This document shows, one piece after another, positions 1-64,000 of a stretch of DNA of 64,000 bases. Origin of the DNA: Natrinema caseinilyticum. GTDB lineage: Archaea; Halobacteriota; Halobacteria; Halobacteriales; Natrialbaceae. The position numbers and the translations under genes are program-made. The stretch is from positions 3,097,369 through 3,161,368 of the forward strand of contig NZ_CP100445.1 in NCBI RefSeq assembly GCF_024227435.1, given 5' to 3'. Numbering within the stretch: position 1 is the first letter of the stretch; each line of letters begins with the position of its first letter. The notes under the pieces were generated by a model. It was not told where the DNA came from. It saw only the letters and a program-made list of their open reading frames with translations, and searched no databases.

Positions 1-181
1 GCGTATCGAAGTGAGCAACGAGTTTCCGGTCTCTCTGGTCGCGCGTCGGTCTGACGACGACCGTCTCAGTCGCGGGATGGTGGTTGAGATTGATCCGTAA
101 CTGCTCGAAGATCCGACCCCGCCGTCCGGATACACCGATCGGGTCAGATCCGCCATCTGCCAGCAAATCGCCGAGAGACAT
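1..181 (-). CDS. Partial CDS of unknown function, cut by window start
   Basis: A minus-strand frame opens with ATG at 181-179 and runs uninterrupted to the window edge, giving about 60 residues that begin MSLGDLLADGGSDPIGVSG. Its start lies one base from the stop codon of the upstream winged-helix gene (182-760), so the two are almost certainly one transcript. The visible part is polar, with several Arg/His pairs and no membrane segment. I do not recognise the family. The tight coupling to a DNA-binding protein suggests a functional pair, but that is inference only. Confidence 0.6.
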   Translation of the reverse strand, partial: MSLGDLLADGGSDPIGVSGRRGRIFEQLRINLNHHPATETVVVRPTRDQRDRKLVAHFDT

Positions 182-760
182 CTATACAGCCGAATCTACC
201 GACGGTCGGTAGTGGTCGCTGAATTTCTCGTATCGCTCGAGCGCTTCCTCCGCTATCGAGACCATGTGCGAGTGCGAGTCCCACTCGGAGGCCTTTTTGA
301 AGTATTCCCGCGCCTCCCTCGAGGAGGTGTCGTCGGCCGTCGCGAGTTTCCGCAGTTCATCCGCGCTCTCGACACCGTACGTTTCCCCGAGTTCCTCGAT
401 GTCCTCCTTTGCAGTGACCGTCATCGTCTCGATTTCGCTGCGAGTGTGTTCCTCGATCAGCTGTGACACTTCTTTGAACCGCTGATACGCGGCATCGGGA
501 TAGTACGTCTTCGCACCTCGCTGTTCGACTGCACTCAGGATATGCAGATCGACCAATCGCTCGAGGTGACTCCGTGCCGTCGTCGGTGATACCGCCGCTC
601 GCTCCGCGATCCAGTCCGCCGTCCGCGGTTGCTCGGTCGTCAACGCGACCGAAATCACGCGGTCGACTCCCGGCATCTCGTCCGTCCATTCGTCGGTCCG
701 TTCCGCCTCGTCCACGATTTCGATCGCTTCGGGTGGTGCCAGAGAGTCGTCGTCAGCCAT
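182..760 (-). CDS. Winged-helix (ArsR/MarR-like) DNA-binding protein
   Basis: This 192-aa protein has an N-terminal acidic segment, a winged HTH at roughly residues 35-85 (DWIAERAAVSPTTARSHLERL followed by an Leu/Val-rich wing), then a long helical, charged C-terminal half likely to form a dimerising coiled coil. It resembles the haloarchaeal HTH proteins grouped as DUF7342; that assignment is from memory. I chose the ATG at 760 (MADDDS) over one at 802 because the longer form adds a basic, non-haloarchaeal leader and overlaps the promoter. It is followed one base later by a second gene. A palindrome lies in its promoter, consistent with autoregulation. Confidence 0.8.
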   Translation of the reverse strand: MADDDSLAPPEAIEIVDEAERTDEWTDEMPGVDRVISVALTTEQPRTADWIAERAAVSPTTARSHLERLVDLHILSAVEQRGAKTYYPDAAYQRFKEVSQLIEEHTRSEIETMTVTAKEDIEELGETYGVESADELRKLATADDTSSREAREYFKKASEWDSHSHMVSIAEEALERYEKFSDHYRPSVDSAV

Positions 761-792
761 ATCTCGATCATTTGGCCTCGAGAACAATAACC

Positions 793-828
793 TTGTGTGC
801 ACACCAATTATACAATCTCCATCTGGAG
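793..828 (-). promoter_or_regulatory. TATA-like box with flanking palindromes upstream of the winged-helix gene
   Basis: Read on the minus strand, TGTATAATT (815-807) is a good archaeal TATA box about 50 nt before the ATG at 760. Directly downstream lies the perfect palindrome GTGTGCACAC (795-804). Upstream lies the inverted repeat CTCCA-TC-TGGAG (817-828). A palindrome between TATA box and start codon is a typical repressor position; binding by the adjacent HTH protein is inference. Confidence 0.45.
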
Positions 829-1011
829 TTTTTGACTGTCAATCGGTCGCGGGTACCGAGTCCGCCAACCCCGCCTATCTGAACGTGAGAAAACACGGAA
901 GCCGCGAGCTACACCCCGTCCAGGTTCGCGCGAGCCCGGCTCGTGAATGGCTAGCTCACTGCACCGAGCCAGTCGTCACTCAAACCGGCGGTAACCATGC
1001 GGAAAACGGCG

Positions 1012-1034
1012 ATGCGCGGACCGGGATTTGAACC
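1012..1034 (-). repeat. Duplicate of the tRNA-Gly 3' end (att-like)
   Basis: These 23 bases are identical to 1134-1156, which contain the discriminator, acceptor strand and T-arm of tRNA-Gly. Identity stops sharply inside the T stem. A duplicated tRNA 3' end is the usual scar of a tyrosine-recombinase integration (attL/attR). The 99 bases between the copies hold no gene, so this would be an empty or eroded site, or the inner boundary of an element extending left of the window. Confidence 0.55.
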
Positions 1035-1134
1035 ACCTGAAGACGGTCGCGTTCGCTTCGCTCACGCGCTGCGACTCCCGTCGTTCAATCCCTCGTGCGA
1101 TTGCTGCTGCTCGCGGTGATGCTCGCCGCAGAAA

Positions 1135-1205
1135 TGCGCGGACCGGGATTTGAACCCGGGCCATGAGCTTGGAAGGCTCAGGTCCTACCACTAGACCATC
1201 CGCGC
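1135..1205 (-). tRNA. tRNA-Gly (anticodon TCC)
   Basis: The 71-nt cloverleaf has acceptor GCGCGGA paired with TCCGCGC, D-loop GTCTAGTGGTAGGAC, anticodon loop CTTCCAA with anticodon TCC, T arm CCCGGGTTCAAATCCCGG and discriminator A. CCA is not encoded, as usual in haloarchaea. A TATA-like CTTAAACG lies about 27 nt upstream (near 1232). Its 3' end is duplicated at 1012-1034. Confidence 0.95.
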
Positions 1206-1299
1206 GCACTCTCGGATTTTCGTTCCACGTTTAAGGCGCTTCCGTTTCGCGCCGCCCGCCTGCGGTCCCTGCTGGCGATTGGCGCACTCGAGCGCGAAG

Positions 1300-2058
1300 T
1301 CAGTCAGACCCGGGGCCCCGCGCCCCCGCCACCGTCGCGTAACAGTTCCCGCTCGAGAGTTCCCACTCGCGGAGTTCGAGGGCGCTGTCCGCGAGGTCGG
1401 CTTCGAACTCGTCGGGGGCGTAGATGTGGTAGAATCGGTCGACCGGCTCGCCGCCGGGGAGAGTCCACTCGACGGTCGTATCGAAGCCCTCGGTCTCGTC
1501 GAACCGGTCGTGGGCGGTCGACCACGCGCTGACCAGCGCGCGGCCCTCGGGAGACAGAACCCGCGCGAGTTCGTCCAGACTGTCCCGGCGGGCCCGGCGG
1601 GTCGGCAGGTGGTGCAGCGTGGCGACGTAGACCGCGAGATCGACCGCATCGGTCGCGAGCGGGAGCGCCGCCGCATCGGCCTGCACCAGTTCGACGTCGA
1701 ACCCGCGCTCCGTCGCCCGGGTTCGACCCGTCTCGAGCAACCCGCGGCTGACGTCCAGGCCGACCACGGACTCGAGGTGCGGGGCCAGCAGTTCGGCGTG
1801 GCGACAGTTGCCACAGCCGAGGTCGAGGCCGACGCCGTCGGCCGTGGCGGTTTCGAGGTCTCCCGCGTGGGTCTCCACGAAGGACTCGACCTCGGACCAG
1901 GCGTACTCTCGCGTGGACGCGAAGTGGGTCGCGATCCGGTCGTAGGTGTCGCGGATCTCGGCGCGGTCGGCGTACTCGTCCGCTCGGCTCGAGTCTCTAT
2001 CTCGAGTCGGCTTCTGTGCCCGATTCCGGTCGCCATCGGGACCCTGGTCGTCGGCCAT
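1300..2058 (-). CDS. Trm9/ABH8-like class I SAM methyltransferase
   Basis: The 252-aa protein carries the class I methyltransferase motifs: motif I LDLGCGNCRHAELLAPH (about residues 78-94), an acidic residue after VVGLDVS, motif IV DLAVYVATLHHLP and post-motif LSPEGRALVSAWS. The pre-motif DTYDRIATHFASTR and the GCGN plus ATLHH spacing match the Trm9/ALKBH8 tRNA wobble-uridine methyltransferase family. The substrate in archaea is less certain. The ATG at 2058 (MADDQGPD) is preferred over an ATG nine codons upstream because the acidic N terminus is typical. It is a single gene between tRNA-Gly and a zinc-ribbon gene, all on the same strand. Confidence 0.8.
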   Translation of the reverse strand: MADDQGPDGDRNRAQKPTRDRDSSRADEYADRAEIRDTYDRIATHFASTREYAWSEVESFVETHAGDLETATADGVGLDLGCGNCRHAELLAPHLESVVGLDVSRGLLETGRTRATERGFDVELVQADAAALPLATDAVDLAVYVATLHHLPTRRARRDSLDELARVLSPEGRALVSAWSTAHDRFDETEGFDTTVEWTLPGGEPVDRFYHIYAPDEFEADLADSALELREWELSSGNCYATVAGARGPGSD

Positions 2059-2168
2059 CGACGGATTTCGTCGGGGAACGCGCAAAAAGAATTCGCAACC
2101 CCGTCACCGCGGGACCGGGGTCGGGGGTGGCTGCTATCAGCGCCGAATCGGTCGGCCCGCGATTGGAG

Positions 2169-2399
2169 TCAGAGCCGCTTCACCTGTCCGGGCGTGAGAC
2201 TGCAGCCACACGGCCCCGCGGTGTGATCCGCCGGCCCGCGAGACGTGACCGACGAGACCGGCCCGCCGCAGTTCGGGCACCTGGAGAGCTCCGGTGGCGG
2301 GTTGAGGTCCACGTCTATGAGGATGCCATCCAGAATCTCGGACTCGGTCGGAGCCGGGCTCGAGTCGGGGTCGTCGTCGATCAGTTCGTCGTCGGTCAT
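2169..2399 (-). CDS. Small zinc-ribbon protein
   Basis: The product has 76 aa: an acidic N terminus (MTDDELIDDDPDS) and a compact metal site CPNCGG (about residues 41-46) paired with a CGC near residue 63. The C-terminal LTPGQVKRL is basic. Small CPxCG-type zinc proteins are abundant in haloarchaea and mostly uncharacterised; roles in protein or nucleic-acid contacts are presumed. It lies upstream of and on the same strand as the Trm9-like gene, with a 110-bp gap. Confidence 0.7.
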   Translation of the reverse strand: MTDDELIDDDPDSSPAPTESEILDGILIDVDLNPPPELSRCPNCGGPVSSVTSRGPADHTAGPCGCSLTPGQVKRL

Positions 2400-2497
2400 C
2401 GACGACCTCCGTCCGCTGTGTGGGTGTCGCGCCGCTGTACTCGCTGATCGGGGCGGCGATCCTGTCGTGTGTGGCGATACTTCCGTCGTGCGAGACG

Positions 2498-2680
2498 TTT
2501 ATGTCTCGGTAGAAGCAAGTGGAACATGGCTTGCAAAGCCGTGGATGGCTTGGAAGCCACGCTTCGGGTGTCTCAGCACCCGGGGCATTTCACGTACGCC
2601 CCCGTATTTGGAAGCGTAACTTCCATTCAGAATGTGTCCGTCGGATACCTTATAACTACTGGAATCAACCATGTATAGAA
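2498..2680 (+). other. Hairpin-rich transcribed-looking stretch (ncRNA or 50-aa leaderless ORF)
   Basis: A TATA-like GTTTATG sits inside the inverted repeat GAGAC/GTCTC (2492-2507). About 25 nt downstream begins a run of compact hairpins: GGCTTGCAAAGCC, GTGG..CCAC, CGGGTGTCTCAGCACCCG, GGGGC..GCCCC and TGGAAGCGTAACTTCCA. The same stretch contains a 50-codon ORF from ATG 2526 to TAG 2678 (starts MACKAVDGLEATLRVSQHPG), spaced correctly for a leaderless mRNA. Its composition is unlike typical acidic haloarchaeal proteins. Serial hairpins favour a structured RNA, but neither reading is proven. The rest of 2400-2820 shows nothing else. Confidence 0.35.
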
Positions 2681-2780
2681 GTCCGCTCAGCTTCAGAGCG
2701 GTCCGTCTCAGGGTACTCGAGATCGAGACCGAGACCGGCGAGAATGTGGTGCCGTGACGTGGTCTCGAGGAATTCGAGGG

Positions 2781-2790
2781 GTTTATCTAT
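2781..2790 (+). promoter_or_regulatory. TATA box of tRNA-Ala
   Basis: GTTTATCTAT lies about 30-39 nt upstream of the first tRNA-Ala base, the expected archaeal box A distance. Confidence 0.55.
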
Positions 2791-2819
2791 GCCCGAGGGG
2801 AATTGACGGTTGCGCTCGA

Positions 2820-2891
2820 GGGCTCGTAGATCAGAGGTAGATCACTCCCTTGGCATGGGAGAGGCCCCGGGTTCAAATCCCGGCGAGTCCA
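2820..2891 (+). tRNA. tRNA-Ala (anticodon GGC)
   Basis: The 72-nt cloverleaf has acceptor GGGCTCG paired with CGAGTCC (one G-U pair), anticodon loop CTTGGCA with anticodon GGC, T arm CCCGGGTTCAAATCCCGG and discriminator A. CCA is not encoded. Downstream lie a terminator-like hairpin and remnants of an integrative element, making this gene the probable insertion target, although no second copy of its 3' end was found in the window. Confidence 0.95.
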
Positions 2892-2979
2892 TGCGAAATT
2901 ATCCGTCGTGCACAGGGTTCCAGACCGCAAGGTACGGACTCTGTCGCGGCCGGATTCGCCACTTCTGGGTTAGAGAACC

Positions 2980-3011
2980 CTCCCTCACCGAAGGGAGTTC
3001 ATCAGTTTTTT
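2980..3011 (+). terminator. Hairpin plus T-run downstream of tRNA-Ala
   Basis: Stem CTCCCT/AGGGAG (2980-2985 and 2992-2997) with a six-base loop is followed after eight bases by six consecutive T (3006-3011). Oligo-T terminates archaeal transcription, so this is a plausible end for the tRNA-Ala transcript. Confidence 0.5.
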
Positions 3012-3049
3012 AGACGCGGGTCGACGCCCGCCTGCGATTCTTTCAGGGA

Positions 3050-3175
3050 ATGGAGGTGGTCGACGTGAGCACCGTCGATCGCCTGCATCCGCCGATATGC
3101 GAGTTCTGCGGGTGTGAAATCGACGAATTAGGGAAGCGCTGTCCTGCCCTCGAGGATAGGAGGTGTCAACCATGA
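3050..3175 (+). CDS. 41-aa zinc-finger microprotein upstream of primase remnant
   Basis: ATG at 3050 opens a 41-codon frame with a metal-site pattern CEFCGC (about residues 20-25), Cys near residue 34 and Cys near residue 39, ending at TGA 3173-3175. The stop overlaps the start of the primase-like gene (ATGA at 3172), indicating translational coupling. Small Cys-rich proteins preceding primases are common in haloarchaeal viruses and plasmids, so it is best read as part of the same element. No experimental function is known to me. Confidence 0.6.
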   Translation: MEVVDVSTVDRLHPPICEFCGCEIDELGKRCPALEDRRCQP

Positions 3176-4263
3176 CGGTCCCCGCTGCCCAACAGTGTAC
3201 GCACGGCGGGTGCGACCGTGAAGCCACAGACCCAACAGACGCGGTTCCGGTTTGTGACTTTCATCTCGAAGCGATTCGGAACGGGAGAGACGTCGAAGAT
3301 AACGAGAATAGCGATAGTGACGCGGATTACGCTGAGTTTGCCGGGGAATGGGGTGACGCAGACTTCGCGAATCCGGAACGCGACGTCTACCCCGACGAAC
3401 TGCTCGAGCGCGAGCAGTGGATGGGACGTGCCGGCAAGAGCGGAAAACAGCCGGTCGTACCGTGGGGTGACGAGAACGCCCCCGCCGAGTGTTCGAGGGC
3501 CGGTCACACGACGGCTGACAAGTGTGACTGTGACGCCCGGTGGAAGTGGGACTACAGCGACCATTATGTCACTGGCAAGGAACTCGAGATGTTCCTCGAA
3601 GATCCGAAATACCGGGAGACGGTCAACGGCCGCGTTTTCATCCAGCGAGAGGACGACCCCTACGCGTTCGTCGACGGCGACGATGTCGTCTGTCCCGAGA
3701 CCGGCACCGTTCACCCCGCGTTCATCGCGGTCCTCGAACACCTCGGCGTGACCTACACCGACGTCTCGACGTCCGGCAGCGGTGTACACGCGTACTATCG
3801 CGGTGACCTTCCAATCGAAAAAGGACAGGCCACTTTCGAGATTGACACTGAGCCATGGGGTACGAACGACGAGCCGCCGGCGATCGAAATCTACGCGAAC
3901 AAGCACGTGAACGTTGCGACCGGAAAGCACGTTCCCGGTACGCCGCTCGAGATCAACGAGTGGAACGAGGACGTCCTCGAGCACTCACCACTCTCCACAG
4001 AGCACGACGACGGTCACTTCCTGCTATCGCCACATGCGGAATCGACGACGATCGCGACCGGTGAGGTGGTTCGGGTCGTCGGTCCAGGCTTCGGTACACC
4101 ACTCGACGAATGCGTCGAGCCGATACTCGTGGTTCTGGAGCTTCTTCTCGCTCGTCTCGAGTTCGCGATGTGGGACGGAGCGGTCGGCCGCTTCTCGGAG
4201 CGAGATCGGCTCCTCCTTCACCGGTCGACGGCTGCTGCTGGATTCAGGAAGCCGGACCCGTAG
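3172..4263 (+). pseudogene. Truncated virus/plasmid-type DNA primase (prim-pol-like) N-terminal region
   Basis: From ATG 3172 (SD-like GGAGGTG at 3157-3163) about 285 codons resemble the N-terminal part of haloarchaeal virus and plasmid primases. They hold a Cys/His finger (CTHGGC...VCDFH, residues 9-27) and a long conserved block with STSGSGVHAYYRGDLP and PPAIEIYANKHVNVATGKH, as in primase-polymerase catalytic regions. Around 4024 similarity ends: the frame becomes the antisense of an integrase fragment and runs on to a chance stop at 4263. Full-length relatives are much longer, so the helicase half is lost. It is probably inactive and is part of a decayed element beside tRNA-Ala. The exact family is inferred. 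Confidence 0.65.
4024..4221 (-). pseudogene. Integrase (tyrosine recombinase) N-terminal fragment
   Basis: The 65-residue minus-strand frame starts with GTG 4221 and reads EPISLREAADRSV, then KLQNHEYRLDAFVEWC and LTGRDRRRFRMWR. This is the SAM-like core-binding domain pattern of haloarchaeal XerC/D-type integrases (helix, YR..hFV.WC, LTGRDL..FR.WR). The catalytic domain with the Arg-His-Arg-Tyr tetrad is absent: the frame breaks at 4024, where the oppositely oriented primase remnant begins. The GTG overlaps the subtilase stop (GTGA). It is a dead stump and supports an integrative-element origin of 2900-4220. Confidence 0.65.
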
Positions 4264-5594
4264 TACGCCTTGTCGTACTCGTCAACTGTCTCAGCAGTAC
4301 GCTCTAACGTCGTGCGCACTTGGTACGCGCTGAAATCAGGGTTCTGGCTCTTGACGAGCGCAGCTGCCCCCACCACCTGTGGACAGGCCATCGACGTTCC
4401 AGCGTGCCAATCGTAGCCATAGGAGGCCCCCGTATAGGTGCCATCGTCGGCGTACTCGGGTACAGCGATGGTGTTGAAAACGAGGTCGAACCGCCAGTCG
4501 ACACCGGTACCGATAGCCGCGAGGTCGGCGTCTCCGCCGGGCGCGGCGATGTTGATAGCGTTCGTCCCGTAATTCGTGTAGAACGCTGGACTATCGGTCT
4601 CCTCTTCGAGCCCCGTGTCCCCCCATCGGTAGCCAACTGGTCCGGTGGCGCTGACGGACATGACGTTCGCTGCCTCGTTGGGAAGACTGACTGCGGAGAT
4701 ACACTCCTCCGTGCCGTCGTCGTCGAAGTCGCCGCAAAGACGCCCGTCACGCTGGAGGTCAGCGCTGTCGTTACCTGCAGCTGCGATGAGCAACGTCCCC
4801 TGACTATTGGCATAGGTCGTGACTCGGCTGAGCGCCTCGCCGTAGAATTGACCATATCCCTCGCGCGAGACTGGGTACGCCCCGATGCTCATGTTGGCGG
4901 CGTCGGCATCGATGCGGACGCTGTAGACGATAGCCGCGAGAATATCTGCGAACGACGCCAGTGCACCCGGTGAGAACACTCGGCAGTCGACAACGTCTGT
5001 CGCAGGCGCAGTACCGACGGCGCCTTCGTCGTTCTGGTCGTTTGCGGCGATAATACCGGCGACGTGGGTGCCGTGGTACCCGCCGTATGGACCACCAGCA
5101 CCATAGTCGTCGTCAGTAAAGTTCCGAGACAGGTCCGTGTTCACTGCATGCTCGAGGTCAGGATGACCGGCGGCGACCCCCGTGTCGATAACGGTTACGC
5201 GAGTCCCGTCCCCACGAGTAACCTCGTGGGCTTCTGGGATATTCTGGGCCTGCTTATCCCACTGATATGTGTATCCTGGTTCGGACGGTGCCCCGGCCGT
5301 GGAAGGCGGCTGGTCACTGAGGGGACGGTTCAGTGAGTATGTACTATCCGGAGCGTACTGCGCGTTTAGCGACTCGAGTTCGGACTCGGTCGCCTCTACG
5401 ACCAGGAGGTCGATCTCGCTCAGGTCGTGTACGACAGTCAGGTCAGCTGCTGTGACCCTTTCTCGTCGAGTTGTTCTCGTATCAACGATGAACCGGTCAG
5501 TTGCTGTTGCTGCAATGACCGTACTTCCCACCGCAACGCCACCCAGTAGACTGCCACTCACCTTGAGGAACGTACGTCGTGATTTCTCTGACAT
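4218..5594 (-). CDS. Tat-exported subtilisin-like serine protease (halolysin type)
   Basis: The 458-aa protein has a twin-arginine signal (SRRTFLKVSGSLLGG, residues 5-19), an I9-like propeptide region to about residue 105, and an S8 peptidase domain. The triad is visible as Asp in VTVIDTGVAAGHPDLE, His in YHGTHVAGIIA and Ser in AGTSMACPQVVG; the oxyanion Asn lies in AAAGNDS. It is secreted folded, as expected for haloarchaeal halolysins, and degrades extracellular protein. The C terminus stops just after the catalytic domain, without the C-terminal extension seen in some halolysins. Its stop overlaps the integrase stump, and it sits at the edge of a decayed element, so horizontal arrival is possible. 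Confidence 0.9.
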   Translation of the reverse strand: MSEKSRRTFLKVSGSLLGGVAVGSTVIAATATDRFIVDTRTTRRERVTAADLTVVHDLSEIDLLVVEATESELESLNAQYAPDSTYSLNRPLSDQPPSTAGAPSEPGYTYQWDKQAQNIPEAHEVTRGDGTRVTVIDTGVAAGHPDLEHAVNTDLSRNFTDDDYGAGGPYGGYHGTHVAGIIAANDQNDEGAVGTAPATDVVDCRVFSPGALASFADILAAIVYSVRIDADAANMSIGAYPVSREGYGQFYGEALSRVTTYANSQGTLLIAAAGNDSADLQRDGRLCGDFDDDGTEECISAVSLPNEAANVMSVSATGPVGYRWGDTGLEEETDSPAFYTNYGTNAINIAAPGGDADLAAIGTGVDWRFDLVFNTIAVPEYADDGTYTGASYGYDWHAGTSMACPQVVGAAALVKSQNPDFSAYQVRTTLERTAETVDEYDKAYYGSGFLNPAAAVDR

Positions 5595-6020
5595 ACAGCG
5601 AAGTCTATCAGTAACTCTGCTATTGTTATTACCAGTATGTTACTTTCGTAGTGACTGAAAACACAGTTTATGAGGATGGTACAGAGTGGCAAGGGCACCT
5701 CGTCGAGAGGGGTGTACCCAATCCTGTCTACTCCGATCGTGCAGGGCTCATTTTGGCTTTCTTTCAACTAAGTGCCGGATTGGATCTACATAAATCACGC
5801 CAACGTCCCTCCAGTGACGGTAAGCCATTCGCTCGGCATTGCCGGGGCGATGTGACGAGGTTTCCGCGGAGCAGCCTCTCCAACACACAGTCTCGATAGC
5901 GGAGGATGCTGCTGGCAGACGGCGGGTCTACTCCGATCGATGTATCCGGTCGTCGGGCACGGTCTTCCGACGACGGCGTATCAGAGGTACTGACAAGGGC
6001 CGCGACGCCGTATCGGATCT
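5595..6020. other. Intergenic stretch, no convincing gene
   Basis: This 426-bp divergent intergenic region separates the subtilase and a methyltransferase. An 82-codon frame from GTG 5651 has no ribosome-binding site or family resemblance and was not accepted. A 14-bp direct repeat (GTCTACTCCGATCG) occurs at 5726 and 5926. Nothing else was seen. Confidence 0.5.
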
Positions 6021-6620
6021 ATGACCACGTGGGACGAACGGTTTCGGAACGGTGAGTATCCATCAGAACCGGACCCGTCGCCGGTGCTTCGAGCGTACGT
6101 CGGCGAGTCGACTACCGGGAGGGCGCTCGACGTCGCCTGTGGCACGGGACGCAACGCGATCTTTCTCGCCGAGCAGGGGTACGAAGTCGATGCCCTCGAC
6201 CGGTCCGTCGAGGGGCTCCGAATCACGCGGCGAACTGCAGCGGACCGAGACGTCGGGGAACGCATCAATCCGATCCGGACTGACGCGACGCAATTCGAGT
6301 ATCCGGAGGATCGCTACGACGTCGTGACCGTCAGTTTCTTCCGGACCCTCGATCGATTGGGCGACCTCGAGGACGCGCTGAAACCCGACGGGCTGTTGTT
6401 CTATCAGCACCACCTCCGTTCGGATCCGCCAGCAGCGGTCGGTCCGAGCACGGACCGGTATCGGTTTCGCTCGAACGAACTCCTCCACGCCTGTCTCGAT
6501 CTGACGGTGCTGTACTACGAGGAGTCGAGCGAGCGACGGGAGGGAGACCTGTCGGCGACCGTCGAAATCGTCGCTCGGAATAGCCACGGCGGAACGCAAT
6601 CGTATCCGGAGACGCGTTGA
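6021..6620 (+). CDS. TehB/UbiE-like class I SAM methyltransferase
   Basis: The 199-aa protein has SAM motif I ALDVACGTGRNAIFLAEQGYEV (residues 35-55), an Asp after EVDA in motif II, and motif IV EDRYDVVTVSFFRTLDRLGD. The substrate-proximal part contains LLFYQHHLR. Length and layout match small-molecule methyltransferases of the TehB/methyltransferase_25 kind; the substrate is unknown. The ATG at 6021 (MTTWDERF) is the natural start, as WDERF is a common opening in this family. It is monocistronic and followed by 246 bp without a gene. Confidence 0.8.
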   Translation: MTTWDERFRNGEYPSEPDPSPVLRAYVGESTTGRALDVACGTGRNAIFLAEQGYEVDALDRSVEGLRITRRTAADRDVGERINPIRTDATQFEYPEDRYDVVTVSFFRTLDRLGDLEDALKPDGLLFYQHHLRSDPPAAVGPSTDRYRFRSNELLHACLDLTVLYYEESSERREGDLSATVEIVARNSHGGTQSYPETR

Positions 6621-6866
6621 ACTTCCACCGACGATCGACAGCGCCGACAGTTCGCAGAACCGATTCGTCGAGACTCGAGCGACGCGTGCGTTCGGACCGT
6701 CGTTCGCAGAATCGAGCGAATCGGATTTCGACGAGTTTGGGGGAACCCAGTTTTCATATCCTGATTCTGACTGGCGAGTTTTATTGGATCGGTGGTGGTA
6801 CGACCGCCACCCCATTGGTGCTAGTAGCAAACACATAACACGACCAGATGGGGAGGTACGTAATCC

Positions 6867-8234
6867 ATGACAGACAGCACATTGGCCAGCGAGCAATGGT
6901 GGGAAGAATATCGAGACGTCGTCAATTCGGATCCGGAAATGGAGTTGCACGGTCGGGACGCGTTCGACGAGAACTTCGTCGTCGGTATCGGTGAGGAACA
7001 CTTCCTCGTCGATGTCCACGACGGTGATGTCCGAGACGTTCGAACGCCGGGGTTGGACGACGCGTGGTCGTTTGGCGTCGTCGGTCCGCGAGAAGCGTGG
7101 GAAGAATTCGTTAGCGAAGTGCCGGCGCCCCACCACAACGAGGTGTTCGCGTCCTTCTATCGAACCGCAGTGAAGGGGGAAGACGGGTACTTCGACCTCA
7201 TCGGCAACCACAAAAAGATATTCCAGAACTTCCGATCGTTCCAGCGGGCGCTCGACCTGATGCGGACGACCCACAACGGCGGCGAACCGCGTACCGAGGG
7301 CACCACTCGTCCGTCGGAACCGACGGACGAACCCGTGACGGGTCAGTACGTTACCGTCGATCTCGGCGGTGTCGATCATCGCATCTACTACGAGGCGGCC
7401 GGGCCGGAGGACGGCATTCCCTTGCTCTGTCAGCATACGGCCGGCTGTAACAATCAGCAGTGGCGTCACGTGCTGAACGATCCGGACATAACGGAGCACT
7501 TCCGCGTACTGGCATACGACCTCCCGCGTCACGGAAAGTCGGTCCCACCCTCGAGCGAGTCGTGGTGGGCCGATCAGTACGACCTCACCGCCGAACGGTT
7601 TACGGACACCATCGTCTCCATCGCAGACGCACTCGAACTCGACGATCCCGTGTTCGTCGGCTCGAGCATGGGGGGAACGATCACGCTCGAACTCGCGGAC
7701 TGGTACCCCGACCGGTTCCGGGCGCTGATCGGTCTCGAAGCGGGCCTGTTCACGCCGGGATTCTACATTCAGTGGCTCGACCATCCCCACGTCAATACGA
7801 ACGACGTGAACTCCCACGCGACGTGGGGGTTGATGGCGCCCCACGGCCCGGAGTGGGCACGCCGCGAAACGCTCTATCTGTACGAACAGGGAGCCAACGG
7901 CGTCCTCAAGGGGGACCTCCACTATTACTCCGCGGAACACGACTACAGCGAGTCCGCCGACGACATCGACGCGACACGGGTCCGGCTGTACCTGATGAAC
8001 GGTGAGTACGATTACTTGACCAACCCGGACGATGCCCGGGAGGCCGCCGCAGCCATCGGTGACGGAGCGACGGCCCACGAGATGAAGGCGACTGGCCACT
8101 TCCCGATGAGCGAGCGGCCGGAACTGTTCCGGGCCTACCTGAAACCCGTCCTCGACGATATTCGAGGCGTCCGAGACGACCCCGTTCCCGAGGTTCTCGC
8201 GCCCGAGGACGTCGGCGTCGAAGCGAACAAATGA
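6867..8234 (+). CDS. SCP2-like domain fused to alpha/beta hydrolase
   Basis: The product has 455 aa. Residues 1-130 look like an SCP2/sterol-carrier-type lipid-binding module (FVVGIGEEHFLVDVHDGDV, then WSFGVVGPREAWEEFV). After a Pro/Thr-rich linker (about 145-160) comes an alpha/beta hydrolase with nucleophile elbow VGSSMGGT, acid in MNGEYDYLTNPDD and His in TGHFPMSE. Gly-His in QHTAGCN could form the oxyanion hole. A strong SD-like GGGAGGT lies at 6851-6857. The next gene (acetoacetate-decarboxylase fold) starts 10 bp after the stop, so the two form an operon. Hydrolysis of a hydrophobic ester or C-C bond is inferred; the SCP2 call is tentative. Confidence 0.75.
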   Translation: MTDSTLASEQWWEEYRDVVNSDPEMELHGRDAFDENFVVGIGEEHFLVDVHDGDVRDVRTPGLDDAWSFGVVGPREAWEEFVSEVPAPHHNEVFASFYRTAVKGEDGYFDLIGNHKKIFQNFRSFQRALDLMRTTHNGGEPRTEGTTRPSEPTDEPVTGQYVTVDLGGVDHRIYYEAAGPEDGIPLLCQHTAGCNNQQWRHVLNDPDITEHFRVLAYDLPRHGKSVPPSSESWWADQYDLTAERFTDTIVSIADALELDDPVFVGSSMGGTITLELADWYPDRFRALIGLEAGLFTPGFYIQWLDHPHVNTNDVNSHATWGLMAPHGPEWARRETLYLYEQGANGVLKGDLHYYSAEHDYSESADDIDATRVRLYLMNGEYDYLTNPDDAREAAAAIGDGATAHEMKATGHFPMSERPELFRAYLKPVLDDIRGVRDDPVPEVLAPEDVGVEANK

Positions 8235-8244
8235 CTTCACAACA

Positions 8245-9030
8245 ATGAACGACCAACAGTTCGACCCCGAGACCTACACCGGAATGCCGGACGGAACGGC
8301 CGTCCCCGCGCCGCAACTGATCGAGAACGCACGGATGCTGATCGTCGGCTACGAGGCCGATCCCGAGGTACTCGAGTCGGCGCTGCCACCCGGACTCGAG
8401 GCGCATCCGAATAGCCTCGTACAGATGAATATGTACCAGGTGCCGTCGGCGGAACAGACGAGTCACCTCGATCCGTACACACTCACGTATCTGACCGTGG
8501 AAGTGGCAGACCACGACAGCTCCGCGAGTAGCGCTGCGGAGGGAGAGATGTCCGTCCCCGGACGATTCTGGGTCGGTTACTGGACCGATTCTCCGCAGAT
8601 GCAGGCGTACACTCGCGAGGGCGGTGGCATTCCGAGTCAGGCGGGGACGTGTGAGTGGGAGGAAGACGACGGGACGGTAGTCTCGACGCTCTCGGTCGAC
8701 GGCGAACCCGTTATCGAGGCCGAGGCGAGCGTCGGCGACGAGCAAATAGACACCCTCACGGGACACCTCCACTATTACGCACACCGGCAGATACCGGAGC
8801 CGGCGGGTCGTCGCGCACAGGTCAGTGAACTCGTCGAATTCCCCATCCCCTTCGTCAGCGAACTGTACGAGGCCGACGTCGATCGCGTCGACTTCGACTT
8901 CCCCGAGAAATCACGGTTTCAGCGGTTCGCCCCCATAGAACCTCTTTCGACGCCGTCGATTCTCCACGGAACGGTTACGTTTACCTATCCGCAGGGGCGT
9001 CGAATCCGGGATTATCTCGCCGAAGGGTGA
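8245..9030 (+). CDS. Acetoacetate-decarboxylase-fold protein lacking the Schiff-base lysine
   Basis: This 261-aa protein shows the ADC-superfamily layout: N-terminal APQLIENARMLIVGYEAD with LPPGLEAHP, a central strand block, and C-terminal beta-rich hydrophobic segments. In true decarboxylases the motif REIYGFPKK supplies the catalytic lysine; here the matching stretch reads REGGGIPSQAG (about residues 128-138), so the Lys pair is Ser-Gln. It is therefore unlikely to be a decarboxylase. Lysine-less ADC-fold proteins are known to act as hydratases, aldolase-dehydratases or cyclase-like enzymes. It is co-transcribed with the SCP2-hydrolase gene 10 bp upstream. Confidence 0.75.
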   Translation: MNDQQFDPETYTGMPDGTAVPAPQLIENARMLIVGYEADPEVLESALPPGLEAHPNSLVQMNMYQVPSAEQTSHLDPYTLTYLTVEVADHDSSASSAAEGEMSVPGRFWVGYWTDSPQMQAYTREGGGIPSQAGTCEWEEDDGTVVSTLSVDGEPVIEAEASVGDEQIDTLTGHLHYYAHRQIPEPAGRRAQVSELVEFPIPFVSELYEADVDRVDFDFPEKSRFQRFAPIEPLSTPSILHGTVTFTYPQGRRIRDYLAEG

Positions 9031-9043
9031 GAGACGAGTCCAA

Positions 9044-9061
9044 CGGGGGCTGACGCCCCCG
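9044..9061 (+). terminator. GC-rich hairpin after the hydrolase/ADC-like operon
   Basis: Perfect stem CGGGGGC/GCCCCCG with a TGAC loop begins 14 bp after the stop codon. There is no following T-run, so termination is possible but not certain. The remaining 9062-9383 holds no convincing gene; two short frames on either strand lack start signals and family resemblance. Confidence 0.35.
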
Positions 9062-9383
9062 CTCGGCGAACGAGAGATTTGCGTGCGATTCGTACGGAGG
9101 ACGCGTTTGCCTCGAGCTTCGGCAGGCACTCGCATCGACCGAGCCTCGCGAGTTTACACGTTCGTGACGCGAGCAACGTCGCGGCCGGCGAACATTCTCG
9201 TCGGTGTTCGGCTTCGAAGGGGAGACTGCGCGAGCGACCCCGGCACCGGTAGTTGTATCGGCTACCGGTGATGGGGGAGCCGTACCGAACAGAACGGTGG
9301 ACACGAGAACAGCGAACACGTATGCAGCGGACGACGCTCTGACGCCGGGCTTTCCGAACGACGACTACGATAGCTATCGGTAC

Positions 9384-10466
9384 TCAATCGAAGCCACTGA
9401 GTAGCGTCACGACCCACTGGGCGGGGTCGTCGCGTCGGCGGACGTCCACTCGGTCGATCCACTTCACCCATTGAAATCCTCGACGGCCGGGCGCCACGAG
9501 ACGCATCGGTGCACCGTGGCCGTGGCTGAGCGGTTCGTCGCCGACGTGCGTCGCGAGAAGCGCCTGCCGCGCCTCTTCGATCGGTAGCGACCAGCGGTAG
9601 CCGGTCACCGAGACGAACCGGACGAATCGCGCCTCGTCGCGGACCTCGGCCGCGTCGAGCAGGTCGCCGACGCGAATCCCACGCCACCGTTGAACGGTGT
9701 ACCAGCCGCTCGTGCAGTCCAGGAGCGCTTCTTCTTCGCTACCGTATCCGAGGGTGGCGTACGCGTACTCGAGGGGCGTCTCGACGTCGCCGCGGACCGT
9801 CAGCGTCCAGTCGGAGCGATCGATCGGATCGGGGTCGTCCGCGACCCACGACGTGACCGGAAACCCCTCGTTGCCGTTTCCGCGTCGCGGTTGAGACCCC
9901 GTGAACCGCCGGTCGGCGCCGTGTGTGTCGAGGATTCGATTCGTGCGTTCCTGCCCCCAGTAGGTTACCGCACCACCGAGCAGGAGCGCCGTGTACGTAA
10001 GCGTCGTCCGTCGGCGGTCGAAGTCACGCCGACTCGGGAGACGAAAGCGGGTCGTGAGGTGCCACATCATCAACGGGACGAGCACGAGCCCGAATCCGAC
10101 GTGGACGCTCAGAAGCGTCCAGTAGGAGAGCCGGACGTCCAGTCCGAACGCCCAGGCGATCCCCGTTGCGAGCGCGCCCACCGCCGCAACGACGGCGAGT
10201 ATCGACAGGAGCGTGGACGCTCGCCACTGCTCGCGTTGGGTAAGCCGATATCGAACTCGAGCGAGTTTGAACCCCAGTAGTCCGACGAGAGTCAATCCGG
10301 CGATCCGATGGGCCCAGAATACCGGTGGGGTCGTGAGAGTGAACGAAGCGATCCCTGAGACGGCCTCGAACGTGACGATTCCGAAAATGGACCAGTCCAC
10401 GACTCGAGGTGGCGGTTCGAGAGCGGAGAGGCCACGTCGCACGAGAGCCATCGGCCTGTATCCCAT
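9384..10466 (-). CDS. Membrane-anchored molybdopterin oxidoreductase (sulfite-oxidase fold)
   Basis: The 360-aa protein starts with about four transmembrane helices (residues 20-160), with His residues in VFWAHRIAG, VHVGFG and MMWHLTTRF suggesting a cytochrome-b-like haem anchor. A Moco domain follows from about residue 195. It includes LDCTSGWYTVQRWRGIRV, where the Cys is the expected molybdenum ligand, and the basic SHGHGAPMRLVAPGRRGFQWVKW. The family covers sulfite oxidase and YedY/MsrP-type reductases; the substrate here is unknown. A TATA-like TATGTAA near 10486 rules out the ATG at 10493. ATG 10466 was used, and ATG 10451 is also possible. Confidence 0.8.
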   Translation of the reverse strand: MGYRPMALVRRGLSALEPPPRVVDWSIFGIVTFEAVSGIASFTLTTPPVFWAHRIAGLTLVGLLGFKLARVRYRLTQREQWRASTLLSILAVVAAVGALATGIAWAFGLDVRLSYWTLLSVHVGFGLVLVPLMMWHLTTRFRLPSRRDFDRRRTTLTYTALLLGGAVTYWGQERTNRILDTHGADRRFTGSQPRRGNGNEGFPVTSWVADDPDPIDRSDWTLTVRGDVETPLEYAYATLGYGSEEEALLDCTSGWYTVQRWRGIRVGDLLDAAEVRDEARFVRFVSVTGYRWSLPIEEARQALLATHVGDEPLSHGHGAPMRLVAPGRRGFQWVKWIDRVDVRRRDDPAQWVVTLLSGFD

Positions 10467-10797
10467 GCTGTGTGGTACAGTCTTACATAGCAAGAAACGT
10501 TGTGTCTCCCCACTCCCGCGGTGAGCGATTCGCGAGAGCGTAGAACGGGCACAGCGCGTGTTCCACGACTCCCCACACTGTTCGACGTTTCGTCCCGGAA
10601 CAATCGGTCATACCCTGATGGCTATCTCCCGTTCCCGCCGCGAGGTTTCAGGAGCGGATCACCGTCCGCAGAAGCCAGCGTGGTAGCTCAGGTCCGTCGG
10701 AGATCCGAGAAGCAGAGACGGTCCCATCCAGCGGAGTGATCGTTCGGAAAGCGTTGGACGGGCTTTCCCGTCGCCGTGCGAGGACTGTGACGGGCGG

Positions 10798-11238
10798 CTA
10801 CATCGGCGGCACCTCGGGGACGATGCCGAGCTGGATGAGTGTGGTGAGCTGATCGTAGTACCACCACGCCTCCGTCGCCTTCGTGCCGTCCATCACGTGA
10901 ATCGTGACTCCCTCGAACTCGACTTCCTCGTTCGTCGGCTCACCGTTGAACGGGGGAAGTGGCCCCTCGTGCGTGCCCCGGGCGCGGTATCTGGTAACGA
11001 CCGTGTCGTCTTCGACTGTGGTGTCCAGGATCTCGACCTCGAAGTCCGGAAAGGTATCCCGAAGGTCCGTGATCCACTCTTTGAACGCCTCTCGTCCCTC
11101 GTAGTCCTCGCCGTGAGCGACGTTGTGCATCACCATGTCTTCCGCGTAGACTTCGTCGACGTAGTCGATATCACCTCGGTTGAAAATTCGTTCGTTCGTC
11201 TCTTCGACCTGTGATTTCAGTTCGTCGGGCGGATCCAT
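10798..11238 (-). CDS. SnoaL-like ester cyclase (NTF2 fold)
   Basis: This 146-aa NTF2-like protein runs from an N-terminal helix (LKSQVEETNERIFNRGD) through the alpha+beta cone, with the SnoaL hallmark REAFKEWITDLRDTFPDFEVEI and GVTIHVMDGTKATEAWWYYDQLTTLIQLG. Family members are polyketide cyclases or small hydrolase-like proteins; the haloarchaeal substrate is unknown. The ATG at 11238 (MDPPDELK) was chosen because upstream sequence in the same frame is not coding-like. It is a single gene, with gaps of over 300 bp on both sides; 10467-10797 holds nothing recognisable. Confidence 0.8.
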   Translation of the reverse strand: MDPPDELKSQVEETNERIFNRGDIDYVDEVYAEDMVMHNVAHGEDYEGREAFKEWITDLRDTFPDFEVEILDTTVEDDTVVTRYRARGTHEGPLPPFNGEPTNEEVEFEGVTIHVMDGTKATEAWWYYDQLTTLIQLGIVPEVPPM

Positions 11239-11786
11239 TGATCGACACCTGGACGCCGATAGGTCGTTTCGCTGTGGCATTGTAATGACGTCGCTATCCC
11301 GACTCGCAGTCGGTAAGCGAGGTATAACGAGCGGAGCCACCGGCCACACGCCGTATCCTTCCTCGAGAGCGGACAGCCCGCGCAGTCCGAAGGCTGACGA
11401 ACGACAGAGACAAACGAATCCGAATAGGCCGTCACTTCTGCCAGCCCCAGCGTTGAACCTCGTCGAACAGACCGTTTCTTTCCTCGCTGCCTCCACACCC
11501 CTTGCGGGCCCCTCAGGTTGAATGGAGCAGATGACCGACGGAGGTGCAACCGCTCCGACGCCGAACGGGCGGTCGTCGAGGAAACGATCGACGGGGCGCA
11601 CTTCAAGAACGACGACGCGTTCCAGTCGGTGGTCGACCGTATCCGAGAGTACGAGTGAGAATCCGTGGTCGATTCCTCCGGACGTGGCTCCTCGAGTGCG
11701 CGGCTATCGAGTATCTCACCGACGCCCAGTGGGAAGCGACGCCGAACGCTTCGTGACGCATCGATATCGAATACCGGCTCGTCGAT
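11239..11786. other. Intergenic stretch with possible gene remnants
   Basis: No intact gene is present. Two short plus-strand stretches look like C-terminal coding fragments: one frame ends at TGA 11656-11658 with ERAVVEETIDGAHFKNDDAF and a following VVDRIREYE; another ends at TGA 11754-11756 with LRTWLLECAAIEYLTDAQWE. Both have haloarchaeal composition but no start or upstream homologous body, suggesting debris of one or two decayed genes. The family is not recognised. Confidence 0.35.
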
Positions 11787-12866
11787 CTAGGTTCGCGACG
11801 TGAGGTGGTTCACGACGTATTTTGCGTCACGACCGACGCCGGTGAAAAGCGAGGAGGTCATCGAATAGAGAAAGAACAGGCCGACGAAGTAGAGTCCGGG
11901 CGCGTCGGGAACGACACCGCGATCGTGAATGGGCTCTTTGGGCTTGCTCTGACCGTCGAAGACCGGGAGGTCGATCCAGGAGAAGTTGGGCCGAAAGCCC
12001 GTACACCAGACGACGTTCGCAACGTCCAGGACTCGATCGGCGCCGACCACGGGCCGGCCGTTCCGGACCGAGGTCGTCCGGGGCACGCGGTCGATTCCGG
12101 TCGCGGCCAGGTCCTTTGGCTTGATTCGGACGAGCGGACCGCCCCGGGAGAGGACTTTCGGCCGCAATCGCCGTCCGATGGGCGTGCCCGTCGTCAGTAT
12201 CCGGTGGAAGAGCACACGCATGACGAACGGCACCCCGAGATGTCTGCCGAACCAAGAGTCGATGTGGAACGGGACGTGACCGACGTCCGACCCCGATACC
12301 CACGTCTCGTGACTATCGGCGACCTCGAGTGCGATTTCCGCCCCCGAGTTTCCCGCCCCGACGACGAGGACACCGCCATCCTGGAGTTGCTTGGGGTTGC
12401 GATAGTCGTTCGCGTGTATTTGGACGATGTCGTCGGCGAGTTCGTCGGCGAAGTCGGGCACGACTGGGATCTGGTAGCTCGACATCGCCACCACGACGTT
12501 CGCGGCTTCGATCCGGCGGTCGTCCGCGGTAATTCGGTACCTATCGCCGTCTCGTTCGAGCTTCCTGACGCGGACGTCGAGGTCGACAGGGAGGTCGAAC
12601 AAGTCGGCGTACGTCTCGAGATAGTCGGCTACCTCGTCTTTCCCGGGGAAGTAATACGGCGACGTCGGGTACGCCATTCCTGGCAGACTGCTATAGCGGG
12701 CAGGCGTGAACACGCGGAGCGAGTCCCATCGATTCCGCCACGCGTCGCCGATCCGTTCGCCGGCGTCGAGAATGACGAAGTCCTGCTCGTGCTGTCGAAG
12801 GTAGTACCCGGTCACGAGACCGGCCTGACCGCCGCCGATGACGACGGTGTCGTAACGCTCGGTCAT
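11787..12866 (-). CDS. Flavin-containing monooxygenase-like FAD/NAD(P)-binding protein (CzcO type)
   Basis: The 359-aa protein has an FAD-binding GGGQAG (VVIGGGQAGLVTGYYL, residues 7-22), the FAD second motif WRNRWDSLRVFTPARYSSLPG, an NADPH-binding GAGNSG (VLVVGAGNSGAEIALE, about 163-178) and the C-terminal ATG-like motif VVWCTGFRPNFSW. This is the single-component flavoprotein monooxygenase/CzcO architecture and probably oxidises small organic substrates in the cytoplasm. The ATG at 12866 (MTERYD) was chosen because the upstream ATG adds a non-conserved five-residue leader. A divergently unrelated HTH gene lies upstream on the same strand. Confidence 0.85.
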   Translation of the reverse strand: MTERYDTVVIGGGQAGLVTGYYLRQHEQDFVILDAGERIGDAWRNRWDSLRVFTPARYSSLPGMAYPTSPYYFPGKDEVADYLETYADLFDLPVDLDVRVRKLERDGDRYRITADDRRIEAANVVVAMSSYQIPVVPDFADELADDIVQIHANDYRNPKQLQDGGVLVVGAGNSGAEIALEVADSHETWVSGSDVGHVPFHIDSWFGRHLGVPFVMRVLFHRILTTGTPIGRRLRPKVLSRGGPLVRIKPKDLAATGIDRVPRTTSVRNGRPVVGADRVLDVANVVWCTGFRPNFSWIDLPVFDGQSKPKEPIHDRGVVPDAPGLYFVGLFFLYSMTSSLFTGVGRDAKYVVNHLTSRT

Positions 12867-12951
12867 AGTCTCTGCCCTCACCTGAATGGAGACCCGCTGG
12901 GACCGTCGTGATGTCGCGTGCAGAATTTCACGTCGTGAAACCGTGATGCAG

Positions 12952-13764
12952 TTACGGCGTCTGGAACGTGTCGACGGTAGAGGGGTCGACCGGCGTCGCC
13001 TCCGATTTCACCTCCTCGAAGGTCGAGACGGCCCAGTCGCGGGCTTCGGGTGCGTCGGTATCGACGACGGCCACCAGTGCGCCGGTCTCGGGATCGTGAC
13101 AGCAGATGCCAGCCCGGTCGTCGACGATCCCCAGGCCACACCGGTCGCTGCCGGGGAGGTGGTCGTGAACGAAGACGCTCGCGTGGTCGCAGGCGGTGAC
13201 TTCGCGTATCCGTTCGGGATCCCAGGCGAACGTCCCCTGGAGTGATTCGGGCGTGAACACGTACTCGAACGTCATCCCGTCGAGGACCGCCCCGCAGGCC
13301 GTCTCGAGGTTAGACGATTTGTACACGATGCTGTCGAACCCGCGCAGCGTCGACGTCGATTCGATGAGGTGGCTGAGCCGTTCGACGGGTTCGTAGGGAT
13401 ACGCCGGCCCCGGATAAGAGACCACCGCATCGGTGAACAAGTCGACGCCGAATCCGGGCATGTCGAGCGGCAGCCACCGCCAGACGTCCCGGAGCTTCGC
13501 CTCGGTTTCCATCGCGTCGCGAAGCGCGAGAAACCGATCAGCGACGAACTCACCGAGGGGCGTCAACGCGTATACCGCGCCGTCCCGCTCTACCCATCGA
13601 TGGTCTAGGAAATCACCGAGGATGCGCCCGACAGTGGGGGAGGAGGCGCCGGTCGCCTCGCGAAGGCTCCCCCGGTCGGTCGGTCCATCGTGCAGCGATT
13701 CGAGGACGCCGACCCGATGGGACGATCGGGCCACGAACTCGATGGTTTCGATGCCGGGTGCCAT
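12952..13764 (-). CDS. Winged-helix regulator with FilR1-like C-terminal domain
   Basis: The 270-aa protein has an N-terminal winged HTH (FVARSSHRVGVLESL, then GSLREATGASSPTVGRILGDF and a wing with ERDGAVYALTPLG, residues 8-75). A C-terminal alpha/beta domain of about 170 residues follows, with GAVLDGMTFEYVFTPES, ACDHASVFVHDHLPG and the terminal GIVDDRAGICCHDPETGALV. This layout is common in haloarchaea and resembles the methanogen FilR1/DUF1724 regulators. It could sense a small ligand. It lies 85 bp upstream of the monooxygenase gene on the same strand, so it may control that gene. Confidence 0.75.
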   Translation of the reverse strand: MAPGIETIEFVARSSHRVGVLESLHDGPTDRGSLREATGASSPTVGRILGDFLDHRWVERDGAVYALTPLGEFVADRFLALRDAMETEAKLRDVWRWLPLDMPGFGVDLFTDAVVSYPGPAYPYEPVERLSHLIESTSTLRGFDSIVYKSSNLETACGAVLDGMTFEYVFTPESLQGTFAWDPERIREVTACDHASVFVHDHLPGSDRCGLGIVDDRAGICCHDPETGALVAVVDTDAPEARDWAVSTFEEVKSEATPVDPSTVDTFQTP

Positions 13765-13799
13765 GTGCTAGCTAGGGTGGCAACCAGCTTAGTCCTTCT

Positions 13800-14198
13800 T
13801 CAGAGAGCGGTGGTTGAGTTGGCGGACGGACCGTTTGAGCGAACGAGAAGAAACCGGTAGTAGCGCGCTGCCATCGCATCGGGCTCGGGAACCTCGAGCA
13901 ACTGTTCTCCGTCGGTCTGGCTCAGCCGGACCGTCGCGTCGTCGCGGCGTGCGTGCCGTTTCAAATTCAGGACGGCAGGGTTGCCTGCATCCCGGACACG
14001 AACCGCCGGAAATGTCGCCCCTCGGTAGTGATCGAGAAGAATCGGGGCGATTCCGTCCGACTCACATCGAATTCTTGGACACGGAACGCACGCTACGGAT
14101 AGACGCACACTGGACAGCGTCTCTAGATATAGAATCGCGATCGGATATCGGGCACGCTCAGCGAGGTAACTACCGATTCGAACTTGATACCCATGCAT
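13800..14198 (-). CDS. Hypothetical protein or decayed fragment (low confidence)
   Basis: The frame encodes 132 aa. The second half (from about residue 50: GIAPILLDHYRGATFPAVRV, ATVRLSQTDGEQLLEVPEPD and YYRFLLVRSN) has coding-like codon choice. The first half is basic and Cys-containing and looks non-coding. It may therefore be a 5'-degraded gene or a shorter ORF with a downstream start. No family was recognised. Other frames here are no better. Confidence 0.3.
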   Translation of the reverse strand: MHGYQVRIGSYLAERARYPIAILYLETLSSVRLSVACVPCPRIRCESDGIAPILLDHYRGATFPAVRVRDAGNPAVLNLKRHARRDDATVRLSQTDGEQLLEVPEPDAMAARYYRFLLVRSNGPSANSTTAL

Positions 14199-14242
14199 TA
14201 GACGGGCATCTGTCTATTCGTGTTGCGTTCTAAACACGACCA

Positions 14243-14836
14243 ATGGCACACGATGAGCGTGTATCCCGACGGCGAATGCTCGAGCTGACAGGTGTCGCGA
14301 CGTCGACGGCGTTCGTCGCCGGCTGCGGTGGAAACGGTGGAAACGGGGGTAACGGCGGTAACGGGGGTAACGGCGGTACTGGCGGTAACGGCGGCGTCGA
14401 GATCGAACCCGGCACGCAGATCGAGTTCGACGGGCAGACGTCCGGCTGGCTCGGCATCGCACCCGACTCGATCGCGGACATGGAGAACCCGACGCTCATC
14501 CTCCAGGGGGGCGAAACCTACGAGATCGGCTGGACGACCGGTGACGGCGCCCGACACAACATCGAGATTCGGAACGAAAACGACGAGATCGTCGACGACC
14601 TCGCGACGGAGGTCGTCACCGAACCCGAAAACCAGTGGCTCGAGTTCCAGCCCACCAGCGAGATGACCACGTACATCTGCCAGGTCCACCCGACGACGAT
14701 GGTCGGCGAGATCCAAGTCGAAGGTGGCGGCGGTGGCGGCGGTGGCGGCGGTGGCGGCGATGGCGGTAACGAGACTGGTAACGAGACCGGCAACGAAACG
14801 GGCGGCAACGAGACCGGCGGTAACACCACCGGCTAA
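14243..14836 (+). CDS. Cupredoxin (halocyanin-like) lipoprotein with Gly-rich tracts
   Basis: The 197-aa protein has a Tat signal (SRRRMLELTGVATSTAFVAGC, Cys at about residue 28 as lipobox). An NGG-repeat spacer (about 29-50) and a cupredoxin domain (about 55-160) follow. Type-1 copper ligands can be read as His in GARHNIEI, Cys in TYICQV, His in VHPTT and Met in TMVGE. The C terminus is a run of glycines followed by NETG repeats, reminiscent of an extended, possibly glycosylated tail (N-x-T sequons). It would be a membrane-attached blue-copper electron carrier facing outside. The partner oxidase is not in the window. A minisatellite follows immediately. Confidence 0.85.
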   Translation: MAHDERVSRRRMLELTGVATSTAFVAGCGGNGGNGGNGGNGGNGGTGGNGGVEIEPGTQIEFDGQTSGWLGIAPDSIADMENPTLILQGGETYEIGWTTGDGARHNIEIRNENDEIVDDLATEVVTEPENQWLEFQPTSEMTTYICQVHPTTMVGEIQVEGGGGGGGGGGGGDGGNETGNETGNETGGNETGGNTTG

Positions 14837-14855
14837 CGACTGCGGCGACGGAAGG

Positions 14856-14975
14856 TTGTGGCCGTTGTCGCCGTCGAGGCTGTGGCCGTTGTCGCCGTCG
14901 AGGCTGTGGCCGTTGTCGCCGTCGAGGCTGTGGCCGTTGTCGCCGTCGAGGCTGTGGCCGTTGTCGCGGTCAACC
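14856..14975. repeat. Five tandem 24-bp repeats
   Basis: Unit CTGTGGCCGTTGTCGCCGTC plus GAGG is repeated at 14856, 14880, 14904, 14928 and 14952. Copy 1 differs at the first base and copy 5 at its last few bases; the rest are identical. The array begins 19 bp after the cupredoxin stop codon. The unit length is a multiple of three, so open frames run through it on both strands, but none belongs to a recognisable protein. Confidence 0.9.
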
Positions 14976-15691
14976 GCCTCGAGGTCACGCACCGTGGCAT
15001 CCGCCTCGACAACCTGTGAATCCACAGCGTGTCCCCGAGTCCCAGTCTCGACTCGACAGCACGCGATCGATCGAACGGTCCACAGACGGTCCAGTCGCGG
15101 TCCAGTTGCAACAGTCCTCGAGGACCGGATTCGCGGACGGTGTTCGATCCGCTCGAAAATTCGTCACTCGCCGTTTCGACTCGAGGACGCCCGTCCAAAA
15201 ACCGGTGGCAGCGGCGAGATCCAGAGTCGGACCTCACTCGGGACGGTACACTCCACCTTCGAGAGGGCAGACAAACAGTGGGAGGGAGAGAGCAGGAAAG
15301 GTGGGTAAAGTGGCGGGTCGGCAGGTGTGTGGGTGTGCGATGTGGGGTCTCTGTCGCGCGTCGCATACCACGCGACAGTCCCGTGTTTCGAACCGAGCGA
15401 TATCAGCGCCGTCCCGATTCCCGCTCAGTTGGAATCGGATGCCGACGGGTCACCAGGGTCGTTCCCTCGACGACGGGTGTCGAGGTCGCGACAGGCAATC
15501 CGACGGTCTGCCGGGATCGATGGCGTACGGCGGTCGTGTCACCCGGCTCACGACGAGCGACCGTCGCTCCGTGCGCGGTCCGCTTTTTTCTGGCTCGTCC
15601 TCGAATGGGTCGGTATGTCGCTGAGTCCACCGCTCGAGTTCGCTCCGCGCGCTCCGTGCGATCTGACGGGTCTCTCTGCAGGTGAGCGGGA
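14976..15691. other. Intergenic stretch, no gene seen
   Basis: About 700 bp lie between the minisatellite and the GH15 gene. All frames here are low-complexity Arg/Ser-rich shadows without start signals or domain patterns. No RNA gene was recognised. Confidence 0.5.
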
Positions 15692-17557
15692 GTGATCGAA
15701 TCCGGATCCTCGTATCCGCCGATCGAAGCCTACGGGGTCGTCGGCAACCTCGAGACGTGTGCGCTCGTCGCGCCGAACGGATCGATCGACTGGTTTCCGT
15801 TCCCGCACCTCGAGTCGCCGAGCGTCCTCGCCGCGATGCTCGACGCGGACCGCGGTGGTCGGTTCCGTATCGGCCCGGTCGACACGTACGAGACCGATCG
15901 ACGGTACGTGGACGAGACGAACGTCCTCGAGACGACGTTTCGCACGGGATCGGGGATGGCGACCGTGACGGATTTCATGCCACCCGCTGGTCGGGTCGAT
16001 CACCCGAAGCAGGTTCTGTACCGCAGGGTGGCGTGCACGGACGGAGCGGTCGACCTCGAGATCGAATTCGAGCCGCGGTTCGACTACGGGCGGGCCCAGA
16101 CGACGATCCGATCGGTCGAAAACGGCGTTCTCGCCGCCGGGTCCGAACAGCGGACGCTCCTCGAGAGCCCGATCGAACTCGCGGTCGAGGACGGGCGAAT
16201 CGCCGGCGAACTGTCGCTCGAGGCCGGCGACGTGGAGTGGGTCTTGCTCCGGTGTACGGGTGCCGAGGGGGCGAGGACGGATCCGGCCGCCGCACTGGAG
16301 GACACGCTCGACTACTGGACCGAGTGGGGCCACACCTGTGCCGGCGGTGACGGCTGTGCGTTCGAGGGACCGTGGCACGACCAGATCGTCCGCTCCGGAC
16401 TGGTTCTCAAACTTCTGACGCACGCCGAATCGGGGGCGATCGCCGCCGCGCCGACCACGTCGTTGCCGGAGGACATCGGCGGCGTTCGGAACTGGGATTA
16501 TCGGTTCAACTGGCTTCGTGACGCCGGGTTCACCGTCCAGGCGCTGATGAACCTCGGGACGGTCGAAGAGGCGACCGACTACGTCGACTGGGTGATGGAT
16601 CTCTGTCAGACGGACGCCCCGGACGAGATCCAGCCGGTGTACGGACTCCACGGCTCGTCGGACCTCGAGGAGCGGGAAATCGGGAGCCTCGAGGGATATC
16701 GGGGCTCGCAACCGGTTCGCATCGGAAACGGAGCGGCCGAGCAGCGACAACTCGATATCTACGGCGAACTGCTGCTGGCGGTCGACGAGAGACGACAGTA
16801 CGGGCGGTCCCTGGCGGACGACGAATGGGACCGAATCAGGGGAATCGTCGAGTACGTTCGCGAGGTCTGGGGCGAACCCGACGCCGGTATCTGGGAGGTC
16901 CGCGGCGGAACCGAACACTTCGTCTATTCGAAGGTGATGTGCTGGGTCGCCCTCGATCGGGGGATCGAAATCGCCGTCGAGGGCGATCGTGATGCCCCGC
17001 TCGGGGCGTGGCGAGAAACCCGCGAGCGGATCAAGACGGACGTGCTCGACAACGGTTTCGACGAGGAGGTCGGCGCGTTCGTCCAGGCCTACGGAACGAA
17101 GACGCTCGACGCGACGGCCCTCCTGTTGCCACTCGTCGGATTCCTGCCCTTCGACGACGACCGCGTCCGGGGGACGATCGACGCGGTCGAGGACCGATTG
17201 GGCGAGGACGATGCGTTCGTGATGCGGTACGATGGAGACGACGGACTTCCGGGTGACGAGGGGGCGTTCGTCCTGTGCTCGTGCTGGCTCGTCGACGCAC
17301 TCGCGCTCTCCGGGCGCGTCGAGAAAGCCCACTCGAGATTCGAGACGGTGCTCGAATACGTGAATCCCCTGGGGCTCGTCGCGGAGGAACTCGATCCGCA
17401 GACCGGCACACACCTCGGGAACTACCCGCAGGCGTTCAGTCACATCGGAATCGTCAACAGCGCTCTCTACCTCGGCTTCGCTCGAGGGCGTGGGACGCCC
17501 GGGCCGGAACCGATGGGGATTCGCCTCGGCGAGCCGATCGGAGTTCCCGACGCGTAA
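15692..17557 (+). CDS. Glycoside hydrolase family 15 (glucoamylase/trehalase-like)
   Basis: The 621-aa protein starts at GTG 15692 (SD-like GGTGAG upstream). It has the N-terminal beta-sandwich of archaeal and bacterial GH15 enzymes (PIEAYGVVGNLETCALVAPN, then GSIDWFPFPHLESP) and an (alpha/alpha)6 catalytic barrel from about residue 230. The signature NWDYRFNWLRDAGFTVQAL is clear. The C-terminal acid/base Glu is plausibly in LVAEELDPQTG. No signal peptide is seen, so it is cytoplasmic, probably splitting glucose from maltodextrins or trehalose. The length is normal for the family. It is monocistronic. Confidence 0.9.
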   Translation: MIESGSSYPPIEAYGVVGNLETCALVAPNGSIDWFPFPHLESPSVLAAMLDADRGGRFRIGPVDTYETDRRYVDETNVLETTFRTGSGMATVTDFMPPAGRVDHPKQVLYRRVACTDGAVDLEIEFEPRFDYGRAQTTIRSVENGVLAAGSEQRTLLESPIELAVEDGRIAGELSLEAGDVEWVLLRCTGAEGARTDPAAALEDTLDYWTEWGHTCAGGDGCAFEGPWHDQIVRSGLVLKLLTHAESGAIAAAPTTSLPEDIGGVRNWDYRFNWLRDAGFTVQALMNLGTVEEATDYVDWVMDLCQTDAPDEIQPVYGLHGSSDLEEREIGSLEGYRGSQPVRIGNGAAEQRQLDIYGELLLAVDERRQYGRSLADDEWDRIRGIVEYVREVWGEPDAGIWEVRGGTEHFVYSKVMCWVALDRGIEIAVEGDRDAPLGAWRETRERIKTDVLDNGFDEEVGAFVQAYGTKTLDATALLLPLVGFLPFDDDRVRGTIDAVEDRLGEDDAFVMRYDGDDGLPGDEGAFVLCSCWLVDALALSGRVEKAHSRFETVLEYVNPLGLVAEELDPQTGTHLGNYPQAFSHIGIVNSALYLGFARGRGTPGPEPMGIRLGEPIGVPDA

Positions 17558-18279
17558 CGGGCGAGCGGACCCGAGGGCCGAATCGGCCACCGGTGGTCGT
17601 CCGATCGGCCCCGAACGGGGTCCGTCGCGAGCCGAGTACGTCCGGACGCGTGAACGGACCGAAAGCACCGCGGACCGGGGTGCAGCCGCGCCCGCTCGAA
17701 ATCGAACGCGACTGCGACTGCGGATGCGGTCGAAGAACCGTCGAGTCTCGGCGGTGCACGCTGGAGGACGGAGCGAATCGCGACGAGATGCCGACCGTCC
17801 GAGTCGACCGGGTTCTCGTCGCGGATACGAACGCCACTCGAGGGCAGTCCAGACGCTCGGAGATCGGTGTCTCACGGTTCGGGAAAGTGCTGTGTCCGGG
17901 TTCTGTGGGACTACAACCGGCCGGACACAACGTGGGTGTAGATGGTGGTTGGCTGTCCGATGAGTTAGCCAGTGTCGCGCAGCGGGCCACGCGACGGTCA
18001 GGTCTCTCGGCGCAGACGATATCAACCCCGTCCAGTATTCCCGCGACGTTGGAATCAGGTACCGAGGGAATCATCACGGTTCCGTCCGGGAGTATTCGAA
18101 ACGCGTTCGTGGTCGTGACGAGTGCCGACCGGGATGGACGTCCATCGGACGGGTGCTCCCGAGAACCGAAGTCGGCGTCGGACGACGTTTGCGACGTACC
18201 GGAACGTGAGACAATCAGGCGACCCGGAATTCGAGGTTACCGAAATACCCATAGTGATCAATCCCCCATCCACGTCAGT
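17558..18279. other. Intergenic stretch, no convincing gene
   Basis: Over 700 bp contain only Arg/Ser/Pro-rich frames on both strands. A short minus-strand stretch around 17950-18077 (VPDSNVAGILDGVDIVCAER) looks faintly coding but has no supported start or end. Confidence 0.4.
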
Positions 18280-18399
18280 ATGGCAGACTACGCCGAGGAG
18301 CGGTGTGCCACCTGTAATGGCAAACGGATCGTTCGGACTGACGGGTCCGTGTGGTGTCCCAACTGCGCCTTGTTCGATCCGCGACAACGAGCGACGTAA
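18280..18399 (+). CDS. 39-aa zinc-ribbon microprotein
   Basis: ATG 18280 to TAA 18397 encodes an acidic N terminus (MADYAEE), the knuckle CATCNG (about residues 9-14) and a second knuckle WCPNCALFD (about 26-32). The pattern is a textbook two-knuckle zinc ribbon. Its function is unknown; haloarchaeal microproteins of this class have been linked to stress adaptation and protein interaction. Confidence 0.75.
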   Translation: MADYAEERCATCNGKRIVRTDGSVWCPNCALFDPRQRAT

Positions 18400-18705
18400 G
18401 AACCGTCCGCCAGTGCAACGGCGGGAGGTCGGCAAGCGAGAACGAGTCGCCAGATTTGGAGCGGCCGCTAGCCGGCGAAACGCGACGGGACGATCGTTCC
18501 CCCCGCACCGCTTCGCTCTCGAGTCCGACTGAACGGGGCCAGTGTCGGGAGGACCCAGTCGCTCGACGCGGGACTCGCAGACCTCCGATCGCGGCACCGA
18601 GCGGACTCGCCGTCCGGGTCCGCTCGAGATGGCGGACGCTCAGCGGGACGACCGCAACAGCGAGTCCGCGGACGGACGATATTCTGAATCGGCCGGGTGG
18701 ACCGT

Positions 18706-18864
18706 TCAGAATTCGTAGTGTGCGATCTCCTGTGATTCACAGGTAGGACACGTGTCGACGCCCGGCGAGAGTTTTTTACCGCAGTTTCGACACTCGTGGA
18801 GCGCCGTGATCCCGGCCGACCTGGTTCTGCGAGTTCGCTTTCGCAGCACGTTGAATGCACCCAT
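18706..18864 (-). CDS. 52-aa zinc-ribbon microprotein
   Basis: ATG 18864 to TGA 18706 encodes a basic N terminus (GAFNVLRKRTRRTR), knuckle ECRNCGKKLSPG (about 24-33), knuckle DTCPTCES (about 36-42) and terminal IAHYEF. It is one of a family of conserved small haloarchaeal zinc proteins. An A+T-rich promoter-like stretch lies upstream (18890-18920). Confidence 0.8.
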   Translation of the reverse strand: MGAFNVLRKRTRRTRSAGITALHECRNCGKKLSPGVDTCPTCESQEIAHYEF

Positions 18865-19177
18865 GGTAACTCCCCTCGTGTATCTATTGCGGGCGCGCGG
18901 TTATTAGCATTATTAATCATGATGTTGAATCTCCCGTCGCCGGTTCAGTACGGATGGCCTGCAGATTCGCACGCGGTGCCGACGATGAGTGCGGACTTCG
19001 GCGGTCGAACCGCGAACGGTTCGAGAAAGTCTGCGGTGATTCGCGTGTCCCGTCTCGACTGGCACACGGTCTCCGACGTCGCGGACAGCGTCGCGATTCC
19101 ACGCGGTCGCGTCCGATTCGACGGTCGTTGCGGGAGACGAAAAATTCTTCTTTGAGAGACTATTGGATTTACTCATA

Positions 19178-20117
19178 ATGAACGGTAATAGGGGCGGCGA
19201 GGACCGAAAAGAGACGACGCTACAACGACGACGGCTCCTACAGGCGACTGCCGGAATCGGCACCGCGACGCTCGGATTGTCGACCCGGGCGAGCGCCGTC
19301 GAGCCCGGTCCCGGACCCGTCGAAGAGCTCGTCGATTGTTTCTCGTTCTGGGATACCGCCCCCGAGACGTATCCGCAACTCGACCTGACGGTTTCGGCGC
19401 CGACGACCCGGAACGTCCCCGATTCACCGGCCGAGGTGATGATTTACGCTCACGGGTGGAACAGCGAGGGAGCAAACGGCCGTGACCAGGCGATTACGTT
19501 CGAACACGCGCTACGTGAGGATGGATACGAGTATCCGGTGGTCAACGCGCAGTGGGAGTCGAATTCGCTGGACCTCGCCGAGGCCGGGAGACGGGCTGAC
19601 GTCTGTGGTCGTCGTCTGGCGGAGTGGCTTCGTGGCTACCGCGACCGCAATCCGGACGTGACGGTCCGGCTCGCCGGTCTCTCACTCGGCGCACGAGTTC
19701 CGCTCTCGGCGCTCGAGACGCTGGACGGTGACGGTACCGTTTCCAGCGTGTCGCTCTTTGGCGCCGCGGTCGACGTCACGTGGCTCTTGGCTCTGTTCGA
19801 ACACTCCCGACGGATACGACGGTGACGCCATCGACGCCTCCGTTCGGAAGCTCTGCAACTATTACTCGAACGCCGACGACACGATCTGTACGACGTATCG
19901 CGTCGGCAACCCGAACGGGGGGCTCGGCTGCGACGGTGCCGATTGCGACGGTCCGCCCGGCGACGGCTCGACGCCGGATTCCTACGTCGACGTGGACGTG
20001 TCCGGCGAGATTGGCGGCCACTGCGCCTATCAAATTCCGACCGAAGGAGTCGTCGGGCGGGTAGTGGAAGACTTCAGGGCCGTCGACGACGCTGGCGTCG
20101 CCCGCGGTGACAGCTAA
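19178..20117 (+). pseudogene. Frameshifted Tat-exported alpha/beta hydrolase
   Basis: From ATG 19178 the first frame encodes a Tat signal (QRRRLLQATAGIGTATLGLS), a beta-strand plus YAHGWNSEG, and the nucleophile elbow LAGLSLGARV. Its similarity ends near 19790 and it stops at 19825. The continuation (GDAIDASVRKLCNYYSNADD, then GGHCAYQIPTEGVVGRVVEDF with the likely catalytic His) lies in another frame ending at 20117. One indel between about 19785 and 19815 explains this. The intact relative would be a secreted esterase/lipase-like enzyme of about 300 aa. Sequencing error is an alternative to real decay. Confidence 0.7.
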
Positions 20118-20354
20118 CGCCGTCGGCTGGCCGATACCGAATGTGCGGGACACGCCGCTCGGCAGGACCCGCACGAAGCCGGTCGCGCGGTGGCTCTCTC
20201 AGTGAGTCAGCTCAGTCGTGGGAGACGTGGCCGGTCGGAACTCTCGGTGGCGGTGCTTTCTGGACCGCTCAGTTGTTCCGAGAACTCTCGGTCCGCAGAC
20301 CGGTCGAGGCGGGACGAGAGCCGTGCTCCGAAAACGCGGGAACCGGTACCGTCG

Positions 20355-20483
20355 TCAGAAGACGCCTCGCAGAAGCACCAGCGTGATTCCGGAGAGGATG
20401 ATGAGACTGAGGAAGCCGGCGAAGACGAGCGCCGCTTGCCGGCCGGTGAGCGATTCGCCGTCGAGGAACTCTTCTGAGACCAT
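20355..20483 (-). CDS. 42-aa single-span membrane microprotein
   Basis: ATG 20483 to TGA 20355 encodes an acidic N terminus (MVSEEFLDGESLTGRQ), one transmembrane helix (AALVFAGFLSLIILSGITLV, about 18-37) and a short basic tail (LRGVF). Codon choice is haloarchaeal. Its function is unknown. It is convergent with the frameshifted hydrolase. Confidence 0.65.
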   Translation of the reverse strand: MVSEEFLDGESLTGRQAALVFAGFLSLIILSGITLVLLRGVF

Positions 20484-20691
20484 GCACGATGGTCTCGAGC
20501 GGTTCGCTTAAACGTGTTGGTCAGCGGATCTGGACCGCGTTGCCGGGGTCGCGACCGATCCGTGACAGGGGAGACGTCGGCGCGTAGAACAAAACGTCCA
20601 CGACGACGCCGCGAGTGGGGGCGTCGCTCGAGCGAGAACCCGCTCCCGGGCGGAGGGCGTCCCTGTGAGATTCGTCTACGGGTCCGTCGTG

Positions 20692-21087
20692 CTATTCGTT
20701 GAGGTGGCCCCGATACCCCTTCGGTTCGAAGCCACGCCGGCAGATGACGCGCTTGCGACCGACCGTGATCGCACTGATCTGGTTGTCGTCTTCCATGCGA
20801 TCGATGACGGTCTCGAGCCGGTCCTGTGTCCACTCGGTTTCGTCACGGATCGTGGCCTGGTCGACCCGTCCGCCGCGTTTGACAAGCAGCCTGAGAATTT
20901 TATCTTCGTCGGGTAGTTCGCGTTCGTCGACACCGTATTCGATCTGTTCTGCATAACTTAACGTTTCGTCCTCGTCGTCCACGTCCCGGTCCTCGGTCGA
21001 CGTCGTCGCGGACTCGTTCGACGTGGATTCGTCGGCCGAACCGCTCCAGAGAGACGAGAGACGCGCCCAGAGTGCACTGAATACCAT
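20692..21087 (-). CDS. Winged-helix regulator with acidic linker
   Basis: The 131-aa protein has a short hydrophobic N terminus (MVFSALWARLSSLW) that may be a membrane-association helix, then a Ser/Asp/Glu-rich linker. A winged HTH (about residues 60-125) reads LPDEDKILRLLVKRGGRVDQ, then RDETEWTQDRLETVIDRMED and ISAITVGRKRVICRRG. The ATG at 21087 is preferred over an upstream start because of the conserved MVFSALW opening. Haloarchaeal relatives are annotated only as HTH proteins. The target is unknown. Confidence 0.75.
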   Translation of the reverse strand: MVFSALWARLSSLWSGSADESTSNESATTSTEDRDVDDEDETLSYAEQIEYGVDERELPDEDKILRLLVKRGGRVDQATIRDETEWTQDRLETVIDRMEDDNQISAITVGRKRVICRRGFEPKGYRGHLNE

Positions 21088-21463
21088 TCGTTTATCACGC
21101 TCCGTTGGAACTACCACAGCTTGAACGCCCATCTACCTTGATTTTATGTTCCATATATTACACACCTAGTTTCCATTGGTTACGTTACGACTATTTTGAC
21201 GGTTCCGTCCGCGTTTAGCACCGTCCTTGCAGGTCGCAAGTCGATTATCACCTTCGGCGACCGACAGGCTCGCGGGCACCCTGAATTGCGCGCGGTCGAA
21301 CCGTGGACCCATCGGGCCGTGATCGGCGGGAGCCACCGCGTTCCGGCGATCGGGGTCACCGAGGCCGCTCGAGAGGGCTCGAGCGGCGGCGACCGGGAAT
21401 CGCGCTCGATGCGTCCGACACCGAACGCGTCGTTCGGTCCGCGCGGTCCGATCGTCACGGTCG
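21088..21463. other. Intergenic stretch
   Basis: An A+T-rich segment (21133-21185, TTTTATG and TATATTA motifs) is probably the promoter region of the winged-helix gene. No gene was seen in the remainder. Confidence 0.45.
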
Positions 21464-22270
21464 TCACCCGTCGGTCGCCCCGACGAATTCCCGGTACGAG
21501 TCCGCGAGCGAGTCGAGCGCTTCGTGGTGGTTCGTCGAATGGGGCGCCGTCAACGGCGAAACGCTGATGCGGCCTTCGACGATCGCGCGGCGGTCGGTGC
21601 CGACCGGGTCGGGAATCGAAGCCGGGTCCATATCGTCCCAGACGCGATCGTGGAGCGAGATGTGGCCGCCGTCGCGTTCGGCGTCCATCTCGTAGCGTTT
21701 CGAGGGGCGCGTTATCTCGATGGGTGCAGGTTCGTCGTCCGGCAGCGGGACGTTGACGTTGAGATACGCGGCGTGGTCGAACACGCCAGCCTCGAGTGCG
21801 CGCTCCGCGAGGTAGGTCGTCACCCGGGTCGCTTCGGCGTAGTCGTCGGCCGTCACGTCGACCGCCGTAAACGACGTGTCGTCGACCGGGACGTACAGCG
21901 ACGTCGCGATCGACGGGACGTCGAAGAACGCCGCTTCGACGGCAGCGCTGATCGTTCCGGACCGACCGAGGACGTACTCGCCGAGGTTCGCACCCCTGTT
22001 ACAGCCGGCGACGACGAGGTCGGGGAAGGGGCCGAGTTCGGCGAGGCCGGCCACGACGCAATCCGCGGGTGTCCCGTGAACTGCGTAGCCCAGTTCGTGG
22101 TCGTCGACTTCGACCTCGTGCGAGAGCGATCGACCGCTGGCGCTCCGGTCATCGGCGGGGGCGACGACGGTCACGTTCGCGCGTTCGGAGAGGGCATCGT
22201 ACAGCGACCTGATACCGGTGCTATCGATCCCGTCGTCGTTGGTCAACAGGATCTCGAGGTCGTCGCTCAT
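21464..22270 (-). CDS. surE: 5'/3'-nucleotidase SurE
   Basis: The 268-aa protein shows all SurE hallmarks: the metal-binding N terminus ILLTNDDGIDSTGIRSLYDAL (residues 7-27), the Ser/Asn motif VVAPADDRSASGRSLS, and VVAGCNRGANLGEYVLGRSG with the second Asn ligand. The GTPADCV segment and a C-terminal extended arm for dimer exchange follow. It dephosphorylates nucleoside monophosphates in the cytoplasm, linked to survival and repair functions. The length is typical. It lies 92 bp downstream of the Rsm22-like gene on the same strand. Confidence 0.95.
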   Translation of the reverse strand: MSDDLEILLTNDDGIDSTGIRSLYDALSERANVTVVAPADDRSASGRSLSHEVEVDDHELGYAVHGTPADCVVAGLAELGPFPDLVVAGCNRGANLGEYVLGRSGTISAAVEAAFFDVPSIATSLYVPVDDTSFTAVDVTADDYAEATRVTTYLAERALEAGVFDHAAYLNVNVPLPDDEPAPIEITRPSKRYEMDAERDGGHISLHDRVWDDMDPASIPDPVGTDRRAIVEGRISVSPLTAPHSTNHHEALDSLADSYREFVGATDG

Positions 22271-22361
22271 GTCACGTCGGTCGAACGGCGATACGAAAAG
22301 CCCACCGCTTTTGCCAGTCTCCGGTTCGAGGCGGTCCGGTGGACTATCGTTTCCCAGTGGA

Positions 22362-23942
22362 TCAGGCGATCCGGTCGACTATCGTTTCCTCGTCGACGAC
22401 CAGGTTGTAAGCCTCCTCGTCGTCGTTCCAGAGCGCCAGGGCGCCTTCGAACGAACAGACCTCGCCGTAGTCGGCCTCGAGCAGCGGCCGGTTCAACGAG
22501 GTCTCGTTCGTGAGGACGGCGTAGTGTTCGACGTCCTCGCTCCCGTCGCTGATCTTGAACAGGGGATTCGATCCGCCGCGGTCGGCGTCGCGACCGCCGC
22601 CGTCGGGTCCGCTCAGCGACCGGCTGAGTTTCGCCGCGACGAGGTCGATCCGATTGGGAACGTGCTGGCCCATCTCGGCCATTTTCGCCCACTCGCTCGT
22701 CTCGAGCGCCATGTCGATCCGACGGCGGCCGTCGAGTCGGAGCAGCGAGTAGGAAAACTGAACGTCCACGTTGACGAATTCGCCGGGCGAGTGGTCCTCG
22801 TCGTCGGCCGACGCGGCGTCATCGAGTCGCCGCTGGAATCCCGGGACCTCGACGTCCGGCCGAACGTCGAACGACCAGCCGCGGTCCGACGGGGTTTCGC
22901 CGGGCCAGAGTCGAACCGTGGGACCGTAAACGGTCACCTCGCCGAGACGGTGGGTGGCCGACTCGTCGACGCTATCGCGGTCGACGTCGACGTCGCTATC
23001 CGCTCCGTCCCGGACCCGTTCGCCCTCGAGTTCGCGTTCCACCGCTCGCAACCCGATACTGGTGTTCTTGTCGGCGGGCGCCATCGCCAGCAGCGTCCCG
23101 TCCGGCGCGAGCGTCTCGAGGACGGACCGCGTGACCGCCACGGGATCGTCGAGTTCGCTCAGAACGTTACAGGCGAGGACGAGGTCGAAGCCGTCGTCGG
23201 GTGCCGCGGGATCGAACCCATCGCCCGCCCCGTCAGTGCCGCCAGCGACGATCTCGCTCGGATCGAACGCTTCCGCCGTCGTCCGGTGGATCGCGGTGTG
23301 GACGTTTCGGCTGGTCGCCGCGAGCATGTCTTCGAGGACGTCCGCCGCGGCGCTCGGTTCGATCGCGTGGTACTCGAGCAAGGCGTCGTCCGGCACGTAG
23401 TCACAGAGTCCAAGCGCGGGGCCGCCGACACCCGCACCGACGTCCAGCACTCGGAGGTTCCGACCTAGCAGGTTCCGGTCGGCGAGGTCGTCGAGTGCGT
23501 ACTGGATCGCCGCGTAGTAGCCCGGGAGGTGGTAAATCGCGTACCCGGCCGCGACGTCGTCGTCGTACGCGACCGCGCGGCCGTCGAGGTAGTCGGCTTT
23601 GAACCGGCGGATCGTCGACCGCAGGAGGTCCCCGGACGCCCCGTCGTACCAGTTCGGACCGTAGCGGTCGACCAGCACCTCCTCGAGTCGACGTTCGTAT
23701 TCGGCGGGAACGCGCGTCACCGGCTCTCGACGGGGCCGAACGGGGTCGTCGCCGACCGGAACGAAGGTGCCGTCCTCGCACTCGACGAGGCCGAGGTCGG
23801 CCGCGTCCTCCCGGAGGTGTTGTCGGACGACCGCCGGATGGGGCGTGCCCTCGACGTATTCGCAGATCTCGTCGGGGTCGATCGGCCGGACGTTTCGCAG
23901 GTATTTCGCGTTCGACCGGATGGCCTCGCGCTGGTCGGTCAC
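22362..23942 (-). CDS. Rsm22-like small-subunit ribosome-associated methyltransferase
   Basis: The 526-aa protein has an N-terminal helical/HTH-like region (residues 1-110), a Rossmann methyltransferase fold with LRVLDVGAGVGGPALGLCDY (about 163-182) and FDLVLACNVLSELDDPVAV, and a C-terminal beta-rich segment. This arrangement matches the Rsm22/Mtb family associated with small ribosomal subunit assembly. Archaeal and mitochondrial members lack proven activity in many cases. Its start overlaps the last 4 bp of tyrA (ATGA), so translation is coupled. Confidence 0.8.
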   Translation of the reverse strand: MTDQREAIRSNAKYLRNVRPIDPDEICEYVEGTPHPAVVRQHLREDAADLGLVECEDGTFVPVGDDPVRPRREPVTRVPAEYERRLEEVLVDRYGPNWYDGASGDLLRSTIRRFKADYLDGRAVAYDDDVAAGYAIYHLPGYYAAIQYALDDLADRNLLGRNLRVLDVGAGVGGPALGLCDYVPDDALLEYHAIEPSAAADVLEDMLAATSRNVHTAIHRTTAEAFDPSEIVAGGTDGAGDGFDPAAPDDGFDLVLACNVLSELDDPVAVTRSVLETLAPDGTLLAMAPADKNTSIGLRAVERELEGERVRDGADSDVDVDRDSVDESATHRLGEVTVYGPTVRLWPGETPSDRGWSFDVRPDVEVPGFQRRLDDAASADDEDHSPGEFVNVDVQFSYSLLRLDGRRRIDMALETSEWAKMAEMGQHVPNRIDLVAAKLSRSLSGPDGGGRDADRGGSNPLFKISDGSEDVEHYAVLTNETSLNRPLLEADYGEVCSFEGALALWNDDEEAYNLVVDEETIVDRIA

Positions 23943-24775
23943 CCGTCACCACCGCGGCCACCGCCGCGTCGGTCGGCGTCGGACCCGGCCTCGATTCCGT
24001 CCGACCCGCCGTCGATTTTCGCCGACTCCGCATCCGTCTCGTCGTGCCACTGAGCGGCCGCCGCCCGATACAGCGACTCGAGTTCGTCGGAATCGGCGTC
24101 GGCGATCGCAGCGGCGGCGTCGGCGACCGCGTCCGCTCCGTCGAACGTCTCCTGAATGTCGGCGTAGACGCGCGGCGTTCCCGCGGTCACCTGCCGGGCG
24201 AGTCGCCTGAGGTCCTCGTATATCGGCGTTTCGAACCCGTCCGGAACCGATTCCGCGGCGAGTGCGAACGAGAGGACCGCCGCGTGGGTCGCCGCCTGGA
24301 CGGTCCCCATGGCCCGGTCGTGGTCCGCCGCCGTCGTCTCGAGCAGGACGTTTCCGCGCCCCTCGAGGGCGGCGATGATCTCGTCGGTCGCCGGCCCCGA
24401 TCGGTCGCGAACGACGGCGATCGAACCGGGCGCGCGAGCGGGTGCAAAGAGGGGGTGCAGACTCACGCGCTCTAAGTCGGGAGCGTGGGTCGCCATCGCC
24501 GTGAGCGCGGGTTCCATCACGCCCGAGACGTCGACGATCGCCCGACGTGCTCGTCCCGCCTGCTGGCGGATCGACTCGGTGACGTGCGTCATCGGCACGG
24601 CGAGACAGACGACGTCGTACGTCCCGTCGCCCTCGAGGGCGGCGACCTCGCCGCCGACCGCTTCGGCCGCGGCTTCCGCGGTATCCTCGTCGACGTCGGC
24701 GAATGCGATCCGGGCGTCTACCGCATCCCCGAACCACGTCCCCATCGACCCCGCGCCGACGATCAGCACATCCAT
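23939..24775 (-). CDS. tyrA: Prephenate dehydrogenase
   Basis: The 278-aa protein begins with an NAD(P)-binding Rossmann motif MDVLIVGAGSMGTWFGDAV, followed by VVCLAVPMTHVTESI, VDVSGVMEPALTAM and the signature SLHPLFAPARAP (the His contributes to catalysis in TyrA enzymes). A helical dimerisation domain follows, and an acidic Asp/Gly-rich tail. It converts prephenate to 4-hydroxyphenylpyruvate in tyrosine synthesis. It is the first gene of a tyrA-rsm22 pair overlapping by 4 bp. The terminal Gly/Asp-rich extension (about 30 residues) is probably disordered. Confidence 0.9.
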   Translation of the reverse strand: MDVLIVGAGSMGTWFGDAVDARIAFADVDEDTAEAAAEAVGGEVAALEGDGTYDVVCLAVPMTHVTESIRQQAGRARRAIVDVSGVMEPALTAMATHAPDLERVSLHPLFAPARAPGSIAVVRDRSGPATDEIIAALEGRGNVLLETTAADHDRAMGTVQAATHAAVLSFALAAESVPDGFETPIYEDLRRLARQVTAGTPRVYADIQETFDGADAVADAAAAIADADSDELESLYRAAAAQWHDETDAESAKIDGGSDGIEAGSDADRRGGGRGGDG

Positions 24776-25125
24776 CGGTCGCCTCTACCTTCCGACGTTG
24801 CAAAAGCCGTTCGATCGATCGGCTCGCGTGAGTATTCGAAATGAGCGGAGAACCCGATCGGTCGTCCGGTCGAGCGAGCGGGGCCCCGACTGGAGACCGA
24901 CTCGAGATGCGACACGGGTGGACATCGTCTGTGGAGATAGCGAAACGTTGCGGCAGGATTTTGCCTCTATCGGAAATAATTATATGAGATGAGTGGGAGG
25001 GCGTAAACATGCTCGCTTTACGACGAGACTTGTCGGCGATTTGTACAAACGGTGCGTCTCGGGACCAGAACACGACTCGCGCCATCGAACCGCGTTACAG
25101 CGGGTTCTGACCGAGAGGACCACAC

Positions 25126-25722
25126 ATGCACGGAATACTGTTCATGGGATTGAAAAGTTTCGTCGCCGAAACGTACGATATGGCGACCTGGCGGCAACTC
25201 CAGGAAGACGCGGGGGTCGAACACAGGCGATACATCCCGATTTCCACGTACCCGGACGAGGAACTGATCGCGCTCGTCGAAGCCGCCGTGGACCACACCG
25301 GCATCGAGCAATCGGAACTCCTGCGAACGTTCGGTCGCTACGTCGTCCCCACGCTCGTCGACATGTACGGCATCTTCATCGACGACGCGTGGACCGGGCT
25401 GGATCTCGTCGAAAACGTCGAGGGTGCGATCCACGAAGTCCTCAGAAAGGGCGACTCCCTCGAGTACGAACCGCCGGCGATCACGGCGACGCGGGTCGAC
25501 ACCGACGTCGTACTCGTCACGTACGGATCGCGGCGGGACCTCTGTGCGGTCGCGCTGGGACTGCTCGAAGGGATCGGCGACCACTACGACGAATCGTTCG
25601 AGGTCTTCGAGCACCGGTGTCGACACGAGGGTGCATCGGCGTGCGAACTCGTCGCCGTCGGCGACGGCACGACCTCGTGGCAGGCGAGCAGCCTGGTCGA
25701 CGACCACCTCGAGGCGACGTGA
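25126..25722 (+). CDS. H-NOX haem-based NO-sensing protein
   Basis: The 198-aa protein opens with the H-NOX motif MHGILFMGLKSFVAETY. The proximal haem ligand is His103 (in EGAIHEVL) and the porphyrin-propionate motif Y-x-S-x-R is intact at residues 133-137 (YGSRR). Spacing of His103 to Y133 matches the family (His102/Tyr131). The position expected for the oxygen-stabilising distal Tyr shows no Tyr in this reading, so an NO sensor is more likely than an O2 sensor. It stands alone, without a fused kinase, cyclase or chemoreceptor, and precedes an FAD-protein gene by 100 bp on the same strand. The partner is unknown. Confidence 0.85.
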   Translation: MHGILFMGLKSFVAETYDMATWRQLQEDAGVEHRRYIPISTYPDEELIALVEAAVDHTGIEQSELLRTFGRYVVPTLVDMYGIFIDDAWTGLDLVENVEGAIHEVLRKGDSLEYEPPAITATRVDTDVVLVTYGSRRDLCAVALGLLEGIGDHYDESFEVFEHRCRHEGASACELVAVGDGTTSWQASSLVDDHLEAT

Positions 25723-25821
25723 GGGCGCCTGCGGGCCTCGAAAACGCCACCCCGTCCCTCAGAACGACGGCCGTCCACCGTTTGGGACGGGTACTTTCCC
25801 GTTCGCGTTCGAACCACGACC

Positions 25822-26865
25822 ATGATCCGAATCGGGATCGTCGGCGCGGGAGCGGCAGCCGCAGCAGCGACCTACGTGCTCGAGACCGCAGCGACCGAGA
25901 CGGAACTCACGGTTCTCGAGAAATCGCGCGGACTCTCCGGGCGGGCCGCGACCAGGCGTCGCGACGGCGTGGTCTACGACTACGGGGCGAACTACGTCAA
26001 ATCCGACGACGAGCGCGTCACGGCGCTACTGACTGAGACGCTCGACACGGACGGACTGGTCGACGTCACCGATCCGGTCTGGACGTTCGACGGCGACGGT
26101 GACATTTCGGAGGGCGACGGTCGCGACGACCACAAGTGGACGTACCGTCGCGGCTTGACCCAGATCGCGAAGCGACTGTTCGCTCGCACCGACGCGACCG
26201 TCCACCGCGAGACGCGGGTTACGGGTCTGCTCAGGGACCCGGAAACCGAACGCTGGTGGCTCGAGGACGAGGACGGACGGTCGTGGGGTCCGTTCGACCG
26301 TCTCCTCCTGAACCCGCCGGCACCGCAGACCGCGGAATTGCTCCGGTCGGCCGACTGGAAGTCGGAGGCCCGCGACTCGCTCGCGGCTGCCGCGGAGCGG
26401 GTCCCCTACCGCACGATCTGGAGCGGAATCTTCCACTACCCGTTCGAACTCGAGCGGCCGTACTACGCCCTCGTCAACACGGACAGGGACCACGAGATCG
26501 GCTGGGTCAGCCGTGAAGAATGTAAGGCCGGACACGTTCCGGACGGCGAATCGCTGCTGGTCGTCCAGGCCACCCCCGAGTGGTCGGTCGCTCACTACGA
26601 CGAGTCGGCGACGGCGAACGGGGAGCGCCTCGCGGAACTGACCGCCGATCTGCTTTCCGACCGGCGACTGCGCGACCCCGATTGGACCGATCACCAGGGC
26701 TGGCGGTACGCGTTACCCGACGACGGCGTCGACGGCGACCCCGTCCGGCGCGCCGAACGCGAGGGACTGTACTGTCTCGGCGACTGGGTCGCCGGGCAGG
26801 CGCGCGTCCACGCGGCGCTTCGCAACGGCCTCGAGGTCGGCCAACGCGTCCTCGACCATCGCTAG
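25822..26865 (+). CDS. Renalase-like FAD-dependent oxidoreductase
   Basis: The 347-aa protein has a dinucleotide-binding GAGAAAAAATYVLE (residues 6-20) with acidic loop VLEKSRGLSGRAATRRRDG and YDYGANYVK, as in renalase/amine-oxidase-type flavoproteins. The C terminus LYCLGDWVAGQARVHAALRN closes the FAD site. A cytoplasmic oxidase or dehydrogenase role is expected; the substrate is unknown. It follows the H-NOX gene by 100 bp, so the two could share a transcript, though the intervening DNA is GC-rich and may hold its own promoter. Confidence 0.8.
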   Translation: MIRIGIVGAGAAAAAATYVLETAATETELTVLEKSRGLSGRAATRRRDGVVYDYGANYVKSDDERVTALLTETLDTDGLVDVTDPVWTFDGDGDISEGDGRDDHKWTYRRGLTQIAKRLFARTDATVHRETRVTGLLRDPETERWWLEDEDGRSWGPFDRLLLNPPAPQTAELLRSADWKSEARDSLAAAAERVPYRTIWSGIFHYPFELERPYYALVNTDRDHEIGWVSREECKAGHVPDGESLLVVQATPEWSVAHYDESATANGERLAELTADLLSDRRLRDPDWTDHQGWRYALPDDGVDGDPVRRAEREGLYCLGDWVAGQARVHAALRNGLEVGQRVLDHR

Positions 26866-27002
26866 CCGGACGGCGAGACTGGCGGTGCCGACAGGCGGTA
26901 ACGAGACCAACGGAGTGGATAGCCTGGTGGCGAGCCCGGGGAAACGGGCGCTGGAGTAGCGATCGCGAGGCGCGAGACACTACAGTAGCGCAACCGGGGC
27001 GT

Positions 27003-28343
27003 CTACAGCGACGCGGTGACCTCGTTCAGCACGTCGGTATCGACGAACAGGACGACGTGGTCTCCGGATTCGACGACGGTCTCGCCACGGGGCGTGATCA
27101 ATTCCTCGTCCCGTGTGATCGCTCCGATGACGATTCCGCTCGGAAGTTGGGCCATTACGTCGTCGATCCGACGCTCGAACAACAGGCTGTCGCGGTCGAC
27201 CTCGATCTCGAGGACCTCCGCGCGGTCGGACTCGAGCATGGCGACGTTTTCGGTCTGTTGCTCGCGGGTGAAGCGGGTGATCTCCTCGGCGGTCACGAGT
27301 CGCGGATTGACCCCGACGTCGATCCCGACCGTCTCGAAGAGATCGACGTACTCGCCAGCCTCGACGACGCCGATGGTGCGCTCGGCGCCGATCTGCTTGG
27401 CGAGCAACGAGACGAGCAGGTTCTTCTCGTCGCTCTCGAGGGTGGCGACGACGAGATCCGACTCGTCGACGTGCTCCCGAACCAGGAAATCGATGTCCGT
27501 CGCGTCGCTCTGCAAGACCAGCGTCTCCGGCAGCATCTCGGCCAGTTTCCGTGCCCGCACGGGGTCCCGTTCGACGAGTCGCAGGTCGAGGCCTCGCTCC
27601 TCCTCGAAGAGACGGGCCGTCTGGTAGCCGATCTCGCCGCCGCCGACGATGACGACCTCGTTGACGTCCTCGAGTGACGGTTCGGGCGTCAGAGTGCCCG
27701 CGAACGCGCGGACGCTCTCCTCGGAACCGATCACGACGACGGCGTCGCCTTCCCGGATGACCGTATCGCCCGTCGGGACGATGACGTCGTCACCGCGCAA
27801 GAGGGCGGCGAACGTCAGCGACGCGTAGCGGTCGGCCTCCGAGACCGTTTCGCCGGCGATCGGGCTCCCAGTCGCGACCTCGAACTCGGCCATCCTGACG
27901 AGTCCACCGGCGAACGTATCGACGTCGTGGGCGCCGGGCAGGCCCGCGATACGGACGATCGTCTCCGCGGTCTGGAGGTTCGTACAGACCATGAAATCGA
28001 CGCCGAACGCACCCGCCGAGTGTTCCCAGGTCCGCAGGAGGTTCGTCTTCTTCACCCGAGCGATCGTAAACGGCGTGCCGACGGCTTTGGCCGCGCCGCA
28101 GACGACGACGTTCGTCTCGTCGACGTCCGTACTCGCGATGACCAGACCGGCGTTCTCGATCCCGGCCTGCTCGAGCGTCTCGATCGACGTCCCGTCGCCT
28201 TCGATCGCCAGTACGTCGTGGGAGTAGGTGATCGACTCTACCTTCTCGGGATCGGTGTCGATCACGACGACGTTGTGTTCGTCGTCCAGGCTCTCGGCGA
28301 TGTTCGAACCGACCTGTCCAGCACCGACGACGATCACGCGCAC
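27003..28343 (-). CDS. trkA: Trk potassium uptake regulator TrkA
   Basis: The 446-aa protein has two RCK repeats, each with NAD-binding Rossmann (VRVIVVGAGQVGSNIAESLD at residue 1; VVIVGGGEIGYQTARLFEEE at about 225) and a TrkA-C subdomain (PIAGETVSEADRYASLTFAA; terminal GIVIGAITRDEELITPRGET). It controls a TrkH-type K+ channel at the membrane in response to nucleotides, central to the salt-in strategy. The GTG start at 28343 is preferred because the upstream frame encodes an Arg-rich, non-conserved leader. No trkH is adjacent in this window. Confidence 0.93.
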   Translation of the reverse strand: MRVIVVGAGQVGSNIAESLDDEHNVVVIDTDPEKVESITYSHDVLAIEGDGTSIETLEQAGIENAGLVIASTDVDETNVVVCGAAKAVGTPFTIARVKKTNLLRTWEHSAGAFGVDFMVCTNLQTAETIVRIAGLPGAHDVDTFAGGLVRMAEFEVATGSPIAGETVSEADRYASLTFAALLRGDDVIVPTGDTVIREGDAVVVIGSEESVRAFAGTLTPEPSLEDVNEVVIVGGGEIGYQTARLFEEERGLDLRLVERDPVRARKLAEMLPETLVLQSDATDIDFLVREHVDESDLVVATLESDEKNLLVSLLAKQIGAERTIGVVEAGEYVDLFETVGIDVGVNPRLVTAEEITRFTREQQTENVAMLESDRAEVLEIEVDRDSLLFERRIDDVMAQLPSGIVIGAITRDEELITPRGETVVESGDHVVLFVDTDVLNEVTASL

Positions 28344-28601
28344 CGGCGTCTCACCCGCGTGTGTCGCGAACTCGAGGTGGCGAAGGGTTCGTCCATGTCG
28401 GTGACGACCACCCCGAGCAGCAAGTGGGTTTGGCCTGATCGTTTCGGTGCGAACTCGGCAGCGTAATCCGGGCGATCGATCCACGTCCGGGAACCGAACG
28501 GCACCCTGAGGCGGTGCCTCGATCGAACGGCATACGTAGTACTGTATTTTTACTTAGAATTATACGTGACTGTCACGAGGCCACTTTTCGTCCCGGGCGG
28601 C

Positions 28602-29093
28602 ATGGGCCCACCGGAGTTGATGATACTGCTCGTCGTGCTCGTTTTCTACCTGGTCGTCCCGCTCGTCGTTCTCGTTGCCGCACTCAAATTCCTCGACGGG
28701 CGCCGCGGCTACGACGAGCGGATCGCGGCCCTCGAACGGCGGATCGACGAACTCGAAAACGAACGGCGAGAGCGGTGCGGTCGCGTCCGACCGATTCGGA
28801 GCCGTCTCGCGGTTCTATCGTCCTCCGACGGGCGGAACGGCGCGGGGAGACGGTCCGACGGGCGGAACGACGCGGATAGACGGGCACTCCGACGATCGTC
28901 GGAGTCGGTGGCGACGAGGGAGAACGTCTCGATCGGAGAGCGGCGTTTCCGTCGAAGTCAGGTCGTCAGCCGTCGGGCTACGGCATTTCGTGAACCGTCA
29001 ACTCGACCTCTCTCGAGCGACCTTCGATGTCCGCGACCAGCCGCTTTACGACCTGCTCGGCCTCGTCGAGGAGTTTCGGCTCGACTTTCTTGA
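28602..29093 (+). CDS. Small membrane protein with coiled coil, aberrant C terminus
   Basis: ATG 28602 begins MGPPELMILLVVLVFYLVVP, one strong transmembrane helix (residues 5-32), then an amphipathic coiled coil DERIAALERRIDELENERRE. This resembles many short haloarchaeal membrane proteins of about 60 residues. Beyond about residue 60 the frame turns Arg-rich and low-complexity and overlaps the convergent SRPBCC gene by 116 bp, so the true protein probably ended near 28790 and the stop was lost by an indel. A TATA-like box (AATTATAC) lies at about 28558. Function unknown. Confidence 0.5.
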   Translation: MGPPELMILLVVLVFYLVVPLVVLVAALKFLDGRRGYDERIAALERRIDELENERRERCGRVRPIRSRLAVLSSSDGRNGAGRRSDGRNDADRRALRRSSESVATRENVSIGERRFRRSQVVSRRATAFREPSTRPLSSDLRCPRPAALRPARPRRGVSARLS

Positions 29094-29499
29094 CGACCCA
29101 GTCCACGGAGACGAACCGCGGCAGCGAAATCGCGTTTTTGTTCGCCGAGTGCGGATCGTAACGGGCCTCGAAGTAGATCCGACTGGCCGTTTCTTCGGTC
29201 GACGGTGCCGACTCCGGTTCCGGTTCGACCCGCCACTCCCCGCGGGCGTCGATGTCCCTGACGAGTTGCCACTCGAGTGACTCCGGCGCGGAAACGTCGA
29301 TCACCTTCGAGCGGGCGGTGTAGCTGAGTTTCCACCAGGCGAGTTCGAGTTCGTACACGGAGCCGACGGTGCCGTCTCCGCGAACGCGAACGTCCGTCAG
29401 GTGGTCCGTATATCGCGTATAGTCGGCAAATGACCGCACGTACGGAAAGACCTCCTCGGGCGACCGATGGGCGAGCGTGCTGAGAAGAATTCTGTCCAC
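28978..29499 (-). CDS. SRPBCC (START/COQ10-like) family protein
   Basis: The 173-aa protein opens with a helix-grip fold pattern RSPEEVFPYVRSFADYTRYT, then TDVRVRGDGTVGSVYELELA and SARYFEAR-type strands (IYFEARYD). The C-terminal long helix KKVEPKLLDEAEQVVKRLVADIEG closes the cavity. Members bind hydrophobic ligands (lipids, quinones, polyketides) and occur widely in haloarchaea. No catalytic residues are evident. It is convergent with the small membrane protein gene. Confidence 0.8.
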   Translation of the reverse strand: MDRILLSTLAHRSPEEVFPYVRSFADYTRYTDHLTDVRVRGDGTVGSVYELELAWWKLSYTARSKVIDVSAPESLEWQLVRDIDARGEWRVEPEPESAPSTEETASRIYFEARYDPHSANKNAISLPRFVSVDWVVKKVEPKLLDEAEQVVKRLVADIEGRSREVELTVHEMP

Positions 29500-29760
29500 G
29501 ACCGTCGTAGGGCCGGTTCGAACGTAAGGATTACTCTCCGGTCGACCGCCACCGACTCGAGTCCGAATCGACGGCGCATACCGTCACGCGGGCCGTCGAC
29601 GAGGTCACTCTCGAAACGTGCGACGCGGAATGAAACTCTAGTGGCCGTCAGACACTACGGCCGCTCCCGCTGGACCGGGTACTGTCTCGAGTGGTCGGTT
29701 CTCGAGGGAGTCGGACACGACGTGACGCTACAGTCCGTCGGGGTTTCCCCGGCCGTTCCG

Positions 29761-29961
29761 TCAGTAAACGTACAACACGAATACTGTAAGAGCGATGCCG
29801 CCGGTGATGCTGATGGCGATGGCGACGATCACCGCGAGGGTCACGTCGAACTGCAGGAGCAGGATCACGAGGAGCAGAGAGACGTAATGGAGGAACGCGA
29901 CGACCAATCCGAGCGTCAGCCACTTCCGTCGCATCGATACGGCTCCGTTCGGTCCGTCCAT
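29761..29961 (-). CDS. 66-aa two-span membrane protein
   Basis: The chosen ATG at 29961 (MDGPNGAVSMRRKW) has an SD-like GGAGTG just upstream. An in-frame ATG at 30072 adds a basic non-conserved leader. Two transmembrane helices (WLTLGLVVAFLHYVSLLLVI and LAVIVAIAISITGGIALTVF) separated by a short loop fill most of the protein. No family is recognised; function unknown. The 260 bp downstream (29500-29760) hold nothing. Confidence 0.6.
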   Translation of the reverse strand: MDGPNGAVSMRRKWLTLGLVVAFLHYVSLLLVILLLQFDVTLAVIVAIAISITGGIALTVFVLYVY

Positions 29962-30173
29962 ACACTCCAACTCGGAATCCGACCGTTTAGCGATTGGGAC
30001 CGGTCGCGACGATCGACCGGCCCGACGACTGAGCACCGTCCGCCGTCGTCCGGAACGATCACTGTCACTCATCGTCCCGACGAACGAAGAACGCGATATC
30101 CGGCCGCCGCCTCGGAGTCTCGAGGGACCGCGCAGTTACCGGTCGGACTGGCAACTGTTCTTCGAAACTTTTA

Positions 30174-30205
30174 CAACCAATATTGATCTTGTGCAAGTTA
30201 GGTTG
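30174..30205. promoter_or_regulatory. Inverted repeat in the cbtBA leader
   Basis: CAACC near 30175 and GGTTG near 30201 flank A+T-rich AATATTG, only a few bases before the cbtB ATG. This position suits a repressor or metal-responsive operator. No cobalamin riboswitch core was found here. Confidence 0.3.
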
Positions 30206-30208
30206 AGT

Positions 30209-30397
30209 ATGGCTACGGTATCAGACTCCGTTCACGGTCGAATCGAACACGCACAAACGCGTCTCACGCCGGCGCAGTTGGTTGCCGGCTTCCTCCTGAT
30301 CGCTGCGCTCGGCTTTACGCTCCTGTTCGTACAGGAACCGCTGGTCCACGACTCCCTGCACAATTTCCGACACGCGGCTGGCATCACCTGCCACTGA
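30209..30397 (+). CDS. cbtB: Cobalt transporter subunit CbtB
   Basis: The 62-aa protein has one transmembrane helix (AQLVAGFLLIAALGFTLLFV) followed by the characteristic metal-binding tail HDSLHNFRHAAGITCH with regularly spaced His and a Cys. CbtB proteins occur next to CbtA in cobalamin-related loci and are thought to deliver cobalt. The ATG at 30209 (MATVSD) is favoured over an upstream alternative start. The stop is 2 bp before cbtA. Confidence 0.9.
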   Translation: MATVSDSVHGRIEHAQTRLTPAQLVAGFLLIAALGFTLLFVQEPLVHDSLHNFRHAAGITCH

Positions 30398-30399
30398 GC

Positions 30400-31215
30400 A
30401 TGCTCGCCGAGTACCTCACGCGAGGAGTGAAAGCGGGGCTCGTCGCCGGGCTCGTATTCGGCCTGTTCATGGCGATCGTCGCCAACCCGCTCGTCGCCTA
30501 CGCCGACGAACTGAACCACGCCGCCGCAGCGGACGGACCCGACACCCACCACAGCCACGGACAGGACGCCGAACACGGCCACGGACACGATGCCCACGAC
30601 GGCGGGGAAAAAGGGGACCACCACGACACCGCCGTTTCGATGGGTGTAAACAAGACGGTGAGCGTCATCTCCGGCGGACTGTGGGCCGTCCTGCTCGGCG
30701 GCGCGGTGTTCGGGCTCGGGTTCTACGTCCTCGAACCCGCGATTCCCGGAACGGGGGCGACCAAGAGCTACGTGCTGGGGCTCGCCGGATTCATCACCGT
30801 CTCCGGCGCACCGTGGCTGGTGCTTCCGCCGGCGTCACCGGGTGCCCAGCAGTCGTTACCGGTCGGGATCCGTCTCCTGCTGTACGGCGGGATGATGGTG
30901 GCCGGCGGGCTCACCTGTCTGCTGGCCGGCAGCGTCTACACTCGGTTGCGCGAATCGAACGGCGGTGCGGTCGCCGCCGTCGGCGCAGTGGTCCCGTTCG
31001 TGCTGCTCGCGATTCCAACCGTCCTGGCGCCGACGAACACCGTTCGAGGGGCGCTTTCACCGGGTCTGCGGGCCGGCCTGACGGGATTGTTCGTATTCGG
31101 ACAGCTACTGGTGTGGCTGGTGCTCGCGACGACGCACGCGCAATTCCGATCGGCGGACGACTCGAGCGCGGAGTTCGGGACCTCGAGTCCCGATCCGGCG
31201 GTCACGACGGACTGA
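30400..31215 (+). CDS. cbtA: Cobalt transporter subunit CbtA
   Basis: The 271-aa integral membrane protein has a first helix GVKAGLVAGLVFGLFMAIVA, then a large His-rich extramembrane loop (THHSHGQDAEHGHGHDAHDG, about residues 48-68). Four or five further helices include GGLWAVLLGGAVFGLGFYVL and GIRLLLYGGMMVAGGLTC. His clusters are expected to bind Co2+. It forms the uptake system with CbtB and supports cobalamin synthesis. It is encoded directly after cbtB with a 2-bp gap. After its stop the sequence changes character and an island of gene debris begins. Confidence 0.92.
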   Translation: MLAEYLTRGVKAGLVAGLVFGLFMAIVANPLVAYADELNHAAAADGPDTHHSHGQDAEHGHGHDAHDGGEKGDHHDTAVSMGVNKTVSVISGGLWAVLLGGAVFGLGFYVLEPAIPGTGATKSYVLGLAGFITVSGAPWLVLPPASPGAQQSLPVGIRLLLYGGMMVAGGLTCLLAGSVYTRLRESNGGAVAAVGAVVPFVLLAIPTVLAPTNTVRGALSPGLRAGLTGLFVFGQLLVWLVLATTHAQFRSADDSSAEFGTSSPDPAVTTD

Positions 31216-31310
31216 CGTGGTCCGAACGAGGTGGGCCGCGAAATCGGGCTCACCGGTACCGAACTGGGCTGTGCGCGCGACCGGGACGCCGAGTACTGAA
31301 CACCGCGCTC

Positions 31311-31478
31311 TTATGTAGAGCTGTGGGATGCCCCCATAGCAAGGCAGTCGATGACGCTTACGAGGGATGCGCCAGCGAGATTCAATGAACGGATGATTCC
31401 AAATGTGTGAGCAGCCTGCTCCAAGCCGTGCTTGGACAGGCCGCGGAACTTCCGTAGCCACGGTTTGATGAGTGCTGG
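31311..31478 (-). pseudogene. C-terminal fragment of an IS transposase
   Basis: The minus-strand frame ends at TAA 31313-31311 and reads PKALKIIPALIKPWLRKFRG, then LSKHGLEQAAHTFGIIRSLN and a terminal LVSVIDCLAMGA. The Lys/Arg-rich helical style and a short hydrophobic end are typical of haloarchaeal transposase C termini; the exact IS family was not assigned. No start, catalytic residues or terminal inverted repeats are present. Upstream the frame overlaps the plus-strand membrane ORF in antisense. It marks the left edge of the debris-rich island. Confidence 0.45.
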
Positions 31479-31773
31479 AATTATCTTCAGTGCTTTCGGT
31501 ATCGAAGAGTTGGTCGCTCATCTCGGGAGAACTCCGGAGTTGATTCCGACGGTTTCATTATACGGAGGTGGGGCATTCTTCTTGTTCGGTCGTGGCGCAT
31601 TCCAACGGCGTGAAACCGATTACTTCAGCATACCTGGGTTGATTATCGGAATTATCATTCTACTCGCTATCTCGCTGGGGATTCGGCTGCCTGCATTGGC
31701 TGTCTTGGGTTCTATTGTCGTCCTGTTCAGCGGGCTCGTGGTGTACGAAGTGAGAATACAGAGACGTTCATAG
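31468..31773 (+). CDS. Hypothetical membrane protein, possibly 5'-truncated
   Basis: ATG 31468 opens 101 residues with three hydrophobic segments (TVSLYGGGAFFLFG; GLIIGIIILLAISLGIRLPA; LAVLGSIVVLFSGLVVYEV) and a basic tail (RIQRRS). The first codons overlap the transposase stump in antisense, so the native start may have been replaced by IS insertion or deletion. Codons are less GC-biased than in neighbours, as in the whole island. No family was recognised. Confidence 0.5.
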   Translation: MSAGIIFSAFGIEELVAHLGRTPELIPTVSLYGGGAFFLFGRGAFQRRETDYFSIPGLIIGIIILLAISLGIRLPALAVLGSIVVLFSGLVVYEVRIQRRS

Positions 31774-31789
31774 AAACCCTCGCTTGATC

Positions 31790-32127
31790 CTATAGCCACT
31801 CGTCGGACCAGGCTTCGATTTCATCGAAGACGGGGCAAAGTGACTGTCCTTTCTCCGTTAGTGAGTAGTATGTAGCGACAGGTGAGTCTTCTTCAAGGCG
31901 ACGTGTGACAAACTCGATTTCTTGGAAATCGTCGAGAACCCGAGAGAGAGTTCGGGAACTCGCCCCGGTAGAGCGTTTGAGTTCGTTGAATCGTTTTCAC
32001 CGTTTTGCAGGTCGTGGAGTACGATGAGTCTTCACTGGGAACCAATCTGGTTGAGTGAATCGATGATTGAACACGCTTCATCGTCGTACTGTTCTTCAGA
32101 TTCGGACTGTCTATTTGTTTGGCTCAT
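31790..32127 (-). pseudogene. HxlR-family regulator, inactivated
   Basis: The gene reads MSQTNRQSESEEQYDDEACS then IIDSLNQIGSQ and hits TGA where the intact paralogue (34442-34786) has Trp (GSQWRL). After HDLQNGE one base is missing in a Lys codon, shifting the frame; the rest (RFNELKRSTGASSRTLSRVL, EEDSPVATYYSLTEKG) is clear in the new frame to TAG 31790. A nonsense and a frameshift mutation show a true pseudogene. The N-terminal Cys in DEACS is conserved with the intact copy. It lies divergent to doxX, and an operator-like palindrome remains in its promoter. Confidence 0.85.
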
Positions 32128-32168
32128 TGGTCTGTTCTTAGATGCCCAGAGGTCCTGCGTCCACAATA

Positions 32169-32191
32169 GGTTCGATTACGAACTAGGTACC
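32169..32191. promoter_or_regulatory. HxlR operator candidate (site 1)
   Basis: GGTTCG-ATTA-CGAACT followed by AGGTACC matches the palindrome in the intact HxlR/VOC promoter (GGTTCG-GAAA-CGAACC, 34829-34844). It also carries the shared AACTAGGTA element. It lies about 42 bp upstream of the dead HxlR gene. Confidence 0.55.
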
Positions 32192-32207
32192 ATTATGAAA
32201 CCTGCAG

Positions 32208-32258
32208 TAACACCGATGTCGTCGGATAACACCGACGTTTTCTGATAACACTAATGTC
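32208..32258. repeat. Three direct repeats with 19-bp period
   Basis: TAACACCGATGTC (32208), TAACACCGACGTT (32227) and TAACACTAATGTC (32246) are spaced exactly 19 bp apart between the dead HxlR gene and doxX. Nearly two helical turns per unit would place bound factors on almost the same face. Confidence 0.7.
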
Positions 32259-32274
32259 AGATAAGATATTAGTT

Positions 32275-32297
32275 GGTTCCAGAACAAACTAGGTAAC
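32275..32297. promoter_or_regulatory. HxlR operator candidate (site 2, doxX promoter)
   Basis: GGTTC-CA-GAAC followed by AAACTAGGTAAC repeats the half-sites and the ACTAGGTAAC element found at 32181 and 34790-34852. It is placed about 80 bp before the doxX start. Confidence 0.5.
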
Positions 32298-32374
32298 GTT
32301 GTGATATCAGACACGCTTATCCAACTGACCGCACCGCACACCAGCCAGTCGCAGACTCGGGAGGTGACCCGATA

Positions 32375-32791
32375 ATGGCAATCGACGCAGGATTCGGCGC
32401 AATCGGCTTCCTCGCCGCGCGTGTACTCTTCGGGGGCCTCCTCGCGTTCCAAGGACTCAACAACTTCCAGAACGCTGAGACCATGACCGGATACGCCCAA
32501 GCGAAGGGCGTTCCCGCCGCCCGGGCGAACGTCCTGCTTTCCGGTGGGATTCTCGTCTTCGGAGGGCTAGGTATCGTCTTCGGAGCCTTCCCTGCGATTG
32601 CCGCTGGGGCAGTCGCAATTTTCCTCCTCGTTGTGACCCCCATGATGCACAACTTCTGGGCCGTGCCCAAAGACCAGCAGCAGGCCGAGATGACGAACTT
32701 CATCAAGAACCTCGAACTCCTCGGCGCGACAGTGGTCTTCCTCGCCCTCGGGAGTGAGCCATGGGCCTACGCGCTGGACATCGGGCTCTAA
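32375..32791 (+). CDS. DoxX family membrane protein
   Basis: The 138-aa protein has four transmembrane helices typical of DoxX/DoxD (FLAARVLFGGLLAFQGLNNF; NVLLSGGILVFGGLGIVFG; AIAAGAVAIFLLVVTPMMHN; LLGATVVFLALGSEPWAYAL). DoxX proteins assist quinone- or sulfur-linked redox chemistry; the Bacillus counterpart MhqP is induced by hydroquinones. The neighbours are a dead HxlR regulator upstream and a VOC dioxygenase remnant downstream, the same gene company as in bacterial quinone-response loci. ATG 32375 is the only good start. Confidence 0.88.
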   Translation: MAIDAGFGAIGFLAARVLFGGLLAFQGLNNFQNAETMTGYAQAKGVPAARANVLLSGGILVFGGLGIVFGAFPAIAAGAVAIFLLVVTPMMHNFWAVPKDQQQAEMTNFIKNLELLGATVVFLALGSEPWAYALDIGL

Positions 32792-32838
32792 ACAGCCCCG
32801 TAACAGTTGACCCCGATAGCAGCAATCTAACCGAACCG

Positions 32839-32907
32839 CCCGAATTTCATCACGTTGCGTCCATCTCGAATGAGCCACAGCGGAACGTGGATTTCTACAC
32901 CGAATTT
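32839..32907 (+). pseudogene. Remnant of a VOC ring-cleaving dioxygenase-like gene
   Basis: About 23 codons (PEFHHVASISNEPQRNVDFY and TEF) align with the N terminus of the intact dioxygenase at 35544 (GIHHITGIVRDAQQNVDFYT). The frame then diverges into non-coding sequence. It is a residual 5' end after deletion, 48 bp downstream of doxX, indicating that doxX was once followed by a dioxygenase gene. Confidence 0.65.
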
Positions 32908-33121
32908 CGACCTGAGATTCGTCAAACTCCCCACCTGGTTTCCACCCATCATACACATGGGAAAATAACGTTGTAACCGTCCTACTCAGCGTCTGCAGGC
33001 GTATCGAAGTCGTGGAGTGATGCCCTTCTCCTTCGTGAAAATATTCAGGACCGCAGCAACCCCATCATCGGAAATCGTCGAGGTACAAGAAATAAGAGCG
33101 GGATGAATAGTGTGCTAGTTC

Positions 33122-34106
33122 TCAACCCCTGAGGAAATCCCCGTATTCGACAGTCATCCCGAAATCGCCAGCATTCTCGATGGAAATCTGGTGTGCGTCT
33201 CTTGCACCCTCTGCAGCCCAATCACGCTGAACCTCGTAGAGGACCTGCGCCCAGGTGACCGGCGTCGCACCCGCATCGATGACCCGCTCGAGTGCCAGTT
33301 CGTGATCAGTGTCGGTTCGGCCACCACAAGCGTCAGCTACCACATAGACATCGTAGCCTGCTTCCAGTGCCGATAGTGCCGCGAAGCAGACACAGACCTC
33401 CGTCCAGAGACCCGCCATAACGAGTCGATCTTGTCCGGTTGCTTCGACGGCCTCAACGTACGCCTCGTTTTCCCAGGAATTCAACGTCGTGCGGTCAACT
33501 ACCGCTTCGTTTGGGAAGTGGTCTGTAATCTCGTCAAAGAGTGGTCCGTTGTGTTCCTTGCCGATCGTCGACAGGACCACCGGGATATCGTAGGCATCTG
33601 CTATTTTTGCGAGACCAGCAACATTGTTCTTGAGCCTGTCAGTTTCGATAGAATTGATGCCAAGGACCATCTCCGGTTGGTGGTCGATGAACGTTATCGC
33701 ACAGTTTTCCCGCGTGAGCAACTGGTCGCTTGCGAATCTCTTCGAGGCGTTCCGGCTTGTACCTGAACGCGAGGTGGTGGACTGCACCGATTCCCGGTCG
33801 TTGTTGACCCTGATGGGATTGGCGGTCTTCCTGAACGAAGAACGAAAGCATCCGACCATCGCCCGTATGGAAAAACAGGTGAGTGACGTCGGGTGCGTCA
33901 AGGTTAGGCTGGCGTAATACCAATGGCATTCCCAGCACGTCGCGGTAGAACGCAACGGTGTCCGCTTCGTTGCTTCCGACGAGAGTAATGTGATCGGTCC
34001 CCGCGAGCTGAGGCGCACTTTCGGGGCGCTCGGCCGTCACGGGAGGTTGGTCATCTTTGGTCGTGGATTGACATCTGCCATAGCTTGACCCCCGTGAGAC
34101 GTTCAC
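33122..34106 (-). pseudogene. VOC protein / isochorismatase deletion chimera
   Basis: The 5' part (34106 to about 33735) encodes the N-terminal half of a VOC protein nearly identical in pattern to the one at 34863 (TDHITLVGSNEADTVAFYRD, then THLFFHTGDGRMLSFFVQE and VHHLAFRYKPERLEEIRKR). At about 33735 it joins, in another frame, the body of an isochorismatase-family hydrolase (LLTRENCAITFIDHQPEM, GLWTEVCVCFAALSALEAGY with catalytic Cys, to TAG/stop at 33122). The hydrolase lacks its own start codon. A deletion fused two genes; neither is expected to be functional unless the hydrolase is reinitiated. Confidence 0.75.
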
Positions 34107-34441
34107 TGTCGAATCGTTAAAACGCTTCGAGGAAACCTGATAAACTGTTTATGTACGTGTGATTGAGATCACTCATGCTGGTCTAATACGCCATATGTCA
34201 CAGCGATGTGTTCGAGTCCCGTCTGTACATTTCGTGTGTGACCGTCTGCTGGTGGTGACTTTCGAAGATGCGGTTAACAAACTGGTTTCTCCCTGACATC
34301 CATCCGGTGAAACCATGGTTGCGGTCTGCGATACAATTCCGACACTAAAACTCCGTGATCAACATTACAGCTCACCATCGAGACCAGCACCCAGCAGCTA
34401 GTTCAAGCACTGTGGTCAGTCTGCGGACCTCTGATGGACGG
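34107..34441. other. Intergenic stretch in the island
   Basis: About 335 bp of relatively A+T-rich DNA hold no open frame of interest. It includes the upstream region of the VOC chimera and the 3' flank of the intact HxlR gene. Confidence 0.4.
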
Positions 34442-34786
34442 CTATTCGCCCCCCCATTCTTTTGACCACTCCTCTAGTTCGTCGAACACTGGACAAAGCG
34501 ATTCGCCTTTTGCTGTAAGGCTATAGTAGGTGGCCACGGGAGAATCTTCTTCGAGGCGTCGACTAACGTAACCCAGCTCTTGGAGGTCGTCCACGACGCG
34601 CGACAGGGTCCGACTGGACGCGCCGGTTGAGCGCTTGAGTTCGTTAAACCGCTTTTCACCTTGCTGGAGGTCATAGAGGACGACGAGTCTCCACTGCGAC
34701 CCGAGTTGAGTGATCGAGTCGATGACGTTACACGCGTCTTCACCGAGGGGTTGATCGTCTTCTGAATCAGGTTGAGGTACTGGCAT
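34442..34786 (-). CDS. HxlR-family winged-helix redox-type regulator
   Basis: The 114-aa protein has the HxlR fold: helix 1 with CNVIDSITQLGSQWRLVVLYDL (Cys near residue 19), recognition region EKRFNELKRSTGASSRTLSR and wing with RRLEEDSPVATYYSLTAKGE, then LCPVFDELEEWSKEW. In Bacillus YodB, CatR and HypR the N-terminal Cys senses quinones and disulfide stress; this Cys and a second one in LCPVF are the candidates here (inference). It is divergent from the VOC-VOC-esterase operon, 76 bp apart, with operator-like repeats between, so it probably represses that operon and itself. Confidence 0.9.
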   Translation of the reverse strand: MPVPQPDSEDDQPLGEDACNVIDSITQLGSQWRLVVLYDLQQGEKRFNELKRSTGASSRTLSRVVDDLQELGYVSRRLEEDSPVATYYSLTAKGESLCPVFDELEEWSKEWGGE

Positions 34787-34789
34787 CGT

Positions 34790-34852
34790 TGTTACCTAGT
34801 GCTGTTCTTGTCCGCGAGGGATTATAGTGGTTCGGAAACGAACCTAGTAACA
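34790..34852. promoter_or_regulatory. Divergent promoter with HxlR operator candidates (sites 3 and 4)
   Basis: A TATA-like ATTATAG (34821-34827) precedes the VOC gene start by about 36 bp. Immediately after it is a perfect inverted repeat GGTTCG-GAAA-CGAACC (34829-34844). TGTTACCTAGT (34790) and CTAGTAACA (34844-34852) form outer inverted half-sites. The same elements occur at 32169 and 32275. Binding here would block the plus-strand promoter. Confidence 0.6.
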
Positions 34853-34862
34853 CAGCGATACC

Positions 34863-35498
34863 ATGACTGAAAATCAATCCACAACCACCGAACCACCTGT
34901 GACCGCTGCTTCTCCGGAGAGCGCACTCCACGTGTCCGGATTAGATCACGTCTCGATCATCGGCAGTAACGTCGAGGACACCGTTGCGTTCTACCGCGAC
35001 GTCCTCGGCATGTCGCTCGTTCTCAAACAGCCAAATCTCGACGCGCCAAACGTCACCCATCTGTTCTTCGATACGGGTGACGGACGGGTTCTCACGTTCT
35101 TCGTCGAAGAAGGTCGTGAGTCAAACAACGGTCGTCAGCGAACACCGATTGGCGGCGTCCACCATCTCGCGTTCCGATTCGACCCCGAACGTCTCGAAGA
35201 GATCCGTGCTTCACTCGAAGAACACGATTATCACTACAACGAGTTCGATCGTGGGATCTTCCACTCGCTGTACACTAGAGATCACAACGGACTCGTCATC
35301 GAACTCGCGACGGACAAATTCGAGATTCCCGACGATCGACGCGGAGAGGTGCTTGCACTCACTCAAAAGAAACGCCTTCAAGCTGGCGCGAAGTATGCAA
35401 AGGGCGAACACCTCGAAACCGCGCTCGAAGAACTCGGGCTTCCCGTCGAACGGAAACCACTTCCTGACGCACAGTCCGGTGCGGCCGGACTCAACTAA
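34863..35498 (+). CDS. VOC (glyoxalase/dioxygenase superfamily) protein
   Basis: The 211-aa protein has a paired beta-alpha-beta VOC module: LDHVSIIGSNVEDTVAFYRD (His ligand, about residue 29), THLFFDTGDGRVLTFFVEE, VHHLAFRFDPERLEEIRASL and HSLYTRDHNGLVIELATDKF (Glu ligand). A C-terminal helical extension of about 45 residues follows. Metal-dependent ring cleavage or glyoxalase-type chemistry is expected. It is the first gene of an operon with a second dioxygenase (46 bp) and an esterase. A half-copy of the same gene lies at 33735-34106. Confidence 0.85.
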   Translation: MTENQSTTTEPPVTAASPESALHVSGLDHVSIIGSNVEDTVAFYRDVLGMSLVLKQPNLDAPNVTHLFFDTGDGRVLTFFVEEGRESNNGRQRTPIGGVHHLAFRFDPERLEEIRASLEEHDYHYNEFDRGIFHSLYTRDHNGLVIELATDKFEIPDDRRGEVLALTQKKRLQAGAKYAKGEHLETALEELGLPVERKPLPDAQSGAAGLN

Positions 35499-35543
35499 GC
35501 CAGCCCCACTCGAAACGACTCGCTGTACGACGACTCACCTCGC

Positions 35544-36485
35544 ATGCTAACAGATACCCCCGGAATCCACCATATCACAGGGATCGTTCGCGACGCCCAG
35601 CAGAACGTCGACTTCTATACGGACGTACTTGGGCTACGACTCCTCAAGCACACGGTGAACTTTAACGAGAAGTTCACGCGTCACCTTTTCTACGGTGACG
35701 AAACCGGCTCACCCGGCTCAGCCTTGACCTTCTTCCCGTATCCAGCAGAGGAGGACGGACGGGTCGGAAAGCCACAAATAAGCACTGCCGCGCTGGTTAT
35801 CCCACCGAACTCGGCCGTCTACTGGCGAGACCGACTCACGGCGCACGACCTCAACGTCACGGAGTCCGAACGGTTCGACGAGACGGTGCTTCGATTCACT
35901 GACCCGGACGGCACACAACTCGAACTCGTCACCGGCGAGTCGTCCGTGGAGCCGTGGACGGACGGGCCAGTTCACGAGCGTCACGCGATTCGTGGCATCC
36001 ACGGCGTAACGTTACTCTCGGCGAACGTCTTCGTCACCGCGAGCGTGCTGGACACACTCGGGTTCGAACTCGTCGATCAGGAGGGCGACCGCGTTCGGTA
36101 TCAGGCACCGGGTGACCGAGCGACGGTCGTCGATCTCCTCGAACGAGACGCCGAATTTGGCCGCGAGGGCGCGGGGTCAATCCATCACGTCGCCGTGCGC
36201 GTCCCAGAGAAAGATCACCTCTACGAATGGTACGACCTCTTCCGAGAGCGCGGATACGACGTTTCCCGAGTGAAGGACCGACACTTCTTCCACTCGTTGT
36301 ACGTCCGCGAACCGGGTGGTATCCTCTTCGAACTTGCGACGGAGCGACCGGGACTCACGGTCGATGCTGACCACGACACGCCCGAGCAGTCGCTGTATCT
36401 CCCACCGTGGCTCGAAGAAGACCGCGACATGATCGAGAGCCAATTACAGCCCCTCGACCGCTCACCCACTTCGGAGACGAACTAA
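35544..36485 (+). CDS. Ring-cleaving dioxygenase, MhqO/MhqA type
   Basis: The 313-aa protein contains two tandem VOC modules. Key stretches are GIHHITGIVRDAQQNVDFYT (His), LRFTDPDGTQLELVTGE (Glu), RGIHGVTLLSANVFVTASVL, SIHHVAVRVPEKDHLYEWYD (His) and LYVREPGGILFELATERPG (Glu). Length and the LGLRLLKHTVNFNE signature match the Bacillus MhqA/MhqE/MhqO hydroquinone dioxygenases. It probably opens hydroquinone or catechol rings with Fe(II) in the cytoplasm. It overlaps the esterase start by one base (TAATG). A 5' remnant of a similar gene is found after doxX. Confidence 0.88.
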   Translation: MLTDTPGIHHITGIVRDAQQNVDFYTDVLGLRLLKHTVNFNEKFTRHLFYGDETGSPGSALTFFPYPAEEDGRVGKPQISTAALVIPPNSAVYWRDRLTAHDLNVTESERFDETVLRFTDPDGTQLELVTGESSVEPWTDGPVHERHAIRGIHGVTLLSANVFVTASVLDTLGFELVDQEGDRVRYQAPGDRATVVDLLERDAEFGREGAGSIHHVAVRVPEKDHLYEWYDLFRERGYDVSRVKDRHFFHSLYVREPGGILFELATERPGLTVDADHDTPEQSLYLPPWLEEDRDMIESQLQPLDRSPTSETN

Positions 36486-37084
36486 TGGAGCGGGACTCCG
36501 GTTCGAACGATACAGGAGCGACCCCACACGAAGGGCAACCGATAGCGACCGCTGGCGCACCACCACAAGTGGCCGACGCAGCCGTCGTCATGCTTCACGG
36601 TCGCGGATCGACTGCACAGAGTATCCTCACGCTTATCGACGAATTTCTGCATCACGGCGTGATGTATCTCGGTCCGCAAGCAGCCCACAGTTCGTGGTAC
36701 CCCCGCTCCGGGTATGCACCGCTCGAGGACAACGAACCGTGGTTTTCCTCAGCCATGGGGCGCGTATCAGCAGCACTCGAGACGGCTGCTGACGCAGATG
36801 TCCCTCCCGAACGCACGCTCCTCTTCGGGTTCTCGCAAGGCGGATGTCTCGCAGGCGAATTCGTCGCACGAAACCCCCGTCGATACGGCGGCCTCGTCGT
36901 GTTGTCTGGGAGCCTCCTCGGACCAGACCCGAGACGGGACCACGGTGGCTCTCTCGACGGAACGCCAGTATTCCTCGGGAGCAGTACCGAAGATCCGTAC
37001 GTGCCCGCCGAGCGCGTTCACGACTCGGCACGCACGTTCGAACAACTCGATGGAAACGTACAGAGCAGACTCTCGATTCCGTGA
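36485..37084 (+). CDS. MhqD-like alpha/beta hydrolase, C-terminally truncated
   Basis: The 199-aa protein shows AAVVMLHGRGSTAQSILTLI (oxyanion region), LLFGFSQGGCLAGEFVARNP (nucleophile Ser) and TPVFLGSSTEDPYVPAERVH (acid Asp). Carboxylesterases of this family end with a GHxI motif carrying the catalytic His; here the chain stops right before it, after VQSRLSIP. Loss of the His predicts an inactive enzyme. The stop overlaps the start of an N-terminally truncated HTH gene (TGATG at 37082-37086), so one deletion probably removed both ends. It is the third gene of the VOC operon. Confidence 0.8.
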   Translation: MERDSGSNDTGATPHEGQPIATAGAPPQVADAAVVMLHGRGSTAQSILTLIDEFLHHGVMYLGPQAAHSSWYPRSGYAPLEDNEPWFSSAMGRVSAALETAADADVPPERTLLFGFSQGGCLAGEFVARNPRRYGGLVVLSGSLLGPDPRRDHGGSLDGTPVFLGSSTEDPYVPAERVHDSARTFEQLDGNVQSRLSIP

Positions 37085-37515
37085 TGGCGCTCGCGGCCCG
37101 TCACCTCGATCTCGGTGGCCTGTTCCAGTCACAGCGACGCGGTAACTGTTTCAGGTGGCGCTTGCTCATGCCGTCCGACGAGAACGTCGACGTGTTCCAC
37201 GAACAGGTGGAAGAAAGCCTCGACGAGGGGATTCAGTTTACCCTCGAACGACTCTGTGATGCCGAACAGTTGAACTACGATTCGTTAGCAACGGTTTCGA
37301 TACCCCGAGAACAGCGGAACACGATCCGGGCTGCCATCCAACACGGATACTACGAGACGCCGCGAGATATCACGGTCGGTGAACTCGCGGAGGTCCTCGA
37401 CGTCCCGCAGTCGACGGTATCCTATCGCCTCCGCCAGGCCGAAGCACAACTCGCCAAAGGATACCTGCATCGGACCGACGAGAAGTTCCGAACGCAAGTC
37501 AGCCACCACACGTGA
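37084..37515 (+). CDS. Bat-type HTH protein lacking its usual N-terminal domain
   Basis: The 143-aa protein contains the end of the sensory half (CFRWRLLMPSDENVDVFHEQ) and a complete HTH_10 region (SIPREQRNTIRAAIQHGYYE, ITVGELAEVLDVPQSTVSYR, LRQAEAQLAKGYL). Bacterioopsin-activator-like proteins normally exceed 200 residues with a beta-rich domain first; that domain is missing. ATG 37084 overlaps the esterase stop. It may still bind DNA but is best seen as a truncated gene formed by deletion. Confidence 0.65.
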   Translation: MALAARHLDLGGLFQSQRRGNCFRWRLLMPSDENVDVFHEQVEESLDEGIQFTLERLCDAEQLNYDSLATVSIPREQRNTIRAAIQHGYYETPRDITVGELAEVLDVPQSTVSYRLRQAEAQLAKGYLHRTDEKFRTQVSHHT

Positions 37516-37621
37516 CCCGATACGTATTCGCGGGCCTTTCGGTGGGCCCGACCTCGATCCTCCCTCGAGAACCCCAGTGGGAGACGATATCTTCTATACT
37601 CAGGCCAAACAACCGCGGGCC

Positions 37622-38359
37622 ATGCGAGACGTTTGTATCGTCGGCGGAGGCGTCGCGGGCCTCGCCGCTTCGATCTTTACCGCTCGCGCGGGCCTGGACA
37701 CCCTCGTCGTCGACGGCGGAGAGTCCATTCTCGCGCGCAACGCCAGCCTCGAGAACTACCCCGGCTTCCCCGACGGGATCGACGCTCGACGGTACCTTCA
37801 CCTGAGTCGCGAACAGGCCGAAAACGCCGGCGTCGAGTTCGAACTCGCTCGAGTGACGAGCATCGAGCCGGTCGACGAGCGGGCCCTCGAAGACGGATTC
37901 GTCCTCGAGACGGAGGGAGGCGAGCCGCTCGAAGCGCGACGCGTCGTCGCGGCCTCGTGGTCCGATAGCGACTACCTGGTCCCGCTCGACGTGGGCCGAA
38001 TCCAGCGCGGGAGCAAGCACTTCGTCTCGGTCGACGACGGGGGTCGAACGGCCGTCGACGGCGTCTACGCCGCGGGTCGGCTCGCGGACGAACCGCACCA
38101 GGCGATCGTCGCGGCCGGTCACGGGGCGAAAGTCGGACTCGCGGTGATTCACGATTCGGACGCCAACTTCTATCACGACTGGGTCGCACCCGCAGGGTAC
38201 TTCACCGGCCGCGGCCGCGAGGTGCCGCCGTGTTGCGAAGAGATCGACGACGCGGAACGGCGGGCGCGCGACGAACGGGCGCGGGAGCGGCTGCTCGAGG
38301 CCTTCGAGGAGCCGCTCGACGAGGTGCCGACGATGCACCCGAGCGTCGCGGAGGAGTGA
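37622..38359 (+). CDS. Thioredoxin-reductase-like FAD protein without redox disulfide
   Basis: The 245-aa protein starts RDVCIVGGGVAGLAASIFTA (FAD GxGxxG), has ARAGLDTLVVDGGES and ASLENYPGFPDGIDARRYL as in TrxR, and ends the FAD part with AVDGVYAAGRLADEPHQAIV. It lacks the CxxC active site and the NADPH domain of true thioredoxin reductase; two adjacent Cys occur later in VPPCCEEID. Haloarchaea have several such short TrxR-like proteins. Eleven bases separate it from the cinA-like gene, so they are co-transcribed. Confidence 0.8.
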   Translation: MRDVCIVGGGVAGLAASIFTARAGLDTLVVDGGESILARNASLENYPGFPDGIDARRYLHLSREQAENAGVEFELARVTSIEPVDERALEDGFVLETEGGEPLEARRVVAASWSDSDYLVPLDVGRIQRGSKHFVSVDDGGRTAVDGVYAAGRLADEPHQAIVAAGHGAKVGLAVIHDSDANFYHDWVAPAGYFTGRGREVPPCCEEIDDAERRARDERARERLLEAFEEPLDEVPTMHPSVAEE

Positions 38360-38369
38360 GTCGAGGGCG

Positions 38370-39104
38370 ATGGAGGTAGCAATCCTGACCGTCGGCGACG
38401 AGGTGCTCGCCGGCGATATCGCGAACGCGAACGCACAGTGGCTCGCGACGCGGCTGACGGACGGCGGTGCGACCGTCGCCCGGATTCTCACCGTGCCGGA
38501 CGATCGAGAACTCATCGAGACGAAAGTTCGAACGTGGACGGACGCGTTCGACGCCGCGATCGTCACCGGCGGACTCGGCGGGACGCACGACGACGTCACC
38601 GCCGATGCGATCGCCGACGCATTCGATCGCGACCTCGTGGTCTACGATTCCGTCCGTCGCGACGTCGTCCGGACCGTGGCGGCGTACCGGGACGCGAACC
38701 CCGAACGGGTCGCGGCCCACGACCTCGACATCGACGTCGACGCGTGGGCGGCGCTGCCGGCCGGGAGCCGGCCGCTCCTGAACCCCGAGGGACTCTGTCC
38801 GGCCTGCGTCCTCGAGAACGTCTACGCGTTCCCGGGCGTCCCCGCGGAGATGCGGGCGTTGTTCGAGGGCGTCGCCGGGGAATTCCGCGGCGACGCGATC
38901 GCGCGAACGGTCTATACGCCACAGCCGGAAGGATCGATGGTCGACGCGATCGCGGGCGTGCGCGACCGCTTCGACGTGACGATCGGAAGCTATCCCGACA
39001 CGACGGGGCGAAACAGGCTGAAAGTGACCGGGACGGACCCCGAAACCGTCGACGCGGCGGTCGCGTGGCTCTCCGACCGAGTCGAACTCGAGACGGACGA
39101 GTGA
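38370..39104 (+). CDS. CinA-like molybdopterin-binding domain protein
   Basis: The 244-aa protein has the MoCF/CinA N-terminal fold: MEVAILTVGDEVLAGDIANA, then ANAQWLATRLTDGGATVARI and the TGGLGGTHDDVTADAIADAF signature; VYAFPGVPAEMRALFE follows. In CinA this domain hydrolyses ADP-ribose-type substrates; archaeal stand-alone forms are annotated as molybdopterin-binding or nicotinamide-salvage proteins. The CinA C-terminal deamidase domain is absent. It lies 11 bp after the TrxR-like gene. Confidence 0.85.
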   Translation: MEVAILTVGDEVLAGDIANANAQWLATRLTDGGATVARILTVPDDRELIETKVRTWTDAFDAAIVTGGLGGTHDDVTADAIADAFDRDLVVYDSVRRDVVRTVAAYRDANPERVAAHDLDIDVDAWAALPAGSRPLLNPEGLCPACVLENVYAFPGVPAEMRALFEGVAGEFRGDAIARTVYTPQPEGSMVDAIAGVRDRFDVTIGSYPDTTGRNRLKVTGTDPETVDAAVAWLSDRVELETDE

Positions 39105-39238
39105 GCGCTCGTGGGGACGAACGACGGACGGAGAGGGTCGGCTCCGCGGACGAGACGACCGCGTGGCGTGCGTTCGCGCGCCCTGGCGTCCGCCCATCTC
39201 AGCAAGCTTGAAGCGCTCCCGGTGGAAACTCCAGACGA

Positions 39239-40411
39239 ATGCTCGAGGGAGTCAACGTCGCGCTCGGGGTAACGGGGTCGATCGCGGCCGTCAAGACGGT
39301 CGAACTGGCCCACGAGTTGCGACGACAGGGTGCCGCGGTTCGCGGGGTGATGACCGACAGCTCGCGGGGGATCGTCCACCCCTGGGCCGTCGAGTTCGCC
39401 ACCGAGAACGACGTCGTCACCGAAATTACCGGGAGCGTCGAACACGTCGAACTCTGTGGCTACGACGGGTGGGCCGACGTCTTTCTGATCGCGCCCGCGA
39501 CGGCGAACACCGTGGGAAAGATCGCCGGCGCGGTGGACGACACGCCAGTGACGACGTGTGCGACGACCGCGCTCGGCGCCGGGACGCCGGTCGTCGTCGC
39601 GCCCGCGATGCACGAACCGATGTACGACCATCCCGGCGTTCTCGAGGCGATCGACACGGTTTCCGAGTGGGGTGTCGACTTCGTCTCCCCGCGGATCGAG
39701 GAGGGGAAAGCGAAGATCGCGAGCGAGGAAGCGATCGTCTGCGACGTCGCCCGCGCGGCGGGCGATCGCCCGCTCGCGGACGAGCACGTCGTCATCACGA
39801 GCGGTGCGACCAGCGAGCCGATCGATCCGGTCCGCGTCATCACGAACCGTTCGTCGGGCAAGATGGGCCGCGCCGTCGCGAAGGCCTGCTACGTCCGCGG
39901 TGCGGACGTGACCCTCGTTCAGGACGGCGAAGACGTCCCGTACGCCGAAGTTCGGCGAGTCGAGAGCGCCGAAGAGATGCTCGCGGCCACGACCGCGGCC
40001 TGCGAGAATGCCGACGCGCTCGTTTCGGCGGCCGCCATCGGCGACTACACCGTCGAGACGGCCGACGAGAAGATTCGATCGGGTCGGGAACTGACGCTCG
40101 AACTCGAGCAGACGCCGAAGCTCATCGACGAGGTTCGCGACGAGTACCCCGACCTCCCGATCGTCGGCTTCAAGACCGAAACCTCCGGCGACGAGGAAGT
40201 GATGATCGAAAAAGCCCGTCGCACCCTCGAACGGACCGATCTCGTGTTCGTCGTTGCCAACGACGCGAGCGTCATGGGCGCGGAGACGACGACGGCACTG
40301 CTGGTCCACGCGGCCGACGCAGCCAGATACGAGGGGACGAAAGCGGGCCTCGGTGGCGAGATCGCAGCGTCGATCGCGACGGTGCTGGCCGACGACTCCG
40401 GGTCCGATTGA
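39239..40411 (+). CDS. coaBC: Bifunctional phosphopantothenoylcysteine decarboxylase/ligase
   Basis: The 390-aa protein joins a flavin decarboxylase domain to the CTP-dependent ligase. The first part shows NVALGVTGSIAAVKTVELAH, HVELCGYDGWADVFLIAPAT with the catalytic His region, and PAMHEPMYDHP in place of the bacterial PAMNxxMW motif. The ligase domain (about residues 185-390) shows TSGATSEPIDPVRVITNRSS and VVANDASVMGAET. It makes 4'-phosphopantetheine for coenzyme A. The length is normal. It has its own upstream gap of 134 bp. Confidence 0.93.
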   Translation: MLEGVNVALGVTGSIAAVKTVELAHELRRQGAAVRGVMTDSSRGIVHPWAVEFATENDVVTEITGSVEHVELCGYDGWADVFLIAPATANTVGKIAGAVDDTPVTTCATTALGAGTPVVVAPAMHEPMYDHPGVLEAIDTVSEWGVDFVSPRIEEGKAKIASEEAIVCDVARAAGDRPLADEHVVITSGATSEPIDPVRVITNRSSGKMGRAVAKACYVRGADVTLVQDGEDVPYAEVRRVESAEEMLAATTAACENADALVSAAAIGDYTVETADEKIRSGRELTLELEQTPKLIDEVRDEYPDLPIVGFKTETSGDEEVMIEKARRTLERTDLVFVVANDASVMGAETTTALLVHAADAARYEGTKAGLGGEIAASIATVLADDSGSD

Positions 40412-40463
40412 TCGATTGGTCGATCGATCGAAAAGATGAATCAATTCCTGTGCCCGTCAGGAG

Positions 40464-40494
40464 AATTATATGGGTTCGGTTCATTCGACCGAAC
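40464..40494 (+). promoter_or_regulatory. TATA box with adjacent perfect inverted repeat
   Basis: AATTATAT (40464-40471) is followed directly by GTTCGGT-TCATTCG-ACCGAAC (arms 40474-40480 and 40488-40494). The palindrome covers the expected transcription start of the membrane-HTH gene at 40565, a classical repressor site position. Confidence 0.5.
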
Positions 40495-40564
40495 TAATGG
40501 GTCTACGAACAGGTATGAAAGCGTGTAATTTACAGGAGCCGACAGACGACTCGAGGTGACCGCC

Positions 40565-41200
40565 GTGGCACAACGACAGCGAACCAACGACGGCCGTCCC
40601 GGGGACAGTGACGACGCTGAAACCGCCGGTACAGACGACTCCGGCGCCGACGAACCGCTTTCGAAGGGGGAGATCTTCGAGGTGCTGCGAAATCAGCGGC
40701 GTCGCTACGTTCTCCAGTTTCTCAAGCAGGACGACCGTCCCGTCGAACTCGGCGACCTGGCCCAGCAGATCGCCGCCTGGGAGTACGATACGACACTCGA
40801 GGGCGTCACCCCCGAGCAACGAAAGCGAGTCTACACGACGCTCCAGCAGACGCACCTCCCGAAGATGAACACGACCGGCATCCTCAGCTTCGACTCCGAT
40901 CAGGGCGTGATCGAGTCGACCGACCGCACGCGGGACATTAGCGTCTACCTCGAGATCGTCCCCGGCCGGGAGTTCGCCTGGCGCGAACTCTACCTTTCGC
41001 TCGGCGCGATCAGCTGTGCGCTGGTCGCCGCGCTGTGGCTCGAAATCTATCCGCTGACGTATCTCTCGAACCTGAGCTGGGCGGCTATCATCGCGGCCAC
41101 GTTCACGCTGACGGCCGTCTCCCACATCTACTACGAGCGGAACATGCGTCTCGGCCACGGAGACCAGCCGCCGGAACTCAGCTACGGCGTCGAAAAGTGA
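40565..41200 (+). CDS. DUF7344-type HTH protein with two membrane helices
   Basis: The 211-aa protein has an acidic N terminus and a winged-helix of the haloarchaeal DUF7344 kind ([56 protein letters not shown]). Two transmembrane helices near the C terminus follow ([40 protein letters not shown]). Membrane-tethered DNA binding is implied. An SD-like GAGGTGA precedes GTG 40565; GTG 40556 is an alternative start. The promoter holds a perfect inverted repeat, suggesting autoregulation. Confidence 0.8.
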
Positions 41201-41324
41201 TCGCCAGCGGAACGCGGCGTCACGCGACTCCGACGAGCGAACCGATTCGGCCTCCGCTCGTCGTCGGCCGCGAAACACTCGAGCGTATCGTCAACTTTTA
41301 CTCCGCTTCCGTCCGACCGACGAC

Positions 41325-41894
41325 ATGGATCAGTTGAAGCGGTCGCTCCTTGAGGCTCCGATCATCGAGAAAAACGGCTATCACTACTTCGTTCACCCGA
41401 TCAGCGATGGCGTTCCGAAACTCGATCCGACGCTGCTTCGCGAGATCGTCATCCGAATTATTCGGAAGGCCGAACTCGAGGACGTCGATCGGATCGTCAC
41501 GCCCGCGGCGATGGGCATCCACATTTCCACGGCCGTCTCGCTGATGACGGATATTCCGCTGACGGTCATCCGAAAGCGTCAGTACGGCCTCGAAGGGGAA
41601 GTCGAGATCTCCCAGCGAACCGGCTACTCGAAGAACGAGATGTACATCAACGACGTGCGCGAAGGGGAACGTGTGCTCGTACTCGACGACGTGCTCTCTA
41701 CCGGTGGCACGCTCGCGGCGGTGCTCACGGCACTCGACGAGATCGGTGCGGAGGTTGTCGACACGGTCGCCGTCATCAAGAAGGTCGGCGGTGAGAACAA
41801 AGTCGAGGACGCGAACTACAGCGTCAAGACGTTGATCAACGTCGACGTCGTCGACGGTGAGGTCGTCATCGTCGACGAGGAAGGCGATCAGTAG
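41325..41894 (+). CDS. hpt: Hypoxanthine/guanine phosphoribosyltransferase-like enzyme
   Basis: The 189-aa protein has the type I PRTase fold with PRPP loop [20 protein letters not shown] (about residues 112-131), a flexible loop region [20 protein letters not shown], and an N-terminal hood [20 protein letters not shown]. The arrangement matches the archaeal HGPRTase/Hpt family, related to APRT. It salvages hypoxanthine, guanine or adenine with PRPP. Haloarchaeal members differ in substrate preference, so the base is not certain. It is a single gene. Confidence 0.88.
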
Positions 41895-42092
41895 GCGAAC
41901 GGGACGGCACCCGCCCCGCTGGACCCGAGTCGAATGCACGCATCACCACCGGACGAACCCGCACGGACCAGCGCCAAACGAGGAACGAGACAGCTAGCGA
42001 TCGAATGTACGAAATACCACTGTTCGGCGTCTCGAGCCGGTCTATGCCCCCCATCACAAGGAATATGTTGTCAGGATCTGAACCCATCGATC

Positions 42093-43736
42093 ATGGTCGG
42101 GAATAGTGTCGGGACGGACGAGCGCAGTCGATCGGGCCGGCGCTCGTTCCTGAAGCGAACGGGGACTGCCGGCATCGCCGCGCTCGCAGGTTGTATCAGA
42201 TTTAATACTGTTACAGCTGACGGACCGGCAGAGGAGTTGATCCGGGACGGGTTCGAGGCCGCGGGTATCGAACCGCCGTTCCAGACCGCGATCGCGATCA
42301 CACAGGACGAGGAACGAGAGCGGTTCGCCCAGCTTCTCAAGGACGAACTCGACGACACCGGATTTTTCGATATCTCGATCGAACAACGGGACTTCGGCTC
42401 GCAAGTCGATCTGATGCTGAGTGCCGCCAAGAAGGAGGCAAACGCCATGTTCGTCGCGAGCTGGACCGGAGGGTGGGACCCCAGCGACTACGTCGACATG
42501 CTGTTTCACTCGAACAACTGGACGCCAAACGGGTTCAACGTCGGCCACTACGAGAGCGAGGCGGTCGACGAGTACATCGACACGGGCCTCACGGAAACCG
42601 ATCCGGACGAGCGGGTGGACATCTATCGAACGCTCCAGGAAGAACTGGTCGCGGACTCGCCGGCGTCGTTCCTCCGCTTTCGCGAAACGACGCACGTCTG
42701 GGACGACGCCGTCACCGGCTGGCGGACGTATCCGCTTCGAACGGGAGCGTACTACGCCGTGTACGCCCCCTGGGCCGACGTGTACACCGACCTCGAGGAC
42801 GGCAGCGAGTTCATCGGCGACCTCGGCAGCGACGTCAACAACTACGATCCCGTCTCGATAAACGGGACCGTCTCCAGTCAGGCAACGGCGCTCATCTACG
42901 AGGAACTCGTCGGCGTCGATTTCGATGGCGAAGTTCGACCGATGCTCGCCACCGACTGGGAGCAACTCGACGCCACGACCTACCGGTTTACGCTCCGCGA
43001 AGACGTCGAGTTCCACAACGGCGAGGAGTTCACCGCCGACCACGTCGCCGGCTCGTTCGAACGCTACGAGGGAGAGGTTCGAGAGGGTGACGTCTACGAC
43101 TGGTACGAGGACTGCGAGCGCGTCGACGAGCACACGATCGACGTCGAGTGCCGACGAGAGTACGGTCCCTTCGAGAACGCGCTCTTCAACGTGCCGATCG
43201 TTCCGATGGCGGCGATCGACGGAACCCACGAACTCGCCTCCGAACCGATCGGGACCGGCCCCTACCGGTTCGTCGAACACGACAGCGGCAACCACTGGCG
43301 GATGCGGCGCTTCGACGATCACTGGTTCGAGGGCAGCAAAGCGGTCCCGGCGACGGCACCGATCGAAACCGTCACCCTCGAGATCATCACCGAAAAGTCG
43401 TCCAGGCAGGGGGCGCTCGAACGCGGCGACATCGACTTCAGTACCGGCATTCCGTCGGTGAGTCTCGCGGATTTCGAGGGGAACGACGCGTACGGCGTCG
43501 GTCGCCACGTAAGCGGCGGGTTCGACATGGTCCTCTATCCCGTCTACCGGGCGCCGTTCTCGGAGCGATCGGTCCGTCGCGGCGTCAACATGTTGATCCC
43601 ACGTGAGGAAACGCTCGAAACCGTCTACAACGGGGTCGGCCAACTGGGCTATACGCCGGTTTCGCCGCTCCTCGAGAACTACGCCGACGAATCGTTTCAG
43701 GAAGCCATCGCCGACGAGTACGTTCGCCCGGACTAA
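42093..43736 (+). CDS. Peptide-type ABC substrate-binding lipoprotein, circularly permuted
   Basis: The 547-aa protein starts with a Tat signal and lipobox (GRRSFLKRTGTAGIAALAGC, Cys34). Residues about 45-232 match what is normally the C-terminal third of SBP family 5 proteins (EELIRDGFEAAGIEPPFQTA, MFVASWTGGWDPSDYVDMLF, ADSPASFLRFRETTHVWDD). Residues about 243-547 match the normal N-terminal two thirds (NNYDPVSINGTVSSQATALI, TYRFTLREDVEFHNGEEFTA, IGTGPYRFVEHD), ending at YADESFQEAIADEYV, exactly where the other block would continue. All parts are present once, in swapped order. It is the first gene of a five-gene transporter operon and should bind oligopeptides or nickel-type ligands at the cell surface. 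Confidence 0.88.
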   Translation: MVGNSVGTDERSRSGRRSFLKRTGTAGIAALAGCIRFNTVTADGPAEELIRDGFEAAGIEPPFQTAIAITQDEERERFAQLLKDELDDTGFFDISIEQRDFGSQVDLMLSAAKKEANAMFVASWTGGWDPSDYVDMLFHSNNWTPNGFNVGHYESEAVDEYIDTGLTETDPDERVDIYRTLQEELVADSPASFLRFRETTHVWDDAVTGWRTYPLRTGAYYAVYAPWADVYTDLEDGSEFIGDLGSDVNNYDPVSINGTVSSQATALIYEELVGVDFDGEVRPMLATDWEQLDATTYRFTLREDVEFHNGEEFTADHVAGSFERYEGEVREGDVYDWYEDCERVDEHTIDVECRREYGPFENALFNVPIVPMAAIDGTHELASEPIGTGPYRFVEHDSGNHWRMRRFDDHWFEGSKAVPATAPIETVTLEIITEKSSRQGALERGDIDFSTGIPSVSLADFEGNDAYGVGRHVSGGFDMVLYPVYRAPFSERSVRRGVNMLIPREETLETVYNGVGQLGYTPVSPLLENYADESFQEAIADEYVRPD

Positions 43737-43757
43737 CACCGGTTCCCACGACCTACA

Positions 43758-44705
43758 ATGTCGATCGGACGATACGTCTGCAAGCGGCTGTTGATCACGG
43801 GCCCAGTCCTGCTCGGCGTCACCGCGTTGACCTTCTCGTTCGTCCACCTGTTGCCGGGCGATGCGGTCGATGCGATAAGCGGCTTTCGGGACGTCAGCCC
43901 CGCGGTCGAGGCGTCGATCCGAGCCGAGTACAACCTCGATCAACCGGTGTGGAAACAGTACCTGCTGTGGTTGTGGGACGCGCTCACCCTCGATTTCGGC
44001 CAGTCGCCGATCACCGGTCGCGACGTGACGGCCTCGATCGCCCACCGACTCCCGGCGACGATCGCACTCGGTGGTGCCGCGTGGCTGCTCGCACTCGCGA
44101 TCGGGGTGCCGGCGGGGATCGTCGCTGCGGTCAGACGGGGTGAGCCGGCCGACGAGGTCAGTCGACTCGCCGCGCTCGCCGGGATCGCGACGCCGAACTT
44201 TTGGCTCGGTCTCATCCTCCTGCTCGTCTTCAGCGTTCGACTGGGGTGGTTTCGGGTCATCCCGCCGGACGCACCGCTCGCCAGCCTCGCGATGGTGAAG
44301 TTCATGGTGTTGCCGACGATCACGCTCGGCACGGCCTCGGCCGCACTCGTCACGCGGCTGCTGCGATCGTCCATGCTCGGGGAACTCGACGAAGCGTACG
44401 TCCGGACCGCACGCGCGAAGGGCCTTCGAGAACGGACGGTGATCCTGAAACACGTCCTTCGAAACTCGCTGCTCCCGGTGGTCACCGTCGCCGGACTCCA
44501 ACTCGCGTTCCTGGTCGACGGCGCCGTCGTGGTCGAACAGATCTTCTCCTGGCCGGGCATGGGACGACTCCTGGTTCGGTCGATCCTCGAACGTGACTAC
44601 CCGGTCATCCAGGCGACCGTTCTCGGTATCGGCGTCGCGATCGTCCTCGCGAATCTGCTGGTCGATATCGTCTACGCAGTGCTGGATCCACGCATTCGAT
44701 ACTGA
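43758..44705 (+). CDS. ABC transporter permease, DppB/OppB type
   Basis: The 315-aa protein has six transmembrane helices and the N-terminal signature YVCKRLLITGPVLLGVTALT with FSFVHLLPGDAV. The ATPase-coupling EAA loop reads YVRTARAKGLRERTVILKHV, with NSLLPVVTVAGLQLAFLVDG and VEQIFSWPGMGRLLVRSI following. It pairs with the next permease to form the channel for peptide-type substrates. The gap to the binding-protein gene is 21 bp and to the next permease 3 bp. Confidence 0.92.
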   Translation: MSIGRYVCKRLLITGPVLLGVTALTFSFVHLLPGDAVDAISGFRDVSPAVEASIRAEYNLDQPVWKQYLLWLWDALTLDFGQSPITGRDVTASIAHRLPATIALGGAAWLLALAIGVPAGIVAAVRRGEPADEVSRLAALAGIATPNFWLGLILLLVFSVRLGWFRVIPPDAPLASLAMVKFMVLPTITLGTASAALVTRLLRSSMLGELDEAYVRTARAKGLRERTVILKHVLRNSLLPVVTVAGLQLAFLVDGAVVVEQIFSWPGMGRLLVRSILERDYPVIQATVLGIGVAIVLANLLVDIVYAVLDPRIRY

Positions 44706-44708
44706 CCG

Positions 44709-45839
44709 ATGAGCGAACGAGACTCCACCGCCGAACGCGGCCGAATTCGCATCGTCGGCTTCGACGATGCCGTCTCGGACCGGAAGCGGCGTCGCCACGA
44801 GGGCGACGAGGAGCCCGTCGATACTGCGGCGACGACGCGAGCGAGCGACCGGCCGACGACGGCCGAGACGACGGAGGCGCGGACACCCGGAGCGGCCGGC
44901 CGATCGGGACGCCGACTCGAGGACGCCTGGCGCCGGTTCCGGCGAAACCGATCGGCCACGTTCGGGCTCGGGATTATCGTCGTCATGGCGGTGCTCGCGA
45001 TCTTCGCCCGACCGATCGAGGTGTCGACGGCGGAGGTGACGATAACGCTCCAGCCGTTTTCTCTCGCCCCGTACGATCCGTCCGAGACGCTGGTCGGGCC
45101 GCAAAACGCGCCGCCGTCCCCGGCGCATCCGTTCGGGACCGACTGGGCGGGCCGCGACCAGCTCTCGCGGGTTCTCGTCGGCGGGCGGTACACGCTGAGC
45201 ATCGGCTTCGTCGCCGTCGTGCTGGCACTCGGCGTCGGCGTGCCCCTCGGGGCGATCGCGGGCTATTTCGGCGGCTGGGTCGACGAGACCATCATGCGAA
45301 TCGTCGACGTGCTGTACGCGTTCCCGTTTCTGGTGCTGGCGATCGCGATCGTCCCGATCCTCGAGCCGCTACCGATCCTCGGCGGCGGATTCTGGACGGT
45401 CGTCCTCGCCCTCGTCGTCACCGGCTGGATCGGCTACGCCAGGCTGTTGCGCGGCGAGGTACTCTCGGTTCGCGAACGCGAGTACGTCACCGCTGCCAGG
45501 GCGCTCGGCGTCCCCGATCGGACCGTCATCGCCAGACACGTCGTCCCGAACGCGATCGCCCCCGTCGTCGTTCAGGCGACGCTCAACGTCGGAACGGTCG
45601 TGCTCACCGCGGCCGCGCTCGGCTTTCTCGGCCTCGGCCTCGAGCCCGGCAGCGCGGAGTGGGGGGCGATGCTCTCGGAGGGCAAGAGCTCGCTCATCAG
45701 GGGCGATTGGCACGTGACGATCTTCCCCGGACTCGCGATTTTCCTGTTCGTCCTGGCGATCAACCTCGTCGGCGACGGGATCAACGACGCGATCGATCCG
45801 CACCGGGACGTAACCGACGAACGGAGGCGACTCCGCTGA
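44709..45839 (+). CDS. ABC transporter permease, DppC/OppC type
   Basis: The 376-aa protein has a long acidic cytoplasmic N-terminal extension (about residues 1-80, rich in Thr/Glu/Arg), then the DppC-type core with RRFRRNRSATFGLGIIVVMA, HPFGTDWAGRDQLSRVLVGG and EAA loop YVTAARALGVPDRTVIARHV. The end contains LVGDGINDAIDP as usual. The extension is longer than in bacterial DppC. Stop and next start overlap (TGATG at 45837-45841). Confidence 0.92.
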   Translation: MSERDSTAERGRIRIVGFDDAVSDRKRRRHEGDEEPVDTAATTRASDRPTTAETTEARTPGAAGRSGRRLEDAWRRFRRNRSATFGLGIIVVMAVLAIFARPIEVSTAEVTITLQPFSLAPYDPSETLVGPQNAPPSPAHPFGTDWAGRDQLSRVLVGGRYTLSIGFVAVVLALGVGVPLGAIAGYFGGWVDETIMRIVDVLYAFPFLVLAIAIVPILEPLPILGGGFWTVVLALVVTGWIGYARLLRGEVLSVREREYVTAARALGVPDRTVIARHVVPNAIAPVVVQATLNVGTVVLTAAALGFLGLGLEPGSAEWGAMLSEGKSSLIRGDWHVTIFPGLAIFLFVLAINLVGDGINDAIDPHRDVTDERRRLR

Positions 45840-46984
45840 TGGCGCTGCTCGAGGTCGACGATCTCGTCGTCCAGTTCTACACCGACGACGGCGTCGTCCG
45901 CGCAGTCGACGGCATCAGTTACGAGATTCGCGAGGGCGAAACGGTCGGTCTGGTCGGCGAGAGCGGTGCCGGCAAGAGCGTCGCGAGCCTCGCGCTGCTT
46001 CGGTTGCTCGACGACGCCGGCGAGGTCGTCAGCGGCGACGTCCGCTTTCGGGGCCGAAACGTCCTCGAGATGACGGCCGACGAACTCAGGGCGCTTCGAG
46101 GAAACGAGATCGCGATGGTGTTCCAGGACGCCGGCGCGGCGCTCAACCCCGTCTACACCGTCGGTGAGCAGATCGCAGAAGCGATCCGCGCCCACGAGGA
46201 CGTCACCGATGACGAGGCCCGCGACCGAGCGATCGGTCTACTCGATCAGGTCGGGATCCCTGATCCCGGCGTCCGATACGCCGATTACCCCCACGAGTTC
46301 TCCGGTGGCATGCAACAGCGGGCCGTTATCGCGATGGCACTGTCGTGTGACCCCAGCCTGCTCGTCTGCGACGAACCGACGACCGGTCTCGACGTCACGA
46401 TTCAGGCGGGGCTCGTCGAATTGCTCGCGGATCTCACGCGGGAGTCCGAGACGGCGGTTCAGCTCGTTACGCACGACCTCGGCGTCGTCGCGGAACTCTG
46501 TGACCGAGTTCTGGTGCAGTACGCCGGCCAGATCGTCGAACGGGCACCGGTCGAAGCGCTGTTCTACGAACCCGGACACCCCTACACCGTCGGGTTGCTG
46601 GCCTCGATCCCCCGGTTGGGCGACGAGCGCGAGCGGCTCACGACCGTCCCCGGGACGCCCCCCGATCTCGTCGACCCGCCGACCGGCTGTCGGTTCCACC
46701 CGCGCTGTCCGTACGCCGAGAGCGTCTGCGCCCGCCGCGATCCGCCGCTCGTGGAGACCGCGAGCGGGTCCGACGACGACGGCGATCCCGCGGCCCACGT
46801 CGCCGCCTGCCTCGAGTACACCGGCGACCTGAGCGACGGGTTGGACTACGAGGTAGTCGTCCGCGACGAAGGGGGCGACGGCGACGAGCGAAACCGCGAC
46901 GAGGAAGGCGACCGAGGCGGTGACGAGACCGACCGAGGCGAGGACGACCGTCGGGAACGTGGCCGACGGGGTGAGTCGCGATGA
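45839..46984 (+). CDS. ABC transporter ATPase, DppD/OppD type
   Basis: The 381-aa protein has Walker [22 protein letters not shown]-loop [13 protein letters not shown], signature [18 protein letters not shown], Walker [15 protein letters not shown] and H-loop [11 protein letters not shown]. The C-terminal oligopeptide domain has [20 protein letters not shown] (Cys motif, possible Fe-S or metal site). A very acidic and basic low-complexity tail ([20 protein letters not shown]) is unusual. It is coupled to the permease by TGATG and to the next ATPase by a 4-bp overlap. Confidence 0.92.
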
Positions 46985-48294
46985 CGGCGGCCGAGGACGA
47001 GCCGCTCCTCCGAGCAGAGGGTGTGGCGAAGCACTACACCACCGCCGAGGGGTTCGTAGACCGACTCTTCGGCGGGAGCGAAACGGTCCGGGCGGTCGAC
47101 GGCGTCGACCTCGAGATCCGCGACGGCGAAACGCTCGGGCTGGTCGGCGAAAGCGGCTGCGGCAAGACGACGCTCGGCCGGACGCTCGTCCGGCTGACAG
47201 AGCCCACCGCCGGTTCGATCACCTATCGCGGCAGGGAGATCACCGACTGCTCCCGGTCCGAGCTCCGGGAGCTTCGAGCCGATATTCAGTACGTCTTTCA
47301 GGACCCCGTCGCCAGCCTGAATCCCCAATTGACAGTCGGCGAAAGCATCGGTGAAGCCCTGGCGGTTCACGACGTCGTTGCCGAACCGCGGCGCGACGAG
47401 CGCGTTCGGGAACTGCTCGAGACGGTCGGACTACGAGCCGGGCACGCGACCCGCTATCCGCGAGCGTTCTCGGGCGGCCAGCGACAGCGGATCGGCATCG
47501 CCCGGGCGCTCGCCGTCGAACCCGAACTCGTCGTCTGTGACGAACCCGTCTCCGCGCTCGACGTCTCCGTCCAGGCCGGGATCCTCAACCTGCTCGCCGA
47601 CCTCCAGGACCGGTTCGATCTGTCGTACCTCTTTATCACCCACGACCTCTCCGTCGTCGAACACGTCGCCGACCGGGTCGCCGTGATGTATCTCGGGACA
47701 CTCGTGGAAACGGGGTCGACCGCCGAGGTGTTCCACGAGCCCTCACACCCCTACACCGAAGCGCTCCTGTCGGCGATCCCCGAACCCGACCCCCGCTGGG
47801 ACGGGGACCGGATCGTCCTCGAGGGGCCCATCCCCGCCCCGACGGCTCCGCCGTCCGGCTGCCGGTTCCACACGCGCTGTCCGAAGGTCATCCCGCCCGC
47901 CGAGTACGACCTCGAAACGGCCACGTTTCGGGCGATCGTGGCGTTGCGAACCCGATTCGAGCACGCTGCGTCGAGGGACGCGGGACTCGAGGCGCAGCTC
48001 CCGGGATCCCGAGACGACGCGGACGTTTCGACGGCGCTTCGGGACGCGCACGGAATCCCTCGGCAGCTCGCCGATCCCGCCGCCGAAACCGCACTTGAGG
48101 ACGCGCTCGCGGCCGCCGAAGCCGGCGATCTCGAAGCCGCCCGGAACGGCCTCGCGGCTGCGTTCGAAACCCCGTGCGAAACGACCGACCCAGTACTCGA
48201 ACCCGGTCGAGCCACCCATCCGATCGCGTGCCACCGGTTCGACGACCGATTCGAGGGCGAGCCCGAGCCGACTCGCGGGTCGAGTGACGACTAA
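46981..48294 (+). CDS. ABC transporter ATPase, DppF/OppF type
   Basis: The 437-aa protein has Walker [22 protein letters not shown]-loop [14 protein letters not shown], signature [18 protein letters not shown], Walker [15 protein letters not shown] and H-loop [12 protein letters not shown]. The oligopeptide C-terminal motif is [20 protein letters not shown]. About 110 further residues form a helical extension seen in haloarchaeal family members, ending [14 protein letters not shown]. It completes the operon of binding protein, two permeases and two ATPases. Confidence 0.92.
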
Positions 48295-48405
48295 CGGGCG
48301 CGATACCCGCGACAGGCCCAGGTTCCCTCACCGCACACCGGTAACCGGACCCGACACCACTATCCGGACTCGGCACGTCGGCCACCGTACGCGAGGCGGT
48401 CGACG

Positions 48406-48921
48406 ATGAAACGAACCGACGAGCCGGCGGACGACGATCCGTTCGTGCCGGGCCGCCGCGTGGACGCCGGACGCGACGGCCGTGCGATCGACTGGGCCGC
48501 GTTCAGCCACGCACTCACGCCGACGAGGCTTCGCCACCGGGCGATAAGCGTCAGCGTTTCGACCGACGACCGACGGTACGATCTCGGCGACCCGGTCGAA
48601 CTCACCGTCACGTTTCGCAACCGACTCCCGTTTCCGATCCGGATCCGGACCGAGTCGCCGAACCGGTGGACGTGGGCCGTCGACGGCCTCAGCGAGGCGT
48701 CGCAGGTACCTCGAGCGGTGCCCGATCGTCCCGCGGTATTCTCGTTCGACCGACGCGAGCGCAAGCGCTTTCGACGGCGGTGGCCCCAACGAATTCAGGT
48801 CGACGACGACCGGTGGACGCCCGTCGATACCGGAACCTACACGCTCGAGGTGAGGGTTTCCCGATCGGATGCGGCCGAGCGAGGGCTCGTCGATCGGACG
48901 GAAATCGAAATTACGAAGTGA
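48406..48921 (+). CDS. BsuPI-like beta-sandwich protein
   Basis: The 171-aa protein has a charged N terminus (about 40 residues) followed by an Ig-like strand pattern: YDLGDPVELTVTFRNRLPFP (the BsuPI-like core), RTESPNRWTWAVDGLSEASQ, VFSFDRRERKRFRRRWPQ and GTYTLEVRVSRSD. BsuPI is an intracellular protease inhibitor in Bacillus, but in haloarchaea the fold is widespread with unknown roles. No signal peptide is seen. It lies 111 bp after the transporter operon and may be separate. Confidence 0.7.
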   Translation: MKRTDEPADDDPFVPGRRVDAGRDGRAIDWAAFSHALTPTRLRHRAISVSVSTDDRRYDLGDPVELTVTFRNRLPFPIRIRTESPNRWTWAVDGLSEASQVPRAVPDRPAVFSFDRRERKRFRRRWPQRIQVDDDRWTPVDTGTYTLEVRVSRSDAAERGLVDRTEIEITK

Positions 48922-49146
48922 GACGGCGGTCGCCGGGAGGCGCGCCTCCCGTGGCGGTCAATCACCACGGTCGGTAGACGATAGCGAATTGCGATCGCGC
49001 AACCGCGGCGAACGGGCCTCGTTCGCAGCCGCATGGAAACGGCACAGCGCATCGACGTCCGGTCCGCAAATCGACTCGTCGCATTTCGCCGAATTCCGAA
49101 CTCACACCACGGGAGGCTCGTCGTTCGTCGGTGTGTTCGTCAAAAG

Positions 49147-49221
49147 TAGCGGGAGGTAGATTTGAACTACCGGTCTGCGGGTTATGAGCCCGCCGGAATC
49201 TCCTGGCTATCCCATCCCGCT
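49147..49221 (-). tRNA. Initiator tRNA-Met (CAT)
   Basis: The 75-nt cloverleaf starts AGCGGGA, pairing with TCCCGCT (A1-U72 pair typical of archaeal initiators). It has three G-C pairs flanking the anticodon loop (GGGCTCATAACCC) and T arm GGTAGTTCAAATCTACC. The discriminator is A and CCA is not encoded. A TATA-like TTAACTAG lies about 27 nt upstream (near 49248). The initiator features separate it from elongator tRNA-Met. Confidence 0.93.
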
Positions 49222-49287
49222 ACCATCTCGTAACCGAGTATGCTAGTTAAGGGTTGTGATTCGGCTGCCGTATGCGGGTTTCTACCG

Positions 49288-49734
49288 CTACTCCCTGTGA
49301 ACCTTCCACGTGTAGAGGCTCTCACAGGTGTAGTTGACGAAGAATCCGACCCCGATTCCGATCACGTTCGCCGTTACGAACCAGACGTCGAACCACCGAA
49401 CCAGCACCGTCAGCACCGCCAGTGTGACCACCAATCCACCGAGTCGAACCGCGTTCGAGCGAACGAACCGCCGTCCCAGCGCGTCGAATCCGAGACTACC
49501 GTGGTTCGCGAACGTCCACCGTTCGTTGATCGCGAAAATGACCCCGATACCGAGTTCCCACGAGACGAGTTTCGCACCCTGGAGGCCGAGTCCCGTTCCC
49601 TCGATCAGTAGAAAGAGAACGGCGTTATCGACGGCTGCGCCGACGAAGCCGACCCCGACGAACTGACTGAACCGCGTCGTCGAGAGCAGCGCACGGGCCC
49701 GCATGCGGATCGCCTCTGAAAGGGAATCACTCAT
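49288..49734 (-). CDS. GtrA-family membrane protein
   Basis: The 148-aa protein has four transmembrane helices and GtrA hallmarks: FSQFVGVGFVGAAVDNAVLF, KLVSWELGIGVIFAINERWTF (NxxWTF motif) and GVGFFVNYTCESLYTWKVH. GtrA-like flippases move polyprenyl-linked sugars across the membrane; in haloarchaea they often serve cell-surface glycosylation. No glycosyltransferase is adjacent. It lies just upstream of the initiator tRNA on the same strand. Confidence 0.88.
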   Translation of the reverse strand: MSDSLSEAIRMRARALLSTTRFSQFVGVGFVGAAVDNAVLFLLIEGTGLGLQGAKLVSWELGIGVIFAINERWTFANHGSLGFDALGRRFVRSNAVRLGGLVVTLAVLTVLVRWFDVWFVTANVIGIGVGFFVNYTCESLYTWKVHRE

Positions 49735-49979
49735 CGTCGTACTCGATCTCGCGTCTACCCACCACTGTCGGCGGCATCAATTTCCGTTTTGCGGTCGCCG
49801 AATGAAACCATCAGCCGAACATCAAATCGACGACGACGCTCCTGCGACCGTAACTCGATCCGTCGGAGAAAACGGTCGGGACCGCTGCGAGAGAGCGGAC
49901 GATCGGATCTGAACGGCGGTCGTGGGACGGTCCGCCGTACAGCATCGACCACACCGCCGTCCGGTCCGCTGAAACTGGC

Positions 49980-50246
49980 TTACACCGCGAGGTCGCCTTT
50001 CGGCCGAACCACGTCGACCGCTTCGGCGTCGACCCGGTCGACGTCGAGGAAGTGGGGCGTGTAGTTTCGCTTCTCGTAGTCCTCGTACTCGTCTTCGGCC
50101 CCGACGGTACACCAGAGCTGGACCCGGTCGGGACCGTGGTACTCGCCGTTTCGGTTGATCCCGAAACAGACCACTTCGTCCCCATCGTACCGTATAATCG
50201 CCCCGTTCCGGATGCCGGGATCACCGTGAATGATGAGCTGCTTCAT
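49980..50246 (-). CDS. HAH_0734-family conserved haloarchaeal protein
   Basis: The 88-aa protein reads MKQLIIHGDPGIRNGAIIRY, then VCFGINRNGEYHGPDRVQLW and KRNYTPHFLDVDRVDAEAVD. This matches the small haloarchaea-specific family named after HAH_0734, which commonly sits next to the rpl44e cluster as it does here (divergent, 153 bp apart). Its function is unknown; association with translation is suggested by context only. Confidence 0.8.
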   Translation of the reverse strand: MKQLIIHGDPGIRNGAIIRYDGDEVVCFGINRNGEYHGPDRVQLWCTVGAEDEYEDYEKRNYTPHFLDVDRVDAEAVDVVRPKGDLAV

Positions 50247-50350
50247 GGTCGCTGATTCACAGGAGAGCGGATTAAACGCTTCGGAGGGCGAGACGGGACC
50301 GAATCCGACCAAGAGACGGCCGGCAATCGGACGCGACGCGCCGACGAACC

Positions 50351-50360
50351 AAACGGGTTT
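50351..50360 (+). promoter_or_regulatory. TATA box of the rpl44e operon
   Basis: GTTTTAAACG lies about 40-49 bp upstream of the L44e ATG, a suitable position for the promoter of the five-gene translation cluster. Confidence 0.5.
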
Positions 50361-50399
50361 TAAACGGCGCTGCCATAGCCCACGGCAAGTGAGATAACC

Positions 50400-50681
50400 A
50401 TGCAGATGCCACGCCGATTCAATACCTACTGTCCGTTCTGCAACGAACACCACGAACACGAGGTCGAAAAGTCCCGAACCGGCCGCTCTTCGGGCATGAA
50501 GTGGGACGCTCGCCGAACCCGACGGAACACCGCCTCGATCGGGAACTCCGGTCGCTTCTCGAAGGTGCCCGGCGGCGAAAAACCCACCAAGAAGACCGAC
50601 CTCAAATACCGATGCAGCGAGTGCGGCAAGGCCCACCTCCGCGAGGGATGGCGCGCCGGCCGACTCGAGTTCCAGGAGTGA
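50400..50681 (+). CDS. rpl44e: Large ribosomal subunit protein eL42 (L44e)
   Basis: The 93-aa protein reads [20 protein letters not shown] with the first zinc knuckle CPFC, a basic middle [20 protein letters not shown] and second knuckle [20 protein letters not shown]. It binds 23S rRNA near the E site. It is the first gene of the conserved archaeal cluster rpl44e-rps27e-aif2a-nop10-PAC2. ATG 50400 is used; an in-frame ATG two codons later is also possible. Confidence 0.95.
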
Positions 50682-50686
50682 TTTCG

Positions 50687-50860
50687 ATGGCAGGAAATTT
50701 CTACAGCGTCCGATGCAGTGACTGCGAGAACGAACAGATCGTCTTCGGCAAAGCCGCGTCGGAAGTGGCCTGTGCCGTCTGTGGAACGACGCTCGTCCGA
50801 CCGACGGGCGGCAAAGCCGAGATCGATCACGAAATAATCGAAACCGTCGAGTCACGATGA
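50687..50860 (+). CDS. rps27e: Small ribosomal subunit protein eS27 (S27e)
   Basis: The 57-aa zinc protein is [20 protein letters not shown], then [20 protein letters not shown], with the CxxC...CxxC zinc site of S27e. It is located on the small-subunit platform. It starts 5 bp after rpl44e and overlaps the aIF2-alpha start by 4 bp (ATGA). Confidence 0.95.
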
Positions 50861-51657
50861 AGTACAGCGGCTGGCCCGATCCCGGCGAACTCGTCGTCGG
50901 CAAGATCGACGAAATCGAGGATTTCGGCGTCTTCGTCGATCTCGAAGAGTACGAAGACAAGCGCGGACTGATCCACATCTCGGAGGTCGCAAGCGGCTGG
51001 ATCAAGAACGTCCGCGATCACGTCCGCGAGGGTCAAATTGTCGTCTGCAAGGTTCTGGACGTCGACGAGGAGTCCCAGCAGATCGATCTTTCGCTGAAAG
51101 ACGTCAACGACCACCAGCGGTCGGACAAAATCCAGGAGTGGAAAAACGAGCAAAAGGCCGACAACTGGATGGAACTCGCCTTCGGCGACGAGATCGACGA
51201 CGAGGCCTACACGTCGATCGCGAACGAACTCATCGCCATCCACGGCAGCCTCTACGACGGCTTCAAGCAGGCGGCGATCCACGGCGAGGAAGCCCTCGAG
51301 GATACCGACCTCGACGACGACGAGATCGACGCGATCGTGGAGACGGCGCGCGAGAACGTCTCGGTGCCGTACGTCAACGTCACCGGCTACGTCGACCTCG
51401 AGAACCCCTCCGCGACCGGCGTCGACGGGATCCGCGAAGCCCTGCAAGCCGCGGGCGGCAACGGAGAGATCCCCGACGAAGTCGAACTCGACGTGAGCTA
51501 CGTCGGTGCTCCCGAGTACCGGATCGAAGTGCAAGCGCCCAACTACAAGACCGCCGAATCGCACCTCGAAGACAGCGCACAGCGAGCGATCGCCGCGATC
51601 GAAGGCCACGGTGGCAACGGCGAGTACCACCGCGAGCGCCGGACCGACGACGAATAA
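50857..51657 (+). CDS. eif2a: Translation initiation factor aIF2 alpha subunit
   Basis: The 266-aa protein has an N-terminal S1/OB domain ([40 protein letters not shown]), a helical middle domain ([20 protein letters not shown]) and a C-terminal alpha/beta domain ([40 protein letters not shown]). As part of heterotrimeric aIF2 it helps deliver initiator Met-tRNA to the small subunit; the matching initiator tRNA gene is 1.6 kb away. It is translationally coupled to rps27e. Confidence 0.96.
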
Positions 51658-51663
51658 GCGCGT

Positions 51664-51843
51664 ATGAAATCCGATATCCGGGTGTGTTCGGCGTGGCGCG
51701 AGACCCACGAACGCCCGGTGTACACGCTGTCCGATACCTGTCCGGAGTGTGGAGCCGCGACGGAAAACAGCGCACCGGCACCGTTCAATCCCGAGGATCC
51801 GTACGGCGAGTACCGACGCGCTCTTAAACGTCGCCGCCGCTGA
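51664..51843 (+). CDS. nop10: H/ACA RNP protein Nop10
   Basis: The 59-aa protein reads MKSDIRVCSAWRETHERPVY, TLSDTCPECGAATENSAPAP, FNPEDPYGEYRRALKRRRR. The two Cys regions form the Nop10 zinc ribbon and the PxPFxPEDPYGxYRR tail is diagnostic. It stabilises Cbf5 in archaeal H/ACA pseudouridylation particles. It lies 6 bp after aif2a and 6 bp before the PAC2 gene. Confidence 0.95.
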   Translation: MKSDIRVCSAWRETHERPVYTLSDTCPECGAATENSAPAPFNPEDPYGEYRRALKRRRR

Positions 51844-51849
51844 TACGGT

Positions 51850-52617
51850 ATGGACGAACTCGAGGTCGACGCAGTCGCCGAGGTCGAACTGGACGATCCC
51901 GTCCTCGTCGAGGGGCTGCCGGGAGTCGGACACGTCGGCACGCTCGCCGTCGAACACCTGCTCGAGGAACTCGAGGGCGAGAGCACGCTCGTGCGCCGGA
52001 TTTACTCTCGGGAGTTCCCGCCCCAGGTGAGCGTCGAGGACGGCGTCTCGGAGCTGACCTGTGCGGAGCTGTACGCCGTTTCCGTTCCCGACGGACGCGA
52101 CCTGCTCTTGCTGACCGGTGACCACCAGGCCCAGACGAACGAGGGCCACTACGTACTCACCGATGCCTTCCTCGACATCGCCGAGGAGTTCGGCGCGACG
52201 GAAGTCTACGCACTCGGCGGCGTCCCGACCGGCGAGCTCATCGAGGAGTACGCCGTCGTCGGCGCCGTCAGCGACGAATCACTCCTCGCGGAGCTCGAGG
52301 ATGCAGGGGTCGAATTCCGGGAGGACGAACCCGCCGGCGGCATCGTCGGCGTCTCCGGGCTATTACTCGGCCTGGGAGAACGGCGCGGCTTCGAAGCCGT
52401 CTGTCTGATGGGCGAAACCAGCGGCTACCTCGTCGATCCGAAAAGCGCCCGTGCGGTGCTCGAGGTGCTCGAGGTCGTCCTCGGGTTCGAACTCGACTAC
52501 GAATCCCTGGACGAGCGAGCCGACGAGATGGAAGACGTCATCGGCAAAATCCAGGAGATGGAACAGCAACAGCAGATGGACGTCCCGACCGACGACGACC
52601 TGCGGTACATCGGCTAA
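51850..52617 (+). CDS. PAC2-type proteasome assembly chaperone family protein
   Basis: The 255-aa protein belongs to the PAC2/DUF75-like family: DDPVLVEGLPGVGHVGTLAV, LLLLTGDHQAQTNEGHYVLT, VYALGGVPTGELIEEYAVVG and GFEAVCLMGETSGYLVDPKS. It ends with a Gln/Met-rich helix (KIQEMEQQQQMD). Archaeal homologues (PbaB-like) interact with proteasome components. It is the last gene of the translation cluster, a conserved position. Confidence 0.88.
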   Translation: MDELEVDAVAEVELDDPVLVEGLPGVGHVGTLAVEHLLEELEGESTLVRRIYSREFPPQVSVEDGVSELTCAELYAVSVPDGRDLLLLTGDHQAQTNEGHYVLTDAFLDIAEEFGATEVYALGGVPTGELIEEYAVVGAVSDESLLAELEDAGVEFREDEPAGGIVGVSGLLLGLGERRGFEAVCLMGETSGYLVDPKSARAVLEVLEVVLGFELDYESLDERADEMEDVIGKIQEMEQQQQMDVPTDDDLRYIG

Positions 52618-52732
52618 CACCGACGCATCGGAGTCGCTCTTTTCGAACGGCCGATCAGCGGTCGGCGTCCTCTCACGGCGAAGCCGTCGGCATTGGCGTC
52701 GCTTACCGCTGTCGTTCGGTCGGCACGTCAGC

Positions 52733-53095
52733 TCACGGGTGGGACGCGAGTGACCGATCCGCCCGCGGCTCCGGAGGCCACTGCTTCAGCTCCGCGGCGG
52801 CATCGAGCAACAGGTCGATTTCGGCGTCCTCGGTGAACCTGATCGTCCCGTCGGACCAGTCCACGTCGACGATGTCTCGGTCGAATAACTGGGGAAGGTG
52901 GATGTGAACCAGTCGGACGCGGGTGCGGTCGATTTCGGCGTCCGTGACGTTTTCAGAGGTAGTCCGATGTCGCCGGACGGCGATCTGTCGTGCGAGCGTC
53001 TCCACCGTGCTCGCTCCGCCGCGTTCGACGAGTTCGTAGAAGAGGTATTGCCGGTCAGCGCTGGCGAGTACTCTGAAAGCGTCCGATTGGTCCAT
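52733..53095 (-). CDS. DUF7344-type HTH protein
   Basis: The 120-aa protein has a haloarchaeal winged helix with SDAFRVLASADRQYLFYELV, STVETLARQIAVRRHRTTSE, RTRVRLVHIHLPQLFDRDIV and VDVDWSDGTIRFTEDAEIDL. The VHIHLPQL segment is diagnostic for this haloarchaea-restricted family of predicted regulators. No membrane segment is seen. The target is unknown. It is a single gene convergent with the translation cluster. Confidence 0.8.
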   Translation of the reverse strand: MDQSDAFRVLASADRQYLFYELVERGGASTVETLARQIAVRRHRTTSENVTDAEIDRTRVRLVHIHLPQLFDRDIVDVDWSDGTIRFTEDAEIDLLLDAAAELKQWPPEPRADRSLASHP

Positions 53096-53225
53096 GGCTC
53101 CCTACGGGACCGGAACAGCTTCACGGCCAAAGTATCAGTGCCTAAAATCCTTGGACCGGGGCGTTCGTGTCGGCGCGGTTACAGTGCTCGCGGGGGTAAC
53201 ACACCGCCCGTCAGGGTCGGGGACG

Positions 53226-54005
53226 TCACCCTTCGAGTACCTCGTAGGAGACGTCGGCGTCTCGCAGCGCGTCGGTGACCCGACCGACGGCATCGGTCGT
53301 CGCGACGGCCGTTACACCGAGACCGTGATTGGCGGCGTCCGCTGCGACTTCGCCGACGGCGAACGTGACGGCCGGGTCGGTGCCCGCCTGCCGACAGGCG
53401 ACGACGGCCTCGACGCCGGTGGCGACGACGAGGTCCGCCCCCTCGCAGGCGTCGACGACGGTCTCGTCGGCGATGGCGCGGCTCCCGCCGGTGCGGATCG
53501 AGGGAACCTGCAAGACGGTAACGGACCCCGGTTCGAGCTCCATGACCCCTTCGAAGCTGGTCACGCCGACGTCGGTACCCGCCTCGGCGTCGGTGGTCGC
53601 GATGCCGGTCGCGGGCCCGTCGCTTTCGGGAGTCGCGTGAAGGAGACCGTTTTCGACCGTCAGAGAGACCGTGTCGCCTTCCTCGATGTCTTCAGTGGCG
53701 ATGTAGGCATCTTCGCTCATCGCGCCCAGCACGTCGCCCGTCACGTGATCGGCGAACCGACGGACGTCGTCGGCGGCGCGAAAGAGCCAGTCTACCCCCT
53801 CGCGAGTCACCCGATAGCGCGATCGACCCTCCATCTCGACGAGACCGTCGTCGACGAGTTCTCGAATGTACTCGCTGACGGCCTGGCTCGTCACACCGAC
53901 CTCCTCGGCGATCTCACCCTGACTGACCGCGGGCTGGCGCTCGGCGATCTGAACGAGAATGCGAAATCGCGTCGCGGCCCGCTTGTTATCGAGGACGTCG
54001 ACCAT
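53226..54005 (-). CDS. MarR-like winged-helix regulator with C-terminal ligand-type domain (DUF7839-like)
   Basis: The 259-aa protein has an N-terminal HTH (KRAATRFRILVQIAERQPAV, QGEIAEEVGVTSQAVSEYIR, GLVEMEGRSRYRVTREGVDW). A C-terminal alpha/beta domain of about 160 residues follows, with LTVENGLLHATPESDGPATG and ADLVVATGVEAVVACRQAGT, perhaps binding a small molecule. ATG 54005 (MVDVLDNKRAATRF) is preferred because upstream codons are basic and promoter-like. It is divergent from archaeosortase A (127 bp apart), so control of artA is plausible. Confidence 0.8.
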   Translation of the reverse strand: MVDVLDNKRAATRFRILVQIAERQPAVSQGEIAEEVGVTSQAVSEYIRELVDDGLVEMEGRSRYRVTREGVDWLFRAADDVRRFADHVTGDVLGAMSEDAYIATEDIEEGDTVSLTVENGLLHATPESDGPATGIATTDAEAGTDVGVTSFEGVMELEPGSVTVLQVPSIRTGGSRAIADETVVDACEGADLVVATGVEAVVACRQAGTDPAVTFAVGEVAADAANHGLGVTAVATTDAVGRVTDALRDADVSYEVLEG

Positions 54006-54131
54006 ACGGCTACCCTTTTCCTCAGGGTAGCAAAAAGGTACCCGATCGATCGATCGTGCCGAGTCGTGGGTGAGACGACCGTCTCGAGGCGTCAAGTTGA
54101 TAGCGAGAGAGTCCATCGAGCTAGCCTGACT

Positions 54132-55229
54132 ATGTCGGCCCTACCAGCGACGCCCGTCGTCTCCGGCGCGGTCGTCGAGTCCGTGACGACGGGATCAGCG
54201 ACGCTCGCCGCCGTGAGCGTCGGGTCGATCCCGCTCGCGGATTCGCTCGCGTGGATCGCGATCGGCGCGTTCGTCGCGGCGATGCTCCTCGAGTGGCACG
54301 GCGCCGTCGCTCCAGCGCGGTATCTCGCCGCAGGCGCCTGGGTCGTCTTCGGCCTCTTCTGGGTGACGATGATCCCTCACTACTACCTCGAGGTCAAGAG
54401 CCCGATCCAGACGCTGTTGACGCTCGCCGCATTGCCGCTGTGTGCCTACACCGGGTATCTGCTCGTCCGGGGCCGAGAATCGCTGCTCCTGCTCTCGAAG
54501 GCCATCGCGTTCATGGGCCTGATCTACCTGCCGGTCGAGACGATCCCGTTCGTTCGGACCTGGCTGATCGAGACGACCGCCGCGCAGACGCACTTCGGGA
54601 TGGAGTTGCTGGGACACAGTCCCGGCATCGAAGAGGGTGCGAACGGGTACCAGAGTCGGTTCGCGTTCGATCCCAGCGAGACGGTGACCGGCCGGACGAC
54701 CTACATCATCACCTCGTGTACCGGGATCGGCAGCATGGCCATCTTCGGCGGACTCATCGCTGCGGTGAAAGCACCCCTCAGGCGGAAGGCTACAGCCTTC
54801 GCGCTCGCGATCGGCGTCATCTGGTTTCTCAACCTCGTCAGGAACGTGTTCATCGGGCTGGCCTCGCCGTGGGGCTGGTTCCAGCAGGATATCCTCGTCT
54901 ACGTCGTCACGGAGTTCATGGGTGCGCCCGCCGACCGAACCTCCTACATCGTCGCCCACAACTTCATCGCACAATCGCTGTCGATTGTCGCCCTGCTCGG
55001 GATCACCTACCTCGTCGTCCGCATTCTCCCCGAAGTGCTCGAGCCGCTCGAGGACGTCCTCTACATCCTGACCGGCGACGAGTACGACCTCGCTGACGCG
55101 ATCGGTCAGGACGTGCGAGCGGACGGCGGACGGACGAGCGCGACGGGATCGGCCGCGTCGAACGCGGGAACCGACGACGGTCCGTCCGGTAGCCCGGAGT
55201 CCGCGTCCGCGCCGGAGACCGAGCGATGA
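54132..55229 (+). CDS. artA: Archaeosortase A
   Basis: The 365-aa integral membrane protein has about eight helices and the exosortase/archaeosortase catalytic set: Cys in YIITSCTGIGSMAIFGGLIA, Arg in FLNLVRNVFIGLASP and His in YIVAHNFIAQSLSI. It removes the C-terminal PGF-CTERM anchor of the S-layer glycoprotein and related proteins and links them to lipid. An acidic low-complexity cytoplasmic tail (about 50 residues) is haloarchaeal. It overlaps the phosphoesterase gene by 4 bp. Confidence 0.93.
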   Translation: MSALPATPVVSGAVVESVTTGSATLAAVSVGSIPLADSLAWIAIGAFVAAMLLEWHGAVAPARYLAAGAWVVFGLFWVTMIPHYYLEVKSPIQTLLTLAALPLCAYTGYLLVRGRESLLLLSKAIAFMGLIYLPVETIPFVRTWLIETTAAQTHFGMELLGHSPGIEEGANGYQSRFAFDPSETVTGRTTYIITSCTGIGSMAIFGGLIAAVKAPLRRKATAFALAIGVIWFLNLVRNVFIGLASPWGWFQQDILVYVVTEFMGAPADRTSYIVAHNFIAQSLSIVALLGITYLVVRILPEVLEPLEDVLYILTGDEYDLADAIGQDVRADGGRTSATGSAASNAGTDDGPSGSPESASAPETER

Positions 55230-55939
55230 CCGCCGTCGACGTCGACGTCCCGTTTTCGGTCCACGACCGCGCCGTCTCCGTTCCCGCCGCCGACACGCTC
55301 GTCCTGGCCGACGTCCACCTCGGTAAAGCGGTCGCCTCGAGCGTCGACGCACCGATCGACGACGGAGCCGATGCCGTAGAGCGCGTCCGCGGCCTCCTCG
55401 AGGCGACCGAGCCGGCCACCGTCGTCGTCGCGGGGGACCTGTTGCACTCGTTTTCGCGGATTCCACGCGGCGTCGAGCGCGACCTCGACCGACTCGTCGA
55501 CGCCGTCGACGCGGCCGGTGCCGACCTGATCGTCACGCCCGGCAACCACGACACGATGCTCGAGGGTCCCTTCGACGGCCAGACGACACCGGAGTATCGG
55601 TTAGCGGACGGGGAAACCGTCGTCTGCCACGGTCACGACCGCCCCGACGCGGCGGCCGAACGGTACATCGTCGGCCACGATCATCCGACGTTGTCCGTCG
55701 ACGGCCGCAAACTCCCCTGCGTTCTCTACGGCCCCGACGCGTACGAGGGCGCGGCCGTCCTCGTCCTCCCGGCGTTTACGCGCCTCGCCGCAGGAGCGAC
55801 GGTCAACGGGATGTCCGGCAGCGATTTCCAGTCGCCGCTGGTCCGAACCGCCGACGTGTTCCATCCGGCGGTCTGCGATCGCTCGAGCGGCGAGACGCTC
55901 TGGTTTCCGCCGCTGGGGGACTGCCGACGACTGTTGTGA
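55226..55939 (+). CDS. SbcD/YfcE-like metallophosphoesterase
   Basis: The 237-aa protein has the dimetal phosphoesterase motifs in order: LVLADVHLGKA (D-x-H), VVVAGDLLHSF (GD), IVTPGNHDTML (GNHD), VVCHGHDRPD and YIVGHDHPTL (GH-x-H-like). It fits the archaeal ICC-like/UDP-2,3-diacylglucosamine-hydrolase-like family; the substrate may be cyclic or phospho-lipid. It starts within the last codons of artA (ATGA), a strong hint of coupled expression. Confidence 0.85.
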   Translation: MTAVDVDVPFSVHDRAVSVPAADTLVLADVHLGKAVASSVDAPIDDGADAVERVRGLLEATEPATVVVAGDLLHSFSRIPRGVERDLDRLVDAVDAAGADLIVTPGNHDTMLEGPFDGQTTPEYRLADGETVVCHGHDRPDAAAERYIVGHDHPTLSVDGRKLPCVLYGPDAYEGAAVLVLPAFTRLAAGATVNGMSGSDFQSPLVRTADVFHPAVCDRSSGETLWFPPLGDCRRLL

Positions 55940-56174
55940 GCGGACCCGTCGGCCGCTCGGAGCGGCCGGCAGTTGCGACGACGGCGAGGACCCCAGAACC
56001 GTCGGTGTCCGTGGGAAACGGTCGGTACTGGAAACTGTCCCGGGCTGGCGCTGTCGGTCGAACGGCGAGAAAGGGATGCAAAGCGGAGTCGCCGACGCAC
56101 GGTCACCATCTTCTCGGAGCGCGAATCAGGGCCAACTCATACGACCGTGGCCGACGTCAGGCATCCGTATTCCC

Positions 56175-56834
56175 ATGAGCGTCATTTTAGAATTCACGAT
56201 CCAAAGTGAGGAGTTTTCACTCGGCGCGATCCTCTCGGGAGTATCCGGTATGCACCTCGAGATCGAACGCATCGTCCCGACGGGCGGGGAAGTGTTGCCG
56301 TTCGTGTGGGCGACCGGGGACACCCACGAGGAGTTCGAGGAAGCGGTACGAAACAGTCCGATCGTTACGGAATTTCTCGCTCTCGACAAGATCGGCGATA
56401 GCGGATTGTATCGGATCAAATGGGAGGAGCCACAGCGCGACCTCGTAGACGGCATCGCCGAGTCGGAAGCGACCGTCCTCGAAGCGGAGGGAGAGGAGAA
56501 CTGGCTGTTCCGCCTTCGCTTCAACGACCACGACGCACTCTCGCAGTTCCACAACTACTGTACGGAACAGGATATCACGATCCACATCGAACGGACGTAC
56601 ACGCTCAGTGAGCGGGTCGGACAGCGGCGTCAGTTCGGCCTCTCTCAGGATCAACGCGAAGCGCTCGTGTTGGCCCTCCGAAGGGGCTATTTCGCCACGC
56701 CGAGCGAATCGAATCTGAGCGAACTCGCGACCGAACTCGACATCTCCCGCCAGGCGCTCTCGACCCGTATTCGGCGAGGCAACGAAACGGTCCTGCGAAC
56801 GGCGCTGCTCTCGTCGGTGACGGACTTCGACTGA
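56175..56834 (+). CDS. Bacterioopsin-activator-type (HTH_10) regulator
   Basis: The 219-aa protein has the N-terminal beta-rich domain typical of the family (SVILEFTIQSEEFSLGAILS, MHLEIERIVPTGGEVLPFVW), an effector part (ENWLFRLRFNDHDALSQFHN) and a C-terminal HTH_10 (RRQFGLSQDQREALVLALRR, NLSELATELDISRQALSTRI). ATG 56175 is the conserved start (MSVILEF). It is a complete example against which the truncated protein at 37084 can be compared. The target is unknown. Confidence 0.88.
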   Translation: MSVILEFTIQSEEFSLGAILSGVSGMHLEIERIVPTGGEVLPFVWATGDTHEEFEEAVRNSPIVTEFLALDKIGDSGLYRIKWEEPQRDLVDGIAESEATVLEAEGEENWLFRLRFNDHDALSQFHNYCTEQDITIHIERTYTLSERVGQRRQFGLSQDQREALVLALRRGYFATPSESNLSELATELDISRQALSTRIRRGNETVLRTALLSSVTDFD

Positions 56835-56916
56835 ACGGGATGTCGCCATTTGAATAGTTTTACCGGTCAACGATTTACTTCTTTGAAACGGGACTGGTAC
56901 GGGCTATCGATAGAGA

Positions 56917-57105
56917 ATGCCTGATGGGGAGGGTCAACGGACGATCGCGAAATGCATTTGCTGCGGGACCGCCTACGCCGCCGAAAAATGGCCCGACGGG
57001 ACGATCCAGCCGATCGGGACGAGAGACGGCTGTCAGTGCGGGACGACCGAGTTTCGGGTCGTCGAACAGTCGGCTGATACCGTTCGGGAGAGCGTAAGCG
57101 AGTAA
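56917..57105 (+). CDS. 62-aa Cys-rich zinc-binding protein
   Basis: ATG 56917 opens MPDGEGQRTIAKCICCGTAY, with knuckle CICCG (about 13-17) and second knuckle GCQCGTTEFRVV (about 39-43). The spacing fits a zinc ribbon. It follows the HTH_10 gene by 82 bp on the same strand. Function unknown. Confidence 0.65.
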   Translation: MPDGEGQRTIAKCICCGTAYAAEKWPDGTIQPIGTRDGCQCGTTEFRVVEQSADTVRESVSE

Positions 57106-57221
57106 CCGACCTCGAACCGCCCGGCGAGAGATCGACGGAGAATACTCCCTGCGAATGCACCCGACAGGACCACACCGCTTCGTGTGCGAGTGACTCTCAG
57201 GCGACCAGGTGCATTTCCCCG

Positions 57222-57530
57222 ATGAATCCCGACTTCGCAGGCGGTTCTGAGCCGCCGGAACGAGCCGAGTACCGGTACGACTGCGACACGCCTCCCAGTA
57301 TCGCTATCGTCCGAGCGATCGCTGTCCTGGAGAATATCGATCCGATAGAGTCGGCGTCCGACCTCGGGATCACCCTCTGCGAACACGTCGATCCATCGGC
57401 ACTTGATCGACTCGTCACCGACGCTGACGGTGCCAGCAGAGTCACCGTCCGTTTGACGATCCAAAACGATCGTCAGTACGCTGTACAGATACGAGACAGC
57501 GGCCTGGTGGTCGTCGAAAAGGACAGGTGA
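57222..57530 (+). CDS. HalOD1 output-domain protein
   Basis: The 102-aa protein matches the haloarchaeal HalOD1 domain: PSIAIVRAIAVLENIDPIES, ASDLGITLCEHVDPSALDRL and VRLTIQNDRQYAVQIRDSGL. This domain occurs alone or fused to response regulators and is thought to be a signalling output module. The start may be ATG 57222. It is a single gene; 57531-57866 contain no gene. Confidence 0.85.
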   Translation: MNPDFAGGSEPPERAEYRYDCDTPPSIAIVRAIAVLENIDPIESASDLGITLCEHVDPSALDRLVTDADGASRVTVRLTIQNDRQYAVQIRDSGLVVVEKDR

Positions 57531-57866
57531 ACGATCGGTCACGTCGGTCCGTCGGTCTCGGCGGATCGCGGCGGTCGAAGCCGGACGTATTCGGTACCCG
57601 TAGCGCCAGTGTTGCGACCGAAATGCGAGCGGGGGAATCGTGGCGGGAAAATCCGGTCCCGACGCGCCGAGTATTCGGATGCGTGCTCGAGGGGGGAAGA
57701 TCGTACGGAGTTGTGAGGTTCGATTGAGCGTTTTGCGTCCGGAACGCATCGTCACGTTCCGGCAGACAGTGGTACTAACGACCCCGTCCCGGACGTGTGA
57801 TAGGTGTGGGTCGATTTCCTCGAGGCTAACACGTAAGACAGTTGCCCGTAGCAGTATCCCAGTGTG
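57531..57866. other. Intergenic stretch, no gene seen
   Basis: About 330 bp precede the MFS gene. A short plus-strand frame here is Arg/Ser-rich and not supported. It presumably holds the MFS promoter, but no clear TATA box was singled out. Confidence 0.4.
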
Positions 57867-59096
57867 ATGGGTCTCTTCGGTATCGTTGCTATACCCGCAA
57901 CTGTGCGAGGGCTCTTCGGTGAACTCGGCGGAGAAAAACGGGGCCGGATTCTCGGCGCCGTCGCATTCGGCTGGTTTCTCGCACTCGGTATTCGGCTCGC
58001 GGTGCCGGCATTGGTGCCGTACATTCGCAGCGATTTCGGAATCGGCCTCACGACCGCCGGTATGCTATTGAGCGTCCTCTGGGTTTGCTACGCCCTGTTT
58101 CAGCTCCCGGGGGGCATCCTCGGCGATCGTATCGGCGAACGGAAAATCCTCACCGGCGGTGTCGTGCTCGTGGTGATCGGCCTCGTGGTCTCCATTCTCG
58201 CTCCGACGGTCGCGGTTCTCTTCAGCGGGATCGGCGTGATCGGAATCGCGACCGGTCTCTTCGCGACGACCAGATTCACTATTCTCACGGATATTTTTCC
58301 GGACCGCGGGGCAACGGCCATCGGAATCAGTTCGGCGGCGGGAAACGTCGGGACGGTTACGCTGCCCATCGCGATGGGATTTCTGGCGGCCAGGCTCAGT
58401 TGGTGGGCTGGCTTCGCGGCGGTAACGCCGGTCGTCGGGATCGCGGCACTCTCGCTCTGGGTGATCGTTCCACCGCAAACGTCAGGGGACGAGAGCGCCG
58501 TCGACGAACTCTCGCGTGCGGTCGCCACGGACCTCCTGCGCGCGATCAACCAGCGCCGGATCGTCGTTTTCATCACGTCGATGTTCCTCATGTCGTTCAT
58601 CTATCAGGGGTTTACGAGCTTCTACCCGACGTACCTCATAGACGCGAAGGGGCTCTCAGAGGGGGCTGCGGCCACGCTCTACAGCGTCTTCTTCGCGACG
58701 GGAATCGTGATCCAGCCGATCGGGGGTGCCATCGGCGATTCGTTCAGTGATCGAACGACCATCATTTCCGTTACCGCACTGACTGCCGTCGCACTCGTCC
58801 TCCTCACAGCAGCGAACGGCTTCTGGACGCTGCTCGTCATATCGATGCTGATCAGTACGCAACTTGGGTTTTGGCCGATCGCACAGGCCGCGGTTGCAGA
58901 GGCGCTCCCGACCGAAATTCAGGGGACGGGCTTCGGTTTCCTCCGGACGACGTACCTGCTGTTGGCCGCAATCTCACCGACCGTTATCGGCCTGCTGGCG
59001 GACCGAAATCTCTTCGACGAGGCGTTTTTCCTCCTGGCCGGTTGCGCGGGTGTGACAGTCTGTTTCGTCTCCCTCCTCTCGATCGACCGATCGTGA
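57867..59096 (+). CDS. MFS transporter
   Basis: The 409-aa protein has twelve predicted transmembrane helices, with the MFS motif between helices 2 and 3 (GGILGDRIGERKILTGGVVL) and its repeat GGAIGDSFSDRTTIISVTAL. FALGIRLAVPALVPYIRSDF-like segment 1 and FPDRGATAIGISSAAGNVGT resemble nitrate/sugar-phosphate or general drug/anion members. The substrate is unknown. ATG 57867 is used; a GTG one codon earlier is equivalent. It is monocistronic. Confidence 0.88.
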   Translation: MGLFGIVAIPATVRGLFGELGGEKRGRILGAVAFGWFLALGIRLAVPALVPYIRSDFGIGLTTAGMLLSVLWVCYALFQLPGGILGDRIGERKILTGGVVLVVIGLVVSILAPTVAVLFSGIGVIGIATGLFATTRFTILTDIFPDRGATAIGISSAAGNVGTVTLPIAMGFLAARLSWWAGFAAVTPVVGIAALSLWVIVPPQTSGDESAVDELSRAVATDLLRAINQRRIVVFITSMFLMSFIYQGFTSFYPTYLIDAKGLSEGAAATLYSVFFATGIVIQPIGGAIGDSFSDRTTIISVTALTAVALVLLTAANGFWTLLVISMLISTQLGFWPIAQAAVAEALPTEIQGTGFGFLRTTYLLLAAISPTVIGLLADRNLFDEAFFLLAGCAGVTVCFVSLLSIDRS

Positions 59097-59275
59097 ATTC
59101 TCTCTCCGAACGTCGTTCGTGAACACACCTCCTCGGATACGACGCCACCGTCTCCGAGCGGCGACAGGGTGCGGCCGGTATCAGCAATCGCTGACGGACC
59201 CCGATTCCGGCCGTTGCCCCAACGGATTGCCGATGGAACCCTCGAGGACGAGCGACGAATCGAGACCGAAACCGA

Positions 59276-60634
59276 TCACCGAGAGAGATCGTCGATGACA
59301 GATTTCGCCGCCCGACGCCCGCTTTCCATCGCGCCCTGGATCGACGACCACCGCGTGTAGTCACCCGCCAGGTACACTGACCCGGCGGGGTCGCGTCCGT
59401 CCGGCAGGCGATCGCGAAATCCCGGCGGCTGCTCGAACTGGGCGAACGGAATCCGTTCGGTGTGCAGCGGTTCGATGCCGTCGAATTGACGGTTCGGATA
59501 CCACGACTCGAGGGTCGACCGCGTCCGTTCGGCGAGGGATGCGTCGGTCTGGTCCCACTCGCCGCCGCTATGTTTCGTCGTCCCCGGGGTTTCGCGCTGC
59601 TCGCAGAGGTAGGTCGCGCTGATGAGGGTTGCGCCGTCGGGGGCGTACTCCGGTGCGACGGCGCTGTGGGGGACGACGTGGTTCGGCCCCGCATCCGTCG
59701 CATTCAAGAGGAGCCGTCGGCCGGTCGCGAGATCGGTGTCGGCCGGGAGGGCGTAATACTGGGTAATGCAGGAGCGGGCGTCAGTGGGAATCGAGGACAC
59801 GGCCGTCAGTTCGCGTGCAGTCGGCGGATCCGTCGCGACGACGACCGCATCAGCTTCGGGGGTCCGATCGCCGATATCGAGAGTGACGGCCCCAGCCGAT
59901 TCGCGAGCATCGACACCGTTCGTGTCGTCGACAGCCGCCGAGACCGACTCGACCGTGACGTCGGTTTCGATCGTCCCGCCGAGATCACGCACGCGGTTAG
60001 CGATCTGGGCTGGAATCGATCCCATTCCACCGGCCGGCACGGCGATATCGCCCGCCGCGAGGGCCCGAAAGGTATATTCGAAGACGTGACTCGAGGTCGA
60101 AAGCGAGCGATCGAGGGTGATTCCGCCGTAGAACGGCGCGACGAAGCCCTCGACGAACCGGTCCGAAAACCCCCGGTCACGAAGGGACATCCCAATAGAC
60201 GTCTCGGACGCGTCGTCGAATATGGTATCCGGATCGGTTCGCCTGAGCTCCCACCAGAGACGGGCGACGCGAACCGCGTCGCCGACGGAAACGGACGGAT
60301 TGGACAGCGTCGCGGGGATCGTTCCCGGCTCCCGAAGCGGATCCGCGAGCGTCGTCCGGCCGTCTGGACCGGCCAGCGTGGCTCCCGGGGTGAATCGACG
60401 CAACGAGAGCGCCTCGAGGTCGAGTTCCCGCCGGACTGCGGGGTAGGCGGTAAAGAGCACCTGGAAACCGCGATCGAATCGGTAGCCGTCGCGCTCGACG
60501 GTTCGAACGCGGCCACCGACCGTCTCGCGACGCTCGTACAGCGTCACATCGACACCGCCGCCGGCGAGGTGTCGTGCGGCGACGAGCCCGGCGAGGCCAC
60601 CGCCGACGACGATCACGTCGGGAGTCGAACCCAT
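59276..60634 (-). CDS. FAD-dependent amine-oxidase/phytoene-desaturase-like protein
   Basis: The 452-aa protein has DVIVVGGGLAGLVAARHLAG (FAD GxGxxG), ERRETVGGRVRTVERDGYRF with the GG-R motif, VPAGGMGSIPAQIANRVRDL in mid-chain and the C-terminal VYLAGDYTRWSSIQGAMESG FAD contact. This is the protoporphyrinogen-oxidase/carotenoid-desaturase-like group; haloarchaeal paralogues are many and substrates differ. ATG 60634 (MGSTPD) is preferred over one eight codons upstream by the conserved start of the Rossmann fold. Confidence 0.85.
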   Translation of the reverse strand: MGSTPDVIVVGGGLAGLVAARHLAGGGVDVTLYERRETVGGRVRTVERDGYRFDRGFQVLFTAYPAVRRELDLEALSLRRFTPGATLAGPDGRTTLADPLREPGTIPATLSNPSVSVGDAVRVARLWWELRRTDPDTIFDDASETSIGMSLRDRGFSDRFVEGFVAPFYGGITLDRSLSTSSHVFEYTFRALAAGDIAVPAGGMGSIPAQIANRVRDLGGTIETDVTVESVSAAVDDTNGVDARESAGAVTLDIGDRTPEADAVVVATDPPTARELTAVSSIPTDARSCITQYYALPADTDLATGRRLLLNATDAGPNHVVPHSAVAPEYAPDGATLISATYLCEQRETPGTTKHSGGEWDQTDASLAERTRSTLESWYPNRQFDGIEPLHTERIPFAQFEQPPGFRDRLPDGRDPAGSVYLAGDYTRWSSIQGAMESGRRAAKSVIDDLSR

Positions 60635-60808
60635 ACGCAATCGTCGGACGTTGGCCAATAAAATCGTGGACCTACCGATGCAGGTGGTGACCGATCGGAA
60701 CCGGCGCCCGTGCGCCGGTCTCGAGGATCGGGATCCGACGTCCGTCGTTCGGTCGGCGGTCGACCGCCGGGTGACGGTGCTCGGTCGTCGATGGGCGGAC
60801 GTCGGTCG

Positions 60809-60943
60809 TCAGTGGTCAGTCAGGACCCTGAGTCCGGCGCCAACGAGGATAACGAGGGCGCCGAGGATCGTTGCGACGGGCGGAATCGGAACGAACAGCA
60901 GGCCGACGCCGACGAGGAGAACGATCGTCGAAGCTCTGACCAT
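60809..60943 (-). CDS. 44-aa hydrophobic membrane microprotein
   Basis: ATG 60943 to TGA 60809 encodes MVRASTIVLLVGVGLLFVPI, PPVATILGALVILVGAGLRV, LTDH: two transmembrane helices around a Pro-rich turn. Comparable small proteins are frequent in haloarchaeal genomes. Codon bias supports it. Function unknown. Confidence 0.65.
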   Translation of the reverse strand: MVRASTIVLLVGVGLLFVPIPPVATILGALVILVGAGLRVLTDH

Positions 60944-61062
60944 ACACCCGATACGTCCGGAAGCCGGGTAGGGCTACGGCAGGCATTGACAGCGGGCACG
61001 ACCGCAGCGAGCACGGACGCGCCCGTCGGCACCCATAAGCACCCGCCGGACGTGAATCGGGT

Positions 61063-61854
61063 ATGGTCGACGCGACACTCACACCGATCGATCGCGGGAC
61101 GATCACGAGCGACGTCAACAACACCATCGAAGGGTTCGTCCGCGGCACGGCCGACGAACCGAATCCGGAGACGATCATGGGGGAGGGACCGGTGTACAAC
61201 ATCGTCATCGACCATCCCGAGGGGACGATCCTCTGGGACACGGGGTCCCATCCCGACGCCGCCGACGGCCACTGGCCCGAGGAGCTACACGCCGCCTTCG
61301 AACACACCGGTCTGCGTCCGCTCGAGGACGACCTGGCCGATGCCGGCTACGACGTGTCCGACGTCGATTACGTGATTCAGACGCACCTCCACCTCGACCA
61401 CGCCGGCGGCCTCTACGCGTTCGAGGGGACCGATACCCCGATCTTCGTCCACGAGGAGGAACTGAAGTACGCCTACTACGCCGCGAAGACCGACGCCGGT
61501 GACGACGCCTACATCGCCGGCGATTTCGACCGCGACATAGACTGGGAGATCGTTCACCGCGACCGACGACAGCTCTTCGACGGAGTCGAGTTCGTTCGGC
61601 TGCCCGGCCACACGCCCGGCTTGCTGGGCGTCGTACTCGACCTCGACGACGGGACGGTGATCCTCGCCGGAGATCAGGCCTACACGCGGGCGAACTACGA
61701 ACGAGAACTGCCGATGGGCGGTGGACTGCTCTGGAGCAAGCGCGACTGGTTCGAGAGCCTGCGACTCCTCAAAGACCTCGAACGTCGCCGCGACGCACGG
61801 GTGATCTGTGGCCACGCCGCAGCAGACCTCGAGGCGATGCAAGACGGGCTCTAG
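61063..61854 (+). CDS. Metallo-beta-lactamase-fold hydrolase (AHL-lactonase-like)
   Basis: The 263-aa protein has the MBL metal motif QTHLHLDHAGGLYAFEG (HxHxDH), a later His in RLPGHTPGLLGVVL, Asp in ILAGDQAYTRANYE and terminal His in VICGHAAADLEAM. The N terminus (ATLTPIDRGTITSDVNNTIE, NIVIDHPEGTILWDTGSHPD) resembles N-acyl-homoserine lactonases such as AiiA. Lactone or thioester hydrolysis is possible; the true substrate is unproven. It is a single gene. Confidence 0.88.
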   Translation: MVDATLTPIDRGTITSDVNNTIEGFVRGTADEPNPETIMGEGPVYNIVIDHPEGTILWDTGSHPDAADGHWPEELHAAFEHTGLRPLEDDLADAGYDVSDVDYVIQTHLHLDHAGGLYAFEGTDTPIFVHEEELKYAYYAAKTDAGDDAYIAGDFDRDIDWEIVHRDRRQLFDGVEFVRLPGHTPGLLGVVLDLDDGTVILAGDQAYTRANYERELPMGGGLLWSKRDWFESLRLLKDLERRRDARVICGHAAADLEAMQDGL

Positions 61855-62133
61855 CGGCCGCGATACCGTCTCGACCCGACGACGGACCGGTCACCTCGAC
61901 TCACCGTCACTCCGGCGGTTCCGATGACCGGTTTCGGCCGCGCCGACGACCGATATCGGTGAGGCCGGCGGCATCGTATTCCCCGGTGTCTCCGCCGTCG
62001 CTCTCGCGGCCGCGCTGTGCCGTGCGTCGGGGCTGGCCCGGCACCGACTCCGATACCGCCGTGTCCCCGCGCAGTACCACCACGAGGTTGCCGTGGTCGG
62101 TACGGTTTTGCCGATCGCAACGGCGATGACGAT

Positions 62134-62613
62134 ATGGACACCCACACCGACGAAGAGGCGGACTCGGCCGGGCGCTCCGACTGTCGGTCCGTCTTCGAGA
62201 ACCGCGTCCGGTTCGCCGAGACCGATCTGCAGGGCGTCGTCTTCTACGGCGAGTACTTCACCTTTCAGGACGAATCCGTCGCGGCGTTCCTGCGGGAAAT
62301 CGACTACGGATACGACCGCATGCACGAGGACGGCTGGGACATCCACGTCGTCAACAGCGAACTGAACTACCGCGAGGGCGCCGAACTCGGCGACGTCATC
62401 GACAACGAACTGTGTGCGCCCGAGATCGGAACCTCGAGTCTCATGTTCACGTACCGCGCCCGCCGGCGGGCCGACGGCGAGATTCTCGCCGACGGGACGG
62501 TCACGCACGTCGCCGTCGACCGCGAGACCCGCGAGCCGACTCGGATTCCCGACGCGTTCCGGGACGCCGTCGCGACGTTCGGGGACGGGGGCGGCCTCGA
62601 GTCGGAGCGGTGA
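62134..62613 (+). CDS. Hotdog-fold acyl-CoA thioesterase (4HBT type)
   Basis: The 159-aa protein has an acidic N-terminal extension then the 4HBT hotdog signature FENRVRFAETDLQGVVFYGE (catalytic-type Asp), with YFTFQDESVAAFLREIDYGY, VVNSELNYREGAELGDVIDN and ADGTVTHVAVDRETREPTRI. It likely hydrolyses an acyl- or aryl-CoA. ATG 62134 is used because the upstream frame is non-coding in character. It is convergent with the Liv-type ABC genes. Confidence 0.85.
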   Translation: MDTHTDEEADSAGRSDCRSVFENRVRFAETDLQGVVFYGEYFTFQDESVAAFLREIDYGYDRMHEDGWDIHVVNSELNYREGAELGDVIDNELCAPEIGTSSLMFTYRARRRADGEILADGTVTHVAVDRETREPTRIPDAFRDAVATFGDGGGLESER

Positions 62614-62677
62614 GAGCGAGGGGGACTCGAGTCGAACCGGCGTGGCGCGCCCCACCGTTCGACCGTCGGAGTCGGAC

Positions 62678-63397
62678 TCAGTGGACGCCGACGTACGCCT
62701 CGCGGACGTACTCGTTGTCGTGAAATTCCTCGTGCGTCCCCGACAGTTCGATCTCGCCGGTTTCGATCAGCGAGAGCCGCTCGGCGTGGTTCAGCGCGAA
62801 CGTCGAATTCTGCTCGGCGAGCAGGATCGTCAGCCCCGACTCCCGTTGCAGCGTTTCGAGTGCGTTCCCGATGTCCTCGATGATGACCGGGGCGAGACCG
62901 AGCGTCGGTTCGTCGAGCATCAACACGTCGGGATCGCTCATCAGCGCCCGACCGACGGCGAGCATCTGCTGTTCGCCGCCGCTCATGGTCTCGGCGTCCT
63001 GATCGCGGCGTTCGTCCAGCCGCGGGAACAGGTCGTAGACCATCTCGAGGTCGTCCTGGACCGCATCGGCGTCCGAACGGAACTGCCCGCCCATCAGGAG
63101 GTTCTCGTGTACCGAAAAGTACGGGAACAGGTCCCGGTCTTCGGTACAGTAGATCAGGCCGTCCCTGACGATCTGCTGCGGTCTCACCGTCGCGAGGGCC
63201 GTGTCGCCGTACCGGATGGTCCCCTCGTACTCGACGAAGCCGGCGATGGCGTTGAGCATCGTCGTCTTTCCGGCCCCGTTCGGGCCGATCACCCCGTAGA
63301 TTTCGCCGTCGTCGATCGACAGCGAGACGCCTTTCAGCGCGTGTGACTTCCCGTAGTAGACGTCGAGGTCGTCGACCTCGAGTATCGGATCCGTCAT
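62678..63397 (-). CDS. livF: Branched-chain amino-acid-type ABC ATPase (LivF)
   Basis: The 239-aa protein has DLDVYYGKSHALKGVSLSID, Walker A GVIGPNGAGKTTMLNAIAGF, Q-loop YCTEDRDLFPYFSVHENLLM, signature ETMSGGEQQMLAVGRALMSD, Walker B VLMLDEPTLGLAPVI and H-loop substitute ILLAEQN. These are LivF hallmarks (HAAT family). It energises uptake of branched-chain or related amino acids with LivG, whose stop overlaps this start by 4 bp. Confidence 0.93.
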   Translation of the reverse strand: MTDPILEVDDLDVYYGKSHALKGVSLSIDDGEIYGVIGPNGAGKTTMLNAIAGFVEYEGTIRYGDTALATVRPQQIVRDGLIYCTEDRDLFPYFSVHENLLMGGQFRSDADAVQDDLEMVYDLFPRLDERRDQDAETMSGGEQQMLAVGRALMSDPDVLMLDEPTLGLAPVIIEDIGNALETLQRESGLTILLAEQNSTFALNHAERLSLIETGEIELSGTHEEFHDNEYVREAYVGVH

Positions 63398-64000
63398 TGG
63401 AGCCCCTCCCCGGCGAGGTACGCTTCCTGGACCGCTTCGTTCGCGGCGATCTGGTCGGGGGTTCCCGACGCCAGGAAGTCGCCGTTGTTGAGGACGACGA
63501 CCCGATCGACGAGTTCCATCAGGCCGCCCATGTTGTGGTCGACGACGACCATCGTCATCCCGTCCTCGCGGAAGCGTTCGATCTGCGCGGCCAGTTCGCC
63601 GATCTCCGCCTGGTTCATCCCCGCGAACGGTTCGTCGAGCAGCAGCATCTCGGGGTCGGTCGCCAGCGCCTTGGCGATCTCGAGCCGGCGGATGTCCGCG
63701 TGGGGCAGTTCGTCCGGCATCTCGTGGAGTTTGTCCTCGATGTCGATGCGTGCGGCGTACTCGTAAATCTCCGCCTCGCTGGCACCGCCGCGCAGTGACA
63801 CGATGCTGTTCGGCAGCGTGAACAGCTCGATGTTACCCGCGACGGACATCGAATCGATCGGATTCGACTCCTGGGAGACCCGCGAGAGTCCCTCGTTGAC
63901 GACCTGGTGGGTCGAATCGTCGGTGATGTCCCCGCCGTCGAATCGGATCGATCCCTCGGTAACGTCGTAGAGACCCATGATGCAGTTGAACACCGTCGAC
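63394..64000 (-). CDS. livG: Branched-chain amino-acid-type ABC ATPase (LivG), partial
   Basis: The frame is open through the right edge, so the N terminus including the start of Walker A lies outside. Visible parts are STVFNCIMGLYDVTEGSIRF after the P-loop, GLSRVSQESNPIDSMSVAGN (Q-loop), DELPHADIRRLEIAKALATD (signature region; the usual SxGxQ is replaced by LPHADIRR, common in LivG), LLLDEPFAGMNQAEI (Walker B) and MVVVDHNMGGLMELVDRVVV (H-loop). It is paired with LivF downstream by a 4-bp overlap. Confidence 0.9.
   Translation of the reverse strand, partial: STVFNCIMGLYDVTEGSIRFDGGDITDDSTHQVVNEGLSRVSQESNPIDSMSVAGNIELFTLPNSIVSLRGGASEAEIYEYAARIDIEDKLHEMPDELPHADIRRLEIAKALATDPEMLLLDEPFAGMNQAEIGELAAQIERFREDGMTMVVVDHNMGGLMELVDRVVVLNNGDFLASGTPDQIAANEAVQEAYLAGEGLQ

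Follow-up and report, generated by a model that had tools for sequence, protein, structure and literature searches.

The gene at 42093-43736 of the window (the whole stretch of Natrinema caseinilyticum DNA that was analysed, 64,000 nucleotides) encodes, with a probability of about 88%, a lipoprotein that works as the substrate-binding component of an ABC importer of DppBCDF type (oligopeptide/nickel class) and is a natural circular permutation of substrate-binding protein (SBP) family 5. Its role would most likely be that of an ordinary Venus-flytrap receptor with the lipid anchor now at the other lobe, a receptor assignment that rests on descent and operon context. The permutation is not unique to this genome.

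Order of the parts and predicted fold

The PF00496 profile matches the window protein with 192.2 bits against a curated cut-off of 32.4, the best stretch aligning residues 280-537 with profile positions 1-261, and a search of the whole genome with the same profile places the profile end, 273-367, upstream within the same gene. The phmmer matches to the PDB cross in the same way, residues 246-530 corresponding to 5u4o 52-336 and residues 57-189 to 5u4o 357-484, and 1uqw and 8efz show the same crossed order. The gene is made up as follows:

42093-43736, + strand: circularly permuted SBP family 5 gene, 547 amino acids plus stop (PF00496 and PDB matches, full-length collinear orthologues)
42093-42194, + strand: predicted twin-arginine signal peptide with lipobox, residues 1-34 (R16-R17, LAGC ending at C34)
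42195-42221, + strand: short spacer from the lipid-anchor Cys to the new N-terminus, including an A+T-rich stretch
42222-42776, + strand: C-block, the canonical C-terminal third now in front, residues ~44-228, starting with the A..LL..GF motif helix
42777-42803, + strand: fusion joint of the old C-terminus (YAPWAD..) and the old N-terminus (..SEFIGDL), residues ~229-237
42804-43733, + strand: N-block, residues ~238-547, the N-terminal two thirds of the canonical chain up to the break EYVRPD

The initial annotation had described a C-terminal third followed by the N-terminal two thirds, each present once, and both points are borne out by the crossed matches and by block-specific profiles, which find one C-block and one N-block; the alignments were examined for blocks in canonical order and gave none. 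Since residues 44-228 stand before residues 238-547, out of canonical order, the protein is assigned by descent to SBP family 5 (PF00496, cluster C) as a permuted variant. In the three permuted SBPs of this genome the PF00496 match ends at position 261-285 of 368; annotation by profile cuts such proteins short without warning. R16, R17 and C34 are invariant or nearly so in the orthologue alignments, and the protein is predicted from the RR motif and the lipobox Cys to be a Tat-type lipoprotein; the Tat model TIGR01409 scores 15.5 bits, just below its cut-off of 16.7.

The input for AlphaFold2 (AF2) consisted of the window protein and 60 homologous rows, three of them permuted proteins and the others block fragments taken from canonical homologues, and the model from this alignment has a mean pLDDT of 85.6 and a pTM of 0.84. 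Low confidence is confined to residues 1-39 (the leader) and 211-229 (up to the joint), where pLDDT is below 50 and the exact chain path is therefore not predicted. Residues 236-547 of the model match 5u4o 42-347 (Z 25.5, rmsd 2.3, 295 aligned) and 8ch1_A 31-351 (Z 25.8, rmsd 3.6, 301 aligned). Because sequential structure aligners are blind to a permutation in one alignment, the C-block (residues 40-235) was modelled and searched alone, and it matches 5u4o 344-519 (Z 12.9, rmsd 4.1, 175 aligned) and 1uqw 305-487 (Z 12.5, rmsd 3.9, 176 aligned). As expected of a circular permutation with the fold kept, the two modelled blocks are complementary and together would cover the canonical protein end to end, in agreement with the retained fold proposed earlier. 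The top sequence and structural matches listed are all SBP family 5 proteins, and no cluster B (TpMglB-2-like) fold is among the structural matches listed, which speaks against a place in the Type Ic / Cluster Bc group.

The permuted chain would fold into the usual two-lobed Venus-flytrap, and a putative ligand would be bound between the lobes, enclosed by their closure and delivered to DppB/DppC as by the canonical orthologues. The lipid-modified Cys would lead into the region of the break, which by the OppA fold would be the third domain, while in the canonical-order orthologues (group C1) it would lead into the original N-terminus. The permutation would alter chain connectivity and the anchor point, and the shift of the anchor is probably its main mechanical consequence.

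Orthologues, selection and the operon

A close survey of 61 relatives, 28 of them congeners, found a full-length collinear orthologue in 23 of the 28 (64-91% identity), and a wider survey of 392 genomes of the order added full-length permuted orthologues from other genera of the same family (42-51% identity) and from two genomes of another family (G275 and G211). The same order thus recurs in the related haloarchaea, where the initial annotation had suggested looking for it. The assembly error that it had named as the contrary outcome, in which a mis-joined repeat or two incomplete SBP genes would pass for a single permuted gene, was tested against these independent genomes and not found, and is extremely improbable, given the same intact order and operon position in 23 congeneric assemblies and in other genera. 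Such artefacts do exist: the orthologue of one congener (G025) is split into two halves in different frames, but this is explained by a Nextera-like adapter sequence, CTGTCTCTTATACACAT, and an N inside the gene. They lie at about 7585-7605 of locus L088 (G025:C5) and have artificially split the orthologous gene of a public genome.

The comparison of the window gene with its orthologues in six congeners by the Nei-Gojobori method gave dN/dS of about 0.15-0.27 for the whole gene, with similar values for the C-block and the N-block and 0.03-0.16 for the codons of the joint region, indicating that C-block, joint and N-block are all under purifying selection. A degenerate, non-functional or repurposed SBP that is retained by its operon might be suspected, in that the same genome carries canonical-order paralogues; this is very unlikely in view of the dN/dS of 0.15-0.27 across both blocks and the low values at the joint, of the invariant residues present across the diverse members of the window-type permuted group (P1), and of the intact partner genes. 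The proposal that the permuted protein is in use is supported by orthologue conservation, purifying selection, an intact operon and a confident AF2 model.

The partner genes follow directly:

43758-44705, + strand: DppB-type permease (BPD_transp_1; Pfam, operon also found with canonical-order SBP orthologues)
44709-45839, + strand: DppC-type permease (BPD_transp_1, OppC_N; Pfam and operon comparison)
45839-46984, + strand: DppD-type ATPase (ABC_tran, oligo_HPY; Pfam and operon comparison)
46981-48294, + strand: DppF-type ATPase (ABC_tran, oligo_HPY; Pfam and operon comparison)
48406-48921, + strand: conserved small protein of the same operon (no Pfam match)

The Pfam matches to DppB, DppC, DppD and DppF types agree with the earlier description of the downstream permeases and ATPases as intact. 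Almost every P1 and C1 locus read has a homologue of the small protein after dppF, and the protein is likely to be part of the transporter operon.

Stretches of 16-17 kb were compared around 19 relatives with canonical order and around 19 permuted orthologues that are intact, and the order SBP-dppB-dppC-dppD-dppF was found in both sets. The 19 sampled order-level relatives (L054-L072) have a canonical-order SBP in this same operon, their permeases and ATPases are about 52-70% identical to those of the window, and the SBP is the sole operon gene that differs in chain order between the sets. The C1 orthologues (L054-L072, L114, L115 Halorubrum ezzemoulense) share the SBP-dppBCDF operon with its small downstream protein, and are 32-50% identical to the window protein in the N-block and 27-43% in the C-block, but are not permuted. 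The comparison indicates that the permutation happened within an orthologous SBP-dppBCDF operon. To our knowledge, a natural circular permutation has rarely been documented alongside a non-permuted orthologue in synteny. The two sets offer matched natural pairs of the same importer in either chain order, so that one can ask whether binding, closing and permease docking depend on chain order or anchor site.

The neighbouring coaBC, DUF7344 and phosphoribosyltransferase genes were considered as a source for the substrate and rejected; they adjoin the operon chiefly in family f1 and at almost none of the canonical loci read, so that this adjacency gives no substrate. At one locus of the same family (L073, G204, 32-9000), the phosphoribosyltransferase and DUF7344 genes lie beside a divergent canonical-order SBP operon in opposite orientation, at the place where relatives have the permuted operon, a possible locus replacement.

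Break point and origin of the permutation

When the permuted proteins are rotated and aligned with canonical ones, all the permuted orthologues have one break in common, between EEYLGYD and PEKA..LL..GF, a single point just before the A..LL..GF helix. The canonical ...EEYLGYN, which runs on into QEKANTLLEEGF, has become the C-terminal ...DEYVRPD with its stop and the N-terminal ...GPAEELIRDGFEAAG of the permuted protein, and the chain (...IADEYVRPD) does end, as had been noted from the sequence, where the first block would follow. The old ends, YAPWADAYTTTGGG before the stop and SGGSELVATLAADV in canonical proteins, are joined as YAPWADVYTDLEDGSEFIGDLGSDV in the window protein; a few residues link the old termini, and the break is almost lossless.

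The initial annotation had placed the joint in the A+T-rich stretch after the lipobox Cys, and this location is not upheld. The true fusion joint, from the old C-terminus into the old N-terminus, is at residues ~229-237 (42777-42803), and the lipobox region is only a new N-terminal spacer. The stretch itself (42197-42216, 30% GC) is specific to the nearest species and gives no evidence of the event; as a rearrangement scar it was rejected, since orthologues with the identical permutation have 43-73% GC in the 30 bases from the lipobox Cys codon.

Permutation by duplication proceeds through tandem duplication, fusion and trimming (PMC3320104). Here two tandem copies of the gene would have fused in frame and then shed their outer parts, leaving the leader and lipobox of the first copy before the moved C-block. 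This route, which the initial annotation had put forward, fits the retained leader and the seamless, almost lossless joint; its duplicated intermediate was not found in the block-specific profile scan, as every ORF scored has one C-block match and a second N-block match is confined to the long proteins of C3/P3, a group with an insertion. Because no such intermediate was found, tandem duplication is a route that we infer.

A C-terminal fragment of one paralogue might instead have been joined to an N-terminal fragment of another, since permuted proteins are also known to arise by fission and fusion (PMC3320104), a route that would account for the missing duplicated intermediate. This is unlikely, as the closest non-permuted relatives of both blocks are the same C1 operon orthologues: the closest C1 loci are 42-50% identical in the N-block and 36-43% in the C-block, compared with 24-28% for SBP_5 paralogues of the same genome. 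The break also loses almost nothing, the old tail meeting the old head, and tandem duplication remains the preferred route.

The trees are no more than weakly compatible with one origin of all P1, for which the AU p was 0.07 with the SBP and 0.045 with the permeases and ATPases. The loci of the two genomes from another family (L074/L075; G275, G211) have a permuted SBP, but their permeases group with canonical-order loci, and they may be due to horizontal gain, to gene conversion or to the same cut made a second time. Since unrooted change counts are blind to gain versus loss and P1 does not form a clear single clade, it could be argued that the permuted order is ancestral in the operon and that the canonical order was derived by reversions in C1. 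This direction is very unlikely, because the great majority of the more distant SBP_5 relatives sampled are canonical-order and the cut lies elsewhere in the other permuted groups, so that descent from one permuted ancestor would have required several re-cuts.

Other permuted groups and known systems

A scan of all ORFs with block-specific profiles revealed permuted groups beyond P1, two more in haloarchaea and at least one in Bacillota. P2 consists of diverse and widespread haloarchaeal permuted proteins (L095-L113) together with two genes in the window's own genome. The loci identified with these profiles include:

L094 (G000:C1) 2131-3924 and 4937-6724, - strand: P2, adjacent SBP_5 genes of the window's own genome
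L036 1432-3429, - strand: P3, long haloarchaeal protein
L118 5956-7899, + strand: P3, Natrialbaceae archaeon
L144 3479-5617, + strand: P3, Halorubrum sp. CBA1125
L119 5683-7422, + strand: P4, Symbiobacterium sp.
L226 1492-3078, - strand: P5

L119 has 13 relatives in P4 (L211-L223), 51-58% identical over the full length. In a profile search of the contigs with the P1 alignment, the matches listed are canonical relatives, P3 (L118, L144) and P4 (L119), with generic SBP_5 patterns and no P1 member among them; these loci supplied rows for the AF2 alignment.

Canonical members of SBP family 5 / cluster C (OppA, DppA, NikA, GsiB/YliB 1uqw, 5u4o) resemble the window protein in that both blocks are homologous over the full length, and in predicted fold, DppBCDF importer class and lipoprotein leader; they differ in that the window protein has its blocks reversed and its anchor at the break, in the region of the third domain and not at the original N-terminus. 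A search of the open-access literature yielded no report of a permuted SBP_5 protein, which is not proof of absence. The nearest published case is in kind and not by membership: Tp0684/TpMglB-2 of Treponema pallidum is a circularly permuted binding lipoprotein of an ABC importer with a cluster B fold, for which Type Ic / Cluster Bc was proposed (PMC4990184). It is likewise a natural circular permutation with the bilobed fold kept (predicted for the window protein), but it has a cluster B sugar-binding fold, an unrelated break and a poorly conserved moved part, whereas in the window protein the homology of both blocks is clear and there is a non-permuted orthologue in synteny. Its authors raised membrane anchoring as a possible driver of the permutation (PMC4990184). 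A lipobox-like motif precedes the permuted examples read here and their canonical relatives too, so that a causal role of anchoring is speculation.

The groups P2, P3, P4 and P5 have the same kind of permutation as P1, in the same family and behind a lipobox-like motif, but their cut directly follows the A..LL.EAGY helix, about 20 residues beyond that of P1, which is cut before it, and they take separate positions in the trees. P1 stands together with C1, its canonical orthologues, and with C3/P3. P3 falls inside the canonical long relatives of C3 (L037-L039, L117) and may represent one or two events, P2 is a clade by itself, and P4 branches from within canonical proteins of Bacillota. A common permuted ancestor for P1 with P2 or P3, or for P2 with P4/P5, was rejected by AU tests on divergent rows: p was 1e-6 for P1 and P3 as one clade and, with a quick tree, 5e-4 for P1 and P2 and 1e-6 for P2, P4 and P5.

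In our reading SBP_5 proteins would have been permuted at least four separate times. It is rather probable that permutation is recurrent in the family, with at least four independent events in haloarchaea and Bacillota, cuts within one segment of about 20 residues, the anchor moved to the third-domain region and one event traceable within an orthologous operon. The break segment is proposed as a hot spot: the cuts of separate permuted SBP_5 groups in haloarchaea and Bacillota lie no more than about 20 residues from it. That the cuts return to this one segment suggests that cluster C SBPs tolerate a cut there, which would be of use in designing biosensors and permuted scaffolds.
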